A DNA stretch of 64,000 nt from Aurantiochytrium sp. KH105 (taxonomy: Eukaryota > Sar > Bigyra > Thraustochytrida > Thraustochytriidae), in the NCBI GenBank assembly GCA_003116975.1, contig BGKB01000030.1:369524-433523 (forward strand), in the 5' to 3' direction. Below the pieces are notes generated by a model. It ran no database searches and was not told where the DNA came from. It saw only the letters and a list, made by a program, of their open reading frames with translations. The translations under genes were made by a program, and so were the position numbers. Positions 1 through 64,000 of this stretch are shown here, piece by piece (position 1 is the first letter of the stretch; the number at the start of each line of letters is the position of its first letter).

Positions 1-158
1 TTGTTGTTGTTGGTTGCCATTGTTGCTGCTCTGTGCCTGGGCCTGGGACACGGGCGCCCACTGCCATTGTTCAGGCCCCACTTGCACAGGAACAAAGTTC
101 TGGTTCGAAGGATTCTGTGAGAGCATGGTGGACATTGGATTTGACACGGATGGCCACA

Positions 159-192
<34 letters not shown>

Positions 193-1728
193 TGACGGAT
201 CTGAAGACATCAACGGGCCTTGCTGTTGCTGTTGCTGCTGCTGTTGCTGTTGCTGCTGCTGCTGCTGCTGCATATGATGATGATGCCGCTCTTGCGTGCC
301 CGAGACAGGCGGATGAGATCCCGAGACGGATGAGTCGCGTTGGTCACGTGGCCGACGCTGCTGATTTGCGGCGGATACCTCGGGCGCGTTGTTCTGGGCC
401 GCAGAGTTGCTGCTCTCGCCGGAGTTGCCACTCATAGGCCCCGACTGCGCGCTACTGGCGTCCGATTCCGCGCCGTTGCCTGCACGATCGCCAGAGCTTG
501 ACCCGGACCCTGATCCGTTTGCGGCTTCGTCGTCATCATCTTCGTTCTCATCATCCTTGCGTTTCCTCGTCTGAGATTTCGAACGCGAGGACTTGACCTT
601 TTTGGAGTCACCCCTTTGCTTCGAGGAGTGACGGGCATCGTCTCGAGAAGAGTCGGACCCGGAGTTGCTTCCAGAAGAGGATTGCTCGCTGCTGTCACTA
701 TCGGAATGGCGCTTGTTCTTGGCTCTTGAGGCCCCTTCAAGAGACCGCTGGCGAGCTGCGTTCGATTCTGCGTTTGTGCCCCAGTAATGTAGAAACCGTG
801 GAGAGTCCTGCACGACCATGCGGCGTAGACTGGACTTTGTGGGGTTCATGGTAATGTCGTTTCGCGCAACGAGAGCAAAAATGTATCCTTCAAGACGGTA
901 CGTGAGGCGTGTGGCTTCGTCAAGATTCCGAGACTTTGTTTTTCGCGGCAAGGCCTGCATTTTGCGGGCGACAAAGCCGCGGAGGGGATCTCGCGTGGAC
1001 CACCATACGACGCCTTGGCCAAAGTCTTTGTACTTGACACTAAGTTCTCGTCCTCTGCCTTTTGTTGCGGGATTTCGATCACGCGTGCGGAGTCCGAGAA
1101 TATAAAAGGATTTGGGACTGAAGCCATCGAAGGCATCCGTAGGGACGAGAATGGGAGAGGCTGTCGTGCGCACGGGTATGTCGTACCTAAAAATGCCTCT
1201 GTGTGCGTCGGCGAGGAACTGAACGATGTCGTCGTTGCTCATCTGACTGGTCATGCTACTATCTGAGGCCTGAAAGTGTTGTGGAGCTTGCTGAAGCGTT
1301 TGCAACTGAGGCTGGCCGCCTTGCTGGATGAAGGAGAGGGGTATTCTAGACATGTCCATGGTCCCGATTTGCATGCCTGCCGGCTGTCCCCCCGTTGCGG
1401 CGGAGGACCCGAGGCCGGCGGCGGCAAGGGTGTACATGTCCTGCTGTGAGAACTGCTGCTGGGGTTGTTGCTGTGTATGAATTTGCTGCTGAAAAGGTAA
1501 CTGCGCCATGAGCTGCATCCCATGCTGCTGTTGCTGCTGCTGCTGCTGTTGATGTGGCTGTTGTTGCTGCTGCTGAGGTATTGAGCCCATCATTGTGAAC
1601 GGCATGCCGCCCATCCCCATGGACTGCGGCTGCATCAACTGTTGCTGCATGTGTTGTGGTTGCTGCGGCTGCTGCTGCTGCTGTTGTTGCTGCTGCATCA
1701 GTTGCGCATCGTTGACGTTTTGGTTCAT
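1..1728 (-). CDS. Q/N-rich protein of unknown function, 3' end beyond window
   Basis: An uninterrupted frame runs from an ATG at 1728 down to base 1, giving 576 codons with no stop, so the C-terminus lies outside the window. Residues 1-160 are glutamine- and methionine-rich with several poly-Q runs. Residues about 163-313 form the only complex segment, starting SNDDIVQFLADAHRGIF and ending near SPRFLHYWG, with aromatic and basic residues typical of a folded domain; I do not recognise the family. A charged Ser/Lys/Asp region with SR-like and KRK stretches follows (about 320-400), then poly-His, poly-Q and poly-N runs. The composition resembles transcriptional coactivators or RNA-binding regulators, but that is only analogy. 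Upstream on the sense strand is a GAAA-type microsatellite. The start is the first ATG of the frame. Confidence 0.75.
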
Positions 1729-2210
1729 TGTCTCTTGACTCTGTCTTTTCTTTCTTTCTTCTCTCTCTGGTTTCTTTCTTTCTTTCTTTCTTTCTTACTC
1801 GGGGGCTGCCCTACGTCACTGGGTCAGCCTGCGCAGCAAATCTTATCTCAGCCGTTCTGTGGGAGCGTCTTTGCGTGCTTCTTCTTCTTTTCTTTCCACT
1901 GCGGAACACCACAGTCGAGGCGCGCCGATTAGGCACGGCTAAGTATTCCCCCCCTCCCCTCTTACCCAATGTGGGCTGCGGAGAAACTGCAGCGACGCGC
2001 TGCGGGGCCTCGTTGCGCCAGCGGCGAAGGTCCTTTTCCAGGGCCCGCCTACGTATCCCGCCAGCGCCCCCCTTGAATACAGAAGAAACGGACGGAGAGG
2101 AGCCGAGGCGCAATGTTCAGGGAGGCGAGGCAGCCGAGGAAAAAAAAAAAAACCGCGCCGCGACCCTGTGATGGATGGTCGGCCGGTTGGGTATACGCTC
2201 GCTCGCTTGC

Positions 2211-2250
2211 TTGCACGCACGTACGCACGCACGCACGCACGCACGCACGA
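2211..2250. repeat. (ACGC)n microsatellite
   Basis: Tandem ACGC units with one TACG interruption, about 500 bases upstream of the start of the Q/N-rich gene that ends at 1728. A TCTG/TGTC-type tract follows at about 2335-2370. Confidence 0.9.
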
Positions 2251-5200
2251 GGATGCTGCTGTGCGCTGCGCTGTGCAGACCGCGCCGGTGCAGCTTCCTG
2301 GGTGGCCGGCTGCGCGCCTGAGTGGCTGCCTGTTTGTTTGTCTGTCTGTCTCTGTCTGTCTGTCTGTCTAACTGACTGTAGAGTCTGCTAAGGGCACCGA
2401 CGAGCACAAACAGGACGAGTTGGGAAACCAAGCCAGGAAGGAAAGCTAGCGACGCGTCCACAAGACCGCTCTGAGCAGGGTTTCTTTCGCGCGAGCTTGC
2501 GCTTGCGAGCTTGCGTACGACGGACGAAAGAGGTCACCGCGTGAAGTGGGGTCGGGCACCGACGTATGTACGCGCGCGTCAACCGTAACGCTAGCTTGTC
2601 AGGGAAAAAAGAGGAGAGAAAGTGAGATAAGGGAGGAGAGAGAATGAAATTCGATCTTCGACGTCTTCTGTATTTCTCTCCTTTGATCTCTCGCCGTACT
2701 CGCTCGCTCGCTGGACCTGGTCTGCTTCGCTCTGCTCTGTCTCGCTTTCTGTAGCTGCGCTCAGGTCGACGAGGATCGCTCGCTCGCTCGCTCGCTCGAC
2801 GGGTTAGTTTCCGCTCCGAACGAAGGGGTAGCGAGTCGCGGGCGGCTTATGGCAGGCAGGCAGGCAGGCAGTCCTGCCAGCTTTTTTGCCGCCTTCCTTG
2901 TGCTCCTCCTTGTGCTCCCCTCACCGGTCTCGCGCCTCTCTCCGCCTTTGCACGCCTCGCTCGCTCGCTCGCCCTCGCGGCGCCCTCGCGGCGCTCAGCG
3001 AGCGCGTGCGAGGCGAGGACTCGCTCCGCCAGCCCTCGCAGGACGGGGGCGGCCGCCTCGCCTCGCCTAGCCTCCCGCCGCGGCAGGGCCCGCGCGGCTC
3101 CGCCGGGGCTCTGCGCCCGCCCGCCCGCCCTCCCGGCCTGGCCTGGCCTCGCGCCTGGCCTCGCCGCCTCGCCTCGCCTCGCCTCGCGCGGAGCGGCCTG
3201 GCCTGGCCTGGGCGGGCTCGCGAGCCGCGCGGGCAGGGGACGGGAGGGAGGGAGGGAGGAGGGAGGGAGGGAGGGAGGCGAGCTCGCCAGGCAGCTGGAG
3301 CGAGCTAGCTGGAGCTAGCTGGAGCTCGGTAGCTAGCCGGAGAGGCGAGAAGGGAGGAAAGGAGAGGCCGGCCGGCCGGCCGGTGAGCGCGCCCGGGTGC
3401 CGCGGCGAGGAGAAGGCCTGCCTGCGCGCCGAGCCTGGGCGTGCGGGCGGCCTGCGCGGCGCTTCGGGCTCTGCGCGTGGCCGCGCTGGCCTGTCCTGTT
3501 CTGGCCTGGCCTGGCCTGTCCTCGCTCGCCGAGGAAAGAGGCAGGCAGGCAGGGAGGGCGCCTCGCTCGCCTGCTTGCTTGCTTTTCCTCTTGCTTTCTT
3601 TCTTCTCCAGGCGCGCGCGATGATGCCCCGCGCGCCCGCGCGCCCGCGTGCGCGCTCGCGCCTGCTCGCGCGCTTGGCCGCGCCTGGAGGCGCGGCCTCC
3701 CGCGCGCGCGCGCTGCCGACGCGCCGCCCGCGTGCCTCTCCGCCTGCGCAGCGCCCGCCTCGCCGCGCGGCCGCCGCTCGCGCGCGATGTTTGGTTTGCC
3801 GCCTGCTTGTTTCCGCTTTCCTTTCCGCTTTCTGCTTTCTGCCCGCTGCCTTCGCCTCTTCTTTCTTCCCTTTGGCCGGGCTTTCCCCAGCTTTCTGGCC
3901 TGCCTTCGGCCCTTTCTCGCTTGGCTGCCTGCCTTGCCTTGCCTTGCCTTGCCTGCGCTGCGCTGCGCCGCGCAGTACGAGCTGCGGCTTTGCTTTCTCC
4001 GGCCTGCCCCGCCTGCGCCCCTCCCGGACCTGCACATTTCTGTCTGCGGTCGCTGCCTTTTGGGCTGCTACGCACGCCGACTCCGAGGGCCCGCAGCTCC
4101 ACAGCGCGCCGCCCCCGCACCCGCGCGCTCTGCCCCGCCGCGCCTGCTTCGAAGCTAGCTCCCTTTCGACCCGCACCTGCGCTTTCGCGCTCCCCCTCGC
4201 GCGACTACCTTCCTGATTGTGCTCGCGCGCGGAATACCGCGCCCTGTGGGATAGTACACCCCGCAGCGCCCGCCCGGCCCGCGCCTTCCCCCCGCCTCTA
4301 CGCGGCTCATCGCCCTGCAGCTGGCTGCACGGAGCGCTCGCTCGCCACTCGCAGCAGCACGCACGCACGCGCGCCCGGCCGCCCACGCAGGCCAGCCTGC
4401 TCCCCCAGCGGCCAGCCAGTCAGCCGGCCGGCGCGGCGCCTTTCTCCCAGCAGCAGCATTGGCTGCGAAAAACGTAGAAAGTCAACGCCGCCTGACGTCC
4501 CGACCTTCAGCAAGCCAGCAGGAATAGTAGCAGGCCGGCACGAAAGCAGGTCAACAGCAGTGGCGCAGTGGGGCGGGGATGAAGGGCGAAGAGTGGAAAA
4601 AGAATGGGAGGAGAAGCGCTGGGGTGGTTTTGGGGGGAGGGGAAGGGGGGGGGGGGGGAAGGGGAGAAAGGTCGAAGATTGTAGAAAAATGAAAAAAACT
4701 CATAGAAAAAAAAAGAATGAAAAATCAGACTGAAGGAGTGAGGGGAAGAAAGATTGAGAGGCCGGCCACGGCCACGGCTGGTCTGGCTTGGACGCAAAGG
4801 CAGGCAGGCAGGTAGGCAGGCAGGTAGGCAACCAGGCAGCCAGGCAGCTAGGCGCTCACAGCGGCGGCCAGCAGCAGGCAGAGGCCGCTGCTAGCACAGG
4901 TCTCGGCTGGAGGCTGTGGCTGGCGCCGGTGTAATCCACCCGCTGCCCCCGGCGCTGGCACTTTCTATCTTGCTAACTTAGCCACGGCACGACTGCGGGC
5001 TGCCGCAGGTTACCTTCTCACCCATAACTACCTCTACCTTGCTGGTCGGCTGACTGGTGGATGGCTGCATTGTCGGGTGACTGGCTAGCAGAGTGGAGGG
5101 CCTGGCGGCCACTTCAGTGTGGCTGCGGCTATGCGAGCGATAGGTCATAGATAGTATATATATACATTTCCGCAGGAGGCGGGCTGATGCTTGGTCCCAT

Positions 5201-8200
5201 GCTTTGCGTGCTATTTCAAGCCAAGCCAAGCCAAGCCGAGCCGAGCCGAGGCAACAGACTGGACTCGCTCGTTCACTGTCATCGATAGCGCCTGGCAGGC
5301 TACGTTGAGTCTGGGCGTGGCCAGGCCAGGCCAGCCTGCCGACCAGGCAGCACCACAGACACCACAGCTGCATATCACCTAAGCACCCTGACACCGCAGC
5401 GCGCCCTAGCTTGCGAATGCACTTTTCAGTGGGCCTTCCCGCCGCATCTGTCAGCCAGAAGGCAGAGCGCCGCGCCCTGGCCCCGCAGCCCATCTCCGGG
5501 CCGCCTCTGCCCCGGAGGAGTGTGTATAGGCCGCCCGTCTTTCGTCGACCGACGGCGACTGTGGTTCTATTCCTACAGCGCACTGCCTCATGGCTCCGCC
5601 CGCCGGGGGAAGCTTGTGGTCCAGCGTGCTGCGGGACGACCGATCGCGGCTGTGGAGCTTGCCTACGGGGGGAGATATGATGCGCGATTTGTGTTACTTT
5701 CGCCGCGCCAGGTCTGCGGCGGACGCCATCGGGCCGCCGCAGCTTAGCTTGCGCTCCGCGCCGGCCCACCTCTCCCCTCCCCTGCCGCTCTCCGCTCTCG
5801 GCTCTGCCTCAGCCCAGGCGCCTCGCGCGCGGCAGCGGCCTGCCCGAGTTTGCCCGTGCCTTCCGCGAGTTCTATCTGGCTTTCTTTCTCGCTTAGGCAG
5901 TCTGTTTGACAGTGTATAATCCGCCCAACTGTGCGGCTGGCGGGTGGCGCATGAGGGACGCACGGCGCCCTGGCTTAGCGGTCGCAGCGGCAGCGGGCCC
6001 CAGCACGAAGCGCAGCGAGGCACTGCGAAGCACCGCCCCCCTCCCGCCGGCCTGCCGCTGCCGCTTCTTCAGCTGGCGGCTCCGGCGGGCTGGCCTCCGC
6101 AGCGCCTCGCCTTGTGGTGCTTCCTTTCCTCCGCCACGCGGCGCAAGACCCCACCGCCAGGATCAGGCTCAACGCGCGCAGCCTGCAGTCACGGCGGCCA
6201 AAGAGACTCGCAGACAGACAGAAATAGAGAGAGAGACACACGCAGACACGAGCGGGAGCGACGCGGAGCGAGGCGCGGCCGTGGAGGCTGTGAGATGGCT
6301 GGCCGGCTGGCGCGCAGGTTTTGCGGGAGAGACGAGGGACAGATAAGAAGCAGAGACCGCGGCCTCGGGCCGGCTAGCATAGGCAGTAACAGCACACAGC
6401 TGGGCGCGAGACGCGGGCGCGGAGGACGTGCGGTAGCGGCGGCGAGGCCAAACGACTCGGGATCGAGCGCCGGCGGCCTCCGCGAGCGCCAAGCCGCTGG
6501 CCCGCGGGGGCTGGCTGCGGACGCTCCGTCACAGAGGGGAGCGGGGCGAGATAAAATTGGCTGTGCGTTCAACACCGCGCCACAGCGTAGTGGAGGGCGC
6601 CTCGCACAGCGTGAGCAGCCGGCTGCTCGGGGGTGTCCAGAGGACGGAGGCAGGGCGGCCGCCCTCTCGGCACGGCCACGGACACTCGCGCGCACGCACG
6701 CGAGCAAGGGGAACAAGGGGGAGAGAGGAGGGAGGGCCCCCTGAGGGACGAGGCCGCTTCTTCGGTTTCGCATTCCTCGCCTCTTCTCCTCAAGTTCTTT
6801 TCTAATGTTTTCCTAAATATAATTTTTATACATTCCTTCGTTTGTCTCCTGCTGATCGACTGTGGGCTTGCCGCTGTGACACGGTGGACGAAGAAGGCGC
6901 CACACGCTTTTGCTCCGTGCTTTTTCCACCTCTACTATCTTTCCACAGCTGGTCTTGACTGCGGCCAGCGGGGCGGGGCCGCCGCCTCTCTCTGCAGCTG
7001 CGGTCGACCGCCCTTCGCGCCAACGGCTCACCGCTTCACCGCAGCCGTGCGTTGCCCGCCAGCAAGGAGCGCTCCGCAGCGGCTCCGCCTGCCTGCTTCT
7101 CGCCGCGTGCCGAAATGCCTTGCCACCGGTGCCAGTGGCAGCTGCCCTCGTCCCGGCCCGTTGAGCATCACATCGCGCCCTCCTCCATCACTGCGGGCAT
7201 CGCGTCCCGTCGCATGGCATCGCATCGCATTGCCCATGGCACGCCGCGACGTGACACGTCACGCAATCTGCATCTCCTCCGTGCTTTCTTCATTTCTTTA
7301 TTCCTCGCTTGGTTTCTTGCTTGGTTGCTCTCCCCCTTCTCCCCCGCCTGCCCACGCCTCCGCCTCCGCGCGGATCGTAGCCCGTGTGTCAGGCCAGATG
7401 TGTCAGGCCAGGCGAGGACCGCAGACTCACAGTCAAAGCGCCGCAGTCTTGGCGCCAGCCCGGTGCGGGGCTCGCCGCGGTGTGCAGCCGCGGGCCTGGC
7501 GGTGCCGCGCTGCAGCAGAGAGCGGCGGAAGCGGCGGTGATGGCGGCGGCCTCGCGCAAGGGGCCGTGGCATCAGCCTCCGCGCCTGCTACAATGGCCAG
7601 AGCCGCGCTCGCGCCACCTGGCTGCGAGAAGAAAAGCGATGGATTGGAAAGTAATGGAAGCGGGGACAGCGCGGAGGAAGCGCGGGGGCCGAGAAGGAGA
7701 AAAGCAAGCTGAGGCCGCCGCGTTGGCCGGGCCCCGCGGGGAGAAGGCAGGAGGAGGCTCGGGACTCCGCGCGAGGCCGCTCGGCGGCTTTCTTGCGCCT
7801 TCTTCGGTCGCGCTGCGAGTTTCTGATGCCTGCCCTCCAGACCCAGACAGACTAGGGCGCGCCGCTGTGGGGCGCTGCGCTCGACTGCGCCCCTCTCGCC
7901 GCGCCCTATGTAGGGGGTGGCAGGCGGCCGCTCGCTCGAGTGAGGTGCGGGGTGCTGCGGGTAACTTGTTGCAGGCGTTGGGCCGGGCAGCGCGAGTGCT
8001 CTCTCCCATATCTATGCCCGTATGGGGCGCCTTACCTCAGCCAGTCAGCCAGGGTTGGTGGCTGTGGCTCGATCGGTGAAAGGAGCACCGACGAAGAAAG
8101 ATCTGGCTGCTGTGCATCGTAGCTCCGTTCTCGGTCGACCTCGATCGAGCGACTGCGAGCGAGTGAGTGATTGATCGGCCGCCTTGCTAACTTTCAGCCA

Positions 8201-8556
8201 CCTGCCATGGCTGCTGTCTCTCCGCAGTAGCCACAAAGTTTTATCTTGGCAATTGCCCGCAGATGCGGGGGCACGACCTTGGTGTGCGTTCTCTGTGCAC
8301 CCACTGTGAGGGGTGAGCAGACAGTCGATTTTCTCGCTTGGTCTGTCAAAAAGGCTTGTCTGCCGCAATCTTTCGCCGCCCACTCATAAAGTAATATCAG
8401 CCGCCAGCAGCCATGGCAGGACGCAGCCAGATCAAAACATCTGATTGTGAGTGAGGTGAAGCCATGCGAGCAGTGGCCACCTAGTTGCGAGTCGCTTCGA
8501 GCCAGCATGCAATGCAGACGGCACCTTGTTTGATGATTCCTTTGCTGGCCGCTGTT

Positions 8557-8590
8557 GCTGCTGGCTGGCTGGCTGGCTGGCTGGCTGGCC
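8557..8590. repeat. (GGCT)n microsatellite
   Basis: About eight tandem GGCT units in the gene-poor stretch. The same unit recurs at about 15847-15878 upstream of importin-alpha. Confidence 0.85.
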
Positions 8591-10589
8591 TGTTGCTTCA
8601 TCCTCTCCCCTTTCTCGAGGGTTGCTTGCCTGTGTACGCGGCGGCAGACTCGGAGATTCAGAGCGAGAAAGTACGCATTTCCTCCGTCTTGCTGCCTGGA
8701 CGGCTTGTTTCTTTCTACGAATAGATTCATCTTGTATTGACACGTCTTCCGGCTTGTTTTCAACCGCTGCGGCGCGGCTCGGCCGGACAGGAGAAGGAGG
8801 AGAACTGAGGGGACAGCGGGCGTTCGCGTGCCAAAATATAATTGCTTTTGGCTCCCGCAGCGAGGCAAGTGGGGCCGCGGTCGGCCCTTGCGGCGGGCCG
8901 CGTGGCGTTGGCGTGGCATCGCGGCGGGCGCAGGCTAGGCGCAGAAACTAGCAGAGGGTAAGGTGGGAGGGAGTGTGAGGGGGGGGGGGGGGTTGGTGAG
9001 AAGCGTATATGAGAGGCGAGGTGCGGAGAGGCGCGGCCACTGTGGCTGCGGGAAGCGAGCGGCGGGTGGGGGGAAGGGTGGGGGGAGAGAGGAGCGTATG
9101 CATGCAAGCATGCAGCTGCTGCATGCAGCGTACGTTTAGACGGGAAGACGGTCGGATGCTTGAATGATGCGTGAGGGAGGGAGGGGACAGGTGGACGGAT
9201 GGACGCACGGCGGAACAAAAACGCCACGCAGACGGAAACCCTTCGGCGTGACGCTGACAGGCAAGCGACGCGCCCAGGGAGCCAGCCAGCCCAGCCGGCT
9301 GCAGGGCCAGCCGCCATGGCCGACGCAAAGAAACCCGCCCCTGTCTCAGAGAGGGTGCCCGCGCTGCGGGGCTAGGCACGCAACATCGACGGACGTCTCG
9401 CAATCGTTCGCGCCGGCGTCGCGGCGACGCATGCATCGGGGGCAGCGCGCGATCCCGCGTCTCGCGCGGCGGCGGCACGGTCTGTCCGCAGGCTTACTCT
9501 GCTGTGCTGGCGGCGGCTGTAACACTCCGGCCCGCCGCCAAACGCGAGAGGAAGGTGAACGCAGAGCCTGGTGGTCACGCCCCGACCTCAAAAGCGGTGG
9601 CCTCGCGAGCTCGTCGGAGAGGGGATCAGGACCGGCGCCAGAAAGAAACACGGAACATCTAGCCTTCGCGCCATATTCTCCCCGCGTCCGGGCCTCCGGA
9701 GGTCCAAACCCAAGGGCCGACGCGATCACAACTGCTGCAAGAACGCACACAGGCTTTGGCTTGCTGCGATGCTAGTGCTACACCACCGCCCAATAAAGAA
9801 GAAAATCTGACCGGCGGAACTAAATGAGGAAAAATCTGTTGCGGCGAATGGAGAAAGGCTGGAGACAGTAGACGAGTCTGCGTCAAGGTAGGCCTACGTC
9901 AAAAGCCTAGGCCTAGGCGAAGCGTTTGCGATTTCAAGCAATGGAAAGAGACACGCTATAATAGGCCTGTCACGCTTATTGAAAGAAAAGTGGCATGAAA
10001 GCGGGGGAGTTGATATGGAAATTACAAGAGTGCCAAACGTGCCAGGCATTACGATTATCGGACAGCGATCCCGCTCTGCACAAAGCACCGCTTGCATGTT
10101 GATATGGATAATTCAAGAGAGCCAGACATCCAAATTTTTCTGGCACCCAAACGCAAAGATGCCGCTTTTTCTATCTGTTGCAGTGGTGCATCGATCATGA
10201 ACAAGAACAAAGATTCTAGGAGGTAACAACGTCGTGAGTCGCTGCGCTGTGGACCTCGCCATCATCTCAATTGACCTTTTGGCATGTAAAGATTATGAGA
10301 CTCTATGCTAATCCAATTATTTCCCTCGCCAAAATTCAACACCTTCATCGTTGCCAAGTATACTCCCATGGATCGCGCCATCGTATCAATGTCGTAACAT
10401 GCAGTGCCAGCACAGCGTTTTGTAGGAACGCACAAAACCAACTTTTCCAGCCATCAATCTTTGGAAAACTAGCGTGGCCGGCAAAAGCGAATTACCTCTG
10501 GCGACTCTTTTTTAGGTTCCGCAGGAATGTCGAGGCTATCCTTACCCTCTCAGTAAATTGAAGAAGACTTGTTGACGGAGATTCCCCAG

Positions 10590-11025
10590 AGGTCTGAAAG
10601 AATAGAAAGAAGAAGTTGATTTCAATAAACGTAAAAGAAATTCCGTTCCGTGGCTAGCACGAAACGGGAAGGTAGGTTGATTGCTTCTCTCGCTGCTGCT
10701 CGGAGAAAGCTTGGTGTAGTTCAGTATTCTGGTGGGTTTTGGTTCTGCCGGCTTCTGGCATCGGGTTTGGTCGTTGCCAGGTCTATTCGGCTCAGTGGTC
10801 CCAGGGCCGTAGCCCTGGTCTATTTCTGCTATGTAGGTCTATGACTGTACTAAGGTTCTTTTGGGTGTACATCCTGGATGTACCCGACGTGTTATGCACG
10901 CGAGGCGTAATGCTCTTTCGTCGTGCCCTTCCGACGTTTGGCGTCGGGTGTCTACCTCTCTTATAGCAGTTTCCCGCCTGGCATTAGGTCTTTGGGAATG
11001 TCCACCTCATTATTGTGGATCAATA
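10590..11025 (+). repeat. Hairpin-rich dispersed repeat, copy A
   Basis: This copy starts in an AAGAAGAAGTTGATT-like stretch, shares CGTGGCTAGCAC and TCTGCCGGC with copy B, and ends in GTCTTTGGGAATG followed by a small hairpin and CAATAAAGAC. Four compact inverted repeats lie inside: 10801-10818 (7-bp stem, CGTA loop), 10867-10883 (8-bp palindromic arms), 10931-10947 (6-bp stem, TTTGG loop) and 11001-11019 (TCCAC/GTGGA, 9-nt loop). The AATAAA near the end on this strand may be a polyadenylation signal, which is why I assign plus. It could be a SINE-like element, the 3' end of a retroelement or a noncoding RNA gene. Confidence 0.55.
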
Positions 11026-11079
11026 AAGACACATACCAAATAAGCAACAGCGTCCTCGAAGCTGACGATATCTTGGAAA

Positions 11080-11700
11080 CAAAGGGAAAGAAGAAGTAGA
11101 TTCGACTAAACGATGATGTAATTCCGCTTCGTGGCTAGCACTAAATTTGACGTAGGTTGCAAGCTGCTATTCGGGGCTACCTTGATGATCGGTGTATATC
11201 GGGTCTGCCGGCCTCCGGTGCGAAAATGCCATTCTCGAGTTCACGAAACAAGTCCAGTGGACAAAATCCCTAAAGATGTACATCGAATCTTCATCGCTGA
11301 TGAATCGCATAAAGAGTGCCGGAACTGGCCAAAGTGACCATCAAATGAAATTGTTGCAAATTGCATAAATGTAAACAAGTTTTCCCTTTTCCACACTCTT
11401 AAAAGGGAAAATCACCTTTGGCATACATGTGTTGTGTTGTGTTGTGTGGCGTGTTCGATGGCCTGATCCATCTTCAGCAGGTAGGAAATGCATATGCTAG
11501 TCTAATTCGGGCACGGGTCCAGGCCCTGGCGCGGACCCACGGCGCGGCCTCGTGCTGGTACCAAACTCCGCGCGGAAAAATAGTCCGTCGTCTTTGCTTC
11601 TTGTTCCTTCGATGTTTCTATCGGCTATCTGACTTTCTAGAGCAGCTTCCGTCCTTGCAATACGTCTTTGGGAATGATCACTTTTTTGTTGTGGTCCATC
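11080..11700 (+). repeat. Hairpin-rich dispersed repeat, copy B (with insertion)
   Basis: Diverged second copy of the element at 10590-11025. Matching landmarks occur in the same order: AAAGAAGAAGT, CGTGGCTAGCAC, GTCTGCCGGC, a GGTCCAGGCCC hairpin region (11515-11538), AGCAGCTTCC and GTCTTTGGGAATG (11664-11676), followed by a hairpin at 11677-11695. Relative to copy A it carries about 250 extra bases in the middle (roughly 11230-11490), including the inverted repeat at 11380-11411. Several stems occur at the same place as in copy A but with different paired bases. Confidence 0.5.
11380..11411. repeat. Perfect 11-bp inverted repeat
   Basis: TTTTCCCTTTT at 11380-11390 is followed by a 10-base loop and its exact reverse complement at 11401-11411. 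It lies inside the extra segment of repeat copy B and could be a cruciform, a terminator-like hairpin or the remnant ends of a tiny inserted element. Confidence 0.8.
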
Positions 11701-11973
11701 GCATTGGCAAATCCCTGTCTGACCTTGCTTGAAGAGAGATACTCTATGTTTTCGTTCTCGTTTCTTGTCACCGAATCGTTTGCTTTGCAAACAGTAGATT
11801 CGTGTCCAAGGCACATCATGCATTGACGGACCGCACTTCTTTTCAAGTAATTCAGCATTCTGAATGGCCGTGCTTGCAGCCAGGAGTAAAATTCCTCTTA
11901 TGGTAAAACGAACGAAATCAAAAGTTCAGGTTTTCCTTTGTGGTGATGGCTCTAGAATATAATAGTGCTGCCC

Positions 11974-14967
11974 CTATTTTTGCTGTTGCTTTGCCTGTGC
12001 CTGCCTCTGAAGCAAAAGCAGCTCCTCGTCAGGCTCGGAGCCTCCGTCGTCGCCCATGATCTTCCACAGATCGAGGATGCTGCCCTTGTTGTTGAGAAAG
12101 TCAACATAGACATCATTGTGTGCCGTCAACGTGTCCTTGTCCTCGTCAAGCGTACGCGAAAGCGACAGACCCGGAGGGGTAGAAACCTTGGTCGTCTTGC
12201 CGTTCGTCCCATTCACAGCCTTTTCAGGGGAACTTGACCTTGTCACCTCAGCATTGCCGTCATTTCCATGACCCACGCCACCCTTTTGGCTGGTCTTCGC
12301 TCCGCCATCCACCTTGTGCTTGTTGATGTTGTTGTTGCTACTGTTGCTGTTGTTGTTGCTGGTTTCACTGATACTCTTATTCTTGTCATCGCCGCTGACG
12401 ATCCCATTGGCTTTCGTATGAACAGAACTTGATGTGGCCGCCGGGTCAGCGCTTTCCTGTTTCCCTATTTCCCTCTTGTCGACAGCGGCGGACTCCGACG
12501 CCCGTGCTCCTAATGGAGTCGGCGTCGCTGCCGTGTTCGAGCCACCCGCGGACACGGCTTCTGGCTCCGTCTGCTTAGTGTTGCGCAATGCAACAGCGGT
12601 ATCCGCGCTCTTGTCGTCCTTGCGAGCCGCCTCGCCATTATCTCCCTTACCCGGGTCTGGGGGCTCGACAGCTGTTTCCACAACAGTGGCTGACGATTCT
12701 CCTTCCCCAGGCGCCGACTCCGTGACACCACCTTGCGAGCCAGGTTTCTTGGTCTGGCCTTTTTCTTGCGCTGACGCGTTGCCGGCAGTAGTCGAGGCCG
12801 CAGAAGAAGACTCGGCAGCGGTCTTGCTGCTGCTGTTGCTGTTGTTGTTGTTATTGTTGTTATTGTTACGCTGCGCGTCCTTCCGCTTCCGGTCCTTGCT
12901 TTTTTTCTTCTGGCGTTTAGACTTTTTATTGCGAGACTCGTCCTCCGCAAACTCCTTCCAGAGCGTTTCCTGATAGGAAAGATGAAAGCGTGAACAATCA
13001 CAGCGCACGCAAACATTGCACTTGCACTCGGCGCAAAACTTGGTCGCGGGCGACTGCTTCGAGTATGGATGTTGGCAAATCGCGCAAATCACAAAATACT
13101 GCTTCCACATACGCGTTGCACGCTTCCCAATTTGGGTGTTGCGATGCTTTTGCAAATCCTGAATCTTATCCGCCGTTAATAAGATAGAGTGTGCGTCGTC
13201 CTGTCGAGCAGCAGCTGCCGCAGCATCATCCTCGGAGGCGTTCAGAGGCGGACCTGCCGTCCCCGTTGACGGCAACGTCGTCGTCTCCTCGCCCACCTGC
13301 AAGATCTTCTCCAGTCCCTCCAGCGCCATCATCACCATCGAGTTGTCTTGCAAAAGGTTGCACAGCACGGCCACGCACCCCTCGCGCACAAGATGCTCGA
13401 TCTGGGGGTCGCTTCCGCACGAGGTCGCGTTTAACAAAACCCAGCAAGCCTCGATCTTTACGTCCGGATCGGTATCAGCGTCCTTGCTCGCCAGCTTCAC
13501 CAATGTGGGGATACTTCCCGAATCCAGCACCTGCTGGATTTGCTCAATCGTGCCCGCCGCGATATTGCTCAGGGTCCAACATGCCTCCTTTTGAATGTCG
13601 CGGTTGCTGTGGCTAATCAGGTCTTTGAGGCACGGAACAGCACCGCACTCGATGATTTGTTGCGTGTAGTCCTGCTCGTCCTCGGCGCACACGATGTTAC
13701 CAACCGTGCGCAGCGCCGGCTTGACTACCCGCCAAGACTTGTTGTGTAAGAGCTCCACCAACCGCGGGCACACGTTCGCTTCGACGACGGCCTCAATGTG
13801 CGGACTCGGACCATCGCACAAGTGGCTCAAGGCCCAGCACGCATGCGAGAGGACCTCCGTGTCGTCCGATTGCAGCACGGACCCGAGCGTCCCCAGCACC
13901 GCCTGCATGTCGAGGTCGGGGCGAGGCTGCCCATCGCACAGATTGCTCAGGGTCCAGGTTGCAATTCGCAATAGACTCGTTTCTCGCACGTCTTGCATGC
14001 ACTTGAGCAGCGGCGCCAGCACCTGCGCCTCCAGAACCTTGTCTCGCGCTGGCGTCCCATCCCCAGCAATGTTTCCAAGCACCCATACTGCCTGTTCGAG
14101 AACCTCCTGATGCGTCGACCCAAGTAGAGACACCAGCGTTGGAACGGCATCGTTTTTCAGCAGCAAGTGCGTGTGTTCCGTCGCCCCGGCCGCGATATTC
14201 GTCAGTGCCCAGAGTGCTTCGACCTGCAGCGCGGCGTGTCCATTCTGTTTCAAAAAGTGCAACAACTGCGGAACAATGTCCCGATCCAGCACGTCCTGCA
14301 CCAAGGCATCCCGTTCCACCGATAAGAGCTGCCGGAATTTTTTCGTCGCCTCCAGCTGCACGTCGGCCTGGTCGCTTCGGAGCATCTCCTCCAGATCCGC
14401 AATCGCAGACTTGAGCGACTCCAGGTTCTTTTGCGTCCAGGGTTGCGCGTTGTTTGGAGGAACTGGCGCCGGAATGTATCCTTGCGCCTCGCGCCGGAGT
14501 TGAGGCGAGTCTGCGGCTCCTGACCCCATGAGCATGCGCTCCACGTGTTGTTTGTCAGGCCGCTTCGACGAGGCAGACGCCGCCGCCGCAGCAGCGGCCG
14601 CCGCTGCCGCCGCCGCCGCCGCCCCGGACGATGTCGCCGTCGAGGACGTTGACGCCCCGCTCGCCTTGCCTCGCGCGCCACTCGCCGTTTTGCCCGTCTT
14701 CCCGCCGGAAGGCGCCGCCGTCTTCCCGTTCGCCATCCTCGACGGCGCCGGCCCGGATGCAGGCCCTGCCGAAGCCGTCGATGCCGACGGAGACGCGGAC
14801 GACGACGACGACAACGAAGAAGAAGAAGAAGAAGAAGAAGAAGAAGAAGAAGAAGAAGAAGAAGACGGCGCCTGCGAGGTCCCCGCGGTGGCCGCCTTCT
14901 TCTCGCCGCCGCCGCTGCTCCCGTTCGCCGCCCTGCTCCTCGCGCCGGCGCCGGCCGCCTCGCCCAT
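11974..14967 (-). CDS. Importin-alpha-like armadillo protein with C-terminal cysteine cluster
   Basis: A 997-residue frame from the ATG at 14967. Residues about 199-573 are an importin-alpha ARM array, shown by repeated helix motifs such as ALWALTNIAAG, AVWVLGNIAGD, ATWTLSNLCDG, ACWTLSNIAAG and ACWVLLNATSCG, whose Trp/Asn ladders bind nuclear localisation signals. The last ARM-like helix (KIQDLQKHRNTQIGKRATRMW) matches where normal importin-alphas end, at about 520 residues. Two things are odd. The N-terminal 145 residues are poly-Ser and poly-Ala, with no basic importin-beta-binding domain visible. After the core come a CAIC...CAECKCNVCVRCDC cluster (about 626-659), a Lys/Arg-rich stretch (KKSKRQKKKSKDRKRK) and a 300-residue Asn/Ser-rich tail. 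The frame stays open to 15789 upstream, but that part is Arg/Ala low complexity, so I chose the ATG preceding GEAAGAG. The family is certain; the function of the tail is unknown. Confidence 0.9.
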   Translation of the reverse strand: MGEAAGAGARSRAANGSSGGGEKKAATAGTSQAPSSSSSSSSSSSSSSSSSLSSSSSASPSASTASAGPASGPAPSRMANGKTAAPSGGKTGKTASGARGKASGASTSSTATSSGAAAAAAAAAAAAAAASASSKRPDKQHVERMLMGSGAADSPQLRREAQGYIPAPVPPNNAQPWTQKNLESLKSAIADLEEMLRSDQADVQLEATKKFRQLLSVERDALVQDVLDRDIVPQLLHFLKQNGHAALQVEALWALTNIAAGATEHTHLLLKNDAVPTLVSLLGSTHQEVLEQAVWVLGNIAGDGTPARDKVLEAQVLAPLLKCMQDVRETSLLRIATWTLSNLCDGQPRPDLDMQAVLGTLGSVLQSDDTEVLSHACWALSHLCDGPSPHIEAVVEANVCPRLVELLHNKSWRVVKPALRTVGNIVCAEDEQDYTQQIIECGAVPCLKDLISHSNRDIQKEACWTLSNIAAGTIEQIQQVLDSGSIPTLVKLASKDADTDPDVKIEACWVLLNATSCGSDPQIEHLVREGCVAVLCNLLQDNSMVMMALEGLEKILQVGEETTTLPSTGTAGPPLNASEDDAAAAAARQDDAHSILLTADKIQDLQKHRNTQIGKRATRMWKQYFVICAICQHPYSKQSPATKFCAECKCNVCVRCDCSRFHLSYQETLWKEFAEDESRNKKSKRQKKKSKDRKRKDAQRNNNNNNNNNSNSSSKTAAESSSAASTTAGNASAQEKGQTKKPGSQGGVTESAPGEGESSATVVETAVEPPDPGKGDNGEAARKDDKSADTAVALRNTKQTEPEAVSAGGSNTAATPTPLGARASESAAVDKREIGKQESADPAATSSSVHTKANGIVSGDDKNKSISETSNNNSNSSNNNINKHKVDGGAKTSQKGGVGHGNDGNAEVTRSSSPEKAVNGTNGKTTKVSTPPGLSLSRTLDEDKDTLTAHNDVYVDFLNNKGSILDLWKIMGDDGGSEPDEELLLLQRQAQAKQQQK

Positions 14968-15389
14968 AGACGCCGCCGCGCCGCCCGCGCCCGCGCCCGC
15001 GCTCGCGCTCTGCCGCGCGCGGCCGGAGCGAGCGAGCGAGCGAGCGAACGAACGAGAGTAGCGGTGTAGGGGCGAGAAAGAAGGAGAAAGGAGAAAGGAG
15101 AAAGGAGTAAGAGCAGCGAGCGCCCGCCGCCTGCGCGCCTGCTCGCCTCGCCTCGCCGAGGTAGGTGGGTAGGGCGCCCGGGGCCTCCTCGCGCCGCCTC
15201 GCGCGCGCCGCCTCGCCTCGGCCCGGCCCGGCCCGCCCCGCTCCGCTCCGCGCGCGAGTGGGCGCGGCGCGAGAGGGCCGCCCTCGCTGCGCTGCGCCCG
15301 CCGCGCCGCTGCGCCGCTGTGCGCGCTCGCGGCGCTCGCTCTCGCGCGCAGCACGCACCCAGCGCCGCACGCACGCACGCACGCACGCT

Positions 15390-15428
<39 letters not shown>

Positions 15429-15847
15429 GCGCGCGCCGAGTCGGCCGGTTGGCTGCCTGGCCGCGGCGGGCGCGGGGAGGAGGGGCTTGAGCTGGCGGCC
15501 TCGCCGCCGCTCCCGCGCAGGGGACCCCCCCCTGCCGCGCGCTGCTTGGCCCTGCTTGCGCGCCTTCGCGGGGACGGGCCGCGCGCGCGCGCTGGGGGGG
15601 GGGGAGGGGGGGGGCGCTCGGGGAAACACGCTGTCCCGCCGCGGCCCCGTTTTCGGGGCCGAAGAAGGGCGCGGAGGGGGAGCAGCGCCGGGAGATCGGG
15701 GAAATGGGAAACCGCCCCGCCGCGGCGCGGAAATGGCGATGATGATGAAGATGGTGAACGAGGCCAGAACAGATTGGCAAGCAGGGCAAGAGCGAAGCAG
15801 GCGAGTGAGCGAGGGAGGCCGCGGCGGAGACGGGTCGTCTATCTGGT

Positions 15848-15878
<31 letters not shown>

Positions 15879-16239
15879 AAGGCAGACCAGGAGAGACTGC
15901 GAGCGGACGGCGAGGAAATAACGCGGGAGCAGAGGCAGAGGTAGGTGGGCGAGCCAGCTCTCACGACTTCGGGGCGCCTGGCCGGTCAATCCTTGGAGGC
16001 AAAGTCATTTTACATTTACCTCGGAGCTCAAGCGAGGAAATCCCTACAAGCTGGGATTGATTGATCGATTTATAAGCCAACAGATCGAGAAACATTGATC
16101 CTCGTTGGGTCCTTTCCGAGTCCCATTCGCCTCTTCTTCTCTTGTTCCTTTTTGCATCTTTCCCGTCGTCGACTTTTCAACCACCTTCCAACGTTGGAGA
16201 CTTGAACTTTCAGTCGACAAATCTTTCACTCACAGCAAG
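14968..16239. other. Divergent intergenic region: importin-alpha / J-domain gene
   Basis: About 1.27 kb between two genes reading outward, so it must hold both promoters and leaders. The importin-alpha side is very GC-rich with an (ACGC)n tract at about 15366-15428 and a (GGCT)n tract at about 15847-15878. The J-domain side is pyrimidine-rich and less GC-rich. Long open frames here are repeat translations. Confidence 0.6.
15366..15428. repeat. (ACGC)n microsatellite
   Basis: About 15 ACGC units, slightly interrupted by CTCG, some 400 bases upstream of the importin-alpha ATG. On that gene's sense strand the unit reads GCGT. Confidence 0.9.
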
Positions 16240-17265
16240 ATGTTCGGGGGCTTTGGAACGAGCATCATTCTCAACTCTGTCGTAATCTACCCTGTGTTGA
16301 ACAAGATTTTACGCGCAGACAAAAAGATTCCGAGTCTTCGGCATCGCAAAGTGGTCGCGATTCTCTTCCTCGCCGTCGTCGGTCTTCTCAGTGTTGGCGT
16401 GGACCTTTTGGAAATTCTTCAAGACAGAAATCTTTTTCGCGTCTTGGAGGTGTCTCGAACCGCTTCCGACAAAGACGTGCGCGTCTCGTACCAACGTCTC
16501 GCGCGCGAATTGCACCCAGACATGAATCGTGAAAACCCAAATGCAGAAGAAGACTTCATCGAAATGAAAAAGGCCTACGACATTCTCGCCAATCCAGACC
16601 TGCGCGAGGCCTACGATAAATGGGGCTACGACGGCGTCAACTGGGCTGCCAAGAGCGAAGATGTACTTTCCAATGGTCTTTTGCAAACGGGCATCTCCTA
16701 TGTCGTATGGTTCGCGCTCACCATCCTCCTGACTGTAAACTCGAGTGGGAACGATGCACGAACCATTTCCCTCGCTGGACTCTCCCTGCTCCTTGCGCTC
16801 GACCTGCAGATGCGCACAGGCGCATGGTCCATCGTGATCCCCTTTTTCCCGCACCTTGCCGTTTACCAGCTTAGCAAGCTCCTCTTCACAGTGTATCCCA
16901 CCTTTATTGGCGGCACGATCGTCTTTCAGAACACTACCTTTCTGAGCCCTGCCGAGCGCAATTTTCATTTGCTCAGCATGGCCTGCAACACGCAGGCAGC
17001 CATTTACCGCAACCTCGCAACTCTTGAGAACGAACTACGGCTCACCAAGAGCGCCGGCGCGCTTCCCACCGGAGCAGTCTCGAGTGCCGGGGGGACGGGT
17101 GCGGCCGCAGCAGCCGCCACTTCTGCGCTGCCCCGCAATTTGCGCGCAAGGAATCAACAGCACCAGCAACAACAACAACAAGGCCAGCATAAAGCAAAAC
17201 GAGGCATTCCCTCGTGGGCCTTCATGATTGGCTTTTACGTTCTTTTCAATTACATTCTCAAGTGA
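16240..17265 (+). CDS. Membrane-anchored DnaJ (J-domain) protein
   Basis: A 341-residue protein. Hydrophobic segments at about residues 8-20 and 38-58 precede a J domain at about 64-129 (LFRVLEVSRTASDKDVRVSY through AYDKWG). The J domain contains the HPD tripeptide (ELHPDMN), which stimulates Hsp70 ATPase. Further hydrophobic segments follow (QTGISYVVWFALTILLTV, TISLAGLSLLLALDL and the C-terminal WAFMIGFYVLFNYIL), so it is probably a multi-pass membrane co-chaperone, perhaps of the ER; the compartment is inference. A short Gln run lies near the C-terminus. The same frame has an ATG at 16105 that would add 45 residues; I prefer 16240 because MFGGFGTSIILN begins the hydrophobic N-terminus. The stop is 14 bases from the convergent methyltransferase gene. 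Confidence 0.85.
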   Translation: MFGGFGTSIILNSVVIYPVLNKILRADKKIPSLRHRKVVAILFLAVVGLLSVGVDLLEILQDRNLFRVLEVSRTASDKDVRVSYQRLARELHPDMNRENPNAEEDFIEMKKAYDILANPDLREAYDKWGYDGVNWAAKSEDVLSNGLLQTGISYVVWFALTILLTVNSSGNDARTISLAGLSLLLALDLQMRTGAWSIVIPFFPHLAVYQLSKLLFTVYPTFIGGTIVFQNTTFLSPAERNFHLLSMACNTQAAIYRNLATLENELRLTKSAGALPTGAVSSAGGTGAAAAAATSALPRNLRARNQQHQQQQQQGQHKAKRGIPSWAFMIGFYVLFNYILK

Positions 17266-17279
17266 AGGGCATAGCCTAG

Positions 17280-18308
17280 CTATTTCTTTGTCACAAATAC
17301 CCGTGTCGTTGCAGCCTCTGTGCCGGGGGACGCACGTGCAGCTGGATTCGTTCGCGCCTCCTGGTATCCAGGATAGTGCTCCTTTTCAAAGGGAAATGTC
17401 TCCAAAAGACGGAAACCCTCTTCTCGCGCAAGGTCCTCGAGCCCCCAGCTCTCATAGAACGAGGTCGAACGCAGGGTCACAGCGACGCGACCAGGTCTCG
17501 ACTTGGGATCACTGCTCTTCGTCGCAAGCACCTGCTTGCAGGCAGCAAAGAAACCTCGCAACATGGCGCGATTCGCATCGACAGCCTCGGCGGTGGCCCC
17601 GCCCAAGTGCGGAAAGTTAAACCCGATCGTGTCAAAGGCAGCCACTTGCCCGAGACATGACCGAAGGTCCTCCGCTTTAGTCGCGTCGATGCCATGGTGC
17701 GCCTTGCCGCGGGCAAGACGCAAAGCCTGTAACGAACCGATTGCTTCCATGCCATACTTTTCCATCACCTCTTGGCGCGTATCCAGTGAGCTGGCCACGA
17801 GACGCGAGCCTCCAATAATCGTGCTCAGTCCTGCAGCAAAGGAAAAATTGCCTTCGCCAACAAGAAGAATGCGGTCCTGACTTCGGTACGGCCCGGCCGC
17901 CTTCGGATTGATACCGGCGACGCTACCTCCGCTCGTTGCCACCACATCCAGGACGGTGGCGCCTGCGACCACCAGCCCAGCGCCGCCGCCGCCGCCACTG
18001 CCGCCACCACCACTTCTGCGCGAACTCGCCATCGACGAAGGGGCTGACGAACCTAGCTTTGACTTTACATGAAGCTTGCGCTTTTTCTTGGGCACCTTTC
18101 GCGCGCCCTGCGCGTCTCCGGGCCCGGCAGCCCCGGGCTGGTCTGCGCGCTCGGGGCCCTGGGCGCGTCGGGCTTCGCGCGCCACGAGTTGCGCCTTGGC
18201 GAAGAACCCGCCCTTGGCTGCGGCCAGACGCGCCGCTGTCGCGAGCTGCTCCTTGCTCCTCTTCCTCTCCAGCGCCGCGACGCCCCGCGCCTTGCCCTTT
18301 CGCGCCAT
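17280..18308 (-). CDS. BMT5-like (DUF2431) rRNA uridine methyltransferase
   Basis: A 342-residue protein from the ATG at 18308. The N-terminal about 130 residues are basic and Ala/Gly-rich (MARKGKARGVAALERKR...KKKRKLHVKSK), typical of a nucleolar leader. A Rossmann-like domain starts at about residue 141 with DRILLVGEGNFSFAAGL, the SAM-binding GEGNFSF motif of the BMT5-like family. NFPHLGG and a C-terminal YESWGLEDLA...FPFEKEHYPGYQEART region also fit that family. Yeast Bmt5 makes N3-methyluridine in 25S rRNA; that exact target is inferred here by homology. The open frame extends 40 codons upstream but lacks domain content. Confidence 0.85.
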   Translation of the reverse strand: MARKGKARGVAALERKRSKEQLATAARLAAAKGGFFAKAQLVAREARRAQGPERADQPGAAGPGDAQGARKVPKKKRKLHVKSKLGSSAPSSMASSRRSGGGGSGGGGGAGLVVAGATVLDVVATSGGSVAGINPKAAGPYRSQDRILLVGEGNFSFAAGLSTIIGGSRLVASSLDTRQEVMEKYGMEAIGSLQALRLARGKAHHGIDATKAEDLRSCLGQVAAFDTIGFNFPHLGGATAEAVDANRAMLRGFFAACKQVLATKSSDPKSRPGRVAVTLRSTSFYESWGLEDLAREEGFRLLETFPFEKEHYPGYQEARTNPAARASPGTEAATTRVFVTKK

Positions 18309-18808
18309 CCTCCTCGCACACGCCGCAGCCGCGCTTGCGCAGCGAGCGAGGGTCGTGGACCCACCGTGTTTGCTCTTGTGATTGGAGCTTTGTCTCTTTT
18401 GCTCTCGCCTGCTGGCTGCTCTACACACTCATAATCAAGGCTCAACGAGGATTCCAACCTCGTGCAGCGGTCGATTCTCCTGGCCCCCACACACATCCCG
18501 TAGCTGCGAACTGCTTTAATTTGGCTCTTGAGCTTGCCCCTGTCTTTGCTCTCGCTCTAGCATGACCTTTGCGCGCTCGCTCTCCCGCCCGCTCGGAAAG
18601 AGAGTCCCCGCACGGCATCCGGTCGCCTGGCGGGAATGCGCCCGACCCTTGCACGGGTCGGTCTCTGCTGCCTGGATCCCGGCGACCCGTACAAGGGTCT
18701 TCGCGATTTCGATGGAGACGGCGCAGAGCGGCGCGTCGTAGAAAAGCTACTCCGGAGAAGTCGAGAGCAGAGCACGCGCGCGGAGAGAACAGGGCTCAGA
18801 CAGAGACG
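18309..18808. other. Divergent promoter region: BMT5-like / TOM7
   Basis: 500 bases between outward-reading starts. It includes a near-perfect 16-bp inverted repeat at 18644-18659 and 18684-18699, listed separately. No coding sequence is supported. Confidence 0.6.
18644..18699. promoter_or_regulatory. 16-bp inverted repeat upstream of TOM7
   Basis: GACCCTTGCACGGGTC (18644-18659) and GACCCGTACAAGGGTC (18684-18699) are reverse complements with a single mismatch, separated by 24 bases. Each arm is itself almost palindromic (GACCC...GGGTC). It lies 110-165 bases upstream of the TOM7 ATG and could be a paired binding site for a dimeric regulator or a hairpin in the leader RNA. No function is known. 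Confidence 0.6.
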
Positions 18809-19218
18809 ATGGCCGGCAACGAGAGCAAGGGCGCCGTCACGGCGCTGATTGAGGCGTACCCGCGCGTCGAGGAGGTCTGCTCCTCGGGGCTCAACATCTT
18901 CAAGCAGGTCGTAAGTCAGGAAAATGGAGAAAGAAAGTCGCAGAGACGCTCAACCGAGCGAGCGAGCGAGCGCCTCGCGCCCCGCTCGCGATGGTGAGAC
19001 GGGCAACCACTGCATCGCTGCGTACGTATTATGAATGATTGACTGACCTATTGTTTATCGGGGACGGGCGTCTTTGTCGCTCATTTTATTTTCTTCGTCT
19101 TCATCGAATGACGCGTGCGTGACAGACTTTCTGGGGCTTTGTGCCTGCCCTCATCATCCTTGGCATCCGGGTTTCCGAGCCCAAGCCATCGATTGTGGAT
19201 ATCCTGTCGCCTTTCTAA
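18809..19218 (+). CDS. TOM7: TOM7 mitochondrial import receptor subunit (two exons)
   Basis: Exon 1 is 18809-18910, the intron 18911-19125 (GTAAGT...GACAG) and exon 2 19126-19218. The joined product has 64 residues, the usual Tom7 size, and neither exon alone looks like a gene. Exon 1 ends FKQV. Exon 2 continues TFWGFVPALIILGIRVSEPKP and finishes SIVDILSPF. This matches the Tom7 pattern of a single membrane helix with WGF(I/V)P followed by LG-R and a short Pro-rich tail toward the intermembrane space. Tom7 modulates assembly of the TOM complex in the mitochondrial outer membrane. The splice is in phase 0. The gene is divergent from the BMT5-like gene and convergent with the SLC25 carrier. Confidence 0.85.
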
Positions 19219-19705
19219 TTGGAAAACAAGAAACTTTTAGTCAAAAAGAAGATGCTTCTTCTTGTCCACCCTTGCGTTGTCCTCGACCTTGACCAATTGT
19301 GATAACAAGATGAAAAGCTGCGACGAGAGTGATCTAGCAAAGTGAGCAAACAAGGTAAAAAGTTCGCATCCATCATGAACGCGTACGTGAGAACATGTGT
19401 GTGGATATATATAAATGTGAATGTTGGCGCGTCCTTTGCCTCGTGCGCTTCGCATTTGCAAAACTCAGTCACTCTTCCGCTTGCCCAATGATAGCTGCGC
19501 CGTGACGAGGCTGACTCCTTTGTTTTTCTCAACTTCAATATCGCAAAGGCGCCGCACGAAAATGCAACTCTCACGCGATCGGCAAGAGCGGGAAAGGTTT
19601 CTTGCTGACGCAAAGAGCATCCGATATGGCCTAGGCCCTACTACCTGAGACTCTCGCGTAAAGCGCGCGAGGCATTGTCTTTCGCACACAAAAGCTACAT
19701 GTTTG
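19219..19705. other. Convergent intergenic region: TOM7 / SLC25 carrier
   Basis: 487 bases holding the two 3' flanks. It is moderately AT-rich and includes a short TATATATAAATG stretch near 19405. No frame or RNA gene is supported. Confidence 0.5.
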
Positions 19706-20887
19706 TCATGCGGAAAGCTGCGTGAAAAAGTCCAAGGCGCGCTTTTGCGCAAAAAAAGTGATCCCAGCTCCAGGAACTCCACGAACGAGCGAAACGCTTA
19801 AACCAGTGTACAGTCCACGCAGCCCGAGACGCCGCACGACAGCCGCAATGGAAGCGTCCTCGGCTCTATGAGCAGTCTGAATATTTGACTTGATGGTGTC
19901 AAATGGCAAGGCCACAAGCCAAAATCCAACGCCGCCCATGGCTCCACTCGTGAGCAATGTAGCGTTCGACGCCGGGTCCCATCCGAGGCTTTTAGTGAGA
20001 ATCAACTTTGTCGCTTCGAAAGATCCGAACCACATGCCCACACCTGGTCCATCGCGCAAAATCGTGCTGGTTAGCCCTCGCCACAACGCAGCTGGACCCC
20101 CTGCCTCGGTGGTCACCGTTTGCCGGATGCAGTCCCATGCACCCCTGTAAACTACCCCACCACGTTGCCCGGACGGGCTCCACTCTTGCTGGACCATGAG
20201 TCGTGTTCGCACGAGCTCCACGGGACACACGACAAAGGCATTCAAAGTCCCTGCAAAGGAGCCGCAAAGAAATGCACGCGCAAGCACCTGGTCATGCGCG
20301 CCAGCCTCTCGGTAAGTCGCGAGATCGAGTTGCCGACTTGCGTAGCCGAATCCGCCAAACATGACCGCCTTGTACACGGCTTGCGCCATGAGCGGTCCCG
20401 ATAGGCCCTTGTACAGCGCCGACACGCCCTCGTGGCGCACCGTCTGCTGCAGACAGTCGAGCGGGCCTCGATACCGCCTCATCATGGCGTTTGCACCTGT
20501 TTTTCGCTGCATCACCAGGTCCTCCGTCTGCAGTCGCGTCCGGATTGTATCAAGCGGGTGACACACCAGCGTGGCCGCCACGCCCGACACGCTTCCGGCC
20601 GCGATCACGCGGACCGCGGGCGGCACTTGCCACGCGTGCTTGCCTGCCGCCGACGACAGCGACGACGATGACGAAGACGACGTCGAGGACGACGACGACG
20701 ACGACGACGACGAGAGAGAGTAGGAGGAGGAGGAGGAGGAGGAGGAGGAAGAAGAAGAGATCCCCGCGCCCTCCCCGCGCCCGTGGCCCGCGTGGCCCTT
20801 CGACATGGCGCCCATCGCGATACCGCTCTGCTCCGCCACGCCTGTGTGCGCGGTCCGGACTGCCTGGCGAGCAGGGCGCTCCACCAT
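19706..20887 (-). CDS. Mitochondrial carrier family (SLC25) protein
   Basis: A 393-residue protein from the ATG at 20887. The first about 80 residues are a poly-Ser spacer and probably disordered. Three carrier repeats follow, each with the signature P-x-(D/E)-x-x-(R/K): PLDTIRTRLQ at about residue 111, PVELVRTRLMVQ at about 221 and PFDTIKSNIQT at about 329, giving the usual six transmembrane helices in the inner mitochondrial membrane. The pattern is closest to the ornithine and carnitine/acylcarnitine branch, but I cannot fix the substrate from motifs. In-frame Mets after residue 20 are alternative starts. Its promoter lies in the 319 bases before the Yak1-like gene's 3' end. Confidence 0.88.
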   Translation of the reverse strand: MVERPARQAVRTAHTGVAEQSGIAMGAMSKGHAGHGRGEGAGISSSSSSSSSSSSYSLSSSSSSSSSSTSSSSSSSLSSAAGKHAWQVPPAVRVIAAGSVSGVAATLVCHPLDTIRTRLQTEDLVMQRKTGANAMMRRYRGPLDCLQQTVRHEGVSALYKGLSGPLMAQAVYKAVMFGGFGYASRQLDLATYREAGAHDQVLARAFLCGSFAGTLNAFVVCPVELVRTRLMVQQEWSPSGQRGGVVYRGAWDCIRQTVTTEAGGPAALWRGLTSTILRDGPGVGMWFGSFEATKLILTKSLGWDPASNATLLTSGAMGGVGFWLVALPFDTIKSNIQTAHRAEDASIAAVVRRLGLRGLYTGLSVSLVRGVPGAGITFFAQKRALDFFTQLSA

Positions 20888-21206
20888 CCTGCGTACTACT
20901 ACTTATAGTAGGACCTCGGTAGGCGCTACTGTGGTGGGCGGACATGGACGACCGGGACGCTCGCGGGTCCGATCGCATCAAGAGCAAGAGAACTATACCC
21001 CCTGATGACGAATAGCGTGTTGCATGGCAAAGTTAACATCTTTTCTTAGGACGAGGGGGAGGATTGGGAGAGATAAAAGGAGGGGTAAAAGGAAAGGATC
21101 AATCAAATTTTATCATCAGTCGATGGAGAGAATACCGGTCGACAAAAAGGAAATCAATGGGGGGCTCTCACACACGTGGACGCAGGCCACCTTTGTTCTT
21201 TGTCTC
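20888..21206. other. Short intergenic spacer
   Basis: Holds the leader and promoter of the SLC25 carrier and the 3' flank of the Yak1-like kinase, both on the minus strand. I see no further feature. Confidence 0.5.
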
Positions 21207-21418
21207 TCAAGGTTCGAGCTCGGGGCTGAGCTTGAAAAGAGTGGCCTCATCCTCAACGTTCTGAGCGCCCAGCTTCATCTCGAGCTCCTGGGAAGATTCG
21301 GAAGATTGCTGCTTGCGCGGAAGCCGCCCAACAGCCCCATCTCCTGGCTGGTGGTGCTTTGCTTGCGACTCTGGCCCACCATTGGCGCGCATCACGTCTC
21401 GACCGTGACTGCTGCTAA

Positions 21419-21452
<34 letters not shown>

Positions 21453-22871
21453 CTCGGCAGAGTCTTCGGCAAAAGAGTGTCTTCGGTCGTCATCAAAGCC
21501 AATGGGCACGTATTGCTGAGATTCTTGCAGGTGGTGCCGCTGGTCCTGCGAATGCGATCGCGCATGGTAATACTGTGGCTGCGGTTGCGACATTGCAAAG
21601 TGAGGTGACCCCTGTTGCTGTTGCTGCAGTTGCTGCTGTTGAGCTTGCATAAATCGCAAGTGAGCTTGAGCTTGCATGTGGGCCTGCATGTGGGCCTGCG
21701 CCTGTGCCTGCGCCTGAGCGAGCGCAAAAGCGGCGTCCGCACCTTGAAAGGAGTGACTCAGGGCAGGAGGACTCCCAGCCCAAAATCCATGCTGAGTTAC
21801 CGCTTGTTGATGAGGCGAGGGCATCCCATTCACAAGAAACGGTGGCGCCGGGTACCAGCGGTACGAAAGGTTGGACGGATACGAAGAGTGACGAGGATCC
21901 ACCATGCTCTGCGAACGATGACGTTGTCCGAGCGCCATGGGTGTGCCGTTGCCACTCTTTTCATTGGCAGCGCTCACGTTCTGCAGCGAGGCCGCAGATG
22001 CGAGTGGTGCATTGTTCGGGACAAATTGGGATTGCGGAAGGCTTTGCGCGTATACACTGGCGGTTCGACTTGAAACACTTTGCCCGATCGATGCATTCGG
22101 CGGCAGAACCGGCATCCCTCCCGGTCCCGAAACTTGCCGCATATCGACGCCCAGGTAACCTCCAGAAGCCATGGCATCCCACGAGGCTTGATGCGAAGAA
22201 GGATACGGATGGCACGGGCGACTTAACGGCGAGATCATCGAGTAAGGCGAGCGCGGCGTCAAACTTGCATCGGAATCGACGCGTGGACGGTTCGAAGAAT
22301 CGAGTCCTCGTGTGCTGATGCTCGGTACGCTCGATCGTCCAAAGTTCGAAACCATGGGGGAACCGTGCGGAGGCATGTACTGTCCAGAACTCGAATACGA
22401 TAGATACTGCGCGTGATGCCGAGGGGTCCGCACGCTCTCCGCGTGGCGCCCCGGCGTGCGGGGCTTTGCCCCGATACCACCCCCCTTTGCCGTGGTCCCC
22501 ACGCTCGCTTGGTAGTCCTGCGTCGTGGCCGAAGAAGGAGAGAACTCCACTGTGCTGTTGTCCCGTGAATCAAAGGAGCCAATATCGGGAACATCTGCAG
22601 GCCTCCGGTGGTCGGCATCCTTGGCTTGACCCTCTGTGTCCGATTCGCTCGCACCGTACGATCCCATCGAGGAGACTTTCAATGGGGCGGCGGCCGAATT
22701 TACCGAGGCCATGGACGGGCTCTGCTCTGTGTGTCGAGATGGCATGGCGAGGTTACGGCCTACATCGTCTTCGGTACCCTTTCGCGGTGAGCGAATGGCC
22801 TCCTGATGAAGCGCTGCAGCTTCGCCCTTTTCCAACATTGATGATGGAGCGCCAGCTGTTGGAGCTGCAGT

Positions 22872-22904
<33 letters not shown>

Positions 22905-24827
22905 GATTGCCGCCGTCGACGCGGCGCCGCTCGTGGAAGCTGCCATCGGGGACGAGCAAGATGACGCTTTGGCAAACGACGGCGGCGCAGTCTTTGATGA
23001 TGCCGCATTTACCACAGACACGCTCGGAGCCTCGTACGCGCTCTGCTGCCGGATGTTACGCACAAAGGGATGCCCGCGCGCCTGGACCGCAGTCCAGCGC
23101 TCCGTGGGATCGAGCTGCAAGAGCCCACGCAAGAAATCCAAAAAGGATTCACGCGTACGTGTGCGACGCGACTCCTTTGTTGTCGGTAAAGGTTCCTTTC
23201 CATCCCATGGCTTGAGCACCTGGGCAAGCCGCTCGCTACGCCCCGGACGAGAAGGATCGTCGGCGTCAGCGCGCGTCGCACACTTGTGCACGATATCCTC
23301 GAGCAAAATCTGGCGCACATAGCGCTTCGTACGCTCCACCTTTTCAAGACGCTGTTCGAGCGCCCAAACTTTTGCGGACTTGAGTCGCCAGCTGCGCGCG
23401 CCGCCACGTTCCGCATATCGTGTGTAGAACTTGCGCGTCTCCTTTGCGCGATCGAGCAAGTGCGTGGGCATCTCTCCAACAGTTTCCTGAATGCGGCAGA
23501 GTTGGTTGTGCTCCGAAACACCAGGGAAAATAGGAAGTCCAATGTACAGCTCTGCAGCAACGCAACCCAACGACCACATGTCGATCGCAGGCCCGTACGG
23601 CATGCCCACCAGCACCTCGGGCGCGCGATAAAAACGCGACTGAATGTATGTGTACACGGTCTGGTTGGAAAAGCATGAAGATCCAAAGTCGATGAGCTTT
23701 ACGCGCGCGCGTCCAACGCTCTCAATGAGAATGTTCTCCGGCTTGAGGTCGCAGTGCACCACATCCACTCGAGCCAGGACTTGCAAGGCGTCCAGGATCT
23801 GATGCACGCAGGAGCGGATGAACCCCATGGGGAGTCCGCGGAATTTGTTCAGTTTGATGAGGTCATACAAGTTCATTGACAGCATCTCAAACACGAGGCA
23901 GAGATGGTTCTTGCACTCAAAGGATTCGACGAGCTCCACGATGCGACGCCGTCCGCTGCCTCGCAAGGCGCGCTCCTCTGCGTTGAGCAAGCGGAGAATT
24001 TTCGTTTCCACCAGTGCCTGGTTGTGATAGGCCGTCTTGTTTTTAATGACCTTGACCGCGGCGTATCCGCCTTCGCGAAGGGGTCCGCTTGTATCATACG
24101 AGTCATCCGCGCCATGTAAATCGTCATCGCCGTCCTCGTCGTCGACTCCGCGGCACCTGCCTTGTTCATCAGGCGACGGGGACTTTGACTCTGCAGCGTT
24201 GCCCGGTGCCTGGTTTTCGTCCATGACAGCGGGATTCTCCTCTTCGCGACAGCGGTCATCGTCTTCCATCATCATCATCATCATCGAGGTCGTCGGGGTC
24301 GAGGGCGATCCGTCATCGTTGGCAAGTTTCGCCACCTTGGAGGGAGCCGCGCCTTCTCGCGGCGACGGGTTTCTCGAGTTGCTCGTGGCGGGGTTTTCCC
24401 CTGCGCGGCTTGAATTATGGCCCGCTGGGTCCACCGATTTTAGGCCCTGCACGCGGCATTTGGCAACCTGACCAAACGAACCCTGGCCCAGCATGTCCGC
24501 CACAGTGTATCTGCATCCGGAGGACGAGCTTTTGAGGACATCGTTCACGATGAGGATGAGATCATTGGCTTCATTGTCGAGCCCATTATTCTTTTTCCCT
24601 TTGCAGTCCTTGGTAAGCGCCCGGCGCGGGTTCAAGCTCTTCATGTACTTGAAATCCGTCGAGCACTGCTGGTAGCTCTGCGCCAGCGCCACGGTCGCCT
24701 TGCGCACGACGGCGTCTTCGCGATGACCCGCTTGCACTTGCACTTGCCCTTGCCCTTGCATGTGGCCGTGCCCAGCAGGGAGACGGCCCTCCCCCGATTG
24801 CATGGGCTGCGCCGACGGCGGCGCCAT
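21207..24827 (-). CDS. YAK1: Yak1-type DYRK protein kinase
   Basis: About 1206 residues from the ATG at 24827. A Yak1-specific N-terminal box (PRRALTKDCKGKKNNGLDNEANDLILIVNDVL) precedes the kinase at about residues 104-592. Motifs are GQGSFGQV, AVKVIKN, HCDLKPENIL, DFGSS and the DYRK activation loop YTYIQSRFYRAPEVL, whose second Tyr is autophosphorylated in this family. An acidic, Met- and Ser-rich insert of about 125 residues splits the N-lobe between GQVAKCRVQ and YAAVKV (about 126-252). The C-terminal half is disordered, Ser/Pro-rich, with Ala-Gln/Met-Gln repeats and poly-Q near 1060-1075. Yak1 kinases restrain growth under stress downstream of PKA/TOR. The frame stays open upstream through an ambiguous base at 25058, so a longer N-terminus is possible. 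Confidence 0.9.
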
Positions 24828-25193
24828 GGCGCTCCTCTGTTGTGCGTCCTGCTGTGCCTCCTGCGCCCTGTGCACCTGCGCCTTGTGCACTGCCGCCGCG
24901 GGGCTCACGTCGGCGGCGTGCACTTGGTCGTCCTCCCAGCGGCCGCCGAGGGCGCGGGCGCCCACCTGGCGGGCGGCCTCCTGCGCGACGCGCTGCTGCG
25001 CGACGGCCAGCGCCGTGCGCCCGCCCGCGCCGCCCGCGCCGCCCGCGCGCGCGGCCGNGAAAGAAAGAAAGAAAGAAAGAAACTCGATTTGAACTCGCGC
25101 GAACTTGAGCTTGAACTAGAACTTGAAATTGCAATTGAACTCGAGCTCGCTCGACTCGAACTGGCGCTGGCTGCATGTTCGACTTGCGCCGTG

Positions 25194-25225
<32 letters not shown>

Positions 25226-25706
25226 CCCGGGTTGGTTTCTTCATTCTCGTCAGAGAATCGGGCGCCTTGGCGCGGCGGTTCCTGGCTGGTGTAGAGAGAG
25301 AAGAGCTCTTGCGCGCGCGTTTGGTTGACTTGCGCGTGAGTTTGCTCGACTTGCAGCCTGGGGGCTTTCTCTGGCGCCGCTCGCTTGCTCTCGAGCTCTG
25401 GTCCGGGCTGGCCCCTGCTACGGTTTGCGGTGGCGGGGCCCTAGGGCGCCTCCGGCGGGAAGCTCTTTCCTTGCCTTTGCTTTGCTTTGCTTTGCTCTTC
25501 AAGTCGAGTTCTTCGGAGTTCTCCCTCCGTCTGCAGAGCGCGGGGAGGCACGCGTCGGCCGTTTCGGGCCCGCGCCTCGCGAGCGCTAGACCGGGGCTTG
25601 CGGCTCGCCCGAGGCCCAAGGGTCGGTCGCCCGCGCGGCTGAGGAGCCGGCACGGGCCCAGGGCGGAGGCGGCGGCGGCGGTGTCGGCACATTAGTAGTC
25701 GTAGTA

Positions 25707-25801
<95 letters not shown>

Positions 25802-26540
25802 TCCTTTCGATTCCTATTCTCTCCTTTTCTCTCCTTTTCTTTCATTCGATCTCTGCGAGTCTCCCTCTGTCTCTCTGTGGGTTAGTTACTTTTCTCGCCG
25901 GGCGCACTTGGAAGGGGCCCTTGCGTGCGTGCGTGCGTGCGTGCGGATGTGCGCGTGCGTGCGCGTGTGGCCCGTGCGTGCGTCAGGAGCAACAAGGCTG
26001 CGACACGAGGTGAGGCCGCAGAGCAAGACACCTGAGCAAGCAAGCAAGCGAACCAAGCAACCTGAACAAGCGAGGGATCGAGTAATCACTGAGAAGAAAG
26101 AACTTGAAAGTAGCCAACCACATCGCATGTAAGCAACATGAAACAAAACAATCAAGTAGAATCAGAACAAAGCAGCCGAGCAACCAAGCGAGAAAACTAG
26201 CAAGCAAGTTAGACTGATCATTCGTGGCCAGATAAGATAGACCTGTCGCAAGCACCAAAGCAAGTCTTGAACATGTGCTCGGATAACATGGGACTAACTC
26301 CAGCGAAAGCTGCGAGGACCAAAGGAAATAAAACCTGGGCTCAAGCGGTCTTGAATTTGGATCATTTACAAGTAATAAATTATGCAACACGAGCAAACAC
26401 GAGTTTGATTTCTGAGCGAGTACAACCGTGTCATGACGAAGACTGCGATTGGAGTGTCTTGATTTTGGATCATTTATACAAGTAATAAATTATGCAACAC
26501 GAGCGAACACGAGTCTGATTTCTGAGCGAGTACAACCGTG
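24828..26540. other. Repeat-rich intergenic region upstream of Yak1-like gene
   Basis: 1.7 kb containing an unresolved base (N at 25058) beside a GAAA tract, a GCCT-type tract near 25196-25228, a (CTTT)n tract of about 100 bases at 25707-25807, a GTGC-type tract near 25922-25945 and a 110-bp tandem duplication at 26350-26567. No protein gene is supported. Confidence 0.6.
25707..25807. repeat. (CTTT)n microsatellite, about 25 units
   Basis: Almost perfect tetranucleotide array; on the sense strand of the Yak1-like gene it reads GAAA. A shorter GAAA tract lies directly beside the ambiguous base at 25058. Confidence 0.95.
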
Positions 26541-26567
26541 TCATGACGAGGACTGCGATTGGAGTTG
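26350..26567. repeat. 110-bp tandem duplication over the 3' end of the SNAPIN-like gene
   Basis: Two adjacent copies, about 26350-26457 and 26458-26567, differ at only a few positions. Both contain AAGTAATAAATTATGCAACACGAG and CCGTGTCATGACGA. The right-hand copy includes the last codons and stop of the SNAPIN-like gene, so the left-hand copy is a duplicated end of gene plus 3' flank. Confidence 0.85.
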
Positions 26568-27067
26568 TACCGTCACAGAGAGGAGACGGCGTTGTACAAT
26601 GCGAAGCCGGTCGTTCAAGCTGGCGAGACGCGTCCGTGTCTCTCTCAACTTTTCTGCGCGAGCCTCGAGACTCGGCGCGAGCGGCGAGTCTTCCGAAGCA
26701 AAGCCCTGCAACATTCGATCTACCTCACGGATCTTGGCAAGCAAAGCCTCCTGGCTAGCCGCAACTGCATACGCTTGCTTGTCACATGCCTCGACCATCG
26801 GAAGAAATTGCTTCACCATGCCCTGCGCAAGTCAATCCTTTTCGTCAATTTCAGAATGCAAGCCGCGAGTGTTTGCCAATTCTCACCTACCGTCACAAAA
26901 TCGTGCTCTAGCTCGCCTGCTTTTCGCGCGGTCGCCTCCTGAGAAGCTTCTGCATCGCTGTCAACGTTCTTTGTCGAGACGCTTTCGCTTTTATGAGCCT
27001 CTACCTCTTCGTCGCTGCGACGAGTCTCGTTATCATCGACACTCTTGCTAGTGCTCTCAGATTCCAT
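26541..27067 (-). CDS. SNAPIN-like (BLOC-1/BORC subunit) coiled-coil protein, two exons
   Basis: Exon 1 is 26891-27067 and exon 2 is 26541-26822, with a 68-base intron (GTAGGT donor, TTGCGCAG acceptor, phase 0). The product has 152 residues. Residues 1-55 are acidic and Ser/Thr-rich. Residues 60-150 are helical: FLPMVEACDKQAYAVAASQEALLAKI aligns by eye with the SNAPIN segment FLKPAVQQLDSHVHAVRESQ, and KLRETRTRLASLNDRLRIVQRRLLSV with its second helix. SNAPIN serves BLOC-1 and BORC in lysosome and endosome biogenesis. The stop codon lies in the right-hand copy of a 110-bp tandem duplication. The gene is divergent from SMC2. The family assignment is by pattern only. Confidence 0.7.
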
Positions 27068-28008
27068 CGTCGTAAGCTAGCTGACGGGTCTGCCTCGCAA
27101 GCTGTCTGCCTACGCGTCTCCGCGCCTCCGCGTCTGCACGCACGCAAGCAAGCAAGCACGGTAGCAGCCAAGCCGAATCTTTCTGCTTGAGCTGACTTTT
27201 CGCACAGATCAAGAGTTTACGCTGCGGCGCCACAAAAGACTCCTGCTCTCCTTCCCCTGGACGCGCTTGGCGTCGCAGCGCCCGTCGCGCGCCAGCCGCG
27301 CCTTTGGCACTGCTGTCGCTGCTGCTGCTGCTGCTGCTCTTGTCTCGATTGGATTTGCCTTAAAAGTTGAAGTTCTCTCTTTTCTTTCTATTTGCGTCGA
27401 TAAAATGACGTGCGAGGCAAGGCAATCTAGCCGAAAATTCGCGATCGTAGTAGCAACGCGGATGCAGCATCGTTGCGCTGCGCAGAGGGACACCGCGATC
27501 GCTCGCTCGTTGCTGGAATCTTAGCAGCAGTAGCAGCACAACAGTATGATAGCAGCAGCACCGGGTCCTTCGTCAGTCAGACCCGGTCCATCGGGTAAAT
27601 CGGTAAATCTTGTAAGACAGGGCCCTAGGTGGGCAGGACTGGAATTGAGGAATCTCCGGAATCCTCCGAGCCTTGCACAAGCAGGCAAGAGGTCTCCAGT
27701 GGGATCGCGATGCAACCGCCAGAATTTTGGGAGCTGCCGCAGCAGAGCTAGAACAGCAACGACCGCGGACTCGGGCGGCGTGCGCGGGGCGGACGAGCGG
27801 CCGAGGCAATCGCAGTGCGCAGTGCGCGCACATCGTCAAACAGCTCGGCCAACCCGAGCGAGTATACAACCTTCGAGCCCTTCGAGGTCGCACGGGACGT
27901 TCGAGCAGCAATCTATCTCAGGTCTTGGACCGCGGCAAACCGCCGCTATAGACCAAGCAAACCGTCGCGTAACACCACCACTACGAACACGACAAGGATA
28001 CAAGGAAG
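27068..28008. other. Divergent promoter region: SNAPIN-like / SMC2
   Basis: 941 bases between outward-reading starts. Open frames here are short or lack domains (27546-28079 plus runs through the SMC2 ATG in another frame). It probably holds both leaders. Confidence 0.5.
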
Positions 28009-31000
28009 ATGTTCATCAAGGAGATCATCGTCGATGGGTTCAAGTCGTACGCAAATCGCACCGTTGTGCCGGACTTTGATCCACAGTTCAATGCCATCAC
28101 CGGTCTGAACGGCAGCGGCAAGTCAAACATTTTGGACTCCATTTGCTTCGTGCTTGGCATCACCCAACTGAGCCAGGTCCGCGTTGCAAACCTTCAGGGC
28201 CTTGTCTACAAGCAGGGCCAATCTGGTGTCACCAAAGCAAGTGTCTCCATCGTCTTCAACAATGCCGACCGAGAGCGCGCCCCCGTCGGGTACGAGAACG
28301 ACAACGAAATCACGGTCACCCGTCAGGTTGTCATCGGAGGCCGCAACAAATATCTCATCAACGGTCGCAGCGTGCAGGCCAAAGAAGTCCAGAACCTCTT
28401 TCATTCCGTGCAGTTGAATGTCAACAATCCACATTTTCTCATCATGCAAGGACGCATCACAAAGGTTCTCAACATGAAACCGCCCGAAATCCTCGGCATG
28501 ATTGAGGAGGCTGTCGGAACGCGCATGTACGAGTCCAAGAAAGCAGATGCACAACGGAAAATGGAGCAAAAGCAGACCAAAGTCGACGAGATTGAAACCC
28601 TCCTTGCAGAGGAAATCACTCCCAAGCTCGACAAGCTTCGTAACGAAAAGCAGTCGTACCTGAAATGGGCCAGTCAAAACACTGAAATCGAGCGTCTGCA
28701 GCGCTTCTGCGTTGCCCATCGCTACTACGAGTGTGTTAAACTCGTCACGGACGCCGATGCGCACGAGAGCACACTCGCGAACCAGATTCAGGCGCTCGAG
28801 ACCGAAATGAACGATATGCGGGCCACTCTCGAGGACATGCGCGAGAGCGAGGCCGCAATCGGAGGTGAGGCTGTAAAGAAGCTTGAGAAGCGCGTCGAAA
28901 AGCTCGCAGCTCGTGAAGACGAGGCTTCCAAGGTCCTTGTCAAGGGCACCTCGCGTTTCGAGAATGTCAAAGCCAAGCAGGCCAAGCTCCAGGCTAAGCA
29001 GCAGTCCATGATCGACCAGCAAGCTGCCTTTGCTGACCTGCGCGTCGCGGCGCACACTCGCATTGACCAGGCCAAGATCGCGCTCGAAGCCGAGGCGGCC
29101 AACTATGCTGCCGCCAAACGGACTCTCAGCAATGCGCAGCTCGCCCTGCAGGCCGCCAACGCAGGCCTCGACAACAGCGCCGCCGATGGCGAAGATGGCG
29201 ACGCCCAGCAACTCACCATGGAAGAAAAGCTCGTCGGTCTGCGAAGCGCCGCCGAGGCCGCCGCAACAGAGGTTACGCAGCAAAAGATGAAGCTGGATCA
29301 CGCCAAGAAAGACCTCAAGGCCGTCGCTGCCCAGGTGAAGAAGGCAAAGTCTGCCAATACCAAGTCCCAGAACGAGCTCGAAAAGTACACGCGTGCCGTC
29401 GCGGCTCTCGAGGCAGAGGTATCCGCCATCGACTACAACCCTGAAGCCGCCGCGGACCTCGAGGCCGGTCTCGAGGCCAAGGCCAGTGAACTCGTCGAGG
29501 CCAAGGACAAGGCGGAACAGCTCGCAGCCCAGCTCACGGCCTTTGACTTTGAGTACGCCGACCCTTCGGCGGACTTTGACCGCTCCAAGGTAAAGGGCAC
29601 TGTGGCTAGCCTCATTGATGTCCCGAACAAGTCGCATGCCCCGGCTCTTGAGGTCGTCGCGGGAGGAAAGCTCTTCCAGGTCGTCGTGGACGCGGTGGAT
29701 ACCGGCAAGGCCCTTCTCGACAAGGGCAAGCTTAAGCGTCGCGTCACCATCATTCCCCTCGACAAGGTTGCCTCCAAACCAATCGCGGAGTCCAAGCTCC
29801 AGGCCGCAGGCGAGATTGCTGCCGAGCGCAACGGTACTGCACAAAGCGCTCTGTCTCTGGTTGGCTTCGATGACGAGGTTGCGCGCGCCATGGAATACGT
29901 CTTCGGCACCACCTTGGTGTGCGACTCCCTTACCACGGCGCGGTCAGTCACCTTCGACAAGCGAGTCAGTGTCAAGAGCGTGACGCTCGACGGCGATGCC
30001 TTTGATCCCCAGGGTACCCTCTCGGGCGGATCACGCTCTACTCGCGGCTCTGCGCTTGCCCAACTCCAACGCTTGCGCGAGTTTCGCGCTCAGGTGGCTA
30101 GTGCAGAAAAGGAAATCGCAGATGGCAAGCGTAAACTCGCTGGTTGGACCGCCTCTGCCAAGGCATACGCCAAGGCATCCTCAAAGCTCGACCTCGCCCG
30201 CCACGAACTCGGCCTCGTCAAGGAGCGCATTGGGTCAACCCCGTTTGCACAGCTCTTGCAAAAGCAAGAGGGCCTCGAGACGACTCTCTCAACCCTCACG
30301 GAAGGCATTGCAGCCACAGGCGAACGTCGGGAAAAGGCGCTCGCCGATGCCGCAGCCATGGAGGAGGAAATGAAAGACATGGAGGCCGCGCGCAGCAATC
30401 TCATCACAAAGGCGCAAAACGCTCTGCAGCAAGCCAAAGATCAGTTTTCCGCCGCAGAGGGGCAGTACCAAAAGGCACAAGGCGCCGCTGATAGCGCCGA
30501 GCTCGCCCTCGAGGATCTTGACAAGGAGGAAGCCTCCATGGAGGAATCTCTTCTTGCCTCACAGACGCAGACCTCCGATGGGCAGGAGGAGCTCGATGCT
30601 CTCGAGGCCGACGTCAATCAGCTCAAGGAGGCCCATCAAGAAGCCCTCGCGGCGCTCGAGGCGTGCCGCGCAGAACTCGATGCCTGCCGCGCAGAACTTG
30701 GAAAGATCGCCAAGTCCCGGGCTAAGATCGAGGACCGCATGCAGGCCTGCGAGCTCAAGACCAAGGAGCTCGAGAGCGACAAGAAGCGCATTGACGTCAA
30801 CTCGCGCGATGCGGCTCGCGAAGGGAAACATCTCAGGGCCAAAAACCCCTGGATCGCTTCGGAGGAGCAATTCTTCGGCAAGCCGCACACCGACTACGAC
30901 TTTGCGGCTCGCAATCCGTCGCAGGCGAAGAAACGTCTAGCCGAGCTCGACGCTGCGCAAAACAAAATGTCGCGCAACGTCAACAAAAAAGTCATGGGTA

Positions 31001-31674
31001 TGATTGACAAGGCTGAGCAAGAGTACGAGGATCTCAATCGCAAACGCACCATCATTGAGAAGGACCGCAAGACCATCGAGCGTGTCATCAAGGACCTTGA
31101 CACCAAGGCTGAGCAGGCTCTGCAAACCTCTTGGGAAAAGGTCAATGCCGACTTTGGATCGATCTTCTCGACCCTCTTGCCAGGCACCCAAGCCAAGCTC
31201 GAGCCCCCAGAGGGCGGCACGATCCGCGATGGCCTGGAAGTGCGCGTGGCCTTTGGCGAGACATGGAAAAAGTCGCTCACCGAGCTCAGTGGTGGCCAGC
31301 GCTCCCTGCTCGCGCTTTCGCTCATCCTCGCGCTCCTGCTCTTCAAGCCGGCCCCCATGTACATTCTCGATGAGGTCGATGCCGCGCTCGATCTTTCGCA
31401 CACTCAGAACATTGGCCAGATGTTGCGCACGCACTTTGCCCATTCCCAGTTCATCGTTGTTTCTCTCAAGGAGGGCATGTTCAACAATGCCAACGTGATC
31501 TTTCGCACAAAGTTCGTGGATGGCGTCTCCACCGTCACACGTACCTCCAACAAGGACCACATTAAGCGTCTCAAGTATGAGGAAAAGACCGCTGCTGCAA
31601 ACAAGCGCGCTGACAAGCTCGAAAAGTCCAAGAAGCGTTCTCGAGCCGATCAAAACATTGCCGTCAACCAGTAG
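28009..31674 (+). CDS. SMC2: SMC2 condensin ATPase subunit
   Basis: A full-length, intronless 1221-residue SMC protein. It begins MFIKEIIVDGFKSYANRT, the usual SMC2 start, with Walker A GLNGSGKSN at about residues 32-40 and the SMC2-typical LSQVRVANLQGLVYKQGQ next. Long coiled coils flank a hinge at about 520-690 (KGTVASLIDV to the GGSRSTRG region). The C-terminal head carries the ABC signature LSGGQRSLLAL (about 1093), Walker B YILDEVDAALD (about 1118) and a conserved end with FRTKFVDGVSTV. SMC2 pairs with SMC4 in condensin to compact mitotic chromosomes. The final 40 residues are Lys-rich. The start is the first ATG, 12 residues before GFKSYA as in homologues. Confidence 0.97.
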   Translation: MFIKEIIVDGFKSYANRTVVPDFDPQFNAITGLNGSGKSNILDSICFVLGITQLSQVRVANLQGLVYKQGQSGVTKASVSIVFNNADRERAPVGYENDNEITVTRQVVIGGRNKYLINGRSVQAKEVQNLFHSVQLNVNNPHFLIMQGRITKVLNMKPPEILGMIEEAVGTRMYESKKADAQRKMEQKQTKVDEIETLLAEEITPKLDKLRNEKQSYLKWASQNTEIERLQRFCVAHRYYECVKLVTDADAHESTLANQIQALETEMNDMRATLEDMRESEAAIGGEAVKKLEKRVEKLAAREDEASKVLVKGTSRFENVKAKQAKLQAKQQSMIDQQAAFADLRVAAHTRIDQAKIALEAEAANYAAAKRTLSNAQLALQAANAGLDNSAADGEDGDAQQLTMEEKLVGLRSAAEAAATEVTQQKMKLDHAKKDLKAVAAQVKKAKSANTKSQNELEKYTRAVAALEAEVSAIDYNPEAAADLEAGLEAKASELVEAKDKAEQLAAQLTAFDFEYADPSADFDRSKVKGTVASLIDVPNKSHAPALEVVAGGKLFQVVVDAVDTGKALLDKGKLKRRVTIIPLDKVASKPIAESKLQAAGEIAAERNGTAQSALSLVGFDDEVARAMEYVFGTTLVCDSLTTARSVTFDKRVSVKSVTLDGDAFDPQGTLSGGSRSTRGSALAQLQRLREFRAQVASAEKEIADGKRKLAGWTASAKAYAKASSKLDLARHELGLVKERIGSTPFAQLLQKQEGLETTLSTLTEGIAATGERREKALADAAAMEEEMKDMEAARSNLITKAQNALQQAKDQFSAAEGQYQKAQGAADSAELALEDLDKEEASMEESLLASQTQTSDGQEELDALEADVNQLKEAHQEALAALEACRAELDACRAELGKIAKSRAKIEDRMQACELKTKELESDKKRIDVNSRDAAREGKHLRAKNPWIASEEQFFGKPHTDYDFAARNPSQAKKRLAELDAAQNKMSRNVNKKVMGMIDKAEQEYEDLNRKRTIIEKDRKTIERVIKDLDTKAEQALQTSWEKVNADFGSIFSTLLPGTQAKLEPPEGGTIRDGLEVRVAFGETWKKSLTELSGGQRSLLALSLILALLLFKPAPMYILDEVDAALDLSHTQNIGQMLRTHFAHSQFIVVSLKEGMFNNANVIFRTKFVDGVSTVTRTSNKDHIKRLKYEEKTAAANKRADKLEKSKKRSRADQNIAVNQ

Positions 31675-31996
31675 AGAGCGGCAGCAGCGAGAGAGCAAGG
31701 GAGAATCTTCACATCCGCCGCCGCCGCAAAGAGTCCACTACTGTGCTCTATGCAGAGCGTCATGATTTGCATTGCCCCTGAAGTGAACCTCGATTTTGAC
31801 GTTTCTTTTTTCTTTCCTCTTCTCTTCTCTTCTTTCTTCTACTTGTATCTTCTTTCGGGAGAAAGGAATGCTTTGAAGTTCCTCGTCCGTGCCTCGAGCG
31901 CGAATGCCATAGAAGTATTTCGAAACAATTGAAAAAAGTCTTACTGGTATTCGTTTCTTCTACCTGATCAGAACCTCGAGGAGCGGAGCATGCTGA
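31675..31996. other. Convergent intergenic region: SMC2 / orphan gene
   Basis: 322 bases with a long pyrimidine-rich stretch (about 31800-31860) and AT-rich sequence after it. It holds both 3' flanks and no other feature I can support. Confidence 0.5.
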
Positions 31997-34900
31997 CTAC
32001 AGCATGTCGCTTCTCGAGAGTTGACGACGATGACTGCGGCTCCGAGGCAAGTCAAAGTGGTCCGTCTGGGGCGAAACAAGGTCGCCGCCATTCTTGCGGA
32101 TCCGAAAACTCTTGTTCAGCTTCTTGAAAAAGCCCTTTTCACTGCGAAGCGGCGTGTGTCGAAGTCCAAGATCCCGTGCGCTCGCATGGGCACGATTGAA
32201 GAGGCTGAGGTTCGGTACATCCGAAGGGACCGGCGGCGGCGGGAGAATGCCAATCATAGGGGGTGTCGAGAAGTTCGACGCCGGCGTCTTGTACACAAAA
32301 TTTCGGAGAGAGCTTCTGTTGCTGCGACTGCTACGGCTGCTGCGGCTGCTGCGGCTGCTACGGCTGCTGCGGCTACTTTGGCTGCTCGAACCACTACGCG
32401 AGCTCCTTCCACTTCGGTGACTGCGACCACTCCGGTGACTGCGACCACTTCGCACACTCTCGGTGCCTTCTTCGCTTACAGGGCTCTGCGCGCTTCTCGC
32501 ACTGGGAGGCTCCTCGTCCTCTTGCTGATTGTTGAGAAGCTCGCCAGCTTCGTTGCTGCGATGGCTTTCGCCAGTCTCGGGGCTCTTTTCCTCCTCATCC
32601 TCGACCCGACGATCTATGTTTTCGGTCTCGGGGCCATTTGACGTCGAAGAGATGGGACGAGCCGATCCAGCCTCCGACGCGTGGCAATCGTCAACGTCGT
32701 AGTCCAGCTCGTCATCGTGAACGATGCGAGTTGCGGGCACATGGGGGTTTGGCGCAGGGCGTCTCGGCTTGCTACGTCGACTACTGGTGCTACTGTAGCC
32801 ACTAGAGCCCGTGGCCGGCGTGTTGCTGGGCACTTCGAGAATTTGATCTTCAAAGTGAGTGTGCCGAGAGCTCTGTCGATGAGTCAGGGGGAAGCCGGCC
32901 GCAGCCGCAGCGTTGGCCGCTGAAGACATGCGGATGTCCTGCATGCGGTGCGGACGCGCTCGTTTCTGCTGCATAAGCTGATCTGCACGCCACCAGCGCT
33001 GCAAGGCGGCGACGCACTGGTCACGGACCTGACGGTTCGCCGTTCGAAAGGTCACGAGCGAGAATCCTTTGCGCGCAATGGAAAAAGTACGCCCAGAGTT
33101 ATCATTCTGGACGGCAGCAATGTGCTTGATGTGACGTCTGCGGATCGCTTTGCCCTCGCGGCGACCAGGTTTCGTCCACTGGATTTCATGTTCGGTTGTG
33201 CGAAGAACGCGCGAGCCTCCGTTGGGTCCCATCCCGACCTTTTGCACGTAGACGCCCTGGCGAAAGCACGCATCCGAGGCGGCCTCGACGCGCGAAGAAA
33301 GTTGAGTCTCGACACTTTCCTTGAATCCAGCCGTGGCTCCGGAAAGCGCGCGCGTGATAGCGACAAATTGGTTTTCCTCGCGGCGCTGCCAGCTCATGGA
33401 CTCTCCCATGTCGCACAAGAGGTCCTGGGCCTGAACGCGAGCCGTTTTCTGGGACTTTAGCGAGTTTTCGAGACAGCGTCGTACTGCCTTGGAAAACAGC
33501 GTCGTGGCCATGTCGGTGCGACCCGCTTCGCAGCTAATCTCCACGAGGCTTTGCAGGGCCGCAAGGCTCGTGGGGATGCCGATCATGAGCGTCTCGATTG
33601 CCGTCTTGGTGACACTTTCAAGGAGAGAGCCCTTCGGGGGGGGGTCGTCAAAAGTAAGTCCGGTGCTAACAACCTGAAAAGGAATGCTCGACGCGGAAAC
33701 AAGCTCCGTGTGCACGTCGGCAGGGGGCTCTGCATGCTTGGCACTCTCTTTGGTAAGTTTTGTGAGATGATCGTGTAGATCATGCATGACCTCTGCGCCG
33801 AGACGCTCTGCCAGAACAAGCATTTTGTAGCAGGTACGAATATCTTCGGCAATGTCTTCTTCGGCGAGATTACCCTTTTGGTGAAACTTGGCGTTCATGA
33901 GCGGTACAAAGTGGTCGCGAAATACGCTGCCAAAGACGGCTTCAAAGTTTTCCTGAAAAACAGGCTCGGTCTCTCCCTCTTTGCCTCCGAGAACAGGAGC
34001 GCGCAGCTTGCCGAGGTCAACAGTCATGAGCTCGCGTTCGATAGCACTGTCGCCACCGATCCCGGCCGCGCCGCCATCACTCTCGGCCGCATCGCGCAGG
34101 AGCTTGACTTTACTCCAGGGAACATGAATAGCTGCAAAGTGCATCCATGCGTGCTCTTGGCCGTGGAAGACAATGCGTACGTTCGCTCCAACTCTTCCAA
34201 GCTCGGATTTGGGGTCGTGCGGCTTTGGCCCTTTTTTGGTGAGCAGCTTGGACACATATTGAGACTGCATCGTGTCTGCAGATGGGGTCCTGTCGACCGC
34301 AGACCTGCTCGAGGCGTGCACACTTCGCGACGAGCGCGTCAAATGCCGGCTGCTAGTGCCAGTGGCATCACCACGGCCAAAGGCGTACTGACGTTCGACA
34401 TGTCTGGTCGTGTGATGCTGGGCAGCCTGGTGATAGTGTTCGAGATGACTAGTGAATTCCGGGGGCATTTGCAGACTTTGGTCCTGCTGACGGTGAGACG
34501 CGCTCTGGTAGCGATACTGATTCGGCTTGGGAATCGGCTTTCGGTTGGCAGGCGAATTCGCAAAGCGTTCTGCTAGCTTTTTCACCATTCCCGGTGTCTT
34601 TGCAGCGAGGTCCCGAGAGCTCGTCTCGGTAGACGCGAGCCGATCGATAGGGAATGAGGGGTCATTGGCTTCTTGCCACGCCTGTTCCAGGGGTGTCATG
34701 GGCATCCCGTCTCTTGCATGTTTTTCTTCGCCGTCATCGTGTTGCCGAATAAGCTCTTCATCGTCCATGAGTTTGCGCTCGCCAGCACCAGTATGCATGA
34801 GGTGGCTTTGCGAACCCCGCGGAGGACGAATGGGTGTCGCTTTGATGCTGCTTGCAGTTTTGTTGACGGACTTGGCTCCCGCTGCAGATGCCTTGCCAGC

Positions 34901-35143
34901 GGTCTCCCATGGCAAATTTTGGACGGTCTTGGAATCGAAGGTCTCGCTCTCGAACTCGCGATGACGGTTCCCAAGACAGGTATCCGCGCCGCCGCCGCGT
35001 CTGGACCCGGCATGAAAGGGCGTTTGGTGTTCGTCAAGCGCTCCTCGGCCCTGGGGCGGCGCAGTTTTCGCCAAGAAGACGTCGTCGTGGCCTTCTTGTA
35101 CGGTCTTGCGCGCCATGGCCCAGCCACCAAAGTCTGTAGACAT
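31997..35143 (-). CDS. Large protein of unknown function with PH-like segment
   Basis: 1048 residues from the ATG at 35143 (MSTDFGGWAMARK). The N-terminal 300 residues are disordered. Residues about 330-610 are helical and complex, including ELGRVGANVRIVFHGQEHAW and long amphipathic helices (EDIRTCYKMLVLAERLGAEV). Residues about 620-715 look like a pleckstrin-homology-like fold, with alternating beta-like strands, TFSIARKGFSLVTFRT and a final helix VRDQCVAALQRWW. The C-terminus is charged, with an Arg-Ser repeat (about 911-945) made of SRSSRSS units. I do not recognise the central domain. A PH-type lipid or protein docking role is possible but unproven. The frame continues 24 codons upstream without adding a domain. 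Confidence 0.75.
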   Translation of the reverse strand: MSTDFGGWAMARKTVQEGHDDVFLAKTAPPQGRGALDEHQTPFHAGSRRGGGADTCLGNRHREFESETFDSKTVQNLPWETAGKASAAGAKSVNKTASSIKATPIRPPRGSQSHLMHTGAGERKLMDDEELIRQHDDGEEKHARDGMPMTPLEQAWQEANDPSFPIDRLASTETSSRDLAAKTPGMVKKLAERFANSPANRKPIPKPNQYRYQSASHRQQDQSLQMPPEFTSHLEHYHQAAQHHTTRHVERQYAFGRGDATGTSSRHLTRSSRSVHASSRSAVDRTPSADTMQSQYVSKLLTKKGPKPHDPKSELGRVGANVRIVFHGQEHAWMHFAAIHVPWSKVKLLRDAAESDGGAAGIGGDSAIERELMTVDLGKLRAPVLGGKEGETEPVFQENFEAVFGSVFRDHFVPLMNAKFHQKGNLAEEDIAEDIRTCYKMLVLAERLGAEVMHDLHDHLTKLTKESAKHAEPPADVHTELVSASSIPFQVVSTGLTFDDPPPKGSLLESVTKTAIETLMIGIPTSLAALQSLVEISCEAGRTDMATTLFSKAVRRCLENSLKSQKTARVQAQDLLCDMGESMSWQRREENQFVAITRALSGATAGFKESVETQLSSRVEAASDACFRQGVYVQKVGMGPNGGSRVLRTTEHEIQWTKPGRREGKAIRRRHIKHIAAVQNDNSGRTFSIARKGFSLVTFRTANRQVRDQCVAALQRWWRADQLMQQKRARPHRMQDIRMSSAANAAAAAGFPLTHRQSSRHTHFEDQILEVPSNTPATGSSGYSSTSSRRSKPRRPAPNPHVPATRIVHDDELDYDVDDCHASEAGSARPISSTSNGPETENIDRRVEDEEEKSPETGESHRSNEAGELLNNQQEDEEPPSARSAQSPVSEEGTESVRSGRSHRSGRSHRSGRSSRSGSSSQSSRSSRSSRSSRSSRSSRSNRSSLRNFVYKTPASNFSTPPMIGILPPPPVPSDVPNLSLFNRAHASARDLGLRHTPLRSEKGFFKKLNKSFRIRKNGGDLVSPQTDHFDLPRSRSHRRQLSRSDML

Positions 35144-35831
35144 CCTTGTTATGTTCTCTCCTTCTCTGTCTATCTGTCTCGCCCTGCCCTGCTCTGCCGT
35201 ACCCTGGCCTACCAAGCCGCGATGCAGCTCTACGCCGTCGACCTGCCGAGTGCTTGAGAGCGGTCGCCTAATGCTTTGTGCGCGACAGGCGAGAGCGCTT
35301 TCTCGTCTGCGTGACCGGCAGGGTCGCGGCAGTCGGCTGGGGTCAGCCCTCTGCAGGCAGGCTCACAGGCACGCAGGGTGACAGGCACGCAGCCCCGCGC
35401 GGTTCGCTCTGCTCTCCACGAGCGAGGCCAGCAGCTGCGGCCAGCTCGCGTCTCTGCTCCGGCGTCAGCCGGCTTCGACCTCTGGTTTCTTGTATTCTCC
35501 GGCTGCTCTTGCCACGACAACAAGACAGACGCTCGGGCGCCCTCGCTCGGTCTCTCGCGAATTCCCTCGGACGTCCGAGTCAGCGAGTAGGCGAGAAGGC
35601 AGGAAGAAGGCTGAGAGAGCAGAGAAGGCGGAAACGAGGCTCGGCGGGCCCCGGCGCGTGGGCGACGTTTCTTGCCCCAGGCGGTACACACTTCACTTTG
35701 GGGTGTGTCCTAAAACGGTGCGCGCGGGGACACCCAAATGGGCTCGCTGGGCATCGCTGCAGCGAGCACAACAGTTGCCCATTGCAAGGGGGGGGGGGTC
35801 TCGCCGGCGCGCGGCGTGCGCGGGGAAAAGG
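35144..35831. other. Divergent intergenic region
   Basis: 688 bases between the orphan PH-like gene and the small coiled-coil gene. GC-rich with a run of G residues near 35790. No frame with complex content is supported. Confidence 0.45.
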
Positions 35832-36251
35832 ATGTCGCCCATGTACATGGACTCGGCGCAGGCTTTCCTGGAGCACGCGCCGCGGACCTTGCTTCGCAAG
35901 GATGCAAAGCGTGCGACCAAGCAGACCGACAACCAGCAACGGCCGCGCTGGCGTAATGCTGGTGCTCTACGTTCGCCTGGGTCGGCGGTAACGACGACAA
36001 AGACGAAGACGGAGGCGGGGAGGGGGGGCACAGCAAACGCGCCGAAAGAACAAGGCAAAAAGCCGTATAGCGGAGAGCGCCTCTCCACGGCGCAGGCGAA
36101 GGAAATTCACCAGGAAGCGATGCGTGTGGCCAAAGCCACTTCAACCTTGAACAAGGAGATCTTGGACTTTTCTGAGGATCTGCATGTGTCTCGAGCCCTG
36201 TTGCGGGCACAGCTGGCCTCGATTCGCGAGAAGCTGACTACCTTGACATGA
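35832..36251 (+). CDS. Small coiled-coil protein of unknown function
   Basis: A 139-residue frame from the ATG at 35832 (MSPMYMDSAQAFLEHAPRTLL). The first 80 residues are basic and Thr/Ala/Gly-rich. Residues about 85-139 form a helical segment with heptad-like spacing (AKEIHQEAMRVAKATSTLNKEILDF...LLRAQLASIREKL). It resembles small subunits of coiled-coil adaptor complexes in general, but I cannot assign a family. The open frame extends upstream without complex content. The AT-rich 3' flank begins directly after the stop. It may have an unrecognised upstream exon. Confidence 0.55.
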   Translation: MSPMYMDSAQAFLEHAPRTLLRKDAKRATKQTDNQQRPRWRNAGALRSPGSAVTTTKTKTEAGRGGTANAPKEQGKKPYSGERLSTAQAKEIHQEAMRVAKATSTLNKEILDFSEDLHVSRALLRAQLASIREKLTTLT

Positions 36252-36600
36252 AAAAAAAGGGGACTTTCAACATGTAAATTGAAGTACGGAAATGCGGTGG
36301 TGTCGGGCCGATCTGTTCGCAGGTGCAGACAAGGGTGATTCGCAGATACGAAGACATTCTCCAAAAAAAGAAAGAAAACGAATGTAAAGGAACAATAACA
36401 AAAATATAACTTTTTCGACCTGGACCCTCCCTACCTGAACAAAAATCAACAACACCAGACCACCAGACAAAACGAGAGACCCTGTTGCCTTGAGCAACTA
36501 CCTAAAGCAAATTTCACGGCGAATTCTTTTCTTTTGGCCTTTTGTCCGAACCTTCCTTCCTTCTCTCCAACGATTCACCTGTCTGAACTGTTGGCTGATT
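36252..36600. other. Convergent AT-rich spacer
   Basis: 349 bases of AT-rich 3' flank shared by the coiled-coil gene (+) and the SH3 membrane protein gene (-). No further feature. Confidence 0.5.
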
Positions 36601-37814
36601 TTAGAAGTCGGCCATATTGAAGGCCTCAAGGCTTCCCGGATCGACGATGCCATCAGTGAGCCCAACTTCGGAAACATAAGCACAAGGAATAATTCCCATT
36701 CGACCGTCTGGGGCGCGGGCTTCCCACCATTCATCGTATTTGAGAAGCCCGAGCAGCTCGGTGCCAGAAGTTGCGTCGAGCTCGTCGTCATTTTCGGCAT
36801 CAAAGTCAAAAATAACGACCAAGTTCATGCCTTGGAGCTCCAGTGTTCGCTGCTCGGGCAGCTCTTGTCGGACAGGAAGATCTGGGACAGCTGGCTTTGC
36901 GTATGCCATGTAGGTATCCATGGAGATGACACCTCGGACCTGCTTGGTGTCCTTGTCCTTGTCTCGTCGCACAATGAAAAAAACTGAGACAAGAACGAGA
37001 AGGACGAAGGAACCGCCCGTGGCACCTCCAATGGCGATAATGGGCACTTCCGATTCACTGCTGCTACTTGTAGCGTTGGTTGGAGACAGCGTTGGTCGCA
37101 ACGTCGCATCTGCATGGTGACGGCCACGTCTTGTCAGTTTGCTTGTTTTAGAGGACAAGATTCCAATGATTGGAATCAGAGACAAGGAAAATAAGAAACG
37201 TACCTGTCGGAGAGGGTGTCGGGGCGTCTGTGGTTTTCATGAGGCAGCTAAAGGCATCTGTGAAAACAATCTGCGTGCAGTACTCGCTCGGTGTGCAATA
37301 GCGCGAGTTGCCCTACTCAAGTCAAATCAAGTCGAGTTAAAAACGAATAAATAACCACAGGAAGAAAAGGTTAGTGAAGAGGAGCCCGACTTTTTCCTTC
37401 CGGCTGACGGCCATTTCTTCCCGGCTGACGGCCATCCATGGCCAGACTTACATCTTCCAAGCAGTCAGAATCCTGAGTGACCTCCTTGACATTGCAGTTG
37501 TTGACGCCTCCCCACGCGTAGACGCAGAATCGGTGCGGCTCGCAGCCACTCCGCTCGCCCTCGGGCGGGTCATCCGTGCACGAACCGCCTGGGCACTCGC
37601 ACATGGTGCTGTTCTTTGGGATCTCGCGGCACTCCTCGGCGGGAATGGCGGTCCAGTTCGCCCAATAGCAGTCATACGTGGCCTCGCAGGTCAACTCGTC
37701 GCCAATGTCCCCGCACCCTGCGGCCGCGCCTCCTCGCGCAAGCAGCACGAGCGCCCCGACGACGGCCACGGCTGCGCGCCGCCACGCGACGCCCTTCATT
37801 AACCCGCGCGCCAT
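36601..37814 (-). CDS. Single-pass membrane protein with Cys-rich ectodomain and cytosolic SH3 domain (three exons)
   Basis: Exons 37452-37814, 37204-37312 and 36601-37109 (introns 139 and 94 bases, GTAAGT and GTACGT donors, phases 0 and 1) give 326 residues. A signal peptide (about 1-30, [17 protein letters not shown]) precedes a compact cysteine-rich ectodomain with about 14 Cys (CGDIGDELTCEATYDCYW..., ending TDAFSCLMK) and N-glycosylation sites NWT and NST. A Thr/Pro/Ser stalk (about 145-180) leads to a membrane helix (IIAIGGATGGSFVLLVLVSVFFIV, about 181-204) and an RRDKDKDTK stop-transfer. The C-terminal about 70 residues contain an SH3 domain: VVIFDFDAENDDELDATSG, DEWWEAR, GIIPCAYV. This is receptor-like architecture; ligand and partners are unknown. 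No kinase domain is present. Confidence 0.8.
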
Positions 37815-38735
37815 GCTCCTCGAGCGCTCCCGCGTGCGTGAGGGCGTGAGTGAATGGGACGCGCCAGTCCAAGAAAGGGCTCCTCGCGCAGGCCAGGCTC
37901 GCTCCCGCGCGCACCTTCGAGGTCTGCGCGGCGGACCTCGGCCGCCGCTCTGCCGGCTCTGCCCTCTGCTCTGCTCTGCTCTGCTCTTTGCTCTGCTCTG
38001 CTCTGCTCGGGGCGTGGCGCGGGGAAGTAAAGCGCTTAGGGCGCGGTCTGTCTCCAATAAGGTCTGCGGTCTCTGCGTCTAGTCTGCGCGAGCTGGGCGG
38101 GGCGTAGGGGGCCCTAGCGCGTGGCTAGGCGAGGCGCGGCTAGGCGTGCACGTGCCGCCCGGACCGGGAAAGGGAGGGAAGGGAAGATGCAAATGGAGCA
38201 TCGTTTTGCTTTGCTTTGCTGAGGCGGGGAGAAGGAGGAGGACGAGGAGGGCGGAGCAAAGGGTCGAGGGAGAGAGAGAGCGAGATCGTGGGTATGCAAA
38301 TTGGTTTTACAAGCATAATTACCTTGGTGGAGTAGCATTAAAAATTTCAAAAAGTCAAGAGGCCAAGTTTGCGCCATGGCGACCACATCTGGCCGACCCA
38401 GCACGCAGGATTTAACCGTGACAGCACCAGACCATCCAAACAGTCCACATTCTATATGCGCAACCGATCTACATCGCCGCCGCTCCACGTCTCTACGTTA
38501 GCTGTGCCGCCGATGCGACGGGCATTCGTGGCCCTGCCATGACGCAAGTGCAGCGAAGACCCCGCTTTCAAGTGCGGAATCGCCGCGCGGCAGTGGTCTA
38601 TCACCACCAATCCGTCCAGGCAGGGCGATCCGAGGCCAGGGCGGCCAGGCAGGCAGCAGCAGATCGACCGCGAGGGCTCCCTTGCAGACAGACAGCGAGG
38701 CCGACAAGGCAGACAGACAGAGACGCAGACAAAAA

Positions 38736-38769
<34 letters not shown>

Positions 38770-38905
38770 CTGGCAGACAAAAAGACAGACAGACAGACAA
38801 AAGACAGATCGAGACAGACAGACAGACAGACAAAAAGACGAAAAGACCGCGCGGCCGCGGCGCCATCGCGCGCGGGCAGGAGGCAGGCGCGCGGGCAGGC
38901 GGGCA

Positions 38906-39002
<97 letters not shown>

Positions 39003-39073
39003 GCAGAAGGGCCGCGGGATCGGGCGAGGGAAGAGCGCGTGCGGGTCTGGCTCAGGGCCAAAAGCTGCGCGCC
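37815..39073. other. Divergent repeat-rich intergenic region: SH3 protein / PDK1
   Basis: 1.26 kb. A CTCTG-type tract near 37965-38010, an AT-richer patch near 38290-38360 and long GACA/GGCA tetranucleotide tracts at 38735-38835 and 38908-39003 directly before the PDK1 start. The long open frames across the tracts are repeat translations. Confidence 0.6.
38908..39003. repeat. (GGCA)n microsatellite before PDK1
   Basis: About 24 tandem GGCA units ending about 70 bases before the PDK1 ATG. A second related tract (GGCA and GACA units) lies at about 38735-38835. The tract is probably in the promoter or the 5' leader. Confidence 0.95.
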
Positions 39074-41359
39074 ATGAACTCCGCCTCGACGTCGCGCGAG
39101 GGCGAGGGCGAGGGCGACGCGGACGCGCAGAAGGAGGCGGCGGCGGCGGAGGCGGCGGCGAAGACGGCGCAGGCCGCCCCAGCCCCGCCGCAGACGCCGC
39201 CCGCGGGGAAGGAAGGAGCAGGAGAAGGAGAAGAAGGCCACGAGGAAGACGTGGCCACCAACACCGACCCCAAGGACGGCGACGAGGAGGAGAAAAAGGA
39301 GAGGGAGAGGGAGAACGAGAAGACACAGGATCGCGGGAGCCGGGTCCCATCGCTCGCCGCAGACGCTGGCGAAGCTGGTCCGTCCGGGGCCGGCCCGGGC
39401 GCGGGTGCGAAAGTGACAACGCCCAGCAAGTTGGGCGCGAACCCGCCCCGGCCAGATACTGGAACCGGCAGCAAAAATGCACGTCTAGTCGCGAACAACG
39501 CCCAACACCACGCTGGCCGCTCGCCGCACTCGAAACGCTCCCCATCGCAGACCGGGCGAAGCGGGCGAAGCGGATCTTTGCGCGGATCAGCAAAGAAATG
39601 CATTGCCAACTTTATGGTCGGCAAGCTACTCGGAGAAGGTGCGTACGCGCGAGTGCACGTGTGCAAGCTCAAGTCGTCCAATGAGCTCTACGCCGTCAAG
39701 GTCATGGAAAAAAGATTTATTGTAAAGGAGGGCAAGGTCAACTTTGTCAACATGGAAAAGAAAGTGCTCAGTCTCGTCGATCATGCGCTCATCGCCAAGC
39801 TGTACTTTTCCTTCCATGACTCACGATACCTGTACTTGGTCATTGACCTATGCAAGGGCGGGGAGCTGCAGCGTCTCATTCGCTTTCGCGCGGACGAACA
39901 CCGGAAGCGTTCGGGAATCGTCAACCGCGCATGTTCTCTGAAGGAGACCAAATTCTACATTACCGAAACGGTGGCGGCCGTACAGCATCTTCACACCATG
40001 GGGTTCATTCATCGGGATCTCAAACCGGATAACATTCTCATCACAGAGTCGGGCCACGTTAAACTCACTGATTTTGGCACAGTTAAAGACGAACGAGGAC
40101 TGCAGGCGTCACAGCCAACCTCGCAGCAACAGCAGCAGCAGCAGCAGCAGCAATCACAACAGCAGAAACAACAGCAGGACCAACAACATCCAGGAAAGGC
40201 CCCGAGTCGAGGTGCTGCTGCGGGCACGCGACGTGGGACGTTCTGTGGTACAGCTGAATACGTTTCTCCAGAGGTGCTCTCTGACCAAGACCCGTCCGTC
40301 GCTGCAGACCTCTGGGCTTTAGGATGCATGATCTTCCAAATGCTCATTGGCCGCCCACCTTTTCGAGGTGGCTCCGAGTACTTTACCTTCCAGCTGATCA
40401 TGGGTCACGGCAAAGAACTCGAATTCCCCAAGGTGGAGTATGCACCCACGGATGCGGACGCAGCGGATGCGCCGGGACATTTACAACCAGGTGATGACTC
40501 CAGCGGAGACCAGGAGGCAATCGACGATACTTTGGCGCTTCGCGAAGCCCGCGCGCTTGTGAACGCCTTGCTTCGCCCAGACCCTCTGCAACGTCTTGGC
40601 GCCGGTCAGAACTGCACGCCCTTTTGCCCCTTGTACAATGCTGACTCCCCGAATGGACCGCTCGCGTTACGGTCGCATGCCTTTTTTGCTGGCGTGGAGT
40701 GGGACAACCTGGCAGACCAGCCGGCGCCTCCGCTACCATACGCGACGGACATCCCTGCGCCCACATTTGATGGCGCCTCGGACGACTGGATGATGGCGGG
40801 AGACATTACAGAGCTTGAGATGGCGGCAGCGCTGGAGATGACGCAGGCCTCCCCGGTGCTCGAAAGCCCGCTAGCGGTCGCATCCGCCAGCACGCCATCA
40901 TCGAGTGCAGCCACTTCGCTGCTTTCGCCGCCCGGAGAACTCGGGATCGTCAACGATTCTCCGGTCGGCATGGTATCGCCCGGTTCGGGCATGCCGCTGG
41001 ACCCAAATCTACTGAACAGCACTTCGTCCGGGGGACGCACAGTCGTTGGGGAGCTGTCGCAGTTTCTCAAACCGAATGAGCGAATTGTTCTTGATGGCCT
41101 TGTCGTGAAGCGTAAGAGTCTGTTTCACACCAACACGCGGCATCTTATACTTACGGACTTGCCACGCTTTCTCTATGTGGACCCAGTCAAAGTTATCCTC
41201 AAGGGCGAGATTGCCATTGAAAAGAGCGTCTTTATTCAGGTCAAGAATAGCAAGACCTTTGACATTGTCACGCCGAAGCGCACTTTTCACATGACAGATC
41301 TCATGTCGCAAGCCAAGCGATGGCAGGCAGCTTTTGACCAAGTCCACAGTGGTGTATAA
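39074..41359 (+). CDS. PDPK1: PDK1 (3-phosphoinositide-dependent protein kinase)
   Basis: A 761-residue intronless AGC kinase. A disordered acidic N-terminus of about 175 residues is followed by the kinase domain: FMVGKLLGEGAYARVHVC (about 180), AVKVMEKRF, IHRDLKPDNIL (about 311), LTDFGTVKDE, then TFCGTAEYVSPEVL and ADLWALGCMIFQML. A C-terminal PH domain (about 667-761, NERIVLDGLVVKRKSLF through KTFDIVTPKRTFHM) is diagnostic of PDK1, which phosphorylates activation loops of other AGC kinases at membranes rich in phosphoinositides. A poly-Gln insertion (about 40124-40190) lies between the DFG motif and the TFCGT loop, making the activation segment about 40 residues longer than usual. The Thr of TFCGT sits where animal PDK1 has its autophosphorylated Ser. 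Confidence 0.93.
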   Translation: MNSASTSREGEGEGDADAQKEAAAAEAAAKTAQAAPAPPQTPPAGKEGAGEGEEGHEEDVATNTDPKDGDEEEKKERERENEKTQDRGSRVPSLAADAGEAGPSGAGPGAGAKVTTPSKLGANPPRPDTGTGSKNARLVANNAQHHAGRSPHSKRSPSQTGRSGRSGSLRGSAKKCIANFMVGKLLGEGAYARVHVCKLKSSNELYAVKVMEKRFIVKEGKVNFVNMEKKVLSLVDHALIAKLYFSFHDSRYLYLVIDLCKGGELQRLIRFRADEHRKRSGIVNRACSLKETKFYITETVAAVQHLHTMGFIHRDLKPDNILITESGHVKLTDFGTVKDERGLQASQPTSQQQQQQQQQQSQQQKQQQDQQHPGKAPSRGAAAGTRRGTFCGTAEYVSPEVLSDQDPSVAADLWALGCMIFQMLIGRPPFRGGSEYFTFQLIMGHGKELEFPKVEYAPTDADAADAPGHLQPGDDSSGDQEAIDDTLALREARALVNALLRPDPLQRLGAGQNCTPFCPLYNADSPNGPLALRSHAFFAGVEWDNLADQPAPPLPYATDIPAPTFDGASDDWMMAGDITELEMAAALEMTQASPVLESPLAVASASTPSSSAATSLLSPPGELGIVNDSPVGMVSPGSGMPLDPNLLNSTSSGGRTVVGELSQFLKPNERIVLDGLVVKRKSLFHTNTRHLILTDLPRFLYVDPVKVILKGEIAIEKSVFIQVKNSKTFDIVTPKRTFHMTDLMSQAKRWQAAFDQVHSGV

Positions 41360-41884
41360 TCATAAACGCAATGCAAACTTTAGACTTTCACATTCACGCA
41401 CAACCAGGCCGAAGTGCGCTTTTCAAAAATTTCAACATCACAGATCGCAGTTTCTGGCCAAGCGTTGACTCCTGATCAGGCTGTTTGAAACAGACTGATG
41501 CAAAGTTGAGCAATATGAGAACAACGGCAACTCATGGGGATTGCCCGAGACGATGCAAAGTTACCATTCGCTTTCCAATGTGTCCGGCTGAAAAAGTGAC
41601 TTCATTTGCCGAAAGGGAGACACAGACAGAGACAGAGACAAAGACACAGACTAGAAAAGGAAACGCAAGCTTTGAAGACGAGCCTCCGTTCAAAGCGCTC
41701 GAAAGGAAAACAGAGTCCAAGACAGAGACTAGGAAAGAAACATAGGCTCCAAGTACTCGCCTCCGCTCCAAAAAAGATCTCTGTGACTCTGCATGTTTTT
41801 GCGAGGTCTTGGATGGCCAGACATACAGTTTTCTTAGTACTTGTTCACAAGTTCTGGGCAAGGCTTAGCCTTGTTCATATTTAT
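41360..41884. other. Convergent intergenic region with short diverged repeat
   Basis: 525 bases of 3' flank for PDK1 (+) and the hydroxyacyl-CoA dehydrogenase (-). Two diverged copies of a segment (CAGACTAGAAAAGGAAAC... and CAGAGACTAGGAAAGAAAC...) lie at about 41645-41695 and 41725-41775. No gene is supported. Confidence 0.5.
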
Positions 41885-42895
41885 TTACTCCTTGATGACC
41901 TTGTTGCCCTCCCACTTGTAAAAGCCTTGGCCCGACTTGCGGCCGAGCTTGCCCTCGGCAACGAGTTCCTCGAGGCATTTGGGCATGATGAAGGCAGGCT
42001 CGTCAGGGAACATGTCCTTCCAGCCGGAAATGATCGAGTGAATGGTGTCGTGGCCAATGTAGTCAGCGAGGTGGAAAGGTCCCATTGGGTGGCCCGCGCC
42101 GCGCATCATGGCCTCGTCAATGTCCTTGGTCGAGGCCTCTCCACGATCGTACATGGTGAGCGCCTGTGCGAGGTAAGGCACAAGCAGACGGTTCACAACA
42201 AATCCAGGCGTATCCTTGCACTTGACGGGGAAGCGCTGCACCTTGTTGGCAAAGTCCATACCAATGTCAAAGGTGGCGTCGCTCGTGTCCTTGGCCTTGA
42301 CGACCTCGCACAGGTTCATCATCTGCACGGGGTTAAAGAAATGCAGACCCACGACCTTGTCCGGGCGCCCAGAGGCCTCGGCGAGGTGTCCGATCGGGAA
42401 CGACGAGGTGTTGGACGCAAGCACGGTATCCGCATCGCAGACCTGGCCGAGCTCCTTGTAAAAGCTCTTCTTGATGTCGAGGTTCTCGATAATGGCCTCA
42501 ACCACGATCTCGCAACCCTTGAGGTCGTTGATGTCCGAGGTGCCCTGGATCTGGCCCATAATGCTTTCGACCTTTTTCGAGACCTCGCTGCTATCGGCGT
42601 CCTTGAGCTTCTTGCTGTACACTTTGGACAGCGAGTTTTCAATGGCCTTGACGCCCTTCTCCATGGCCTGAGGGTTCTTGTCCAGAGCAACCACCTGGAA
42701 GCCGGCCTTGTCCGCGGCCAGCTGGGCAATGCCGTGGCCCATGAGGCCCATGCCCACGACGCCAATCTTGGCGCCGGGCGAGAGCTGCCCCTTGGCCGCG
42801 CTGCTCAGCCCGCGCGTCGACAGAGTCGCCGCCATCTTCGTGCTGCGCAGCGAGACCGCTGCGGCCCGCACGCTGCTTCCGCTCCACGCCGGCAT
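41885..42895 (-). CDS. 3-hydroxyacyl-CoA dehydrogenase, probably mitochondrial
   Basis: 336 residues from the ATG at 42895. The first about 40 residues (MPAWSGSSVRAAAVSLRSTKM) are Ser/Ala/Arg-rich without acids, like a mitochondrial presequence. The NAD-binding domain begins KIGVVGMGLMGHGIAQ. SNTSSFPIGHLA and GLHFFNPVQMMNLCEVV carry the family's catalytic Ser and His regions, and DTPGFVVNRLLVPYLAQAL opens the C-terminal domain. GRKSGQGFYKW is the usual end, and the protein stops at KVIKE with no peroxisomal SKL. It oxidises 3-hydroxyacyl-CoA to 3-ketoacyl-CoA in beta-oxidation; the 3-hydroxybutyryl-CoA branch is possible. The upstream open frame is translated tetranucleotide repeat. Confidence 0.93.
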   Translation of the reverse strand: MPAWSGSSVRAAAVSLRSTKMAATLSTRGLSSAAKGQLSPGAKIGVVGMGLMGHGIAQLAADKAGFQVVALDKNPQAMEKGVKAIENSLSKVYSKKLKDADSSEVSKKVESIMGQIQGTSDINDLKGCEIVVEAIIENLDIKKSFYKELGQVCDADTVLASNTSSFPIGHLAEASGRPDKVVGLHFFNPVQMMNLCEVVKAKDTSDATFDIGMDFANKVQRFPVKCKDTPGFVVNRLLVPYLAQALTMYDRGEASTKDIDEAMMRGAGHPMGPFHLADYIGHDTIHSIISGWKDMFPDEPAFIMPKCLEELVAEGKLGRKSGQGFYKWEGNKVIKE

Positions 42896-43633
42896 CCTGC
42901 TCACGAGCCACAAGTGATCGCGCTCTGCTGCTGATTCTGCTGCAGTTGCTGCTGCTGTCTCCGCGACGCGACGCGATGCGATGCGCTGCGATGCGATGCG
43001 GTGCGGTGCTCCGCGAAATCCCGTTCGGTGTTTGTCTGTCAGTCTGTCTGCCTGTCTGCCCGTCTGTCTGTCTGTCTGTCCGCTCAGCGGGTCCTGGGCG
43101 TGCAATCTTCCCCTCGACGTCATGAAACCCGTTTCCCCCTTCTTCCTCTGTGCACGGCACTGCACTGCATTGCACTGCCCTCACTGCACTGCCTGCCTCT
43201 GCCAGGTGCAGCGTAATGCAAGTTGCGTTTGTGCACTGCAAGGCAATGCAGCGCACTGTAGTAGGAGGTATAGTAGTAGGAGGGCAGAAGTTGCGCAACG
43301 CAATTTTTGCAGTGCAATGTAATGCAGCTGAGCACAAGATACTGCAGTGGCCCTAAATTATGGCTGGACAGACTTGGCGGAGGCCAGGGTTGGCGTCAAA
43401 ACTTTGGATTAGCAAGCAACGAATGGATTGAGCTTTAACGGCGCGCATGGCTTGAGGCAATTTTTGACGGACATGGCCGATAAAGCTTGACTGTGAGGCA
43501 AAGGTGGCCAGCCGATGTGGATCGCCTGGACAACCCTTCTTGGTGAGACCATCGCGACGAAAAAGACACGCTCCATCCAATACCCCGTTTTTTGCAAACC
43601 AACAAGAAGAAACATCTGAATTTGATAATCTTA
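42896..43633. other. Repeat-rich upstream region of the dehydrogenase gene
   Basis: 738 bases between the dehydrogenase start and the end of the next minus-strand gene. It includes GCGATGC repeats (42964-43008), a TCTG tract (43035-43081) and a block of CACTGCA/GTGCAATG repeats (43150-43330). No coding support. Confidence 0.55.
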
Positions 43634-46600
43634 TCAGGAGGAGGCGTGACGTGGGTGCAAGTGCGGTAACAACAGCGCGTTCAGATTGGCAAAAAGAACG
43701 AGGGTATCCTTGTCCGAGGTACCTTGGAGTTGCAACAATGTGGAATGGCGCGCGCGCTGGAGCGTAATATCGACGCAAAGTTCGTTCGCATTGCTCAGGT
43801 TTACGGACTCGACATCGCCCAGCAGCACATACCCGAATGAAGTTGGCTCGGTAGGTAGTGACTTCCACTCAAGCTGCGAACCGGCCAAGGTCAACTCGCA
43901 GCGCGCGCGAACATTGCGTCGATGCACTACGACAAGGCGCCGATGGAAGAAAGAACGTGCAACTTCGAGCTTTTCCTGATGATCAAAGTCTTCGGCACGA
44001 ACGTTTGACTCTTGCGTGGAAGACCCCACGCCACGTTGGTTGCGATGACGCGCGCGGCGCTGCGCGAGCCGCGCGCGGAATCGTTCCTCGTGTTCACGCA
44101 GGAGTCTGCGCTCCTGCAAGGCGACCTCCGCCTCCAGAACTGCAGAGTCCCCCGTGGACATCGAATGCGCGGCGTCCACGTCCACCTCATCCACGCCAGC
44201 GGGATCACCTCGGTCCTCCCCCAACGCAAAGCTCGGCCTTGTGTTGGAGCCCCTCAAGAGTGCGGGCACTGCGGGCGCTCCAAGGCTCGGAGATGAAGGT
44301 GAGGTCTCTGGCGCCGGCGGCGGCGAGTGCCGCGGCGGCGGTGGCGACGACAAGGACGCCGGCGAGGTCCGCGCAGATGCAAGGGACCGCGCCGATGCTG
44401 GCGAACGCGCCGACGCCGGCGGGGATGGGCCTCCGGAGCCATTGGTGAGAGCGAAACCTTGCGGGACTGAAGGCACGCGGAGGAGCGAGAGCGCTGTCGA
44501 ATGCGCGAGCGAGCGATCATCGGCCTCAGAGTCAGCCGTGGTGGACTCTGGCTCCGCCGTCGAAGCTTCAGAAAAGGCGCGATTACGAAAAACGAGACCA
44601 CCAACCCCGCCACCTCGCACCGCGCGCTCTGCACGCAAACGACTACGGATGGCGAAGAGTAGGAGCACCAAGAGCTCTAACGAATCCGCGTGCGGCGTCT
44701 CGAAATCGTCCGTGGTGAGGCCGCTAGGGACGCCGAGCATTCGCAGGTGACCCATCAGTTCCTCGGCGTTGGAACGAATCTCGTCGCTGTCGTTTGGCTC
44801 GTAATACACCGCGTCCAGGCGCACCGCGTCGGGAAAGAACTGATTCAGGACCGTGAGAAGGGCATCGCACTTTTGAAAAGCCAGCCAGAGCCCATGGTGT
44901 GGTGGGCGCACAACCCCTCGGGGCAAGGGCCGCCCTGCAGTCTTGAGAACACGATCGAACCAGTTGAGGACCGTTTGTACGCGGGACGAGGTCGAAATGC
45001 TCCCACCAAACACCATACTGGCAACCATCTCGCGCAAGAGAGCGCAAATGGCGCGCGGTTCGCCGCTGTACACTTGGACAGCTGTGGGCATGTTGCGAGC
45101 GGTGACGCCTCGCTGTTTCCATACAACCGAAAGCCCGGTCTCGATGTTTTTTACACAAGGCGAGCGCGTAAGCCCGCGGACGTTCCAGTGGACCCCGCGG
45201 AAAAGGTCCGATGGCGCCGACGAGACTTGTCCGCGAGCATTCCATTGCGTCATGAGAACATCTACCAGCTTGCAAAACATGGTACCGTTCTGGAAATTCA
45301 TCTGCAGCACCTCGACATCCACCGGCTCGTGCCAAATGCGCATTTCGTCAATCCAGTGCGCGTAGTGAGCAAGTCTTCGATACGCCTCCGAGGAGCGCGG
45401 TGTAGGCATCGCCATCTGACGCTGCTGGCCATTATTACCACTACCACCATTGTAACCACCCATATCCTGCAAATTCGGTATTGTCGCTGACGCCGTGACA
45501 GATTTCAAAGAAGGTCTTCCATCCAAGGCAATTGGACTGTTGATGCTAGCAGCACGTGCCGAGGATGAAAGAATGGCTAGCGGAAAGGGTGTCTCCTTCG
45601 AGCGAAGTTTTGTTCGATGACGATGCATTTGTAACGCAAACTCATCAGCAGCCTGCATGAGCAAGGTGTACGGCACGCGATCGTCCACTGGAATTCCGTG
45701 ATTCATGGCGCGCGCAAGCTTGTTCAGACGTTCGTAATCTTCAATAGGGAGCGCTAGGCTTTCCTGCAGCAGCCGCCCAAGATCCCGACACGCAATTTCA
45801 CCTTCACCTTCGGGATCAAACCAGGCTACAGCCTCGTGAACGCGGCGTCGCGGTGAAACCCTTAGCCCACGAGCTTCGCACTCATCAAGTGTAGCGCGAA
45901 GGATATCAAGGATTGCATTCAAAGCTTCGTGCTCTGACAGGGGCTGTGGCGGCGGGGGAATCAGGTAGCCGTCAAGACTGACACTATCATCCAGTTCATC
46001 GAGAGCGCCATCGCCTTCAGAGGTGACATCGTCTCTGCTGCGATTATGACTTGCTTTTCGGAGAAGGGACTTACTTTCTGGAATCGTACGATCCATCGGC
46101 CGGCCAGATTCCCCTAAAGGAGATGAGCGCAATGCGCCGTTTGCCCCTCGGCGTACGAGCGAGACGAGGGCCAGGTCAGACTGGCGTTCCACAGGTGTCT
46201 GCTGAACATCTTCCGGGTACTCGTAGGGGAAAAACATGCGTCCGACCTGAGCAGTCTCTTCGTCACTCATGGGAGGAGGGGGGTAGTCTGGAGCCTGCAT
46301 GAATTGTGCAAAATCTGTGCTCAAAGAGTCTCGATGAGAAAACGAAGGCTCTGACCCTTCAGAGCTTGTATCGTGACGCGGAGCCTCGATCTTGCCACTG
46401 TCGCGGTCGCCAGTGGCGTGCTGCGAATTTGCCGTCGGCGCCTCGCTAGATGCAGTCGTTTCAATCTCGCCAAAGGGGTCGTAAGAACCGTCCTTTTCGC
46501 TGTGGTGACTCGCCGAGGAAGTGGTCTCTGATTTACTTTCGAGACGACGGCGCGCTTCTTTTGACGCGTCATCTTCCTTTAACAGAGGTTGTTTGAATGG

Positions 46601-48019
46601 GCCGCCCAGAATATCTGTGTCAGAATTGGAATCTGAAGCAGCATCTTCCTGCTCGAGATCCGCTTCGGTCTCCTCGATGATGGGGTCACCTCGGAGCGAA
46701 TTGTCAGACTCGTCTTTCCATGCTTCCAGCAGCTGGCTACGCATGCGTTCGTGATCATCATCCGAGTCGCTGTCCAGGCCGACGCGCGCAGACGATGCTA
46801 TCGAACGAGCTTTGCTCTGACTTTGCGACTTCTTATGCCCGTCTTGACCAGGTGGAGGAGGGCCAGAGGGAAGCGGAATGTCGCTCATGGAAATTGGCTT
46901 GGGAGGGCTGACAAACTTGCGTACATGCGTTGGTGGCGGGTCCAGAGGTGGCGGTGGACCAAGCGGGAGCGGGACACGCATGGAGCGCCCCTTGGATGTG
47001 TCGGAACGAAGACTCTCGCGATCGGATCCACTCGTCTGTGAAGCGACTTCGTCAGACATCGGATGGGTCCGCAATCGTTGGTGGGATGGAGGTAGTCCTG
47101 GGGGCGGCGGTGGAGGAGCAAACGAGGTAGAAAGACGCGCCGGAGGAGGTGATGCAGGCAGAGGTACCTGCAAAGGGGCTCCAAGACGTGCACTGGAAGA
47201 CGAAGCCCTTCTTCGCGGGATAGGCTCAGACTCTGTCGCCAATGCCGAAGATGTTGACAGTGGTGGAGGGGGCGAATCTGGAGGCGGGCGTGGCTCGAAA
47301 ACGATGGGGTCCCGACTTGCTCCCTGGTCATCAGAGGAGAAGAAATCAGGTGAAGGTGGGGGCTCTGGGACTTCAGGTGGCTCGCCTTCTGAATCGACAT
47401 AGGGGAGCTGCTCACGATCCGTCACAGGTACAGATTGCGCGCGTGCCCGTACGCTCTCGCGCATAAGGTCATCCCACCTATTGCGAGATGGTGCTACACT
47501 CGCACGTCGTGCACCTCCTTGGGCTTGCTCGTCGCTCATGACAGGGGGCGCTGGTGATAAGACTAAATTTGGTGAAGCTGCCGGCGGTGGCGGCCGGGGT
47601 CTTTGTTGTATTGCGTTGCTATCAGCATTCTCGCTCACCTGCTGCTTCCCAGAGTCTCGACCCTGGTGCTTCTTTGGTGCAGCGGTCGGTGCTGGAGGTC
47701 TTGCGGCTCGTGCGCTGTTTTTTCGCGCAGAGGCCAACGTGGGCTTCTCGCGCGAGCTCGCTTGCTGTGTTTCCTCGTCGTTTGTGATCGTGCTGCCCCC
47801 CAAGTCCCAGGCGTCGGGTCGCCTCAGCTCGCGGGCGCTGCCGCCGCCGCCGCCTGCCCTCACGGTGCTGGCGCTGCTGCTGCTGCTGCTGCTGGCGCCG
47901 CTGCCAGCCCCGCGCGCTTCCGGCAGACTCCTCGAGGAGCCGCCGCGAAAGGCCCAGGCTGGCGGCACCGAGGCTGGCGGCGGGGGCGGGCCCACCTCCG
48001 CTTCGCCGCCGCGCTGCAT
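43634..48019 (-). CDS. Large protein with EF-hand-like, two calponin-homology-like and PH-like regions
   Basis: About 1461 residues from the ATG at 48019. The first half is disordered, Pro/Ser-rich, with several PPPPP runs that could bind profilin, SH3 or EVH1 modules. Residues about 713-793 resemble a degenerate EF-hand pair (HEAVAWFDPEGEGEIACRDLGRLL). Residues about 873-1010 resemble a calponin-homology domain (WHEPVDVEVLQMNFQNGTMFCKLVDVL), and a second follows at about 1011-1126 (VQTVLNWFDRVL..., LWLAFQKCDALLTVLNQFFP). The last about 110 residues look PH-like (FFHRRLVVVHRRNVRARCELTLAG...LLQLQGTSDKDTLVLFANL). This suggests an actin- or microtubule-linked scaffold, but all domain calls are by eye. 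The frame is open upstream to 48124 from a GTG; I took the first ATG. Confidence 0.72.
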   Translation of the reverse strand: MQRGGEAEVGPPPPPASVPPAWAFRGGSSRSLPEARGAGSGASSSSSSSASTVRAGGGGGSARELRRPDAWDLGGSTITNDEETQQASSREKPTLASARKNSARAARPPAPTAAPKKHQGRDSGKQQVSENADSNAIQQRPRPPPPAASPNLVLSPAPPVMSDEQAQGGARRASVAPSRNRWDDLMRESVRARAQSVPVTDREQLPYVDSEGEPPEVPEPPPSPDFFSSDDQGASRDPIVFEPRPPPDSPPPPLSTSSALATESEPIPRRRASSSSARLGAPLQVPLPASPPPARLSTSFAPPPPPPGLPPSHQRLRTHPMSDEVASQTSGSDRESLRSDTSKGRSMRVPLPLGPPPPLDPPPTHVRKFVSPPKPISMSDIPLPSGPPPPGQDGHKKSQSQSKARSIASSARVGLDSDSDDDHERMRSQLLEAWKDESDNSLRGDPIIEETEADLEQEDAASDSNSDTDILGGPFKQPLLKEDDASKEARRRLESKSETTSSASHHSEKDGSYDPFGEIETTASSEAPTANSQHATGDRDSGKIEAPRHDTSSEGSEPSFSHRDSLSTDFAQFMQAPDYPPPPMSDEETAQVGRMFFPYEYPEDVQQTPVERQSDLALVSLVRRGANGALRSSPLGESGRPMDRTIPESKSLLRKASHNRSRDDVTSEGDGALDELDDSVSLDGYLIPPPPQPLSEHEALNAILDILRATLDECEARGLRVSPRRRVHEAVAWFDPEGEGEIACRDLGRLLQESLALPIEDYERLNKLARAMNHGIPVDDRVPYTLLMQAADEFALQMHRHRTKLRSKETPFPLAILSSSARAASINSPIALDGRPSLKSVTASATIPNLQDMGGYNGGSGNNGQQRQMAMPTPRSSEAYRRLAHYAHWIDEMRIWHEPVDVEVLQMNFQNGTMFCKLVDVLMTQWNARGQVSSAPSDLFRGVHWNVRGLTRSPCVKNIETGLSVVWKQRGVTARNMPTAVQVYSGEPRAICALLREMVASMVFGGSISTSSRVQTVLNWFDRVLKTAGRPLPRGVVRPPHHGLWLAFQKCDALLTVLNQFFPDAVRLDAVYYEPNDSDEIRSNAEELMGHLRMLGVPSGLTTDDFETPHADSLELLVLLLFAIRSRLRAERAVRGGGVGGLVFRNRAFSEASTAEPESTTADSEADDRSLAHSTALSLLRVPSVPQGFALTNGSGGPSPPASARSPASARSLASARTSPASLSSPPPPRHSPPPAPETSPSSPSLGAPAVPALLRGSNTRPSFALGEDRGDPAGVDEVDVDAAHSMSTGDSAVLEAEVALQERRLLREHEERFRARLAQRRARHRNQRGVGSSTQESNVRAEDFDHQEKLEVARSFFHRRLVVVHRRNVRARCELTLAGSQLEWKSLPTEPTSFGYVLLGDVESVNLSNANELCVDITLQRARHSTLLQLQGTSDKDTLVLFANLNALLLPHLHPRHASS

Positions 48020-48554
48020 CGCGCCGTCCCCGTGCAGGCCGGCCCGGCGCGGCCGCGGAGGCTGCTCTGCGCGCCGCTCTCTGTCTGCACGCGCCTCGGG
48101 CTTTGGCTCTTGCTTCGCTCGCACTGCTTTGCTTTGCTTTGCTTTGCTTAGCCTAGCTTTGCCAAGCTTTGCTCGCGCCTGCGTTCTAAGTGTTCTCGCG
48201 ATTCCACTCCTCGATTCTTCTTATCGCAGGAGGGCGCTCCCTCTGCTCTGCGCTGCGGCCAGCGAGCGGCCCCCAGCCCTGCCGCGAGAAGAGGCGAGAA
48301 GCAGCGCAGAGCCCAGGGTCTGCAGCGCACCGACGACGCGGAGCAAGCGAGGCGCCTGCGACGGCGACCCGCAAAGCGTTGCAGCTTCGAGCGAGAACTG
48401 GCCGGGCTGGCCGAACAGAGCACGGCTAGCTAGATCCAGTCCTTAGCAGGTGGGAAAAAGAGAAACGAAGGAACGAACGAAGGAAGGAAGATTTTTTTTG
48501 TAGGGTAGGCCCAATGGGGGCAGTGCGAAGCGAAAGACACATTTTGTGGATTGT
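48020..48554. other. Intergenic spacer
   Basis: 535 bases holding the leader of the CH-domain gene and the 3' flank of the OPT transporter, both on the minus strand. Includes a CTTTG/GCTTT repeat at about 48122-48170. No other feature. Confidence 0.5.
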
Positions 48555-50615
48555 TTAGGCAGCCGTCTTGGAAAAGGACATGCAAATGGGGCTGGAGACG
48601 CCAGCGAGCGCGAGAATGGCACTCGGGAGCGACCAGAGACCATCACCAGCAATAAGTCCAGATGCGACGGCAATGTAAAAGTCAGAAAAGGTCTCCGTGT
48701 AGTAACGCTTCCAGATGAAGTTGACGAGGCTTCCGAGGCACATGTCGATGGCGAGCGAAGCGGAAATATAGAACGGAATGCTCATGACGCCCGGAATGGG
48801 AATGATGTTCTGCAGAATCTGAGCCTTGCTCTCGCTCATGAAGCGGGGAGCCAGGTCACGAGTGAGGTTCATGACCCACGCAGCGAGGAAAAACCCGAGC
48901 ATGATGGCCGGGCAGTGCGTCGGCAAGGCTCCAAAGCCTTCAGTGCCCAGAATAGCCATGGCGCGGTAGATCTCTCCGTACGGCGCAGGGTAAGGACCGT
49001 CCGGATCACCGACATTGAACGCGTTGTAAAAGATGAAGAAGGCTGCGGGCGAGAGAAAGCAGCCCACGAACGTACCGAGCAGCTGCGCAAAGAACATGGC
49101 CTTGGGGCTGCTACGAGTGATGAAGCCAGTCTTGTAGTCCTGCATGAGAACGGCAGCCTGCGAGGTACCGGCAAGGACGACACCACAGGTGGCCAGACCA
49201 GCGAGAATACCAGTGTTCGGATCGTAGGTGTAGCTCCAGATGGCAAAGACGAAGATCGCGAGCTTGCCAAAGGTCGAAGACATGTCCCAATCCGTGAGAC
49301 CGCAAATGTAAGCGTTCGCCGGAGCGAAAATGGGAATCATAAGGTATGCCACAAGCAGGACAAACCAGTGCGTGCCCTCGTAGAGAAAAGGAATGCAGAT
49401 GCAACCGAGAACAAGGCACACAATGTAGCCACCCCAGGTGACCCAGTGCGGAAAGGAGTCCGACATGAACACACGGTGGCGCATGCGCATCTCCATCTCA
49501 TCGGCCTCGTTGGCGTACTCAATGTGCACCTTGTTCTTGTTTTGCTGGTGCTCACGGTAGGTCTGGTACGAGATGATGGCCATCTTGATGATGTTGTAAA
49601 TGCCGTCACCGACAATGAGTGCGATGGCGAGAAAGACCTTGTAGCCGAGGAGACCATTGAGGTTGCTGCCAGCGTCCTCCGGGTACCAGTCACCGGCTTT
49701 TCCCTCAAAGATGGGCCACATGATACCCCAACCAATGATGGCACCGACCATCATCGAGTAGTTCACCGAGTGACCGCAGAGCATACCGACGCCAATGTAG
49801 TTGATGGACCAATCGAACGACCACGACCAGTCGTACGCCTTCATGCCAAAGGTGGGCCAGGTTGCCAGACCGCAGGAACCATCGCCTTGAAAGAACCAGT
49901 CAAAAAAGTCCTTGAAGAAGCCGACGCAGAACCAGCGGCCAAAGGTTGCGAACTGCTGGTGAGCAAGGCGCCCATTGTCCGCAAAGAAACCATTGATCAT
50001 CACGGCAGTGGCCGTGCCCGACGGGTAAGTCAGGTGCAGGTCAACCACAAAGTTCTTGCGCAGAGCGTTGAGTGTAAAGATGCCCGTGAAGCAAATGAGG
50101 AGTGCGAAGGGGATCGTGTTACCGTAGGTGATCTCGGCAACCTGGGAGGCCTGGCTTTCGATCGATCCCGTGGCAATCCAGGAGTTCTTGTCCATGGCAA
50201 TGTAGTAGGATCCGAAACCAAGGATAAATGCGGTGCTGTACTGCGCCACGGCGAGCGTCTGGACGACGGTATTCTCTTGCTTGGTGAACTCATACTTGTC
50301 GGAGAGCCAGCGACCGAGGACCCTGGTGCCGGTGCGGATGCCAATGAAACCGAGGAGACCGGCGCAAATGTTCAAGGACGGGATGACACCGGTGGTCAGG
50401 CTCAGCTTGAGGCTAATAATGGTCATGGCAAAGCCGACCACGATGCCAACGAGGACACCTCGGACGGTGATCTGCCTGCGCCAGTCGAGATTGCGCGCCA
50501 CCTCCTCGTCTTCATCAAAGTTCTTGGACACACCCTCCTCAATGGTGGCGGCCTCGGGCCCGGCCTCGGTCGCCACCTTTGGCGGCGCAGCCGCCGGATC
50601 GTCGACGCCCATCAT
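48555..50615 (-). CDS. OPT family transporter, YSL (metal-nicotianamine-like) type
   Basis: 686 residues, intronless, with about 14 hydrophobic segments starting VRGVLVGIVVGFAMTIISLK. Typical OPT/YSL motifs are LTYPSGTATAVMINGF, GYKVFLAIALIVGDGIYN, LTDWDMSSTFGKLAIFVFA, LMQDYKTGFITRSSPKAMF and a conserved CPAIM near the end. YSL proteins are proton-coupled importers of metal chelates in plants; oligopeptides are the alternative OPT substrate, and the sequence does not decide. The N-terminal 45 residues are cytosolic and acidic. The start is the first of two adjacent ATGs. A 709-codon open frame on the opposite strand over this gene is a codon-bias shadow. Confidence 0.92.
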   Translation of the reverse strand: MMGVDDPAAAPPKVATEAGPEAATIEEGVSKNFDEDEEVARNLDWRRQITVRGVLVGIVVGFAMTIISLKLSLTTGVIPSLNICAGLLGFIGIRTGTRVLGRWLSDKYEFTKQENTVVQTLAVAQYSTAFILGFGSYYIAMDKNSWIATGSIESQASQVAEITYGNTIPFALLICFTGIFTLNALRKNFVVDLHLTYPSGTATAVMINGFFADNGRLAHQQFATFGRWFCVGFFKDFFDWFFQGDGSCGLATWPTFGMKAYDWSWSFDWSINYIGVGMLCGHSVNYSMMVGAIIGWGIMWPIFEGKAGDWYPEDAGSNLNGLLGYKVFLAIALIVGDGIYNIIKMAIISYQTYREHQQNKNKVHIEYANEADEMEMRMRHRVFMSDSFPHWVTWGGYIVCLVLGCICIPFLYEGTHWFVLLVAYLMIPIFAPANAYICGLTDWDMSSTFGKLAIFVFAIWSYTYDPNTGILAGLATCGVVLAGTSQAAVLMQDYKTGFITRSSPKAMFFAQLLGTFVGCFLSPAAFFIFYNAFNVGDPDGPYPAPYGEIYRAMAILGTEGFGALPTHCPAIMLGFFLAAWVMNLTRDLAPRFMSESKAQILQNIIPIPGVMSIPFYISASLAIDMCLGSLVNFIWKRYYTETFSDFYIAVASGLIAGDGLWSLPSAILALAGVSSPICMSFSKTAA

Positions 50616-52382
50616 TGTGCTGTTGTTGGTTGGACTCGCAGCGGACTATGGGATTGCTTTGATCTCGTTGTTTAGATCTTTTGGATTGCTCTCGTTTGAG
50701 GTTTGCTTTCGCTCGCGATCGCCGTCGCTGCCGGTCGAAGACGCTTTTCGCCTTGCTCGCTCTGTTCGCTGCTCCCATTCGCTCTTAGTAATTCTTCCGA
50801 CCGGCACGCGGAGCGGAGGAAGGAGCCGCAGAGTTGCATGCAGCAGAGAGGCAACTCCTCTGCCGCCCTGGTCGATTGCCAGCGAACTACTGCTCGCGCA
50901 GCGTTCGGAAGCGAATGCGGCCCTGAATTTCGGCCGCATCCCGCCCTCGGGCCTGCCTTCGTTTCCTTCTTTACCCTTCTTCCTTTCGAGTCCTTCCGTG
51001 AGTGAGTCCACCCCGCTGGCATGGCTGGCAGTGACGCCTCCGCCCTGTGATGCGAGGCATGACGCGGAGGTTTTCTTCTTCTGCGCGGTGCGAGCGAAAG
51101 AGCTCGCGCGTGAGTCCTCGTCGCGCGCAAGTTTTCGTCGCAAAGGCGGCGGAGGCGGTGGCACGGGCCCAATTCTTCCGTGCCGGCCGTTCGTTGCCTG
51201 TGACTGTGACAGCGCCTCTCGCTCGACCGCCTCCCGCGAGATCAGGAAGCAAGCCTCCACGCCGTCGCTGCTCAGCGCTCCACGTGCCACTCTGAATCCT
51301 TCATGTGACTTTGCACAACCCCTTTTTGACATCCACCCTCTTGCCCTCGGGTAGCCCGTGAGACGAAGCAGGTCAGGTCCCTCGCTGCTTCTTCCTTGGC
51401 CGTGGCCTCCAGGCCCTGCCTGCCTGCCTGCGTCCACCCCAGTCAGGCCTGGCCTGACGCCGGCATGGTCTGGCGCAAGCACGATCATCTTCCGCCCTTC
51501 GCCGACGAGGCCACGGCAGCAACAGCAACGCGAATCGAAGTCGATCTCTGGAGCGCTCGCTGCGAAACCCGCGGCCTGAATTTGGCGCGAGGCCTGCCTG
51601 CTGTGGCTCATGATCGCGCCTGCAGCAGCAGCAAGCAGCAGCAGCGGCAGCACAGCCTGCGCCGAGATCTTCATTCGCATCAAGACTGGAGTAAGCAAGA
51701 AACAGCAATAGCGAACATCATGCAAGCAAAAGCAAGCAACAGCAACACGCAAGCAAGCATACCACTAGTCGGGCGCGGGATTCCTTTCACGGCGCGGTCC
51801 AAATACCGGGTGTCCTTCTTTCAACGTCAAGGTTTCCTGCTTGCTTCGACCGAGAAGAAAACAAGGCTCTCGCGGGGGGTCCTGCGTCCGAAGCTCGCTG
51901 CCCACGGCGTTCGGAATGCAACGTTAACTACGTCCGGGCGGGCGCGCGTCCTGAGGCCGCACGCTGCCGCGCGCTCTACGTCCGTCGCGTCCTGTCGCGT
52001 GCTCGAGTTCGTTGGCCGTCATGACAAGTCCACCAACCAACTCGAATCGAGTCACAGTCAACTGCAAGGCGCATACGCTGTAAAAAGCAACCATGGCAAG
52101 TCAAGATGAGCTAGCCGCGTTTGTCAAGACAAGTCAAGTTAGTTCTGTCTGCTGGGCTAGCTAGCCTCGCTTGATTCGTGCGCCCCTTCGGTCTGCGTAT
52201 GCCGCCTTAGTTGCTGCTGCTGCTGCCTCGACCCGTGCTGGTGTGGCCATGCCGCGCCTGTGTCTTCGACATCAGAGTCGCTGCACCCCTCCTGCCTGCC
52301 AGCCACCGACGCGGCGCGGGTCTCGCCGTCCCTCCCTCCATCCCTCCCTCCGACAGGCAGGCACGCAGGCAGGCACGACTCA

Positions 52383-52412
52383 TGAATGAATGAATGAATG
52401 AATGAATGAATG
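52383..52412. repeat. (GAAT)n microsatellite
   Basis: About seven perfect GAAT units directly followed by TGACACG. Confidence 0.9.
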
Positions 52413-52940
52413 ACACGCCGCCGAGCCGTGCCACCCACGCAACATTCGGTGGGAGCGGTCACGAGCGGAGCCGAACCGGCGGCCCCTGGACCGCAGCGAG
52501 ACTTCTCAGCACGCCCACAGACGCGAGATCGACTGTATGAGCCCGCCTCTCCTCTCTGTCTGTGTCTGTCTATCTGTCTGTCTGTCTGTCTCAGCCGGGA
52601 GTGGAGGCAGGCAGAACCGCCGCTGCCGCTCATTTGCCCGCCATAAAAATCCATCACACCACGCTCCACAGTCGCGCCGCCGCGGCCGGGCCATCACATC
52701 CTCTCTCACCTAGACGGACGGCAACTTGCGCTGTGGCGTGGCGTGCTTGCCTTGAGGAAATGTGACGATGCGGAATGCGCGCGGCGGCGCTATGATTCTT
52801 GGATGTTTGCTGAGCCAAGCGGACCGGACTGGCTGCTGCGGCGGTGGACACAGAGGTTTCATCGAGGTTATGAGCGTGGCAAGGCGCAGCGATGGTTGTG
52901 ACTGCTTCGCGCGCTCCCGGGACGGCGAAACAGAGAGTTT

Positions 52941-52943
<3 letters not shown>

Positions 52944-52985
<42 letters not shown>
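52944..52985. repeat. (CAG)14 trinucleotide repeat
   Basis: Fourteen uninterrupted CAG units followed by CTGCTGC. The surrounding frames (poly-Ser plus, poly-Ala or poly-Leu minus) show no domain, so I treat it as non-coding here. Many real genes in this window encode similar runs. Confidence 0.9.
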
Positions 52986-52986
<1 letters not shown>

Positions 52987-53946
52987 TGCTGCACTACAAT
53001 CAATTTTTCGTGGTTGGAGCGACTGTTGATTCGTTAGTTTTCGGAGCGAGCCGGGCAACGCTCAAGGAAGCTCCAAGAATACCGCGTGCTGTCTCTCGCG
53101 CCGAATCGGCTGCGCCAAGGCGGTGCAGCCACCTCTGCCAGCAGCCAGTGGCAGCTCTGTAGTGCAGAAGAAGGCTATGATTTTGGGACCCTGGCAGCCT
53201 TGAAATGTTCCCTCTGGAGCAGTATGCCTTCGGGACGCAGCAGCTGCAGCAGCAGCCGGCACGAGTACTGCAAACATTGCTACACTTGAGGTCCAGCGCA
53301 AGTGAATTCAGAATAGACTTTGACCACGCGCAAGCAACTGCAACTTGCAACGCCAAGGCCATGCGTGGGGTCGCAAAATGAAGCTGAGCTGGGTGAGGAC
53401 AGGAGAAAAGGAAAAAGAAAAGGAAAACCGTGCATGCATAGGTACTTTGAAAATGAAGAATGTGTCCAATGCATTGCATTTGGGTGTGATAAATGCCTCT
53501 CAAGAACTTTCGGGCCAACAATCAAATGATTTCGTCTCCAACGCACTCTACTTAAAACGCAGTCTTCTCATTGAAGACCGAACGGAAAAAATTCTTATAG
53601 AATTGAACTCTGCTGCTGCTCCGCATTCAACAAATCCCAGCACAAGGACGAGCGCGCGGGGCATCGACAGCGGCAGCGATATCGAGCTGCGATGGGTGCC
53701 TTTCTTGAGATCTTCTTCCGCGTTTCTCAGCTCTCTCAACGTTTCCCACTTCCAACTCAAAGAGCTTCCAGCACGCGCAAAAGGCCAGCACGCACCAAAG
53801 ACCAGCACGCGACAAGACTCGCGCCACTGTATTTGTTATTTTGGTACCGTCAGCGCGAGCGATCGTCCGAATGTTGCGGCACAACCTAGTCTACGCTCCG
53901 AGCCACATCGCTTCTTTTCTCGCAACCCCGTTTTCCCCTCTTGATC

Positions 53947-56763
53947 TCACATGATAAATTTTGTGCGAAAGTCTGCCTGCCGTCGCCGCGCGGCCTTGAT
54001 GCGCCGAGCCAATATATGATCTTCAAGCGTTTGCAACCCTTGAAGCCAGGGCTCGGGCAAGAACACGCGCGGCATTTCAGGACGCGTCTCATGCGCAATG
54101 AGTGCAGCAGCTTCCGATTCCGCCTGTAGTTCCACACAATTCGTCATCTCGCGAAGGCGAAGCGCTTTCTCGTGAGCAGCACCCGCCGTGTAAAAATAGC
54201 ATCGCTGACGTAAAATCTCGCGCGCCTCCGCCAACCGCATGTTCTTCGAGATCATAAAATACGCCATCAAAATCACGCTCGGCATCAACAAAGCTTCCGA
54301 AGCATTTGCATCGGCGGCTGCGATAAGAAGGCGTCGCTTCTTCTGCTCGGCGCCCTCAATAAAGCGAATTAGCCTCTGCAACATTGGCTCAGCAAATGCG
54401 TGTTAGTCCTCTTTTGTCGTAATTCCTTTGATCGAAAGCGATCGCGCTCACGCTCACGCTCACGCTACCGCTACCGCTACCGCACCCCAGAAAGGACTTC
54501 GGAATCAAGAAAAGGGCTAAAGCCGAATGAATGATCGAAATTCGGCGCGCTCGGAGCGTAGTGACGAGCAGGTCGAGCAGCGAGCCCTACTTACCGATAA
54601 ATGACTGCTCGTCAGATCTTCAAACGTGCTTATACCGCGTTGAATAATATAGTGGTCCTCCAGCTCCCCTACCCATTTAAGCCGCGCATCATCGACATCG
54701 AGTCCCTTTTCTTCGCACGCATCAATACTATCGCTCTCTGCCATGTCCTCTCCCTCGGGCCCTGTCTCGCGCTTCGCTTGCGCGTCACGTTCACGTTGAA
54801 TTCCTTGGCGCTCTTCACCATGCGTTTCCTTGGACTCCTTGTTTCCGAGAGAATGACGCTCGCCATGATTATGCAACACATGCTGTTCGTCTGAACCCCC
54901 AGAGCGCTTTTGATGATTTTCCTCCTTCGACCGAAGTGGCCGTGCCCCATCGCAATCGCGATCTCCCGCGCAGTCCTTGTTGTTCGCGTTCCTGTATCGG
55001 TCAATTCCACTGTCGAGGATGACAATGACAGCGTCAATACTCTTGTTCTCCCTGTATGTATTCTTGAGTAAAGCTTCACGGCTCCCCAACCAGAATTCTG
55101 CACCCCCCTCTCCATCGTCAAAGGCCGAAATGGCGTTTTCTTGGCGTAAAAGCTCGCGAGGATCTTGACGACCGATGGGTCGATTCGAGCGAAAGAAATC
55201 AAGCTTGTTGCAAGCTCGATTCCGTCTCTTGGTCTCCACCGCATGAAGGGAGCGAAAGTTGTCCCCTTGACGCCAAGGCAGGTCCACCACCGCAAGAGTT
55301 TCATCTGCAATAACCCAGTCTCCACCGCGAGGATAGACACGTTGCAAGGGCTCGCGCATGAGTGATTCGTGAAGCAGACAAGCAGCGTCAACATGTTCTG
55401 CTTCTCGAGCGATATCAAGGGCCGTCCGGGGAGCGCGCCACGGTCCAGGGAGCGTTCTCGTGTGAGGCGAAAGCTTTCCTCGCCTCATCAGCAGCTCAAC
55501 AATGTTCTCGCGTCCATTTAGAGCTGCGTAGTGGAGTCCGTTCCACCCTGCGCTACGCTCGACAAGACCCGCATCGCCTCCAGCGTGAAGTAGTGTTTCT
55601 ACGGTTCCGATATTGTTACAAATGATGGCTTCGAGAACGGGCGTACGGCCTTGACGATCGGCAAGATTGGGGTTCGCCCCCGCCGTCAGCAAAAGTCTCG
55701 TTACCCTGTCATGACCGATCCGTGCGGCAAAGTGTAGTGCTGAAGCTGCGTTGTTGGAGTCCACCTCAGCGACCTCGGCGCCTTCGTGCAGAAAGAGCTC
55801 CACAAAATAGGCTGCGTCATCCTCGCGTGCAAGCATGCAGGCGCACATAAGGGGTGTCCTTCCTCCCGAGTCGCGCACGTCGAGACGGAGACCGTCTTGT
55901 ATTCTATTGACTACCTGCTCGCGATCCGCTTCCGCGAGCGACGCAAAAAATCCCGCAAGGTGCGCGGCTCCGAAAGGTTTTTGTAATATTCGAAAGTGCG
56001 GATCGAGTCCTCGGGCGATTGCTCGTGTTTCTTCCGGATCACTCACGACCGGCGCGCCCCCTAAGCGCAGGACAAGAGGGAAGACTGCCTCGCGTACGCA
56101 ATCGAGGACAACATCGAATTTTAGCCCTTCAACGGCGCGATTATTCACGGCGATGAGCCGCAGACCCGGTCGAACGTCTTTGAACGCGCGCTGCACGCCC
56201 GGCGCCGCATCTGCGACAAGGCCCTCAAAAGCCGCGCCATTCATGCTATCATTGGGTGGGCAGAACCAGGCGCCGAGTGCAGCACCTGTAGGTGCCGTTG
56301 CTTCATCCTCGCTTGACATAGCAAAGTCATCCGTATCAAGCAAAACTGACTGCTCGTGAGATGGTTTACGGAATCGGAGCTGGATGCGGAGGCTTGTGCG
56401 CTGATTCGGGGTCGAGGTGTACTTGCTGCGCACAGGAGCCAAGCCATATCGTCGCGTTTCGTTCTCTTCGGCTTCGAGCTCTTCATCTTCTCGCAAGAGG
56501 GATTCAATCGCCTCGCGTACAAGACGTCCAATTCGTTCAAACGAGGAGGTTCCAGGCGCTACAAGCACCTCATCAACCGCCAAGAGTCGGTCACCGACCT
56601 CAAGAAGTTCATGGTTTTCTCCTGTGCTGTCCTTGTCGTCCCTCCAGCCATCAAAGACCGCACCGCGACCCCCGGGCAGCTGAGCAAGACGCAGACCGAG
56701 CGTGCGAGACTTGTCTCTGGGCACCTTGAATGCTACCACGAAGTCGTCCTGCGCAGCCTCCAT
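53947..56763 (-). CDS. PDZ/ankyrin repeat protein with degenerate phosphatase-like C-terminus (two exons)
   Basis: Exon 1 is 54595-56763 and exon 2 is 53947-54375; the 219-base intron has GTAAGT, an ACTAAC branch-like site and a TTGCAG acceptor, phase 0, giving 865 residues. Residues about 5-95 (FVVAFKVPRDKSRTLGLRLAQL) and about 159-237 (VRPGLRLIAVNNRAVEGLKFDVVL) resemble PDZ domains. Ankyrin repeats follow at about 258-431 (GGRTPLMCACML, SALHFAARIGHDRVTRLLL, GRTPVLEAI, GWNGLHYAALNGRENIVELLM). A highly charged linker precedes exon 2, where RLIRFIEGAEQ...MAYFMISKNMRLAEAREIL resembles the end of a dual-specificity phosphatase but lacks the HCxxGxxR loop, so it would be inactive. The phosphatase link is tentative. 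The start is the first ATG of the frame. Confidence 0.7.
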
Positions 56764-57614
56764 GATCTGCCGCAAGAGTCTGGTCTGGGAGTTTGTCCTC
56801 CGTGCAACAACGCCCGCATATCCTCTTGCCAAGCTCTTCAATTTGCCGAGTCAAGTGCCTTTTCTCATCCTCTCTGGATAAATGGTGTGCACCAGCAGGT
56901 AAAGCACATCGATCAGGTCATTCATACATATTAAAGGCGTGCCCTAACACCCCAAAAAAGATTGGGCGAAGGCGAGCGACCAAGTTCACTGGTTCGTTCG
57001 GGTTGGCATCATGGTAAAGACTTTTCTCTTGCTTCTTGGCGCAGATGGAAAACTTCAACCACTTCTTGTTGTCGACGAACAATGAGCGCGCCCCTGGCGG
57101 TGCTAGAGTGATCGAGCGGGACGGACGGCCACGGCGACAGACGGTGGCACTTGGCACTTGGCACGGGTACGAGGAAACCCAACGGATACTTTTACTACTG
57201 AACTGCCGCACATGGTTTTACCGCCTCCGAGAAGCTGCGCGTTTGACGAATATGAAATTCTTTGTGTGTAGTTTAGGATGAAGAAGACCCCTGGCAGTGG
57301 CGCATAGTGAAGGACGAAGAAGACCTATGGACGGATGAGCTCGCGGTTGAAGAGAACAAATGCTTCGACCATGATGCACATCTACGGGAAACCAATTCCC
57401 AGTTTACCCAAAACGAAGATACTCTCTCGAATCACGCAGTGGAACTATGCGTCCTTTCCTATCTAGCCTATTGTAGGAAAAATAATGATCGTGGCGTGAA
57501 TGTTGCGCCGCATCAAGTTGAAGTTGAAGTTAGACTTGTGAGCTAGAATGTCTGGAACTTTTCGAATATAGAAAGAGCTGTGCAACCGCACGACAATGTG
57601 ATAAGATCGGCACA
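56764..57614. other. Divergent intergenic region
   Basis: 851 bases between the PDZ/ankyrin gene and the small coiled-coil gene at 57615. Short frames only (for example 57307-57546 plus) with no domain. No RNA gene recognised. Confidence 0.45.
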
Positions 57615-57857
57615 ATGGCCACAACACTTGCGCGCGAGGTGGCAGCCGTGCGGCGCGCGCGGGAGTCTCTTGAAGGGGTAGACGTGGCGCTGCAGGCGCT
57701 CACAAACCAGCTCCGCGACCTAGAGTCCGCATATGGGCGGATGGAGCAGGCCAACCGTGGATGGGCCCAAGCCATCGGCAAGCCCCTACCAGAGAACGTT
57801 GAGGGCGGTGAGTCGCGACGTAAGCGCCCTGGCCGCCCACCACGGTCGTCTGCCTGA
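57615..57857 (+). CDS. Small coiled-coil protein, possibly DASH subunit Duo1-like
   Basis: An 80-residue frame from the ATG at 57615. Residues 5-55 form a helix (LAREVAAVRRARESLEGVDVA, then LRDLESAYGRMEQANRGWAQAIGKP). The pattern of a helix of about 50 residues ending in N-x-x-W-x-x-x-I resembles the fungal DASH/Dam1 outer-kinetochore subunit Duo1 (PF08651), but the match is weak and by eye. The last 15 residues are basic with an RKRPGRPP stretch that resembles an AT-hook. It is flanked by the PDZ/ankyrin gene (divergent) and the cyclophilin gene (convergent). It may be an ordinary small coiled-coil protein. Confidence 0.5.
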   Translation: MATTLAREVAAVRRARESLEGVDVALQALTNQLRDLESAYGRMEQANRGWAQAIGKPLPENVEGGESRRKRPGRPPRSSA

Positions 57858-58203
57858 ATGCTTCAAGGTAAATAAACTGATAAGACTGTCTGTAAATACC
57901 TCCAAAACTCGCCAAAGGCAGTCTTTGACCCAGTGCGGCATCTCTACCTTGCCCTGATGATCCAATGGGTCGCGTCTGGCTGGCTCTGATCTGGAGCTCA
58001 AGTCAAGTCAAGTCAAGTCGAGTTGGGTCGAGTCGAAGTCGAAGACGAAGTCGAAGACGAAGTCGAAGACGAAGTCGATTTAATTGTCCGTAAAATTGAG
58101 TTGAGATCTCTCGAGTCCCACGCTACCTAGTCACGTCCGCATCATGAGCAAGACGGACTGGGCCGGGCCGCGGTCTCTTTTTTCTTTTTTCAGCCTGGAA
58201 AAT
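57858..58203. other. Convergent spacer with short tandem repeats
   Basis: 346 bases. A CAAGT/CGAGT pentamer run (about 58000-58035) passes into GAAGTCGAAGAC 12-mer repeats (about 58032-58078). No gene supported. Confidence 0.55.
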
Positions 58204-59308
58204 CTACAGCTCGCCACAGTCGGCAATCTTAATCTCGGCACGGGTCGCGCCGCTGCCAGAGCCGAGCTCGTCACCAATCTGCTGCACAAGCTCCTGACCC
58301 TCGACGACCTGTACACATAAATACGAGAACACAAGTGCATGCATGCATGCAAGCGAGCGACATAGGTTGTCAGTTCGTGCTCTTTAAATAAAGAGGCGAG
58401 GCCATTGCTTTATCAAGTGAGGCCGTGAACTTACGTCTCCGAAAACGGTGTGGTTGCCATCGAGCCACGGGCACGTCACGGTGGTGATGAAAAACTGCGA
58501 GCCGTTCGTGTTCGGGCCAGCGTTCGCCATGCTCAGCTTGTAGGGGGCATCGTGCTGCAAAAAAGTTTCAGTGATTAAAGGTCAAAAAGATGAGTAACGA
58601 TTGCGACACTGGTGAGTCATTGATTGATCAGACAGAAAGTGAGTAAAGAGACCGACTTACCTTCAGGTCAAAGTTTTCGTCGTTGAACTTGTTGCCGTAG
58701 ATCGAGGCGCCACCGGTACCGTTGAAGTTGGTGAAGTCACCACCTTGGAGCATGAAGTCGGGAATCACACGGTGAAAGATGGAGCCCTTGTAGTGCAGCG
58801 GGGTGCCATTGGGGAGGGGGTCCTTCTCACCTATTGCATATCAAGACATTGTTTGTGTTGGAGACGATATCATCGTTCGTTTTGTTTTGTTGTGGCGTAC
58901 TGATGAGTTTCTTCTTCCTGCATGTGATTGAGTCGCTTTTGATCTCTTTACAACGTACCGGTGCAGAGAGCGCGAAAGTTCTCGGCAGTCTTGGGGGCGA
59001 CATCTACGCAGGCGCATCCGATGAAGTGCTAGAAGTCAGATTTTATGCTCGAAGAAAACAACGGGTTCACGATCTCTCCTCATCATAAAGATCAGGCAGA
59101 GCCAAAACGTACCGGAGCGAAGCTCGAAGACCATGCGGCCCACGGGCTTCTCGTTGACCTCAATGTCAAAGAAGACCTTGGGGAGCTTCTCGCCCGCGGC
59201 GGCGCTGCTCATGGCGCGGGCAGCGGTCGGCGCAGCCATGCGGGTCATGGCGCCGCTGCGGAGGCCCGAGGCAGCCACGGCCCACATCTTTCCAGCGGAG
59301 GCCAGCAT
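58204..59308 (-). CDS. Cyclophilin-type peptidyl-prolyl isomerase, probably mitochondrial (five exons)
   Basis: Exons 59113-59308, 58959-59003, 58661-58830, 58435-58554 and 58204-58308 join in frame to 211 residues; the introns are 106-128 bases with GTACGT or GTAAGT donors. The first about 40 residues ([19 protein letters not shown]...[10 protein letters not shown]) look like a mitochondrial presequence. The cyclophilin fold follows: [52 protein letters not shown] with the catalytic Arg, [17 protein letters not shown], and [11 protein letters not shown] with the Trp that contacts cyclosporin A. It ends IKIADCGEL. It catalyses proline isomerisation; by analogy with cyclophilin D it may act in the matrix, which is inference from the N-terminus. 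The highest intron density in the window is here. Confidence 0.93.
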
Positions 59309-60446
59309 CCTTCCTGGGGGTATTCTTTCCTCTCCTTGCTCTCCCTCTCTCTCTCTCTCTCTCCGCGCGCTGCTCTCGCTGCCGCTGCTGCTGCTCGCGA
59401 TGAAGCGTGTCTGCCAGTGGGCTTTCCACCAAATGGCGAGGATCGCAGCCAGCTCAGCTCACGTGCCATGCCATTGAATGGTCTCCCGCTGCGGCCGCGG
59501 CCTCGAAGGGAAGATACGGCTGCAACTTCACGGATGTCCTGCAATTCTCGATCTTGAAGGATATAATGAAACGCAACGGACTTCTTGACCGGTCATGACC
59601 GTCGCATCGCAAGGGAGGTCAGCTCTCCGCGACGCCAGAGGGAGGGCAGGTGGGTCCGGGCCGTGGCCATCGTAACGTAACGAATCCTTTCACAGAACGC
59701 CAGAGGACTGATTCGTTCTGATAGGGTTTGCTTGATCAATGGCGAAATTTGCGCAGTGCTCACCCGGCCTTGTTATGAGAACGATCACGAACACAGGCGT
59801 GGTCGACGTCTACCTCTACTTCCAACGGCGCGGCGAGCCAGCTATTAGTAATGTAGTATGTAGGCTATAAGGAGAGACACAACGAACGAAAAATTTGATC
59901 GTTGAGTGGGAAAAAGCCACCCTCCCCTCTCGCTGGTTCGCCCCTTTGCCGCTTGGTGTTGCTGGGTCAGGCAAGGGCATCTATCTATCTGTGTCTGTCT
60001 GTTTGTCTACGTGCATGCACATAAAGTCCGTGTGGCGCTCTGGCAAAGCGAGCCGTCGAGCAAACAAAACCTGGAGCAAGCCAAACGCTGCGGCGGCGGC
60101 AGCTGCTGCGTGCTCCCTCGCACCACGTGCTCTCGCGCGCGCACAAGGTCTGAATCTGCGTGGGGGATAACCGCGACGCGGCTTGCACTCTGGCAGGGCG
60201 GTGCAAGACATAGAGCAGGGGTGTTTTGCCCAAGCGCGTAGCAAGCGAGCCTGCGCAACGAGGTCCTTGAAGAAAATCTGTCTTTCACTTCTCCAGACGC
60301 TTGGTGCATGAGACTTCCTCGCTCCATCTGCCTGCTTGGGTACCCTCTCTCGTTCGCGTGCTGCAAAGCCAAACTCCCTCGTCCCTGCCCTCGTAATTGA
60401 GGTCGCGGGTGAGATCGCAATAAAGTGCGCGGGTGCATTGCACAGA
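59309..60446. other. Divergent promoter region: cyclophilin / Na+/Ca2+ exchanger
   Basis: 1.14 kb between outward-reading starts. Contains a CTCT run at about 59341-59363 just before the cyclophilin ATG and a TCTG/TATC tract near 59981-60009. Short frames without domains; the frame ahead of the exchanger ATG has only a TTG start. Confidence 0.5.
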
Positions 60447-63248
60447 ATGAGATCCTTTTCCTGGCTCGCGCTCGGACTCTGTGCAGTCATTATCGCAGAT
60501 ATCCCATCCCGTACTAATGCCCTCGTCAACATTGAGTCGATGAGCTCGGGTTTTAGTGATTTGCAATGCAGCGATTTTGTGGACAACTTGACTTGCGGTC
60601 TGACAAAGATCGCCATGCCCCAAGGAAGCATCATTCTCGCTACCCAACCAGATTACGATCCAGAAGAATGCCTAGGCGACTACGTATTTCCATTCTTAGC
60701 GAGCGAAATCATGTGGCCCAGACCGGTTCGTGCCGTCTTTTACTTTCTTCTTCTCATGTGGTGCTTCATCGGCGTGGCCATCATCTCGGATCATTTTATG
60801 GCAGCCATCGAGGTGATCACAAGCAAAGAAAAGGTCGTCATTGTGCAAAACGAAAGCGGAGAGTCCGAAGAGCACCGCGTGCTCGTGTGGAATGAGACCG
60901 TCGCAAACCTGACGCTCATGGCACTGGGAAGCTCTGCGCCCGAAATCCTCCTCTCCGTTGTAGAGACCATCGGCACGCTGGACAATGAGGTGGCGGAAGA
61001 TAGTCTCGGCCCCTCCACCATTGTTGGCAGCGCTGCGTTCAACTTGCTGTGCATCACAGCTGTTTGCATTTCCGCTCTCCCTGATGGGGAGAAACGGGTG
61101 ATCGAAAACTATGGCGTTTTCATGATCACAGGCTTTTTTTCAATCTTTGCCTACATCTGGATGTTCATCGTTCTCAGTGACGAGATTGTTGAGATATGGG
61201 AAGCCTTTGTCACCCTCTTCTTCTTTCCACTGCTCGTGGCGCTTTCGTACGCAGAGAGCAAAGGATGGTGGGGACTCTTGGGCAGAGGTCACAACTCCAA
61301 AGTGCGTCCCGAGGGTCACATCATTGCACTTGACACCGAGAACCATACGGGACTACGTGATCGGCGCAAATTCTCAATCGACCATACTAGTGGAGCTCAG
61401 CCCTCAGCCGAGCAAGACATGAACTCACGCGTGATCACCATGGAAGACAAGGAGAAGGGCCGCATCGCCGAGCTTTTGCAGGCCATGCCGCGAGGGATGT
61501 CGGATGATGACATGGCTAAGGCCGTGGCGGGTGATATCCTCAAGGAACGTGCAACGCCTATGCGGTACAGGATCGATGCAAGGCGCAAAATGGTCGGCGG
61601 GCGCACGGTAATCCAAAAGCGACTCGACTTTTTGAAGCGTCACACCACAAAGCGATTCGCGCAAAACTCCCCTTCGGAGCTAGATCGTCTCGGATTGGGC
61701 TCTGGAAAAGTGCCGCTGCACGCCTCGTCTCCATTCATCTTGGAAAACGAAGAGCTCGATGTTGCGCCAAAGGAACCGGAAAAGACCCTTCCCAGAGTGT
61801 CGTTCACGGCCTACGCCTTTTGTGTCAACGAGAACTCGGGCGCAATCGAGCTCCCTGTGGTGCGCACGGGGACGGAAGAAGATCTCCAGCTCACTTCAAC
61901 CGTGTACTACGAGACGCGCAGCGGCACGGCGCGTGGCGGCGAAGATTTCGAGCACACGGATGGCAAGCTCATCTTTTTGCCAGGGGAGACCAACAAGGTG
62001 GTACGCGTCAACATCATTGACGACAACGTCTACGAACCCGATGAAACCTTTCAGGTCGTCCTCAGCGTCAAGGGCTCGGACCACAACGTCGACATGGCCC
62101 ACTCGGCGTTCTCCACGGCCGAGGTCACAATCATTGACGACGACCTTCCAGGCACATTTACCTTTGATGACAAAGTCGTCGTGGTGCGAGAGTCCGAAGG
62201 GGTGGCGCGTATCAAGGTCAATAGAGAAAAAGGTATCGCAGGTCGTGTCAAGGTCCAATACAAGACCAAGGATGCCTCTGCCAAGGCAGGAACCGACTAT
62301 CTTGAGGCGAGTGGAACACTCGTTTTTGAGCACGGAGTTCGTGAGGGCTTTATTGAGGTGTCCATTATGGACAACAAGACCTATGAGCGGGACGCTACCT
62401 TCGCGGTCGAATTTGAAATTGTCAACATCGAGGACTGCGCCGCTGAGTACGGCGAACATCGGGTCGCCAGTGTGACGATCACGAGCGATGAAGGCTACAA
62501 GGCGACAATCGACCGCATCGCGTCGCTCATGCGTCTGCACTTGGAGAGTGTTGAGGTAGGGACGGGAACGTGGAAAGAGCAGCTCATCAATGCCTTAACT
62601 GTCCAGGGCGAAGATGGCGCCGAGCCAACATCGACCGACTGCGTCTTGCATGTGCTCTCCTTTGGATGGAAAGTGCTTTTCGCGCTGGTACCGCCCACTT
62701 CGTACTGGAACGGGAAGCTGACTTTTTCGGTGTCTCTGTTATTCATTCTCATTCTCACAGCCGTCGTGGGCGACGTGGCCAAGATGTTCGGCTGCCTCAT
62801 GGGAGTCCCGACGTCTCTGACCGCCATTACTTTTGTGGCCCTCGGCACCTCGCTGCCCGACACCTTTGCCAGCAAGACGGCAGCGGAGAACGACGACACT
62901 GCTGACAATTCAATCGGCAACGTGACCGGGTCCAACTCCGTCAACGTCTTCCTCGGGCTCGGGTTGCCCTGGGTTATTGGTTCCATTTACAAGAGCATCA
63001 AGAGCCCCGAGACGCTGGGCTACCCCGTTGCAGCAGGTGATCTTGCGTTTTCGGTTCTCGTCTTCTGCGCCGTTGCCGTAATTTTCTTCATGATCATGTA
63101 TGCACGACGAAGGCTTGGATACGGAGAGCTCGGAGGCCCGTCCAAACCAAAGTGGATCTCTTCAATTTTGCTTGTCCTTCTCTGGTTGGTCTATGTGCTA
63201 TTATCCGGAATGCAGTCTCTCGGGAAGATTGCTTTCTCCATCAAGTAA
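60447..63248 (+). CDS. Na+/Ca2+ exchanger (NCX/SLC8-type) with two Calx-beta domains
   Basis: 933 residues from the ATG at 60447 (MRSFSWLALGLCAVIIADIP, a cleavable signal peptide as in animal NCX). The N-terminal membrane half carries the alpha-1 repeat, ALGSSAPEILLSVVE plus GPSTIVGSAAFNLL (about 156-195). A large cytosolic loop contains two Calx-beta domains, about 451-545 (GTARGGEDFEHTDGKLIFLPG, DDNVYEPDETF) and about 568-660 (AKAGTDYLEASGTLVF), which bind regulatory Ca2+ through acidic clusters. The C-terminal half has the alpha-2 repeat GTSLPDTFASKTAAEND and IGNVTGSNSVNVFLGLGLPW (about 800-845). It exchanges Na+ for Ca2+ at the plasma membrane. This is full-length, single-exon, animal-like NCX architecture. 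Confidence 0.95.
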   Translation: MRSFSWLALGLCAVIIADIPSRTNALVNIESMSSGFSDLQCSDFVDNLTCGLTKIAMPQGSIILATQPDYDPEECLGDYVFPFLASEIMWPRPVRAVFYFLLLMWCFIGVAIISDHFMAAIEVITSKEKVVIVQNESGESEEHRVLVWNETVANLTLMALGSSAPEILLSVVETIGTLDNEVAEDSLGPSTIVGSAAFNLLCITAVCISALPDGEKRVIENYGVFMITGFFSIFAYIWMFIVLSDEIVEIWEAFVTLFFFPLLVALSYAESKGWWGLLGRGHNSKVRPEGHIIALDTENHTGLRDRRKFSIDHTSGAQPSAEQDMNSRVITMEDKEKGRIAELLQAMPRGMSDDDMAKAVAGDILKERATPMRYRIDARRKMVGGRTVIQKRLDFLKRHTTKRFAQNSPSELDRLGLGSGKVPLHASSPFILENEELDVAPKEPEKTLPRVSFTAYAFCVNENSGAIELPVVRTGTEEDLQLTSTVYYETRSGTARGGEDFEHTDGKLIFLPGETNKVVRVNIIDDNVYEPDETFQVVLSVKGSDHNVDMAHSAFSTAEVTIIDDDLPGTFTFDDKVVVVRESEGVARIKVNREKGIAGRVKVQYKTKDASAKAGTDYLEASGTLVFEHGVREGFIEVSIMDNKTYERDATFAVEFEIVNIEDCAAEYGEHRVASVTITSDEGYKATIDRIASLMRLHLESVEVGTGTWKEQLINALTVQGEDGAEPTSTDCVLHVLSFGWKVLFALVPPTSYWNGKLTFSVSLLFILILTAVVGDVAKMFGCLMGVPTSLTAITFVALGTSLPDTFASKTAAENDDTADNSIGNVTGSNSVNVFLGLGLPWVIGSIYKSIKSPETLGYPVAAGDLAFSVLVFCAVAVIFFMIMYARRRLGYGELGGPSKPKWISSILLVLLWLVYVLLSGMQSLGKIAFSIK

Positions 63249-64000
63249 AGAGTTAAAGTCAAGAAAGCTGCGAGCAGGGAATATGTGCCGTTTCTCTTTT
63301 CCATTCGACGACAGCTGACTCGTCCTTTTACTTTTAGTTTTTATAAAAAATTGAAAAAAGCAGTGCATACTCCCCATCAGTTCGTCCGCCGATCACTCGC
63401 AAGGACCTGCACCTCGATTCACGCTAGCGTGACCGTGGGGCTGACAAATTACAAAGTTTTTGAGCCTCTGCTGCTTTGGGTTGAATTCCAGAAAACACTA
63501 AAACAACCATTTTTCCACCACCATCTCCAGATATCTCCGTCATTTCACATGCACTGGACCCGTACGTCATGCTTCTTTTTCAGACGATGTTGCGTTAGCT
63601 TGTGTACTGAAGAAACTAATTTGTGCGTAGGGCCTATGCGCGGCCAGCCATGAATGTAATCTTAAATTTTAACTTTGCATGGCCGATTGAAGTCCTTGAC
63701 TACGTGAGAAAAGACCCTCATTTACTTTGCTTCTTTTTTTTAACACGGAGTTCGCGAGTAAAGTGCCACCTGGCCTCTCCTTCTCCGAAGGCCTCCTGGG
63801 CATCAGCCCTGTGCGGCTTTGCTTCGATCCGCGCGCGGCTGCGGCAGCGTGCCCGCGCCCCCGGGGGAGGACGCCGGCCGGAAGGGCGCGGGCGTGCGGG
63901 CCGTCCCTGCAAAGTTGCTTCGGCCCGGCAAAGACCTAATCAGCAGCTAATCATCAGCAAGCATCTTAGGGAACAAGCAGGCAGAACCGGGACCTGCGAG
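63249..64000. other. 3' flank of the exchanger and unassigned sequence
   Basis: AT-richer sequence to about 63740, then GC-rich sequence. Only short frames (63285-63653 plus; 63718-63912 minus) without domains. I see no RNA gene; the next gene may start beyond the window. Confidence 0.45.

Follow-up and report, generated by a model that had tools for sequence, protein, structure and literature searches.

The locus and its gene

On the minus strand of the window (the whole stretch of DNA analysed, 64,000 nucleotides) lies a gene whose product has an ARM solenoid of the importin-alpha type (Pfam Arm, E 8.8e-65), at the position and in the frame originally predicted. Because the product has no N-terminal importin-beta-binding (IBB) domain, we class the gene as an importin-alpha paralogue without IBB rather than as a canonical importin-alpha. 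The features of the gene and some of its neighbours, several of which are likewise single long frames, are as follows.

11974..14967, minus strand: coding sequence of the IBB-less importin-alpha paralogue, 997 amino acids plus stop, single exon
14578..14967, minus strand: residues 1-130, poly-Ser/poly-Ala low-complexity N-terminus, 10 K/R in 130
14383..14577, minus strand: residues 131-195, constrained segment abutting ARM1 at the usual IBB site, not IBB-like
13093..14382, minus strand: residues 196-625, ARM repeats 1-10 with NLS groove (Pfam, groove residues, predicted model)
13093..13182, minus strand: residues 596-625, ARM10 (Pfam Arm_3, E 5.5e-8), best stretch 600-625
12970..13092, minus strand: residues 626-666, cysteine module with 8 Cys and His662, abutting ARM10
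12880..12927, minus strand: residues 681-696, NLS-like basic stretch KKSKRQKKKSKDRKRK (sequence, shuffles)
12178..12867, minus strand: residues 701-930, low-complexity linker, nearly unconstrained
11977..12177, minus strand: residues 931-997, constrained C-terminal segment (..DVYVDFLNNKGSILDLWKIMGDDGGSEPDEELLLLQ..), from the copy comparison
16240-17265, plus strand: DnaJ gene, divergent, single long frame
28009-31674: SMC-type gene, single long frame
39074-41359: kinase-PH gene, single long frame

A second copy of the gene, encoding 981 amino acids with the same architecture and an open frame, lies on another contig (G000:C140, L016:2516-5461). The coding sequences of the two copies are 96.8% identical (2848/2943 aligned bases) and differ by four indels, all multiples of three, whereas the 5' flanks are 85.1% identical (951/1118) with 20 indels, 16 of which are not multiples of three. 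This difference puts the start of coding close to, or exactly at, the earliest in-frame ATG of the gene, at 14967. The intergenic region between the divergent genes (14968-16239) is very GC-rich (70%) and contains tetranucleotide repeats whose length differs between the two copies.

The N-terminus and the missing IBB domain

Residues 1-130 are not equally long in the two copies, whose alignment has 12 gap columns here. The original prediction that no IBB domain is visible holds, as the protein gives no Pfam IBB match up to E 10. Scanned in six frames with PF01749 (76.0 Mb, 367 contigs, E<=10; best candidates only scored, 7/7), the whole genome yielded seven places, none of them inside the window. 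Two of the upstream minus-strand frames give no IBB match, the third being covered by the genome scan only. Residues 131-172 hold six K/R, against 13, 13 and 14 in the three genomic IBB stretches of equal length.

That a normal IBB has been overlooked, because its exon lies unannotated further upstream or the start is misplaced, is very improbable. The frame does stay open for 331 codons 5' of the ATG at 14967, but it offers no further in-frame ATG, the flank has the indel pattern described above (16/20 non-triplet, against 0/4 in the coding sequence) and the divergent DnaJ gene already begins at 16240. The upstream IBB exon that the original prediction named as fatal to it was thus sought by genome scan, in the upstream frames and through the flank indels, and was not found.

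A degenerate IBB just before ARM1 was also considered and rejected. Residues 126-200 were compared with 2000 shuffles of themselves on a model of the three IBBs of this genome, where two importin-alpha genes that are themselves members of the model (L001 and L003) score about 89 bits; 1096 of the shuffles reached the score of the real sequence (1794 of 2003 sequences were scored, and unscored shuffles were taken as below). The BLAST alignment with L001 extends before ARM1, from residue 136. Residues 131-195 could bind importin-beta through a sequence that no IBB model recognizes.

Importin-alpha genes elsewhere in the genome

Six of the seven places found by the genome scan are over the cut-off and form three gene pairs (L001/L002, L003/L004 and L005/L006), from each of which one gene was examined. 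A clear IBB at the N-terminus, followed by ARM repeats, is present in L001 (47.5 bits) and in L003 (44.1 bits). The divergent L005 has a whole-protein IBB match of 20.6 bits, under the 23.8-bit cut-off; this third importin-alpha-like gene (L005:1390-3168, paired with L006), with its borderline IBB match, has five W/R-x3-N/Y/H motifs in a groove scan against seven in L003. The seventh place, L007, is under the cut-off; it is a long frame with acidic tracts, which we take to be an XPG-like nuclease and do not count as an importin-alpha. Genes of importin-beta type have been kept (16 IBN_N matches in the genome), so the IBB-bearing copies presumably take care of the classical route.

Within the L-gene pairs, identity is 88.9-96.1% over the two main blocks and 94.1-95.0% over the longest. 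Each of the four genes compared, that of the window included, has a counterpart, which suggests that the assembly contains them all in duplicate, either as alleles (haplotypes) or as homeologues (subgenomes). Contigs also pair (e.g. C30/C140, C30/C87, C264/C276 and C33/C110), the longest blocks being about 4-6% diverged. A search of viral contigs for relatives gave one pattern match and none confirmed, and phage records gave none at E<=1e-5.

The ARM core and its groove

The core carries the groove pairs of the major and minor NLS sites, W253/N257, W295/N299, W338/N342, R420/N424, W464/N468 and W509/N513. The tenth repeat is recognized by Arm_3 at 32.7 bits over the whole protein (cut-off 28.8), a score that sums two stretches which singly fall under the cut-off (22.2 and 18.5 bits, or 22 bits in another search). 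Three details distinguish the groove from those of L003 and L001, namely a two-residue insertion in ARM6-7, Ala428 in the minor site where both have Gly, and His382 in ARM5 where both have Tyr, and the choice of cargo may therefore differ.

The cysteine module

Immediately after ARM10, where L003 and L001 are acidic, the protein has a cluster of cysteines as originally described, with eight inside 34 residues, a density reached by none of 5000 shuffles of the protein. The pattern C628-x2-C631-x13-C645-x2-C648-x4-C653-x2-C656-x5-H662, together with C650 and C658, supplies the candidate ligands, and there are no cysteines past residue 658. The module probably binds zinc.

The HMM search called for at the outset yielded no IBB, as noted above, and the module reaches no Pfam cut-off, zinc fingers included, either within the whole protein or as a fragment. 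The suggested B-box resemblance is not supported as membership, PF00643 scoring 8.9 bits (E 2.3) with the whole protein and 11.2 bits (E 0.44) with the fragment against a cut-off of 24.1; the C2H2 family PF23107 is also under its cut-off. The best phmmer matches in the PDB, none significant, are the FYVE-type fingers of Slp4 (2csz, E 0.22, 42 query residues) and rabphilin (1zbd, E 0.24, 33 query residues). The alignment with the FYVE-type finger of rabphilin, itself not a significant match, has the same C-x2-C-x13-C-x2-C-x4-C-x2-C spacing through the sixth cysteine. The C-x2-C-x5-H part is spaced like a B-box; the module lacks the last histidine of a B-box and the last cysteine pair of a FYVE finger. 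Modelling of the fold, also part of the original plan, leaves residues 628-673 under pLDDT 50, and the same applies to 677-683 and 685-700 around the basic stretch.

Besides the locus and its copy, a genome search with the module gave five weak matches (E 0.003-0.24). Those in C89, C13, C16 and C40 have stop codons in the matching frames, and their loci resemble one repeated sequence; that in C96 spans 30 residues only. There is no other convincing locus for the module in the genome.

The basic stretch

The strongly basic stretch of the original prediction is present at residues 681-696, with 12 of 16 positions K/R (0/5000 protein shuffles reach this) and a single difference, S to G, in the second copy. 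Two roles other than the one preferred below suggest themselves. The stretch could be the protein's own NLS. Ordinary importin-alpha/beta would then import the protein, which would work mainly in the nucleus by retaining NLS-bearing proteins or serving as a scaffold for them, with partners bound by the cysteine module and the C-terminal peptide. The composition of the stretch, its place in a low-confidence and probably flexible region of the model and the presence of IBB-bearing importin-alphas and importin-beta-type genes as carriers all favour this; basic stretches are, however, common in flexible tails, and the proposal overlaps our preferred explanation. We regard it as possible, if on balance somewhat improbable.

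Alternatively, the stretch could fold into the NLS groove as a cis-autoinhibitor replacing the IBB, a role raised in the original prediction, possibly under control of the cysteine module. An intact groove and an NLS-like sequence that is basic in both copies are compatible with this. The predicted model, however, has no confident docking of the stretch in the groove (weak evidence given the low pLDDT there), the stretch begins 55 residues past ARM10, at the end opposite to that of an IBB, and nothing was seen that would couple release to importin-beta. Cis-autoinhibition thus appears distinctly unlikely.

Constraint on the two copies

Nei-Gojobori counts of synonymous to non-synonymous changes between the two copies in this one genome are as follows.

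Residues 1-130: 13:8, dN/dS 0.24
Residues 131-195: 4:1, dN/dS 0.076
Residues 196-625: 18:1, dN/dS 0.017
Residues 626-666: 3:0, only three changes
Residues 667-700: 2:1
Residues 701-930: 11:27, dN/dS 0.74
Residues 931-997: 7:1, dN/dS 0.036
Whole coding sequence: 58:39

The two proteins are identical in the printed alignment over residues 196-625, and the single non-synonymous count there is consequently read as a multi-step codon change. The counts indicate that the core and the C-terminal peptide are under constraint, as is, on few changes, the cysteine module, which is identical in protein between the copies. The long disordered tail originally described ends in a segment that differs in its counts from the linker preceding it (Fisher p 0.0036, to be taken only as a guide since the segment boundaries were picked after viewing the copy alignment or the protein). 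These last 67 residues look like a functional element inside the supposedly disordered tail. They match no Pfam family and, at E<=1, nothing else in the genome beyond the locus and its copy. Their best PDB match (E 0.01) is a repeat protein, with low scores for its single repeats, and is taken as chance.

That the gene is a pseudogene, or that its ARM part has been joined by artefact to a cysteine-rich tail of unrelated origin, is so improbable as to be barely credible. The module's failure to pass any Pfam cut-off speaks for it, but both copies share the architecture and the open frame, all four coding indels are in frame, and the dN/dS values of core and end are low.

Proposed function

The explanation we prefer, and to which we give about an even chance, is that the gene encodes an extra importin-alpha paralogue with a complete groove for classical NLS cargo that does without the usual coupling to importin-beta1 and has other parts giving it a different coupling. 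The ARM groove would bind classical NLS cargo. With the IBB gone the usual importin-beta1 coupling should be lost, and so should the usual autoinhibition, so that the protein's hold on NLS cargo would depend on neither importin-beta nor RanGTP. The cysteine module, basic stretch and C-terminal peptide would together provide the alternative, by which the protein may enter the nucleus alone or as cargo and attach to a specific partner or nuclear site.

The sequence agrees with the original suggestion that the protein could be an adaptor working without importin-beta. The stronger proposal of a distinct adaptor class, in which the importin-beta handle has been swapped for a C-terminal coupling unit and NLS cargo is moved or held via a partner other than importin-beta1, we consider rather doubtful.

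Importin-alpha is defined by an NLS groove paired with an importin-beta handle. A groove-only copy maintained under selection beside IBB-bearing copies would be a natural experiment on the roles of importin-alpha that do not involve importin-beta, and an alternative partner could be fished for with two concrete baits, the C-terminal peptide and the cysteine module.

Comparison with known systems

The protein shares with importin-alpha (karyopherin-alpha; rice IMPA1a, 4b8j; yeast Kap60) the ARM solenoid through the tenth repeat and the Trp/Asn groove pairs. It differs in having no IBB and in what follows ARM10, which in L003 and L001 is an acidic stretch and here the cysteine module, then the basic stretch, the linker and the conserved end. 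Among the open-licence matches listed (titles and abstract starts), none shows an importin-alpha fused to a zinc-binding module, and this points only weakly to novelty.

As to the missing IBB, the claim of an unprecedented layout was overstated. Several Drosophila importin-alphas (alphaKap2A, 2D-2H, 4, 5 and 6) are likewise paralogues that have kept the ARM repeats and lost the IBB, although the excerpted text of that study names no added cysteine module or conserved tail in them (PMC8645118). A number of these genes are retrogenes or copies that were partly processed, and the study connects them with the male germline; the same excerpts suggest that such duplicates might serve importin-beta-independent transport (PMC8645118).

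Import of CHD4 by importin-alphas is reported, in the portion of the study consulted, to be independent of importin-beta1; the precedent is not a clean one, as importin-beta1 enhanced or stabilized the CHD4-importin-alpha1 complex in vitro (PMC10112965). The importin-alpha of P. falciparum, according to the extract of PMC8997399, binds NLSs with high affinity without importin-beta1, a property that the 997-residue protein would share. The P. falciparum protein is called the product of a unique gene of the parasite in the extract of PMC9695642, whereas the gene described here stands beside three other importin-alpha genes.
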